In this document: positions 1-20,944 of the stretch, in pieces | How positions within the stretch are numbered: position 1 is the first letter of the stretch | Layout of the letters: each line of letters begins with the position of its first letter | IMG/VR virus record: IMGVR_UViG_3300049727_000084 | Span: 1 to 20,944 of that record | Length of the DNA stretch: 20,944 nt | Source of the DNA: a virus | Reading direction: 5' to 3' (one strand) | The notes under the pieces: generated by a model | Databases searched by the model: none | Told to the model about the DNA's origin: nothing | What the model saw: only the letters and a program-made list of their open reading frames with translations | Program-made: the position numbers and the translations under genes

Positions 1-4
1 TTTA

Positions 5-77
5 TCGGTTCATAAATCTACACTATGACGATAAAAAAAGTTAGCGACTATTTACAACAACTAACCTTTTTTACCGA
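5..77 (+). terminator. Nested inverted repeat, terminator-like
   Basis: An A-tract plus GTTAG (33-44) can pair with CTAAC plus a T-tract (61-72), with one mismatch and a 16-nt loop. Outside it TCGGT (5-9) pairs with ACCGA (73-77). An A-tract, short stem and T-tract together look like a weak, possibly bidirectional intrinsic terminator for a gene left of the window. The stem is short and AT-rich, so it could equally be part of an upstream regulatory or origin region. Confidence 0.35.
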
Positions 78-92
78 CATAAACACATAAAG

Positions 93-120
93 TTAATCCC
101 TTTGCGAGGATTATTATAAT
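93..120 (+). promoter_or_regulatory. Possible sigma70-type promoter
   Basis: A perfect -10 hexamer TATAAT lies at 115-120. The best -35 candidates 16-17 nt upstream (TTAATC at 93-98) match poorly. The position, about 45 nt before the first start codon, suits transcription of the 165-1067 gene. The call rests on the -10 box alone. Confidence 0.35.
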
Positions 121-164
121 TACTGAACCACGAACACTACTTCTATAAGGAACGAGAATTATTA

Positions 165-1067
165 ATGAATAAGTTAGCCATAAAATCAGAAAGTGTCAAC
201 AAAGAATTAACTAACAATAAGAAATATTATGTTAGTTATGATAAATTGATAAATCGTATTAAATGTTCACAAAGTCCTGCTACCTTTTTTAACCATCATG
301 CAAACTATATTAACTATTTACAGTTCAGATCTGGCAAAGATTTAGGTTTTTCACGTGAACAAAATAAATGTTTAGCTGAAATTTTCTCATATGGATTTGA
401 CCAATATTTTGCATTAAATTTTCTACAATTGAAACAAAGATATGCTGGATATATTCCAAAAAAGAAAGAATCAAAACCTGAATATGATGAGAAGCATTTC
501 CATCCTGAATTTAAACAGATAGCTAAGCGTCATGGAATGCCTTTAAAGATGGCTAAGATTGTTCATGAGATATGTTTACGTTTGCATAAGGGCAAAGATA
601 TCTATCAACGTGAGACTGCTGGTAGATCTAAAGCGTGCAGACAATATACTAATGAGTGTGTTCAGAAGCTTATTGATAAGGGATTATTACGAATAGTCTG
701 GAGTAAAAGAGGGCATATAAATAAATATGAAATTTCTGATGAATTAAGGAAATTCTTTAGAGAGTGTTTTGATAAACATCAATACACTAAGAAACGAAAC
801 GCAGTAAAAAAGATATCATTAGAAGCTTTATTTCAAAAAGACGACACCACTATTAATACTAAGAAGTATATTAGAAAAGATTCTGATTTTAATCGTGAAA
901 TTGAGAATAAAATCTTATATTGGTGTCCAAAATATCGTCCAATCATCTTTGAGGAACGACGAAAGAGAAAAGATTTTAAGGATTTATTACCAAACTACCT
1001 GTTTTGTTCTCCAGGTGCGGAGAAACCACGAGACAGTCGTATCGATTTTTATAGAAATAATTATTGA
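165..1067 (+). CDS. Basic winged-helix-like protein, possible replication initiator
   Basis: A 300-residue, very basic protein that I do not recognise by family. Residues of about 120-205 look like a winged helix-turn-helix: an RETAGRSKACRQYTNECVQ helix pair, then KLIDKGLLRIVW and a KRGHINKYEIS hairpin. The tail after residue 205 is Lys/Arg-rich with a CPKYRPI segment and ends in DFYRNNY. Short dispersed basic patches suggest nucleic-acid binding. An AAGGAA Shine-Dalgarno lies about 11 nt before the ATG. Its size, charge and winged-helix pattern resemble plasmid or phage replication initiators, but no diagnostic motif (rolling-circle tyrosine, Walker box, primase zinc finger) is visible, so that role is inference. 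A transcription regulator is the main alternative. Confidence 0.75.
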   Translation: MNKLAIKSESVNKELTNNKKYYVSYDKLINRIKCSQSPATFFNHHANYINYLQFRSGKDLGFSREQNKCLAEIFSYGFDQYFALNFLQLKQRYAGYIPKKKESKPEYDEKHFHPEFKQIAKRHGMPLKMAKIVHEICLRLHKGKDIYQRETAGRSKACRQYTNECVQKLIDKGLLRIVWSKRGHINKYEISDELRKFFRECFDKHQYTKKRNAVKKISLEALFQKDDTTINTKKYIRKDSDFNREIENKILYWCPKYRPIIFEERRKRKDFKDLLPNYLFCSPGAEKPRDSRIDFYRNNY

Positions 1068-1123
1068 TTTAGTTGAAATATTGGTTATTAAGAACTCCTC
1101 AACAACTAAATAAGAGATTCTTT

Positions 1124-1255
1124 ATGACTAAAAAAGCGGAACATACTACTGCTAATACGAAAGCTTATCAATTGATATTAAAAAACGGATTGCTGGTGGC
1201 GATGTTAAATGAAAAAGGAACGTTAATAGCTCCAAAACAAGCGATAAGAAAATAG
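1124..1255 (+). CDS. Small basic hypothetical protein, 43 aa
   Basis: The frame is open from 1073, but the ATG at 1124 is preceded by AAGAGA with good spacing, giving a 43-residue product that begins MTKKAEHTTANTKAYQ and ends APKQAIRK. It carries one short hydrophobic stretch (LLVAMLN) that is too short to span a membrane. It follows the 165-1067 gene by 56 nt on the same strand and probably shares its transcript. There is no recognisable domain. The predicted helix with basic ends could be a small regulator, but no function is claimed. Confidence 0.5.
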   Translation: MTKKAEHTTANTKAYQLILKNGLLVAMLNEKGTLIAPKQAIRK

Positions 1256-1263
1256 ATATTGGC

Positions 1264-1347
1264 GGTCACTTCATAAGGGAAATTTCACGTAGGTCATACA
1301 AAAAATGATAATTACAAAGTGACCATATGGGGGTTTTTTACACCCCC
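1264..1347 (+). other. Structured intergenic element
   Basis: GGTCACTT (1264-1271) is the exact reverse complement of AAGTGACC (1317-1324), enclosing 45 nt. Directly after comes GGGGGT (1329-1334) against ACCCCC (1342-1347), a G-C-rich hairpin in very AT-rich DNA with a T-rich loop. No T-run follows the second hairpin, so it is not a classical intrinsic terminator. A structured 3' UTR, a small RNA or a protein-binding site are all possible. Beyond this, 1348-1509 shows only AT-rich sequence and a weak promoter. Confidence 0.45.
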
Positions 1348-1456
1348 TGCAAGAATCTTGGAAGAAAAATTGCTGAAATAATTATAGATAATCTGCTTCC
1401 CGCTGTCAACAGTCGTATACATATGCGTAAATATTTTTATTAAGTATTTTATTATT

Positions 1457-1486
1457 TTGCAATCATCATTAACATAATTATATAAC
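1457..1486 (+). promoter_or_regulatory. Weak candidate promoter
   Basis: TTGCAA (1457-1462) and TATAAC (1481-1486) are 18 nt apart. The expected start point would leave only a few nucleotides before the Shine-Dalgarno of the next gene, so the transcript would be nearly leaderless. That makes the call weak. Confidence 0.25.
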
Positions 1487-1509
1487 CCTTAATGATGAGA
1501 GGCTTTATG

Positions 1510-2427
1510 ATGTTTGCAGAACAAGAAAGAAGAAATGGCTATGCTATATTATTAAATTTAGTCGATACAAGTATTAAAATAGGATTAATGATACCTATAG
1601 CTTTATTCACATACAGGAATTTCCAGGAAAACCATAATTACAAGCAGGCTGGAAAGATTCTGGGTATATGGTTTCTTATCTCTGGGATAACAAATCTGGT
1701 TATAAACAAGCTAGAATATAAGATAAATAATTTCATAGCTGAAAGTCCAAAAATAATAAATTGGCTTGCTCATGTGCCTTTATTTGGTAATAGTATGCAA
1801 AAATTCTATAGAGAAAGAAAAGAAATCATAGATTATTATAAAAAACCAAAGTATCAGGTAGTGGATTTAACTGATGACAGCAAAAGTCCTTATGAGATGA
1901 AAACGGGTTTAAAAGTAGTCTCATACAAGACTGCAAAAAAGGAAGAAGCAACAAAACCAAAGGAGATTATTAAAGTGAAAATGACGCAAGAAGAATACGA
2001 TGCAAAAGTCAGGGAGATAGAAAATAAATGGATTAAAGACCGAATAGATTATTTAAAAAAAGACAGGTCAGATCTCTTAAAAGATTTTAAAGAAACAGTA
2101 GAAATTACTGCCTCACCAATAGATAATCAGGCACCTCAGGCAGAAATCATTATCCCTGAATACGAAATACAACAGTTAGAATCAAATATAACTAAGATAA
2201 AACAAGTAGTTGAAGAATTGCCAGAAAAGCAAAAAGAAATAATAAAACAAGATGTTAACATACTTGAGGAAACTACTAAAAAAATGGGCATGCATCCAAC
2301 ATTAACGGAAGCTGATTTGTTTCCAGAAAAAACCCCTCATGATGAACAGAAAGATAGCGCAAGAGATCGGGAAGATGCGAAAAAAGAAAAGAAACATAAA
2401 TCTAAAGGCTGGATATTCGGTAAATAA
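1510..2427 (+). CDS. Membrane-anchored coiled-coil protein
   Basis: A protein of about 305 residues with no family I recognise. Residues of about 12-35 and 47-66 are hydrophobic and can form two transmembrane helices, the first carrying an Asp and a Lys. The remaining 230 or so residues are highly charged and Lys/Glu-rich with long helical, coiled-coil-like stretches (about 135-230) and a Lys-rich end finishing KGWIFGK, as expected for a large cytoplasmic domain on a membrane anchor. The start is chosen at 1510 because GAGAGG (1497-1502) sits 7 nt upstream; ATGs at 1492, 1495 and 1507 are in frame but badly spaced. A phage scaffold for replication or takeover at the host inner membrane is conceivable, but the sequence does not prove it. 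Confidence 0.75.
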   Translation: MFAEQERRNGYAILLNLVDTSIKIGLMIPIALFTYRNFQENHNYKQAGKILGIWFLISGITNLVINKLEYKINNFIAESPKIINWLAHVPLFGNSMQKFYRERKEIIDYYKKPKYQVVDLTDDSKSPYEMKTGLKVVSYKTAKKEEATKPKEIIKVKMTQEEYDAKVREIENKWIKDRIDYLKKDRSDLLKDFKETVEITASPIDNQAPQAEIIIPEYEIQQLESNITKIKQVVEELPEKQKEIIKQDVNILEETTKKMGMHPTLTEADLFPEKTPHDEQKDSARDREDAKKEKKHKSKGWIFGK

Positions 2428-2432
2428 TCAAA

Positions 2433-2474
2433 TAGAGATGGTTTAAAAAGGTTCAACAAAGTAAACCATCTCTA
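2433..2474. terminator. 13-bp perfect inverted repeat between convergent genes
   Basis: TAGAGATGGTTTA (2433-2445) and its exact complement TAAACCATCTCTA (2462-2474) enclose 16 nt. It lies just after the rightward gene ending at 2427 and beyond the leftward operon that ends at 2566, which is where a shared terminator is expected. Read leftward, the stem is followed by the T-rich ATTTGATTATTT; read rightward it is followed by CCCGAAA. It is therefore better as a terminator of the leftward operon. No gene is visible between 2475 and 2565. Confidence 0.5.
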
Positions 2475-2565
2475 CCCGAAATATAACAGAGATAAAAAAA
2501 CAAATTGCTCGGATAAGAAACAATCGTTAATTAAGTATGATGACTGTAAAATCACCTGTCAATTA

Positions 2566-2733
2566 CTAAAATCTATCTCGTTTATATAATCTAAAAATAA
2601 TTATCCATAATTGGAACATTATTATATATAAAATCGCTGGTGTAAGACCATCAGTTTCTTTGACATCTTCAAATACATATCCACCAAAAAATACCACTGC
2701 TATTACTATTACAATTCCTATTATATCTTTTAT
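2566..2733 (-). CDS. Two-helix small membrane protein with no normal start codon
   Basis: A 55-codon frame begins immediately after the TAA stop of the upstream DNA-binding gene and in the same reading frame. It reads IKDIIGIVIVIAVVFFGGYV, then EDVKETDGL, then a second hydrophobic segment (about 32-48) and a basic KRDRF end: two membrane helices with a positively charged tail. The first codon is ATA. The upstream AAAGGTGA would serve well as a Shine-Dalgarno if ATA were used or were a mutated ATG. GTG at codon 13 would remove half of the first helix and has no ribosome site. Rare ATA initiation, a lesion, stop read-through or a sequencing error can all explain it. The paired helices argue that it is, or was, coding. 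Confidence 0.5.
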   Translation of the reverse strand: MKDIIGIVIVIAVVFFGGYVFEDVKETDGLTPAILYIIMFQLWIIIFRLYKRDRF

Positions 2734-2925
2734 TTAATCACCTTTATGTGTATTTTTTTCAATAAACTTCTGAATATCATCTAGTTTATATTTAATGCTA
2801 TTGCCAACTTTTACCCACGGTAAAATAAATCTCCTGCGATGTCGCCACACAGCAAGCGTTTGAGGTTGAATATTTAGCAACAATGCAGTTTCTTTTACTG
2901 TTAATAGCGTTGGGATATTATTCAC
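2734..2925 (-). CDS. AlpA/excisionase-like helix-turn-helix DNA-binding protein
   Basis: A 63-residue protein starting at GTG: MNNIPTLLTVKETALLLNIQ, then QTLAVWRHRRR, LPWVKVGNSIKYKLDDIQKFIE. This is the MerR-like layout of the AlpA / phage excisionase (HTH_17) family: a helix-turn-helix at about residues 9-30, a basic WRHRRR recognition region, a wing with GNSIKY, then a closing helix. The frame is open further upstream, but AAGGAG stands 8 nt before this GTG and the gene then overlaps its upstream neighbour by 8 nt, the usual coupling, so the GTG start is preferred. Family members act as excisionases or small transcription regulators. No integrase is visible here, so which role applies is open. 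Confidence 0.8.
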   Translation of the reverse strand: MNNIPTLLTVKETALLLNIQPQTLAVWRHRRRFILPWVKVGNSIKYKLDDIQKFIEKNTHKGD

Positions 2926-3193
2926 CTTTATACTCCTTAAAAGATTTAATATTAACATTGTGGTTTAATTCCATTATATTTAATAATGTTTTCTTTCTAA
3001 CAAAACTATTGTTTAACAAGAATCTATAAGAAAATGAAAGCAATGTATTATGGGCGGAAATATATCCACTGATAGCTTCTGCAATAGCTTCTGGAGTAGT
3101 TTCGTCTGAGAAAAAATGCAAACACATCATATTATTAATTTGTATTATTAAATCTCCCAATTTACTGTCTCTGTCTGTAAAATTATCATTCAT
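2918..3193 (-). CDS. Hypothetical protein, 91 aa
   Basis: A soluble-looking protein that I do not recognise, with an acidic N-terminal half (MNDNFTDRDSKLGDLIIQIN), a helix-rich middle (TPEAIAEAISGYISAHNTLL) and a basic C-terminal part. AAGGA in the repeated GAGATAAGGATTAAT cassette lies just upstream of the ATG. Its 3' end contains the ribosome site of the DNA-binding gene and overlaps that gene by 8 nt, so the two are probably translated as a pair. It is the third gene of the leftward operon that starts at the promoter near 3700. Confidence 0.65.
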   Translation of the reverse strand: MNDNFTDRDSKLGDLIIQINNMMCLHFFSDETTPEAIAEAISGYISAHNTLLSFSYRFLLNNSFVRKKTLLNIMELNHNVNIKSFKEYKGE

Positions 3194-3194
3194 G

Positions 3195-3341
3195 ATTAAT
3201 CCTTATCTCTTTGCTAATATTATTATTGCTATTATTACTAACATCATTCCAATAAATCCACCAAAGAAAAAGCCTATTGATGCCAATGCTACAATCGATA
3301 CTATATCCCAAAAAATATCCTCCATAATTAATCCTTATCTC
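3195..3341 (-). repeat. Two identical 15-nt stop/ribosome-site cassettes
   Basis: Read on the minus strand, GAGATAAGGATTAAT occurs at 3341-3327 and again at 3209-3195. Each copy sits immediately before an ATG, and each carries AAGGA plus the stop codon of the preceding gene or material next to it. The identity suggests duplication of an initiation cassette, or selection for equal translation of the 40-aa and 91-aa products. Confidence 0.6.
3203..3325 (-). CDS. Small single-helix membrane protein, 40 aa
   Basis: This short frame reads MEDIFWDIVSIVALASIGFF, continues with FGGFIGMMLVIIAIIILA and ends KR. An acidic N-terminus, about 30 hydrophobic residues with a central FGGFIG, and a basic end describe a small membrane peptide. 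Its ATG lies 2 nt after the stop of the upstream gene, behind AAGGATTAATT, and its own stop lies in the ribosome site of the next gene. That neat fit supports real translation. Holins, anti-holins and superinfection-exclusion peptides can be this small, but nothing here selects among them. Confidence 0.65.
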   Translation of the reverse strand: MEDIFWDIVSIVALASIGFFFGGFIGMMLVIIAIIILAKR

Positions 3342-3648
3342 CTATGAAAGTTACCAAATCAAAATCATCTAATTTATCAAAAGTAGTTTCTGCGTCATTT
3401 TCCTGGAATTTATCTCCATCAATTTTATATTTGGAAAATAACCAAACTTCTTCTGATTTAATTTTCTCATCAAATACTGTAAATTGTAATTCCATTTCAA
3501 ACGCTGTAAATGTGATATCAACACGTTGTTCTGATCTGAAATAATAAACTTCCACTTTATAATCCTCATTATCAAAATAATCATGAAGCTTATTTCTAAC
3601 TAATCCAACGATTCTGTTTATTCTTTCTAAATCTTTAATTGTAAGCAT
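3328..3648 (-). CDS. Acidic hypothetical protein, first gene of leftward operon
   Basis: A 106-residue protein with about 26 Asp/Glu against about 15 Lys/Arg. The N-terminal part (MLTIKDLERINRIVGLVRNK) looks helical. The centre alternates hydrophobic and polar residues like a beta-sheet (KVEVYYF, VDITFTAF, MELQFTVF), and the tail is very acidic (DKLDDFDLVTFIGDKD). AAAGGT precedes the ATG. It is the promoter-proximal gene of the operon and 2 nt from the next. No family is recognised. Strong acidity and leading position behind a strong promoter recall small phage counter-defence or DNA-mimic proteins, but that is only a guess. Confidence 0.65.
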   Translation of the reverse strand: MLTIKDLERINRIVGLVRNKLHDYFDNEDYKVEVYYFRSEQRVDITFTAFEMELQFTVFDEKIKSEEVWLFSKYKIDGDKFQENDAETTFDKLDDFDLVTFIGDKD

Positions 3649-3678
3649 TTGTATTACCTTTATGTGTTTATGATGATT

Positions 3679-3707
3679 GTTATAGACCAGTATTACACTA
3701 ATGTCAA
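3679..3707 (-). promoter_or_regulatory. Near-consensus sigma70-type promoter of leftward operon
   Basis: On the minus strand TTGACA (3707-3702) and TATAAC (3684-3679) are separated by exactly 17 nt, one base from full consensus. The start point would be near 3672, shortly before the AAAGGT ribosome site of the 3648-3328 gene. An imperfect palindrome, AGTATTACACT (3689-3699), lies in the spacer and could be an operator. Confidence 0.8.
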
Positions 3708-3831
3708 TATCTATTTATAAATAATAAATATTATTTCAACCATTAAATTAATTCTTTACAACTAAAAAGAAATATATTATCAACAGATCACCTATTGCAG
3801 GTAGAAAAACAATTAATATATAGGATAATAT

Positions 3832-4119
3832 ATGCAAAAAGAGAATAATTATTATAATGTACTCAATGATTTAGCTGATTTAGTACAAGATCATATCATG
3901 CAATTACGTCAAGCGTTCAATCAGCCAATATCGCCAATAACATCAAGTGCGATAGATGAGGCTTATACTCAGTACATGTCTTATGCAAACCAGGAAAGAG
4001 AAGAACAATTTGAATCATCAAATGATAGTGATGAAGCTTATAGCTTTTATGAAGCATATAATCATAGAGATAATGCACAAAATAAAAAATCTAAAGAAAA
4101 ACAGATTGAATTAGCATAA
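3832..4119 (+). CDS. Hypothetical acidic protein, 95 aa
   Basis: An unrecognised, soluble protein with a helical N-terminal half (LNDLADLVQDHIMQLRQAF) and an acidic, Ser/Tyr/Glu-rich second half ending KKSKEKQIELA. AGGA lies 7 nt before the ATG. It is the first of the rightward small genes and is transcribed divergently from the leftward operon, from the 183-nt region 3649-3831. No rightward promoter there is good enough to call. Confidence 0.6.
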   Translation: MQKENNYYNVLNDLADLVQDHIMQLRQAFNQPISPITSSAIDEAYTQYMSYANQEREEQFESSNDSDEAYSFYEAYNHRDNAQNKKSKEKQIELA

Positions 4120-4123
4120 TTAC

Positions 4124-4171
4124 TTGCAAGTTAGGCTATTGATGGTTTAATTGTTGATAGCTTAACTTCAA
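4124..4171 (+). promoter_or_regulatory. Long hairpin in leader of 4185 gene
   Basis: TTG-AAGTTAGGCTAT (4124-4139, one bulged C) can pair with ATAGCTTAACTT-CAA (4157-4171): fifteen pairs including one G-U, around a 17-nt loop. It fills nearly all of the space between two genes and ends just before the ribosome site (about 4172-4178) of the next one. No T-run follows, so a translational control hairpin, processing site or protein-binding site is likelier than a terminator. Confidence 0.55.
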
Positions 4172-4184
4172 TCAGAGAATACAA

Positions 4185-4424
4185 ATGGGTATAGTAGAAA
4201 TAGATACAAATCAAATAGTCACTGAACTTGCATTTGATTTTATAAACGTAACCAATGAAGATAAAACAACAAAAGTAATTAAGATGGATTTCTTTAATAA
4301 AAATAATGGATTAATAGCGATATTTCTTTTAAATGATGAAGAAATAAAACAATTTATGGATGCATTAACAAATGCTCGTAAAAGATTATCAGATGCGGAA
4401 GCAATTGATGTGGAAGTTAACTAA
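4185..4424 (+). CDS. Hypothetical protein, 79 aa
   Basis: A small soluble protein, MGIVEIDTNQIVTELAFDFI at its start, with alternating beta-like stretches (VIKMDFFN, GLIAIFLL), then a helix (DEEIKQFMDALTNARKRL) and an acidic end. No family is recognised. The stop codon overlaps the start of the next gene (TAATG, one shared base), so the two are likely translated together. The long hairpin immediately upstream may govern its translation. Confidence 0.65.
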   Translation: MGIVEIDTNQIVTELAFDFINVTNEDKTTKVIKMDFFNKNNGLIAIFLLNDEEIKQFMDALTNARKRLSDAEAIDVEVN

Positions 4425-4702
4425 TGCATTTTGATACATTCCTGGAATACATATCATGTCCATTTGCTGTTATATTCATAGCATCATCATATCTTAGTGT
4501 GCGTGGTTATATAATGGGATATTTACTCAGGTTAATGTCTATAATATTCTTCTTATTTTATTGTTTGAATTTTGACCATTATGCGTTAGTATTTTTAAGT
4601 ATATATTGCGCTATTAAGAACATAGATAAAATATATCAGAACGCTAATTTTAGAAAGCCATATGCAGTTACCAAAGATTTTACTGTCGAAAACCATCACT
4701 AG
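4424..4702 (+). CDS. Small polytopic membrane protein, 92 aa
   Basis: Three hydrophobic segments at residues of about 9-25, 30-50 and 52-65 are followed by a polar, basic tail (NIDKIYQNANFRKPYAVTKD). This is the pattern of a small inner-membrane protein. It is coupled by TAATG to the preceding gene, and its last 41 nt overlap the next gene in another frame. Holin and superinfection-exclusion functions are possible for such a protein, but there is no endolysin beside it. Confidence 0.65.
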   Translation: MHFDTFLEYISCPFAVIFIASSYLSVRGYIMGYLLRLMSIIFFLFYCLNFDHYALVFLSIYCAIKNIDKIYQNANFRKPYAVTKDFTVENHH

Positions 4703-4838
4703 TCTTGAAGAATCGGTAGAGTATTTGATTAGATTAGACGATGAGTTTGGTGATATATTGGAAATAAAAGATACATTAAGTGATATAATACTATCAATAG
4801 ACCATATAATAGAAGAATTGGAAGAATTAAATAAATGA
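4662..4838 (+). CDS. Small acidic helical protein, 58 aa
   Basis: This frame begins inside the 3' end of the preceding gene (41-nt overlap) and reads MQLPKILLSKTITSLEESVE, then YLIRLDDEFGDILEIKDTLS, ending IIEELEELNK. It is acidic with heptad-like hydrophobic spacing, so a short helical or coiled-coil protein is likely. Its TGA overlaps the next ATG as ATGA, which fills the space between 4702 and 4835 exactly and argues for a real gene. The ribosome site (AGAAAG) is weak, and coupling may drive translation. Confidence 0.6.
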   Translation: MQLPKILLSKTITSLEESVEYLIRLDDEFGDILEIKDTLSDIILSIDHIIEELEELNK

Positions 4839-5026
4839 ACCTGAATATATTATCACAATTGTTTACTAAAATATCTGAAGTTCGAGACGCTTTTGGGAAC
4901 GCAAACCAGACGTTAGATCATAAAGTAGAACGAGAAATTAGTATGATGATATCAGATGTTGATTATAAGCTTATTAAACTTAGAGAAAAGTTAACTAAGT
5001 TACAACAGAGACTGAAAAATGATTGA
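4835..5026 (+). CDS. Small coiled-coil protein, 63 aa
   Basis: A helical, charged protein, MNLNILSQLFTKISEVRDAF at the start, with C-terminal KLREKLTKLQQRLKND in coiled-coil register. It overlaps the preceding gene by ATGA and the next by 8 nt. The acidic protein before it and this basic-ended one may form a pair, but that is inferred only from charge and coupling. No family is recognised. Confidence 0.6.
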   Translation: MNLNILSQLFTKISEVRDAFGNANQTLDHKVEREISMMISDVDYKLIKLREKLTKLQQRLKND

Positions 5027-5282
5027 TACTGAAATTGAGTTAGAGTTAGAGTTATTTACTAAGTTATTAATGAGTAATATTGAAGCTAATAGATTATATA
5101 TCCATTTATTATTGCCATTTATTCCTAAAACATCGGAATTATATCAGCAATTAATTACTGTAATGGCATTATCAAAAGATTTAGTTGAAAATCTTCAAGA
5201 ATTTAAAATAGCTATCACTGAAAAAGATGATGAAAATTATTTGTTCGCTAAAGAGAAAAATGATGCTTCACAAAAGCAATAG
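5019..5282 (+). CDS. Hypothetical helical protein, 87 aa
   Basis: An unrecognised protein starting MIDTEIELELELFTKLLMSN. It has an LHLLLPFIP-like hydrophobic stretch in the middle and an acidic helical C-terminal half ending NDASQKQ. It overlaps the 63-aa gene by 8 nt. Its last 35 nt overlap the 3' end of the opposite-strand VRR-NUC gene, so the two transcripts are complementary there. Confidence 0.6.
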   Translation: MIDTEIELELELFTKLLMSNIEANRLYIHLLLPFIPKTSELYQQLITVMALSKDLVENLQEFKIAITEKDDENYLFAKEKNDASQKQ

Positions 5283-5625
5283 CCTTTTCGACCTCATAAG
5301 TGCATAAATATGGAATATCTAACATATCACAATCATCCCGAAACTTCATTTGCTCACGACTAAGTTTGCATGATTTATCACGCTTAAATTCAATGTAAGC
5401 GCACTTATTTTTGCTAGTTAAAACGTAATCAGCAACACCACTACGCATGCCAATAGCTTTAAGTCGCAGAAAATATCCAACAAATCCTTTCTTCTTATCA
5501 ACGATTCTTTCATTCGCATTATGATAAATAATAAATGGTTTTAACTGCCGATGATTTAGTAGAAACATTACCTCGGAAAAGAACTGCTTGCAATGGTCAT
5601 GCTCAGTTGGTTTAAAAATATCCAT
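5248..5625 (-). CDS. VRR-NUC domain nuclease
   Basis: A 125-residue PD-(D/E)XK-type nuclease of the VRR-NUC family, which in phages usually acts as a small structure-specific DNA endonuclease. The signature is visible: RSGVADYVL with Asp66, then AYIEFKR with Glu79-x-Lys81, then LSREQMKFRDDC with Gln92, and LDIPYLCTYEVEKAIAFV closing the fold. The length suits stand-alone VRR-NUC proteins. The frame is open up to 5820, but ATG at 5625 is chosen because the longer form adds a non-homologous, frame-shadow-like stretch over the ParB-like gene. An AAGG lies 11 nt upstream. It points leftward among rightward genes and its 3' end overlaps that of the 5019-5282 gene, an unusual arrangement that suggests independent acquisition or separate timing. 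Confidence 0.85.
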   Translation of the reverse strand: MDIFKPTEHDHCKQFFSEVMFLLNHRQLKPFIIYHNANERIVDKKKGFVGYFLRLKAIGMRSGVADYVLTSKNKCAYIEFKRDKSCKLSREQMKFRDDCDMLDIPYLCTYEVEKAIAFVKHHFSL

Positions 5626-5646
5626 TAATAATAAAGCCTTAAAATG

Positions 5647-5675
5647 TTGATTACATCTAAATTGTAGTTTATATT
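5647..5675 (+). promoter_or_regulatory. Promoter of packaging operon
   Basis: TTGATT (5647-5652), a 17-nt spacer and TATATT (5670-5675, five of six) form a good sigma70-type promoter. The start point near 5682 leaves a short leader with AAGG before the ATG at 5705. It would drive the ParB-like gene, both terminase genes, portal and scaffold. It lies in the divergent gap with the nuclease gene. Confidence 0.6.
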
Positions 5676-5704
5676 TTAATATATTAAACATAATATTAAG
5701 GCTT

Positions 5705-6178
5705 ATGAACAACATTATTTGGAAATCAACACTTATTAAAATAAAAGATCTAAATGATAACCCGAAAAATCCACGTGTTATTACTGCTGAGAGTTTTAAG
5801 AAGCTTGTCAGTAGTCTCAAACAAGATGGATATCATCAGCGGTTAATCGTAGATCATACAAATACCATTATATCTGGTCATCAGCGTAAGCGTGCTTTGA
5901 AGCAGGCGGGTTTTAAAGATAGTGATGAGATAGAGGTGTTATATCCAAACAGACCATTAACAAAAGAAGAAATAGACAGAGTAGGGATAAGAAGCAATGT
6001 ACACGCTGGCGAATTTGATTTTGACATGCTGGCTAATAATTTTAGCTACGATGACCTCTATGATTGGGGTGTTGAAGTACCTAAAATCGATATGGCATTT
6101 TCTGAATCAGAAGAGCAACCAAAAGAGCGTTGTGAACACTGTAACCAAACGATAAAAACCAGGAGAAAATCTGCATGA
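5705..6178 (+). CDS. ParB-like (ParB/Srx fold) protein
   Basis: The 157-residue product opens with a ParB-type domain: IKIKDLNDNPKNPR, then ITAESFKKLVSSLKQDGYHQ, a short LIVDHTNTIISGHQRKRAL carrying the GHQR box at about residues 58-61, and IEVLYPNRPLTKEEIDRVGI. The order of strand, Asn-Pro-Arg, helix and GxxR is typical of ParB N-terminal domains, which bind or hydrolyse CTP or act as nucleases in different members. The C-terminal part (NFSYDDLYDWGVEVPKID) is a common companion region in phage homologues encoded next to terminases. One CEHC pair near residue 140 is too little for a full zinc site. Its TGA overlaps the small-terminase ATG, so a role in genome packaging or choice of DNA is suggested by context. 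Confidence 0.85.
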   Translation: MNNIIWKSTLIKIKDLNDNPKNPRVITAESFKKLVSSLKQDGYHQRLIVDHTNTIISGHQRKRALKQAGFKDSDEIEVLYPNRPLTKEEIDRVGIRSNVHAGEFDFDMLANNFSYDDLYDWGVEVPKIDMAFSESEEQPKERCEHCNQTIKTRRKSA

Positions 6179-6588
6179 CCTCCGAGCATAGAACAGACAT
6201 TTTAAAAGGAAAATTCCCCGAAGTCTTTCATAAACACATGGGAAATGTAACATCTACATGTAAAGAATTAAATCTATCAAGAGATACTTATTATACATGG
6301 AGAGAAAGAGACCCAGAATTTGCCCGTAAATGTGATCAGGCAGTAGAAATAGCGGGTGATTTTGCGGAAAGTAAGCTTTTTAAATGCATAAATAATGAAA
6401 ACGTAACTGCAATACTCTTTTATCTTAAATCAAAGCATAGAGATCGTGGCTATGCAGATCGTATGGAAACTGAAACCAAAGAGAAAGTAGAAGTTAAACT
6501 ATCTGAAAATGATAGAGATATAATTAACGATTACTTAAGTAAAGCTACTATTACCAAAAAAGGTAAGAAAAATAATGCAAGCAGTTAA
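6175..6588 (+). CDS. terS: Terminase small subunit
   Basis: A 137-residue DNA-recognition subunit of the packaging motor. An N-terminal helix-turn-helix at about residues 20-45 (HMGNVTSTCKELNLSRDTYY then TWRERDPEFARKCDQA) is followed by helices (AGDFAESKLFKCINNENVTA) and the KSKHRDRGYADR segment usual in this terminase-associated family. The tail is charged and flexible. ATGA coupling links it to the ParB-like gene, and it overlaps the large-subunit gene by 14 nt. Small terminases assemble as rings that bind the viral DNA start site and regulate the large subunit. I cannot locate its pac or cos site. Confidence 0.85.
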   Translation: MTSEHRTDILKGKFPEVFHKHMGNVTSTCKELNLSRDTYYTWRERDPEFARKCDQAVEIAGDFAESKLFKCINNENVTAILFYLKSKHRDRGYADRMETETKEKVEVKLSENDRDIINDYLSKATITKKGKKNNASS

Positions 6589-8095
6589 AAGGGATGTAGA
6601 TTTCATAGATGCTTTATCACGTGAGGACTTATCAGTCTTTACGCGTAAGACATTCGAAATACTTAGCCCTGCTGATAAATATTTACATAATTGGCATATC
6701 GATTTAATTGCAAGACATCTAGAAGCTTGCGTAAATGGCGATATTAAGCGTTTGATAATAAATATCCCTCCTAGGCATTTAAAATCAATCTCCGTAGCTG
6801 TAGCTTTGCCTGCGTGGCTTCTAGGGCATAATCCAAGTGAACAAATCATTTGCGCAAGTTACTCACAAGATCTCGCATTAAAGCATTCTTTGGATTGTCG
6901 TGCTGTTATTCAATCAAATTGGTATCAACGTCTATTTCCTCATGTGCAACTTAGAGAAGATCAAAATACCAAATCAAAGTTCATGACAACTGAACGTGGT
7001 TATCGATTTGCTACTTCCGTGGGCGGTACATTAACTGGAGAAGGTGGAAATTTTCTAATAGTTGATGACCCTATATCAGCATTACAAGCTCATTCAGAGC
7101 TTAATAGAGAAACTGCCTTAAGGTGGTTCGACCAAGCCTTTATGACCCGTCTTAATGACAAAAAGAAAGGCTGTGTTATCGTCATTATGCAAAGACTTCA
7201 TGAAAATGACCTGACGGGTCACTTACTTCGTAAAGGCGGATGGGAGCATTTATGTTTGCCACTCGTTGCTACACAAGATGAACACTTCGAGATTGGTGGA
7301 CAAACCTTTGACCGCAAAGAAGGTGAACTATTGCATCCAGAGCGTATGGGTGAAACAGAAGTAGAAAATGAAAAGATAGCTATTGGTTCATATGCATTCG
7401 CTGGGCAATACCAACAAACTCCAAATCCAGAAGGTGGTGGAGAGTTTAGAAAGGAGTGGCTACAGTTTTATGATAAAATAGATCATTCTGCTATGAATAA
7501 GTATATCTTCATTGACCCAGCTAACTCAAAAGGCAAGAAATCTGATTATACAGCAATCATTGTGCTTGGTGCTAATCATGATGGCAATCTTTACGTTATC
7601 GATATGTATAGAGATAAACTTAACGTTCGTGAACGTGAAGAGCTTATCTTTGAACTACATAGAAAATACGAGCCAAAATGCGTTTATATAGAAAAATATG
7701 GTATGCAGGTTGATTTCGACTGGATAGTAAAAGCACAAAATGATCTCAACTATCGTTTTAAGGTAGAAGAACTTACCACACCAATGAAGAAGGAAGACCG
7801 CATTAAACGGTTAGCTCATTATTTCAACGACAACAAAATATATCTGCCACAACAATTATATCGTGCTGACCATGAGCATAAACTCAAAGACCTTGTAGAT
7901 GCCTTTATACATCAGGAGTATTTGACCTTTCCAGTTGGCTTGCACGATGACCTATTAGATGCGTTAAGCAGACTATGCGACATAAAAATTATTTATCCCA
8001 ATCAGGGGAGGAGTGTGAATTACAATGAGCTTTACAGATTCATGGATAACAGAAACGCTAAGACGGCGTATGGCGGAAAACCTTCAACTTACTAA
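6575..8095 (+). CDS. terL: Terminase large subunit, ATPase and nuclease
   Basis: The 506-residue packaging motor. The N-terminal ATPase shows INIPPRHLKSISVAVALPAW (residues 62-81; the P-loop variant PPRHLKS at 65-71), ICASYSQDLA, and FLIVDDP (160-166) as Walker B with tandem Asp. VIVIMQRLHENDLTGHLL is the typical coupling-motif region. The C-terminal RNase H-like nuclease begins after QYQQTPNPEGGGEF, with FIDPANSKGKKSDYTAIIVL (Asp314), YIEKYG (Glu373) and LHDDLLDALSR (Asp458/Asp459). The length is complete for this terminase family. AAGGTAAG lies about 8 nt before the ATG. The last 71 nt overlap the portal gene. It is expected to dock on the portal, pump DNA and cut it. Confidence 0.95.
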   Translation: MQAVKRDVDFIDALSREDLSVFTRKTFEILSPADKYLHNWHIDLIARHLEACVNGDIKRLIINIPPRHLKSISVAVALPAWLLGHNPSEQIICASYSQDLALKHSLDCRAVIQSNWYQRLFPHVQLREDQNTKSKFMTTERGYRFATSVGGTLTGEGGNFLIVDDPISALQAHSELNRETALRWFDQAFMTRLNDKKKGCVIVIMQRLHENDLTGHLLRKGGWEHLCLPLVATQDEHFEIGGQTFDRKEGELLHPERMGETEVENEKIAIGSYAFAGQYQQTPNPEGGGEFRKEWLQFYDKIDHSAMNKYIFIDPANSKGKKSDYTAIIVLGANHDGNLYVIDMYRDKLNVREREELIFELHRKYEPKCVYIEKYGMQVDFDWIVKAQNDLNYRFKVEELTTPMKKEDRIKRLAHYFNDNKIYLPQQLYRADHEHKLKDLVDAFIHQEYLTFPVGLHDDLLDALSRLCDIKIIYPNQGRSVNYNELYRFMDNRNAKTAYGGKPSTY

Positions 8096-10004
8096 CGAAT
8101 GGCGTATGAATGAGGTAATGGAAAATTATATGTTCTATGCTAATCTGCAGTTTACAGTTGAGGAAGCCAGACGTTTTCAAGCTGATGGTATCGACCCGCA
8201 AATGATAAATCGTGTTGCTCCTGTAATACGCTCCATTGCTGGCTTTGAAGTGCAAAATCGCTTTCAGGTTAAATATGTTCCTCGCTTATTAGATGAACAG
8301 CAAGAAGGTTATACTGATATATTAAATGATACTGTTAAATACATGGAGCAAACAGCTCAATCAGATATAGAAATCAGCTATGCATTTGAAGATATGTTAA
8401 TTTGTGGTATAGGTGCTACAGATAGTTATTTAACCTATGATAACAATCCTGATGGTGAAATCGTTATTGAGCGTGTATTTCCTGGATTTGTATTCTATGA
8501 CATTACAGCTCGTGCAAAGAATCTAACAGATGCATCTTATGTAATTCGTATTAAGATAGTGCCTAAAGATACATTTAAAGAAGATTATGGCTTAGAGTAT
8601 GGTAAGGATGTCTTCCCTAGTGATTTAGACCCTAACGTTATTCAATATTTCAATAACACGCTGATGTCAAAAGATCTCGCTACTATATATGAATACCAGT
8701 GGAGAGAGAAGGAACGCTTTTATCGCGTCAAGAATCCATTTTTTGATATTAACTGGGAAGAAATTGACCAGCCGACTAAAGACTTCTTTATGGGTATGGT
8801 AGATGAACTAACTGGCAATTTTGACTACGACCCAATGAATGACCCAGTATTCTCAGTTAAATCCCGCAATAAAGTATCTCAGTTTAAAAAGATATTCAAA
8901 GAACTGGGTTATGATGTAACATCTACTGAGCAAACTCGCTTTAAGTATTATCGTGCGCTTGTTACTGGTGACAGAGTACTACATAAAGAAGAAAACTTTA
9001 GTCAAACTGGTTTTTCTATTAAGTTCATGACTGCTGAATATTCTGAATTAAAACAATACTATTATGGGTTAGTGTCTGCGGCGAAAATACCTCAACGTAT
9101 GCTTAATGAAACTGTTACGCATTTCATGGGTTATCTTGCAACCATTCCAAAAGGTGGCGTAGAAATAGAAGTAGATGCAGTAAATAACCTAACGGACTTT
9201 GTACAGAATTATGCAAAAGCTCGTTATGTTACTGTATATGAATCTGGCGCATTAATGGAAGGCAAAGTACGTCCGAAAATTGCACCTCCTATGCCTCAGG
9301 GTATTATGGAGATGATTCAATATACTGATAATCAAATCATGCAACTATGCGGAGTAACACCTGAGTTTATGGGGGCGATGACCACAAAAGAAATGACTGC
9401 TACATTACAACGTCAAATGATTAGACAGATAATGACACAACTTGCGCCTTATTTTGATGCTAAACGTACATTCTTGCAACATCAAGGTAAGCTATACGTG
9501 GATTGCGTAAGATTACTTGCAGATAATGCTGAAGGTCGTTTAATTAGAAACGTAACTGGGTCAAAACTCGGTAAGTTTTTCCCATTACTACAAAGCCAAA
9601 TAGCGGCTGATTACGATATTGTCATTGATGAAGTGCCACAAACACTCAATGAACGCCAAGAAGAGTTTGAAAGGTTATTAGAATTACAAGCAGGACTTAT
9701 GCAACAAGGTATTAACATTATGCCTATTATTATTGAAAAAGCTCCTCTTGATAATGAGGATAAAGAAAAAATACGTACGTTAATGCAACCTCCGCCTCCT
9801 CAAGAGCCAGACCCACTTAATCAAGAATTGCTTATCACAGAGATTAAAAGGCGACAAGCAGAAGCTAATTTAAAAGAACAAGACGCAATTAAACGTTCTA
9901 TAGAAGTACAGAATTTAAAAGAAGCTCAAATGCTGGATAATGAAAAAACATTCGTTGATATTGATTATACAAAAGCCCGCACTATGCGCGCATTATTGCA
10001 TTAG
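8025..10004 (+). CDS. P22-like portal protein
   Basis: The 659-residue dodecameric DNA gate of the capsid vertex. The sequence INRVAPVIRSIAGFEVQNRF (about residues 61-80), EISYAFEDMLICGIGATDSY and ERVFPGFVFYDITA are hallmark segments of the P22 portal family. The later PPMPQGIMEMIQYTDNQIMQ and GVTPEFMGAMTTKEMTATLQ regions match its clip and stem helices. The C-terminal part is Gln/Glu-rich and helical, like a shortened barrel. It is somewhat shorter than the P22 portal. The chosen ATG at 8025 lies 11 nt after GGAG of a strong purine run, and ATG at 8070 is a possible alternative that would reduce the overlap with the terminase gene. Confidence 0.92.
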   Translation: MSFTDSWITETLRRRMAENLQLTNEWRMNEVMENYMFYANLQFTVEEARRFQADGIDPQMINRVAPVIRSIAGFEVQNRFQVKYVPRLLDEQQEGYTDILNDTVKYMEQTAQSDIEISYAFEDMLICGIGATDSYLTYDNNPDGEIVIERVFPGFVFYDITARAKNLTDASYVIRIKIVPKDTFKEDYGLEYGKDVFPSDLDPNVIQYFNNTLMSKDLATIYEYQWREKERFYRVKNPFFDINWEEIDQPTKDFFMGMVDELTGNFDYDPMNDPVFSVKSRNKVSQFKKIFKELGYDVTSTEQTRFKYYRALVTGDRVLHKEENFSQTGFSIKFMTAEYSELKQYYYGLVSAAKIPQRMLNETVTHFMGYLATIPKGGVEIEVDAVNNLTDFVQNYAKARYVTVYESGALMEGKVRPKIAPPMPQGIMEMIQYTDNQIMQLCGVTPEFMGAMTTKEMTATLQRQMIRQIMTQLAPYFDAKRTFLQHQGKLYVDCVRLLADNAEGRLIRNVTGSKLGKFFPLLQSQIAADYDIVIDEVPQTLNERQEEFERLLELQAGLMQQGINIMPIIIEKAPLDNEDKEKIRTLMQPPPPQEPDPLNQELLITEIKRRQAEANLKEQDAIKRSIEVQNLKEAQMLDNEKTFVDIDYTKARTMRALLH

Positions 10005-10015
10005 GAGACGTACAT

Positions 10016-10888
10016 ATGACTATTGATTATAACGCAAGCCCAGAAGAATTTGAAAGAATACTGAACAATCAGGGACAAGAAGAGCCAATTGTTGAAGAAA
10101 CGCCAGTTGAAGCAATAGAAGAACAACCAGAAGAAATACAGGCAGAAGCAGTGGAAGAAGAGTCTGTTGAAGAGCCAGCGCCTGAAGTTGAAAGCTATAA
10201 GGTGCCTAAAGAAAGATTAGATGCGGAATCAGCTAAACGTTATGCTGCAGAAGAGCAAATTAAACAACAGCATATATTGATTGAAAAGCTCATGGCGGAA
10301 ATAAATCAACCAAAGCCACAACAGCAACAGCAACAGCAAGAGCCTGAGCTCAATGTGTTGGATGAAGATGCTCATCGTTATTATATCAATGAGATAAAAC
10401 AATTAAACCAAAAGATGGAGCAAACTATCGCTCAACAAAAACAACAAGCTGAGCAAGCTCAGTTAGAAAATGCTATTAAACATTCTACAAATGAATTTAA
10501 AGCAAAAGCTCCTGATTATCAAAACGTATTAGAAAAGTATATCGCATTTAAAACAGAAGAAGCTCAGGCAACATTCGGAGAAAATGACCATGCAATTGAT
10601 TTCGTTGATAAACAACTTGAACAACTATCTAAAAATGCTTTGGCTCAGGGTAAAAACCCAGCTGAAATCTTATATAACCTTGCTAAGAAAACCGTAGCTC
10701 CAACAGCCATGAAAGCTACCAGCAAAGTCACGCCTAATTTGTCTGCATTGAATACTAATATGGGTAAGTCCAGAACTGCTGGCAGTAATAACTCTGCAAG
10801 TACATTAGCCGCACCTAAGATTGATTATACTGCAAGTGCTCAGGATTTTGAAAAACAGGTTGCACATTTAAGGTCTAGAGAGATATAA
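10016..10888 (+). CDS. Scaffolding protein
   Basis: A 290-residue, Glu/Gln-rich, mostly helical protein between portal and major capsid, which is the position and composition of a phage head scaffold. An acidic first 60 residues (EEPIVEETPVEAIEEQPEEI) leads to a Gln-rich coiled coil at about 75-150, including a run of seven Gln, then a helical domain and a Ser/Thr/Ala linker. The N-terminal IDYNASPEEFERIL (3-16) is echoed near the C-terminus by IDYTASAQDFEKQV (269-282). Scaffolds bind coat through a C-terminal helix-turn-helix, and the basic AHLRSREI end fits that. TTAGGAG precedes the start. The neighbouring coat gene is 900 nt away, not adjacent as is normal. Confidence 0.8.
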   Translation: MTIDYNASPEEFERILNNQGQEEPIVEETPVEAIEEQPEEIQAEAVEEESVEEPAPEVESYKVPKERLDAESAKRYAAEEQIKQQHILIEKLMAEINQPKPQQQQQQQEPELNVLDEDAHRYYINEIKQLNQKMEQTIAQQKQQAEQAQLENAIKHSTNEFKAKAPDYQNVLEKYIAFKTEEAQATFGENDHAIDFVDKQLEQLSKNALAQGKNPAEILYNLAKKTVAPTAMKATSKVTPNLSALNTNMGKSRTAGSNNSASTLAAPKIDYTASAQDFEKQVAHLRSREI

Positions 10889-10970
10889 TAATCTTAACAT
10901 CATTAGTGATGTGGCTTCCTCGAGCTAGTTGGTTCTCCCTCCTAGCTCAGGAAACGGCAATGTAAGATTA
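10889..10970. other. Cloverleaf-like inverted-repeat element after scaffold gene
   Basis: The 82 nt directly following the scaffold stop can fold into a compact three-way junction. The outer stem is TAATCTTA/TAAGATTA (10889-10896 with 10963-10970). Hairpin one is ACATCA-TTAG-TGATGT (10897-10912). Hairpin two is TTCCT-GAGCTAG against CTAGCTC-AGGAA (10916-10953, twelve pairs, one bulged C, 13-nt loop). The outer stem is followed by TTTTCATCTC, so it may end the packaging transcript. The last residues and stop of the opposite-strand endonuclease gene lie inside hairpin two. A mobile-element boundary or functional RNA is also possible. Confidence 0.6.
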
Positions 10971-11293
10971 TTTTCATCTCTTCTCACCTTCCATTCATAT
11001 ATCCATTCACTTGATGGTCTACGATTCTGGCTTTGCATTTGTCTGGTTACAAATCTGCAATTATCTGGAGAATATCCCTTATAATTGTTTATCCTATCTA
11101 ATGTAAGCTCTGGGGAATAACCATTACGCTTTGCCCATATCTTAAAGTTCAAATAGTTATCCCATTCATCGCACCATGTTATATTACGGTCATAATACAC
11201 ACGTCTTGTTTTAGGATGTTGGCTCATACATCTTTGTCTAAATGCTGACCATCTTTGCCATAAGTTTGTTTTACTATCACCATGTATACGCAT
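10925..11293 (-). CDS. HNH-like (LDRIDN-type) putative homing endonuclease
   Basis: A 122-residue protein of a small phage family recognised by its order of motifs: LWQRWSAFRQRC (11-22), a Tyr-rich segment, ITWCDEWDNYLNFKIWAKRN (38-57), LTLDRINNYKGYSPDNCRFV (63-82) and QSQNRR (87-92). This is the LDRIDN...PDNCRW..Q..NRR pattern often annotated as HNH-like and found as free-standing mobile genes in phage structural regions. The classical His-His pair is absent and an Asp stands in its place, so nuclease activity is not assured. It runs opposite to the head genes and sits alone between scaffold and capsid genes, as intron-less homing genes do. The ribosome site is weak. Its 3' end is embedded in the inverted-repeat element. 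Confidence 0.75.
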   Translation of the reverse strand: MRIHGDSKTNLWQRWSAFRQRCMSQHPKTRRVYYDRNITWCDEWDNYLNFKIWAKRNGYSPELTLDRINNYKGYSPDNCRFVTRQMQSQNRRPSSEWIYEWKVRRDENNLTLPFPELGGRTN

Positions 11294-11321
11294 AATTAAC
11301 TATTTCTTAAGTTACTTCATG

Positions 11322-11350
11322 GGAATAGCATAAAATCTAGGATTAGTCAA
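11322..11350 (-). promoter_or_regulatory. Candidate promoter of endonuclease gene
   Basis: On the minus strand TTGACT (11350-11345) stands 17 nt from TATTCC (11327-11322). The -35 is good and the -10 poor. The predicted start point, about 20 nt before the ATG at 11293, would give the gene its own leftward transcription. Confidence 0.4.
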
Positions 11351-11414
11351 CTTAGTATCAATGTATATTATATTGGAGCTAAAAATTAGTACCCTGGGTT
11401 TTTCCTATCTTCCC

Positions 11415-11450
11415 ATTTACCTATTTACCTATTTACCTATTTACCTATTT
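11415..11450. repeat. Tandem repeat of ATTTACCT, about 4.5 copies
   Basis: Four perfect head-to-tail copies of ATTTACCT are followed by a partial ATTT. Short iterated AT-rich units next to palindromes can be protein-binding iterons, or simply slippage products. Confidence 0.85.
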
Positions 11451-11456
11451 TGGCAC

Positions 11457-11505
11457 AGACGAACAAAAACAAATCGTGACGAATTCGTCTAGGCGATTCG
11501 CCTCT
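11457..11505. repeat. Cluster of palindromes
   Basis: The 12-bp perfect palindrome GACGAATTCGTC (11478-11489) is followed at once by AGGCGA-T-TCGCCT (11491-11503). An upstream AGACGAA (11458-11464) is also complementary to TTCGTCT at 11484-11490, so alternative pairings exist. These GC-rich symmetric blocks stand out in AT-rich DNA and could be regulator sites, a cruciform or the edge of an inserted segment. Confidence 0.7.
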
Positions 11506-11531
11506 GTAATCTACTTACCCGATTAACTACA

Positions 11532-11560
11532 TTGACATCAAATTAATTCTCATTTAAAAT
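11532..11560 (+). promoter_or_regulatory. Strong promoter for capsid gene
   Basis: TTGACA (11532-11537, full consensus) is followed 17 nt later by TAAAAT (11555-11560, five of six). Start would be near 11567, giving the capsid gene a leader of about 230 nt. A dedicated promoter fits the far larger number of coat than packaging proteins needed per virion. Confidence 0.75.
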
Positions 11561-11563
11561 TAA

Positions 11564-11577
11564 ATTAATGCATTAAT
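11564..11577. promoter_or_regulatory. 14-bp perfect palindrome at the start point, possible operator
   Basis: ATTAATGCATTAAT is perfectly self-complementary and covers the predicted +1 of the capsid promoter. That placement is typical of a repressor operator. Being AT-rich it could also arise by chance, and no matching copy was noticed elsewhere in the window. Confidence 0.5.
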
Positions 11578-11579
11578 GA

Positions 11580-11687
11580 TCTTCTTCCCGACGACATAGG
11601 GAAATATTCCGTGAGTTTGAAGAGCTGAAGCAGGAAACGCCCGAAGACTACGACAAGGTCTTTTCTCTCGTGCATAAGGCGCAATAA
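11580..11687 (+). pseudogene. Start-less coding remnant of atypical composition
   Basis: After an in-frame TGA the frame reads SSSRRHREIFREFEELKQET, then PEDYDKVFSLVHKAQ and TAA: 35 sense codons with no ATG, GTG or TTG at its head. It has the look of a protein C-terminus, with amphipathic helix spacing and many charged residues. Over half of its third codon positions are G or C, against roughly a third or less in nearby genes. It is best seen as the 3' end of a foreign or former gene left in the capsid leader. Chance cannot be excluded at this length. Confidence 0.4.
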
Positions 11688-11734
11688 GTATTTTTATTTA
11701 TACAGGGACGGCGATACAGTCCTCTAAATTGCGC
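11679..11734 (+). promoter_or_regulatory. Hairpin-rich capsid leader
   Basis: GCGCAAT (11679-11685) pairs with ATTGCGC (11728-11734). Within it lie GTAT/ATAC (11688-11703) and a GGGAC/GTCCT hairpin (about 11705-11722). This could stabilise or control the capsid mRNA. No T-run follows, so it is not an intrinsic terminator. Confidence 0.45.
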
Positions 11735-11796
11735 GATCTATAAATATAAAATTCTTTAATAATTTTTCATTAATTTAATTTTATTAGAGGTTTTGT

Positions 11797-12924
11797 ATGT
11801 CAAATACAACTTTTAGTACAAATTCCCCATCCACGGTTAAACTGTGGAGTACGAAAATGTACTACGACATTGTCACAGATAAGTATTTATTTGGACAAAT
11901 GATTGGCGACGGCGTTGCCACAAAAGAAGAAGACACCCAAAGACAAGCAGGTGATAGAATAACAATTAGCTGGTTAGAAAGACTTTCTAACATCGGTTTA
12001 ATTGGTAATCAGGTAGCTACAGGTAATGAGCAAAACCTGAACTATTTCACTGACCAAATCTTTATCAATCAATTAAGAAACCCTGTTGAAATTCCTGGTT
12101 TATATACCATTGATTATCAACGTGTTAACTATGATTTAAACGCTGATACATACAGAGTTTTATCTGATTGGCATAAACAAAGAATGATTGTTGCAGCATT
12201 CAACCAGCTTTGCGGTAATACTTCAACAGCAATCACATATGATGGACAAGTATATACTGGTAGTAACTTGCCAGCGATTTTAGGTTTAAACCCTGCGATT
12301 GCTCCAAGTACAGCTGGTGGGGTTCAACGTATTTACTATGCAAACCCATCATCAAACACAACTGACCAAGCAGTAGGAGCTGACCCATCAGCTACTATGA
12401 GACTTGATTATATCCTTGATATGGAAGTCATAGCTGAAACACAACGTCCATATATTAGACCTATAAGTGAATTTGGAATGATTAAATATCATTTCTATTG
12501 CCATACAGAAGTCTATAACCAACTTTTACAAGATGCTTCAAGTTCTAACCAATATAGAGAGTTAAACTTGGCTCGTGTAACCGCTGGTAAATCAGATGGC
12601 GAAATAATGGATAGCTTTGTTTGGTCTAGAACGAAGATAATCAAATCTGACAAATTACCTCAGGGTGTGAACTCAGTTACTAGCCTTTCAGTGCCAAATA
12701 CACGTAGAGGCGCTTTTTGTGGTCGTGAGGCATTAGGCTTCGCATTAGGCAGGGGGTATAGCGAAGGCGGTGAAACCGTTGCTGGTTTTGTAATTTCACG
12801 CGATTTCTTCGATATCGGTCAACAACAACGTATTGCCATGTCAGGCATCTACGGTATGAAAAAAGTACTCTATAACGGCATCGACCACGGTGTTATCGTT
12901 ATGGTTACTTATTCATCTATATAA
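11797..12924 (+). CDS. Major capsid protein, N4-gp56 family
   Basis: The 375-residue coat protein. The opening segment with KLWSTKMYYDIVTDKYLFGQ (15-34), MIGDG and the GDRITISWLERLSNIGLIGN stretch (52-71) is the standard start of N4-gp56-type major capsid proteins with the HK97 fold. The central IRPISEFGMIKYHFYCHTEV and the later RRGAFCGREALGFALGRGYS also match. Length is usual for the family. AGAGG is 6 nt before the ATG. It is separated from its scaffold by the endonuclease island and probably has its own promoter. The gene is well conserved in appearance and not interrupted. Confidence 0.93.
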   Translation: MSNTTFSTNSPSTVKLWSTKMYYDIVTDKYLFGQMIGDGVATKEEDTQRQAGDRITISWLERLSNIGLIGNQVATGNEQNLNYFTDQIFINQLRNPVEIPGLYTIDYQRVNYDLNADTYRVLSDWHKQRMIVAAFNQLCGNTSTAITYDGQVYTGSNLPAILGLNPAIAPSTAGGVQRIYYANPSSNTTDQAVGADPSATMRLDYILDMEVIAETQRPYIRPISEFGMIKYHFYCHTEVYNQLLQDASSSNQYRELNLARVTAGKSDGEIMDSFVWSRTKIIKSDKLPQGVNSVTSLSVPNTRRGAFCGREALGFALGRGYSEGGETVAGFVISRDFFDIGQQQRIAMSGIYGMKKVLYNGIDHGVIVMVTYSSI

Positions 12925-12937
12925 TTGGAGGTAGAAA

Positions 12938-13432
12938 ATGACAGCTTATAATTTCTCCGTAATCGAACCATACACATATGAATTGCCTAAGTTCTCTTAT
13001 GGTCATATGTACATGCAAGAATTTGAATTTGCTTTTGCTGCGCCTTTAGCAAACGGTGATACAATAACAACTCCAGCTGGTGGATTGCCATCAAATGGAA
13101 TCGTTATTTTAGACACTGAAATAGTGAGTTCAATAATTGATACAAATGCAGCGCCTACAGGCACTTATAATTTAGGTGATTCTGGGCTTGCAACAAGATT
13201 TATTTCTGCGGGTGTACTCGGTGCAAATACTCTTGCTAAACAAATCAAAACAGAAATCAACCAAGCACAAACTGTGAGCGCATCAAATGTGGTTACAGCA
13301 GGTGCAGGTTATTTCTATGCTGATGGAACAAACCCACAATTAATCCTTGCTGTTAATGCTGCGATTGCTACATCTGCTGGAAGTGGATATATCCGCTTGA
13401 AAGTACTGTATAATTGCGATGGCGATGTTTAA
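12938..13432 (+). CDS. Head accessory or decoration protein
   Basis: A 164-residue protein directly after the coat gene with a strong TTGGAGGT ribosome site. It is rich in Gly, Ala, Thr and Asn with alternating beta-strand patterns (GDTITTPAGGLPSNGIVILD, SGYIRLKVLYNCDGDV) and no membrane or signal segment. Proteins in this position beside N4-gp56 coats are usually small beta-rich head proteins. Decoration or stabilisation of the shell is therefore likely from context, though I do not recognise a named family. Confidence 0.65.
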   Translation: MTAYNFSVIEPYTYELPKFSYGHMYMQEFEFAFAAPLANGDTITTPAGGLPSNGIVILDTEIVSSIIDTNAAPTGTYNLGDSGLATRFISAGVLGANTLAKQIKTEINQAQTVSASNVVTAGAGYFYADGTNPQLILAVNAAIATSAGSGYIRLKVLYNCDGDV

Positions 13433-13452
13433 TTAATTAAAAGGTACTTGAT

Positions 13453-14394
13453 ATGACTGTTACGTTTGGACAATTGCAGGAACGCATTCTATACGAGTCT
13501 AATAGGCTTAACGTACAAGAATATGGTGTTGGTGCAAATAATGCAATCTTAACGTCTATCAAGTACCTGGAATATAATCATCCCTGGTTATTTCAAAAAC
13601 AAATACAAATACAAGTTAATCTGCCAATATTTACATTAGGCGCAAATCCGATAACTGTTACAAATGGTAGCGGTATCGTTAGCATAAATGTAGGCGGTGA
13701 TTTATCTGCATTACAAAATAGTACATTCATTAGCTTAACTGGCGTTAGTGACCCATCGGGATTCATTGGCGGTATTCCTACTGATGCGCTCAATGCATCA
13801 TTCCCTATAGCTAGCACTGCCCCTAATACTATAAATATATTCGTAAATAACTATGCGACATCAAATGCAGTCGGTGGTGGAAACGCCGTAGTAATTGCTG
13901 GTTCAGCAAATATAATACCTTTGCCAGATGATTTTAGCAGTGTGATAGCATTTAACTATATCTGGGGTTATCAGGTTTTTGGACTTCGTGAAGGATTCCA
14001 GGGTGTAACTTATGCAGAATTATCAGACTATTACAATCTAATTACTCAGACTGGTCAGCCTATGAAATGGGCAATTTTAAATAACAATATATATATATAT
14101 CCAAGCATTTCGTTAGCGCAAATACCAAATAATCCACCCATCAATCAGCCAATATTTAATCTGATATATAATTATAAAGATGTGGTTTATCCGAGTGCGC
14201 CAAATGATGTATCTATCTGGTTTGGTAATAATACAGTCGATATGTGCAGATATAAAGCTTTAGAAGTATTTTATCGAGATACTTTGCAATCTCCTGAAAT
14301 CGGAATGCAATATGCATCAGCTTTCAATGATTTCCAAAAGAATTTAATAACGCGCAATAATTATAGAAGCGTTTCAAACTTACTTACAATTTGA
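13453..14394 (+). CDS. gp4-like head-tail adaptor with inserted beta module
   Basis: A 313-residue neck protein. Residues 1-50 (FGQLQERILYESNRLN and ILTSIKYLEYNHPWLFQKQI) and the part after residue 155 (IPLPDDFSSVIAFNYIWGYQ, YAELSDYYNLITQTGQPMKW, IYIYPS, YKALEVFYRD) have the helical layout of phage adaptor / P22 gp4-type head-completion proteins, which bind under the portal. Between them, residues 64-148 are a Gly/Ser/Thr/Asn-rich beta-type module opening NPITVTNGSGIVSINV and closing AVGGGNAVVI, closely resembling modules in the gp10-like protein. P22 gp4 itself is about half this length; the module and a longer C-terminus explain much of the difference. Confidence 0.75.
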   Translation: MTVTFGQLQERILYESNRLNVQEYGVGANNAILTSIKYLEYNHPWLFQKQIQIQVNLPIFTLGANPITVTNGSGIVSINVGGDLSALQNSTFISLTGVSDPSGFIGGIPTDALNASFPIASTAPNTINIFVNNYATSNAVGGGNAVVIAGSANIIPLPDDFSSVIAFNYIWGYQVFGLREGFQGVTYAELSDYYNLITQTGQPMKWAILNNNIYIYPSISLAQIPNNPPINQPIFNLIYNYKDVVYPSAPNDVSIWFGNNTVDMCRYKALEVFYRDTLQSPEIGMQYASAFNDFQKNLITRNNYRSVSNLLTI

Positions 14395-14402
14395 GGTTAT
14401 AA

Positions 14403-15362
14403 ATGGTTACTCAAACACCAACATATGGTTTGCAAGTTCCTGGTAATAAAGGCGATGGCGACGTATGGGGTCTATATCTAAATAACGATCTAAGTAAATT
14501 GGATTACATACTTAATGTATTACAAACAAATAACATTGGTTCAACTGCTCCCACATTACCTCCTACTATCCCAGGGACTCCAAATAATCTTACAGGTAGT
14601 TTCTGGCTTAACAATGGAAGCGGCGCAGGTGGCACATATCCATTACAAATATTTGATGGCACAACTTGGGTAGTAATTGGCAATTTAAACACTACAACAC
14701 ATACATTTAGCTCATCTGGGGCTTTATTTAATATCCAAGTATTCACTTCATCGGGAACATATACACCAACTGTTGGTGCAACTTACGCATTAGTAACTTG
14801 TGTCGGAGCAGGTGGCGGAGGTGCAGCAAGTTCATTTGTAAATAATGTAAATAATAATCCTGGTGGCGCTGGCGGGACAAGTTCATTTGGAGCTATTTGT
14901 TCAGCTATTGGCGGTGGTGGTGGTTTTGGTTGGACTAATGATAACAATAATGGATTAGGTGGAATTGGAGGAGTTGGTAGTGGCGGTTTCTTTAACTTAA
15001 ATGGCAATCCTGGGCAATCTAATATCTTAGCAAATATTCCTGCTATTAGTCGTGGTGGAGTTGGCACGAATGGTGGTGGAAGTTACTACCAAGGTGGTGG
15101 ACAAGGTACAAATACAAATGGCAACAATGGTACGAATGGCGGTGGTGGAGCTGGAGGAAGTGGAACAGGTTCAATACCTAATAATTATCAACCAGGTGGC
15201 GCTGGTGGTGGCGGCGGTTGCGCTATGGCATGGATTAAGTCTCTTGCTGTAACTTCTGTAACTATTGGGGCAGGTGGAGCTGGCGGTGGTGCAAATGGAT
15301 TCAATAACTATACTGGCGGGAATGGTGGCAATGGTATAATCGTTATATATGAGTATGCATAA
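14403..15362 (+). CDS. Glycine-rich tail fibre or adhesin-like protein
   Basis: A 319-residue protein. The first 45 residues (TPTYGLQVPGNKGDGDVWGL, LNNDLSKLDYIL) resemble virion-attachment ends of tail fibres. Residues 66-100 (GSFWLNNGSG, LQIFDGTTWVVIG) look like a small fibre shaft repeat. From about 110 the FTSSGTYTPTVGATYALVTC lead-in is followed by a Gly-rich C-terminal domain with many GGxGG runs and motifs such as AIGGGGGFGW and GAGGAGGGANGF. This is the general form of phage Gly-rich adhesin domains, in which polyglycine helices pack together. Receptor binding is probable but inferred. It overlaps the next gene by TAATG. Confidence 0.8.
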   Translation: MVTQTPTYGLQVPGNKGDGDVWGLYLNNDLSKLDYILNVLQTNNIGSTAPTLPPTIPGTPNNLTGSFWLNNGSGAGGTYPLQIFDGTTWVVIGNLNTTTHTFSSSGALFNIQVFTSSGTYTPTVGATYALVTCVGAGGGGAASSFVNNVNNNPGGAGGTSSFGAICSAIGGGGGFGWTNDNNNGLGGIGGVGSGGFFNLNGNPGQSNILANIPAISRGGVGTNGGGSYYQGGGQGTNTNGNNGTNGGGGAGGSGTGSIPNNYQPGGAGGGGGCAMAWIKSLAVTSVTIGAGGAGGGANGFNNYTGGNGGNGIIVIYEYA

Positions 15363-17725
15363 TGTTAGTTGGCAAAAGAATATTAGTAAATTTACCGCCT
15401 GGAGTTAATAAGAACGATAACAGCTATACAACATTTGGCTGGTCAGATGCCAATCGTGTACGCTTTTTTAAATACTATCCTCAAAAGATAGGTGGATGGA
15501 TACAAGTAGCCCCTGATATTGATAATAGTCAACCGATACAAGGAATTATCAGAAGCCTTTTTTCTTGGAGAGATTCAGGCGGAATAGAGCATTTAATGAT
15601 AGGTAGTTCATATGGATTATATGATTATGTAAATGGTCAGATACTTAATATAACACCTTTATCTACAACGCTAATTCCATTAGGCGCAAGTCCGATAACA
15701 ACATATTATGCTACTATGGTAAATAACCCATTTAGCGTAACAAATGGGTCTCCTATTGTTACTATGGATATAACAGCTTTCCCAAGTTCCACTATATTCC
15801 AAATAGGTGATACTATTTCTATTACTGGAGCAAGCGCAGTAGCTAATATAACCGCTCCAGAATTAAACACTGTACAATTGATAAATTCCGTAACAGCAAC
15901 AACCATTACATTTGGTGTACCTGTATTTGCTAATGCTACAACAACAGGTGGTGGCGCAGGTGTGGTAGTTGGGACGCAAGTAGTTACAGTAGCATATATA
16001 AATACATTGATGAATGGGGATAGAATAAAGATAAGTGGCGCAACATCTATCGGAACTTTATTAAATATCGATTTAAATATAGAGGCGGTGGTTAGAAATG
16101 TCACGGGTACGACTTTTGATTATTATCTCAATTCTATTCATTATTCCAGTACTGCTGGCGCTGGTGGTGGTGCTGGGGTTAATCTACAATTACAGATAGC
16201 GCCTGGTAATCCAACATATGAAGATGCTTACGGATATGGTGGCAATTTATATGGAACTGGAATGTATGGAACTCCTAGACCATTTATCGGGGGATTTTTA
16301 TTACCACAAATCTGGTCATTTGATTTATTTGGTACTGGTATTGTTCTAACGCCTGGTAATCAATCTAATGTTTACAAGTGGGACGGTAACGATGCAATAG
16401 CGCCTATTCCTTTGACAGCAGGTGGAGCACCAACAGCAGTTAATTATGTATTTACTTCACATGGTGAAGCAGTAGTTTTCGGAGCTGGTGGAGTGCCTAA
16501 TAATATTACTACTAGTGATACAGCTAATTTAGCTAATTGGACACCTGGGGCTGCTACTAATGCTTTTACTACAACAATTCCTGGAGCAACTGAACTTATT
16601 GGACATGGTTTTGTTAGAGATCAAGATGTATTATTTACTAGAGATGCGGTTTATTCATTTAACTATGTTGGCAAACCAATTATTTGGGAAGTACGTAAAA
16701 TAAGTGAATCAGACGGACTTATTGGACCGAAAGCAGTTTCAAGCGTAAATGATCTTGTTTTTTGGATGGGTAATAATGATTTCTACGTTTATAATGGCTC
16801 TGTTTATACAATTATTCCTAATAATACAGTTAAAAACTGGGTATTCCAAAATATGAACTGGGGATTAGCTTATTTAAGCTTTATTCGCCCATGTCTTGAA
16901 TTTAATGAAATTTGGTTTTTCTTTCCATTTGCAAATAGTGCTGAGCCTAATGCTTATGTGATATATAATTTTGAAGAAGGTACTTGGGCTAATGGTTTTT
17001 TAACTCGTACTGCCGCTGAAGAGCCAAGTAATGAAGCTAGACCACAATATATGGCAACAAGTAGTGTACCAGTGCAATTATGGGCTAACCCAATATCTGT
17101 AACTAATGGAAGTAATATAGCTACGATTATTTTCGACCCAAGTACTATCGAAGCTTTAGATGTAAATATGTACATTAACATTGCTGGAGTAACTGGCACA
17201 ATTGGTGGAATATCTGCGACAATTTTTAATAGCATGTATCGCATTGCATCAATTACGGGAAGTTATTTAACTATTATTTTACCAAGTAATGCTACAAGTA
17301 CTGCGATTGGTGGTGGAGATAGTGCAACTCTCGCTATTGCGCCGAACGTTTATCAACATGAAGTTCAATATGGTGATGGTGATGAAAATACTCCTTTTGA
17401 AGCGTCTATAACAACTAGTTATGCTTTAATTGATGAAGGTGACTTTGCTCAACAGATTTCTCGAGTAGTGCCAAGTAGTGATATTCTTTATGATATGGAC
17501 TTTCCAAGTAGCGCAATCATTTATCAACTTACTATCAATACCAAGATGTATGATGGTGATTCTTATGAAGTTGTAAGTAGTCCTTATGATGTATCTTTAA
17601 ATACTAATAAGATTGATTTAAGAGCGCTTGGCAGACAACGTAAATATACATTTAATTCAAATACATCTTTACCTTTTAGAATACAAAAATGGTTTGAAGA
17701 AGTAAAACAATCAACGCCTAGGTAA
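15362..17725 (+). CDS. gp10-like packaged-DNA stabilisation / tail-hub protein
   Basis: The 787-residue protein begins GKRILVNLPPGVNKNDNSYT, then FGWSDANRVRFFKYYPQKIG and GWIQV, and includes GIIRSLFSWRDSGGIEHLMI and IGSSYGLYDY, then IWSFDLFGTGIVL and NQSNVYKWDG: a beta-propeller-like layout like that of P22 gp10 and related tail-hub proteins, which plug the neck and carry tailspikes. Three extra beta modules interrupt the scaffold, at residues of about 121-203, 204-279 and 576-662, opening FSVTNGS or ISVTNGS and closing with a GGG box. These make the protein much longer than P22 gp10. It is coupled to the adhesin gene by TAATG. Confidence 0.8.
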   Translation: MLVGKRILVNLPPGVNKNDNSYTTFGWSDANRVRFFKYYPQKIGGWIQVAPDIDNSQPIQGIIRSLFSWRDSGGIEHLMIGSSYGLYDYVNGQILNITPLSTTLIPLGASPITTYYATMVNNPFSVTNGSPIVTMDITAFPSSTIFQIGDTISITGASAVANITAPELNTVQLINSVTATTITFGVPVFANATTTGGGAGVVVGTQVVTVAYINTLMNGDRIKISGATSIGTLLNIDLNIEAVVRNVTGTTFDYYLNSIHYSSTAGAGGGAGVNLQLQIAPGNPTYEDAYGYGGNLYGTGMYGTPRPFIGGFLLPQIWSFDLFGTGIVLTPGNQSNVYKWDGNDAIAPIPLTAGGAPTAVNYVFTSHGEAVVFGAGGVPNNITTSDTANLANWTPGAATNAFTTTIPGATELIGHGFVRDQDVLFTRDAVYSFNYVGKPIIWEVRKISESDGLIGPKAVSSVNDLVFWMGNNDFYVYNGSVYTIIPNNTVKNWVFQNMNWGLAYLSFIRPCLEFNEIWFFFPFANSAEPNAYVIYNFEEGTWANGFLTRTAAEEPSNEARPQYMATSSVPVQLWANPISVTNGSNIATIIFDPSTIEALDVNMYINIAGVTGTIGGISATIFNSMYRIASITGSYLTIILPSNATSTAIGGGDSATLAIAPNVYQHEVQYGDGDENTPFEASITTSYALIDEGDFAQQISRVVPSSDILYDMDFPSSAIIYQLTINTKMYDGDSYEVVSSPYDVSLNTNKIDLRALGRQRKYTFNSNTSLPFRIQKWFEEVKQSTPR

Positions 17726-17728
17726 TAA

Positions 17729-18016
17729 ATGACGGACGCATATTTTAATATTTTGAAAACGCCACAATCACAAAGCGATTATATATTAACACGTATAAAC
17801 CGTATTCAAAATGATCTAGACGCAACATTGAGCAATCTGGATGCTACTTATGTAAAAGGACGACTTCGTTTTGATCGTCCAGCGCCAGCAAATAGCGCAG
17901 ATGTAAATGATACTGATTTACTTTATGATAGAGTTTTGACAGTAACATTTGAATATATTTTAATTAATAATGCAGGTACTCTTAATTGGGTAAGGTCTGC
18001 ATTAAGTACTTTTTAG
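17729..18016 (+). CDS. Small structural hypothetical protein, 95 aa
   Basis: A small protein with a helical N-terminal half (QSDYILTRINRIQNDLDATL) and a beta-like second half (DRVLTVTFEYILINNAGTLN). It lies 3 nt after the gp10-like gene, behind AGGTAATAA, and before the ejection-type genes, so it is probably a virion or tail assembly protein. P22 has its needle gene in this neighbourhood, but this protein is too short and not trimeric-coil-like enough to call one. Confidence 0.6.
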   Translation: MTDAYFNILKTPQSQSDYILTRINRIQNDLDATLSNLDATYVKGRLRFDRPAPANSADVNDTDLLYDRVLTVTFEYILINNAGTLNWVRSALSTF

Positions 18017-18026
18017 GAGAATTATT

Positions 18027-18728
18027 ATGGTAGCAACAATTGCACCTATTTTATCTGGAGCTTCAAGTTTAGCTTCAGCATTTGGTAGAAAAAATAAAAG
18101 ATCTCAAGGCGCTCAAAGCACATCGGGTTTTGCTGCATTACCACCAGATATTCAACAAGCATATAGAAATTATTTAGCGCAAATTAGCCAATATGCAGCA
18201 AGTCCTTATAATCAATATGAAAATAATGCTCTTAATGAGCTCGAACAACCTGGTTATGGCAATCTTGAGCAATATATGAATCCTTATACTCAGAATGTAC
18301 AAAATGCAGTATTGGGAGATATAGAAGATCAAGGCGCTAAAAATAGATCTAATTTATTGGATATATTAGGTGGTAGAAACTCATTAACTGCATTTAGTGG
18401 AAGTTCAACAGGTACACAACTGGCTCAAAATGATGAGAATACTCAACGCCTGAGAGCGCAAGCAATAGCTCAATTGCAAAATCAAAATTTTCAACAAGCT
18501 ATTCAGGGAAGACAGCAAGGTATAAAAAATCAATTATTTGCTGGTCAATATCCAATGAAAAGAGCGCAAGGATTTGGAAAAGCTTTAGGTTCAATCCCAG
18601 GTTCATCATTTAGTACAAATCCAGCACAAACACAACAAGTGCCAAACGCTCTTGGTTATGCAGGTGGCATAGCTAATGCTTTATTTGGTAATCCTGCTTT
18701 TACTAATGCTTTTGGAGGAGGTTTTTAA
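18027..18728 (+). CDS. Ejection (internal virion) protein candidate, gp7/gp14-like position
   Basis: The 233-residue product starts MVATIAPILSGASSLASAFG, a weakly hydrophobic, small-residue-rich opening. Gln/Asn/Ala-rich helices follow, such as QRLRAQAIAQLQNQNFQQAI-type stretches (about 142-165), and a Gly/Phe-rich end (NPAFTNAFGGGF). Composition, weak hydrophobicity and position behind the neck genes match DNA-ejection proteins of podoviruses, which form a channel through the cell envelope. AGGAG precedes the ATG. No catalytic motif is visible. Assignment to a particular P22 gene is by order only. Confidence 0.65.
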   Translation: MVATIAPILSGASSLASAFGRKNKRSQGAQSTSGFAALPPDIQQAYRNYLAQISQYAASPYNQYENNALNELEQPGYGNLEQYMNPYTQNVQNAVLGDIEDQGAKNRSNLLDILGGRNSLTAFSGSSTGTQLAQNDENTQRLRAQAIAQLQNQNFQQAIQGRQQGIKNQLFAGQYPMKRAQGFGKALGSIPGSSFSTNPAQTQQVPNALGYAGGIANALFGNPAFTNAFGGGF

Positions 18729-19885
18729 TGGATTCATTCTTTAAAGGTTTTCAAAATACACAAAAAGGATTTATGCAAAATCCAATGTCTTTAGCTGGAT
18801 TGTTAGTTGCTCAGGGTAAACCATATAGTGAGGCTATTACTGAAGCCGCTAATATTAGTAATCAATATCAGCAACAAGAATATGCTAAACAACGAGCTGA
18901 ACAAGAAAAACAAGATGCTTTATTAAAACAGCAACAACAACAACAAATAGGAAACTTTGGCAATTTACTTCGTGGGAATCCTAATTTAGATAGAGGTGGA
19001 ATCGCAGATTTAGCATTGCAAGCAGGTATTCAACCTCAGAATCTGGAGCAATTTGTTAGTCAATTTGCGCAAAAAGAATCTAAGCCACAGACGTTTAAAG
19101 GTGCTGAAGGCATTCAATATGAACAATTTCAAAATCCTGAAACTGGACAATTAGAAGCAAAGCCAATTCCAGGACAGCAAATTGGGGCAAAATCATCTAA
19201 AGAAGTAATAGCAGATAGGAAAATACTTGAGGAATCAGCGCAAAAAAGTAATGCAGATAGTAAAGCACTTAAAATTCTTAACAGAGCACAGAAAACTTAT
19301 AATGAATTGCAACAAGCAACAGAAAATGCAACTTTTGGAAAACCTGGCTCTACTTCTCGTGATATTTTGCCAGAATTTTTAACTAATGCTGTTACTGGGC
19401 AAAAAGCTAAATCGAAAACACAAGCATTAAATACATTGAAAACTGCTTATTTTAATACAATTTTACAGGGTGTTCCTGCTGGTGCTCAAAGACTTGCTAA
19501 AGTTGAAGAAATGGAAATTAAAGGTTTGTTTAGTCCTGATTTCACACCTGAAGCTATGAAAGAATACATATTTAATAACTCAGTCGATCTTGCTAAAGAA
19601 ATTGCTAAAAATAAATTCCTGAATATATGGGCGCAAAAAAATAATGGAAATCCAACTGGCTATCAAGAGGCATATCAGGATTTTATTAGCATAATTCCAG
19701 AAGATCAACTTCTAACTCCTGAGATGGACGAAATTAATGGCAAAGTTTTGCAAGCAATGCCAGCGTTTGTAACAAAATATCTACAAGATCAACCCCTGAT
19801 GAATAATCAATCATATGAAGAAGAACAACCTGAATATGAAGAAGAAGATCAATTCAGTATAGGCAATAAATTAAGAGGCTTATGA
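18728..19885 (+). CDS. Ejection (internal virion) protein candidate
   Basis: A 385-residue, Gln/Lys/Glu-rich protein with an N-terminal Ala/Gln-rich helix region (residues 1-100, with a run of six Gln near 70-75), a charged middle, and a C-terminal helical domain (KIL...TYNELQQATENATFGKP, TLKTAYFNTILQGVPAGAQR) ending in an acidic EEEQPEYEEEDQF tail. The layout suits a virion-carried ejection protein like P22 gp20, although no direct family motif is recognised. Its start overlaps the previous stop (TAATG) behind GGAGGAGG, and its stop overlaps the next start (TGATG). Confidence 0.65.
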   Translation: MDSFFKGFQNTQKGFMQNPMSLAGLLVAQGKPYSEAITEAANISNQYQQQEYAKQRAEQEKQDALLKQQQQQQIGNFGNLLRGNPNLDRGGIADLALQAGIQPQNLEQFVSQFAQKESKPQTFKGAEGIQYEQFQNPETGQLEAKPIPGQQIGAKSSKEVIADRKILEESAQKSNADSKALKILNRAQKTYNELQQATENATFGKPGSTSRDILPEFLTNAVTGQKAKSKTQALNTLKTAYFNTILQGVPAGAQRLAKVEEMEIKGLFSPDFTPEAMKEYIFNNSVDLAKEIAKNKFLNIWAQKNNGNPTGYQEAYQDFISIIPEDQLLTPEMDEINGKVLQAMPAFVTKYLQDQPLMNNQSYEEEQPEYEEEDQFSIGNKLRGL

Positions 19886-20944
19886 TGGACAGAAAAGATA
19901 TGCAAAAATTAAATAGAGAAAAAGTTTCAAAATCAAAATCTTTTGGAACTGGTTTATTTGATACATATACTTATGGATTATTACCTAATGTTGCTGCTTA
20001 TCTTGGACAAAATCCAAATTTGCCTTATGAAGAATTGCGTGATGAAATAAGAAAAGAACAACAACAAAGATTTCAGGATAATCCTATATCTTATGCATTA
20101 GGTGGAGTAACTGGGGCTATCGCACCTAGTCCAGCCAGATATATACCCAAAGTAAATGAAGTAGCTCGCAACATTACTCAATCTGGTGCCAAATCAGGTA
20201 GTTTATATGGTTTATTATCAACGGATTTCAATTTACAAGAACCTATAGAGGAACAATTACCAGGTGCAGCATTTAATACAGCAACTGGTGGTATTGCTGG
20301 AAAAGCAGGTGAACTTTTAGGAAATGCGGTGGTTGGGGCAACTAAAAAATTAATTCCCAAAGTGAAAAATGCTGGACAAGAAGCTATGCAAGAATTAGCC
20401 AATAAATTTGGGATTCCTTTAACGAGAGGAAATTTTGACCCAGAAGCTAATATTGTTGAAAAAGCAGCTAGTCAAAATAAATTCGGTGATATTAATCAAC
20501 AATTATCTCAAAATATCCAACAAGAACAACAAGGAGCTATTCAAAAAGCTGTAAAAAATCAAGCACAAGAAATTGCTAAAGCTCCTGTCAGCACAACTAA
20601 AGGTGAATATCTGGAAAATCCTGTACAAAAATTGCAAAAATTATCTGAGAAAGGAATAGAAAAATATAAGAATGCTTATGCAGAAGCTCAGGGACAAAAA
20701 GGATATCTGTTATTTGATGATACAATAAAACAATTTCCAAAAGAATTAGAACAAAAATTATATGATAGTGCAAGTAGTCCAGATATAGCGCCAAATGTAT
20801 TTGCACATTTAAAAAACTTTAAAAGAAATTATACATTGCCTAAGGGATTAAAAGAAGGCGACAAGGTAATAGGTGTTGATTTAAATAAATTAGAAACTTG
20901 GCGTTCCACTTTAGGAGATATTCTTGCTGATGCTTATAATAAAG
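19885..20944 (+). CDS. Large ejection-type protein, 3' end beyond window
   Basis: An open frame of over 350 codons running off the right edge. AAGAGG (19873-19878) lies 6 nt before ATG 19885; the in-frame ATG at 19882 is less well spaced. Residues of about 15-70 (GTGLFDTYTYGLLPNVAAYL, NPISYALGGVTGAIAPSP) are weakly hydrophobic and Gly/Ala-rich, able to insert in membranes. The part near 170-200 (AMQELANKFGIPLTRGNFDP then EANIVEKAASQNKFGDINQQ) matches a segment I associate with long phage internal or ejection proteins, and helical Gln/Lys-rich sequence follows. Such proteins may continue into a lytic transglycosylase or toxin-like domain, which cannot be seen here. Confidence 0.7.
   Translation, partial: MDRKDMQKLNREKVSKSKSFGTGLFDTYTYGLLPNVAAYLGQNPNLPYEELRDEIRKEQQQRFQDNPISYALGGVTGAIAPSPARYIPKVNEVARNITQSGAKSGSLYGLLSTDFNLQEPIEEQLPGAAFNTATGGIAGKAGELLGNAVVGATKKLIPKVKNAGQEAMQELANKFGIPLTRGNFDPEANIVEKAASQNKFGDINQQLSQNIQQEQQGAIQKAVKNQAQEIAKAPVSTTKGEYLENPVQKLQKLSEKGIEKYKNAYAEAQGQKGYLLFDDTIKQFPKELEQKLYDSASSPDIAPNVFAHLKNFKRNYTLPKGLKEGDKVIGVDLNKLETWRSTLGDILADAYNK

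Follow-up and report, generated by a model that had tools for sequence, protein, structure and literature searches.

An HNH gene cassette next to a native coat promoter, and a conserved-loop hairpin in the coat leaders of Phage_capsid_3 phages

The window, that is, the whole stretch of DNA that was analyzed, is a 20.9-kb virus record in which the genes for the terminase, a P22-type portal, the scaffold and the coat follow each other in this order. The original prediction was that a 900-bp island separates scaffold and coat genes that are normally adjacent. The separation is confirmed, because the scaffold frame ends at position 10888 and the coat ATG begins at 11797 (Table 1). The adjacency is found in P22 and Sf6, where the scaffold adjoins the coat with no leader between them, but it is not the norm for the coat family of the window, in which the gap, where the scaffold could be mapped, usually spans 92-440 nt and is longer when cargo is present. 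The only close relative in our collection, and the only close one with an empty site, is the locus L001; its identity to the window is 82% for the coat, 65% for the portal and terminase, and 38% for the scaffold, which was alignable with five relatives. Four-fold degenerate sites are 36-50% identical between the window and L001, i.e., they are saturated. The higher similarity of the coat compared to that of its neighbors could suggest that the coat gene was exchanged by recombination; this was rejected because the four-fold sites are equally saturated, and strong purifying selection explains the difference.

Table 1. Features of the scaffold-coat region (window positions, unless a locus is named)
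Feature	Position	Strand	Remarks
Scaffold gene, 290 aa	10016-10888	+	stop TAA 10886-10888
Stable three-way-junction fold	10887-10972	-	overlaps scaffold stop and HNH 3' end
Inserted block, ~637 bp	10889-11525		absent from L001
HNH endonuclease-like gene, 122 aa	10925-11293	-	antisense
Tandem repeat TTTACCTA, 8-mer	11400-11450		6.4 copies
GC-rich palindromes GACGAATTCGTC and AGGCGATTCGCCT	11478-11489 and 11491-11503
Coat promoter TTGACA-N17-TAAAAT	11532-11560	+	native; 11/12 matches
Coat mRNA leader	11561-11796	+	native; collinear with L001
Leader hairpin 1, UUCCC-GACGACAUA-GGGAA	11585-11603	+
Leader hairpin 2, GAAGAC-UACGACAAG-GUCUUU	11643-11663	+	pairing probability 0.83-0.95
Leader hairpin 3, GGGAC-GGCGAUACA-GUCCU	11705-11723	+	core identical in L001; pairing probability 0.55-0.94
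Coat gene, Phage_capsid_3	11797-12924	+	Pfam PF13252, E 2.2e-27; PHROG 334
CsrA-family gene, Burkholderia phage DC1	L313 2078-2272		directly between scaffold and coat
CsrA-family gene, Pseudomonas phage Itty13	L312 2020-2205		directly between scaffold and coat

The first part of the island contains an antisense gene that matches HNH profiles over residues 1-97 (PHROG 374, E 2.7e-25; PHROG 3377, E 2.4e-24). Such a gene had been described as being of the LDRIDN type; the frame and the family assignment stand, but the motif actually reads LDRINN. The frame is matched by 547 phage records and stops about 30 aa past the HNH domain, whereas relatives are longer, at 154, 220 and 320 aa, with additional sequence. 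The cloverleaf-like element that had been noticed at the left edge folds as a three-way junction, and no other 86-nt stretch of the window folds as stably; its z-scores are -7.3 for the minus strand and -5.2 for the plus strand. It is possibly a transcript end or a barrier between the converging genes; no canonical terminator was called in 10887-10972. Several identities were rejected for this element: there is no tRNA call anywhere in the window, there is no match to Rfam 15 at the gathering score over the whole window, and a search for relatives by DNA pattern returned seven chance matches inside coding-like sequence. A group I intron was likewise rejected, with no intron-family match up to E 5 in 10700-11900. 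Both the tandem and the palindromic repeats are present as described. The two palindromes are 1 bp apart, and paired palindromes within 20 bp were found in 16 of 2000 shuffles. They lie within the insert, 29-54 bp before the -35 element of the coat promoter, and may constitute an operator pair.

Comparison with L001 separates the island into two parts of different origin. In L001, the scaffold stop is followed by 1 nt, the promoter TTGACA-N17-TATTAT, the leader and the coat ATG, and the distance from the -35 element to the ATG is 258 nt, compared to 265 nt in the window. The alignment of the two sequences is unbroken from window position 11526 up to the coat gene. The global alignment score of the promoter part is 7.0, compared to -10.8 (sd 3.6) in dinucleotide shuffles; that of the last 97 nt of the leader is 24.0, compared to -9.9 (sd 3.9); and the middle part of the leader aligns more weakly, with 2 of 300 shuffles scoring as well. 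Since four-fold sites are saturated at this divergence, the unchanged GGACGGCGATACAGTC and other conserved stretches of the leader indicate selection. Conversely, for 10889-11525 we detected no homology in the L001 gap or scaffold 3' end, or in the gap of a more distant locus, L194, and the HNH gene, the three-way-junction fold and the repeats are all missing from L001. A near-exact empty site is thus present in L001, although the exact left edge of the insert is not fixable because the scaffold 3' ends have diverged. It should be noted that the leaders of L194-L199 are too diverged to be aligned with that of the window.

The original prediction would have been contradicted if the non-coding part of the island had turned out to be native, and this is the case for 11526-11796, found in L001, but not for 10889-11525, which was not found there. 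The coat promoter, which had been described as private, is strong but native, as it is also present in L001. There, without any insert, this strong promoter is followed by a collinear leader and lies at much the same distance from the ATG; therefore, coat expression did not need rebuilding, and the suggestion that the phage had to re-create it was not supported. By this alignment, the insert is younger than the promoter and the leader. The cassette 10889-11525 would comprise a minimal antisense HNH gene, its own 5' region and, at its 3' end, the stable RNA fold; it would lie between the scaffold stop and a coat promoter that was already there, leaving both neighbors intact.

The proposal that this junction is an accretion site was upheld: in addition to the absence of the insert from L001, two other phages carry different HNH genes at this junction, and further ones carry other cargo there. 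Specifically, HNH_3 genes, which belong to a family different from that of the window gene, are present in Paracoccus phage KLEP18-1 (antisense) and Rhizobium phage RHph_Y1_10 (sense). In L194, which lacks an HNH gene and has a coat of 49% identity, a canonical terminator and a tandem repeat, CTAAGTATAAG, that differs from that of the window follow the scaffold within the gap, in 3389-4000. In the leaders of L194, L195 and L197-L199, CGTG-N5-CACG hairpins occur in series, with GTAAA after them, and may represent another loop class. Cargo upstream of the coat, e.g., SLOG-family (YAcAr) and glycosyl hydrolase 16 genes, was observed in L098, L152 and L156, and in L098 and L152 it sits between scaffold and coat. 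Three small antisense ORFs occupy this place (L233 6180-7324) in the cultured Ochrobactrum phage POI1126. In L193, the genes upstream of the coat are antisense and tail-like, and the order is rearranged compared to other relatives.

The native part of the island contains three hairpins with the loop core RCGAYA, at -212, -154 and -92 from the coat ATG. The L001 leader has hairpins at -205, -149 and -93, in which the stems differ from those of the window while the loop core is the same. Three hairpins with this core were found in the window leader, a number reached in 1 of 2000 shuffles (mean 0.1), and three in the L001 leader, reached in 0 of 2000; the core had been defined from these same two leaders. 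Strict plus-strand matches number three in the entire 20.9-kb window, and all of them are within the coat leader. In free-energy folding of the whole leader, the probability is ~0.1 for hairpin 1 of the window and 0 for the third hairpin of L001, suggesting that folds compete. The hairpins were also considered as DNA operators, which was rejected because the arms are not conserved and only the asymmetric loop is. A 15-mer of hairpin 3 was of no use as a handle for searching IMG/VR, as it gave 81 matches, by estimate near the chance number.

For the family-wide analysis, the loop k-mers CGTCA, CGTTA and CGATA stood out in 88 non-redundant leaders and were captured in the core RCG[UA]YA. We define the hairpin as this loop core carried by a stem of 5 bp or more, and count it in the 250 nt that precede the coat. 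The discovery set contained 51 such hairpins, i.e., 23.2 per 10 kb compared to ~1 elsewhere, distributed over 41 of the 88 leaders and with none antisense. When the definition was relaxed slightly, 43 of 88 leaders were positive, compared to 1.2 of 88 in dinucleotide shuffles; that scan counted nested hairpins repeatedly, and the per-locus counts alone were used. The core was generalized after inspection of the discovery leaders, and the clean test is that of the hold-out alone, 27 further leaders screened to remove similarity to the discovery set: the hairpin was found in 10 of them, at 19.3 per 10 kb and again with none antisense. The enrichment before the coat is approximately twentyfold over the background in the discovery and hold-out sets, where the loci are related to one another and the hairpin counts are not independent events. 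The hairpin as defined is absent from 64 of the 115 leaders.

Choosing sequences by pairing is circular, and a core-anchored control was run for this reason: the flanks pair in 37% of the leader cores compared to 4.9% elsewhere, and in 37% compared to 3.6% in the hold-out. Among 720 permuted cores the true core ranks first, and the next ranks are mostly overlapping versions of it. All five stem pairs vary on both sides, with 98.3% of cells paired in these sequences preselected for pairing. The three window hairpins are the best matches of a covariance model in the window, but they belonged to its training set, and the E-values of the model over several genomes are weak. A smaller rise in density, at -1000 to -1500, reflects the scaffold leaders, of which 6 of 50 have the hairpin. 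The hairpin type was also noted upstream of the scaffold in L229 (5012-5029), L114, L130, L131, L157 and L158. Individual complete or long genome records differ: RHph_Y1_10 has one strict match, in the coat leader; Microcystis phage Mae-JY35 has six, one before the scaffold and one before the coat; in KLEP18-1, PBC5 and POI1126, strict matches occur only elsewhere. The hairpin has no match in Rfam, and a literature search for a capsid-leader RNA motif returned nothing matching. The RCG[UA]YA leader hairpin, conserved before coat genes across Phage_capsid_3 phages, is apparently undescribed.

These results bear on the alternative origins of the island. The coding remnant that had been proposed downstream of the promoter did not survive: a 35-codon open frame is reached in 705 of 1000 shuffles, the L001 leader has no such frame, and the peptide has no homologue in the loci examined or in phage records. 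The supposed remnant is better read as a structured coat-mRNA leader. Nevertheless, the peptide ranks 4th of 532 C-termini on a scaffold-tail profile on which the real tail ranks 14th, and REI is common to both edges (AGAGAGATA at 10877 and AGGGAAATA at 11599), as expected if an insertion split the scaffold 3' end, such that the ORF now ends in ...LRSREI and the tail REIFREFEELKQETPEDYDKVFSLVHKAQ, at ~11597-11687, is spliced back or lost. The profile score is just 2.9 bits (E 4.5), the promoter and hairpins between and within the pieces are collinear with L001, the L001 scaffold is complete without such a tail, and there is no match to a group I or other intron at a relaxed threshold; consequently, we consider such a split very improbable. 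We give hardly any credence to the view that the whole 900 bp is one accretion between formerly adjacent genes, with the promoter re-created later and a coding remnant left behind. It agrees with the adjacency in P22 and Sf6 and with the HNH gene and repeats that are present here and missing from L001, but it is contradicted by the promoter and collinear leader of the insert-free L001, by the noncoding gap of 92-440 nt that is normal in relatives, and by the chance length of the remnant frame.

As to the insert itself, the HNH gene could be a resident nuclease with a phage function, e.g., in packaging or recombination, given that its ORF is intact and that HK97-type HNH nucleases work with terminase (PMC10448857). 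This appears improbable because few members have the gene, the junction holds different HNH families in either orientation, and the window gene is antisense to the structural genes and missing in L001. An intergenic insertion with an empty-site relative, a feature of free-standing homing endonucleases, is found here through L001. By analogy with such endonucleases, the small HNH nuclease gene is probably a homing gene, and the cassette most likely arrived by nuclease-driven gene conversion. Overall, we regard as probable the combined reading of an inserted HNH cassette beside a native coat promoter and a hairpin-bearing regulatory leader.

The leader hairpins have a defined sequence, position, strand bias and pairing, and they are replicated in the hold-out; a function at the RNA level, a protein partner and an effect on the coat level can be predicted from these features. 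With their variable paired stem and the loop core RCG[UA]YA, located before the coat and sometimes the scaffold of Phage_capsid_3 phages, they are most likely candidate sites for a phage or host RNA-binding protein that would set the amount of coat. CsrA-family genes (PF02599) are located between scaffold and coat in DC1 and Itty13 (E 8e-10 and 5.8e-7, respectively), and the DC1 coat leader includes a GGCGC-AGGAG-GUGCC hairpin, a possible CsrA target. An AGGAG hairpin is of the kind that CsrA binds. The presence of both the CsrA gene and the AGGAG hairpin at the coat makes it plausible that the coat leader is a point of post-transcriptional control in the wider group. The corresponding gene of phage JC1, between scaffold and coat, was called a moron by the authors who described JC1 (PMC9144972).

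We are evenly divided on the full proposal that the RCG[UA]YA hairpin is a new RNA element through which a putative RNA-binding protein controls the coat, and sometimes the scaffold, while a sister lineage uses a phage CsrA at this place. It is unlikely, although by no means negligible, that the hairpins are transcription signals that act on RNA polymerase by pausing or antitermination, and not translational control. Their location 25-193 nt before the ATG, clear of the ribosome site, the series of up to three copies, and the presence before some scaffold genes are consistent with transcription signals, whereas the CsrA-type translational regulator found here in distant relatives favors RNA-protein control.

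Tailed phages need the right ratio of coat to scaffold, and post-transcriptional means of achieving it are known for few phages. A strand-specific hairpin with a conserved loop before coat genes, in genomes of 35-70% G+C, provides a testable handle and a bait for the protein; the leader is the more interesting part of the locus, compared to the nuclease insertion. The latter adds one more example of a familiar process; what makes it useful is that the insertion fits between a stop codon and a promoter, leaving both intact.

The closest described arrangement is that of T4 segD, a free-standing endonuclease gene that lies antisense between genes 23 (major capsid) and 24 and is flanked by terminators (PMC2988022). 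Both segD and the window gene are intergenic antisense nuclease genes that adjoin the major capsid gene, and structures that end transcripts surround segD. The differences are that segD encodes a GIY-YIG enzyme and the window gene an HNH enzyme, and that the window gene lies between scaffold and coat, without a canonical terminator call. The T4 mob genes and other homing endonuclease genes near essential genes (PMC10448857) are likewise intergenic, of the HNH type, sporadic and adjacent to essential structural genes; the 122-aa window ORF, whose activity and target are putative, appears to lack the extra DNA-binding domains of its relatives. For the leader, one comparison is the CsrA system of Bcep22-like phages, in which the scaffold and coat genes of DC1 and JC1 flank the gene for an RNA-binding regulator. 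The window loops are without GGA and no csrA was found nearby, whereas the DC1 and Itty13 leaders are without RCG[UA]YA hairpins. Another is T4 gp43, a precedent for a phage protein that recognizes a leader hairpin via its loop (PMC3014915). Unlike the gp43 operator, the window hairpins have the RCG[UA]YA core, occur in coat leaders in up to three copies, lie off the ribosome site and have a putative partner; as in the T4/RB69 gp43 operator, a small hairpin upstream of a start codon combines a conserved loop with a variable lower stem.
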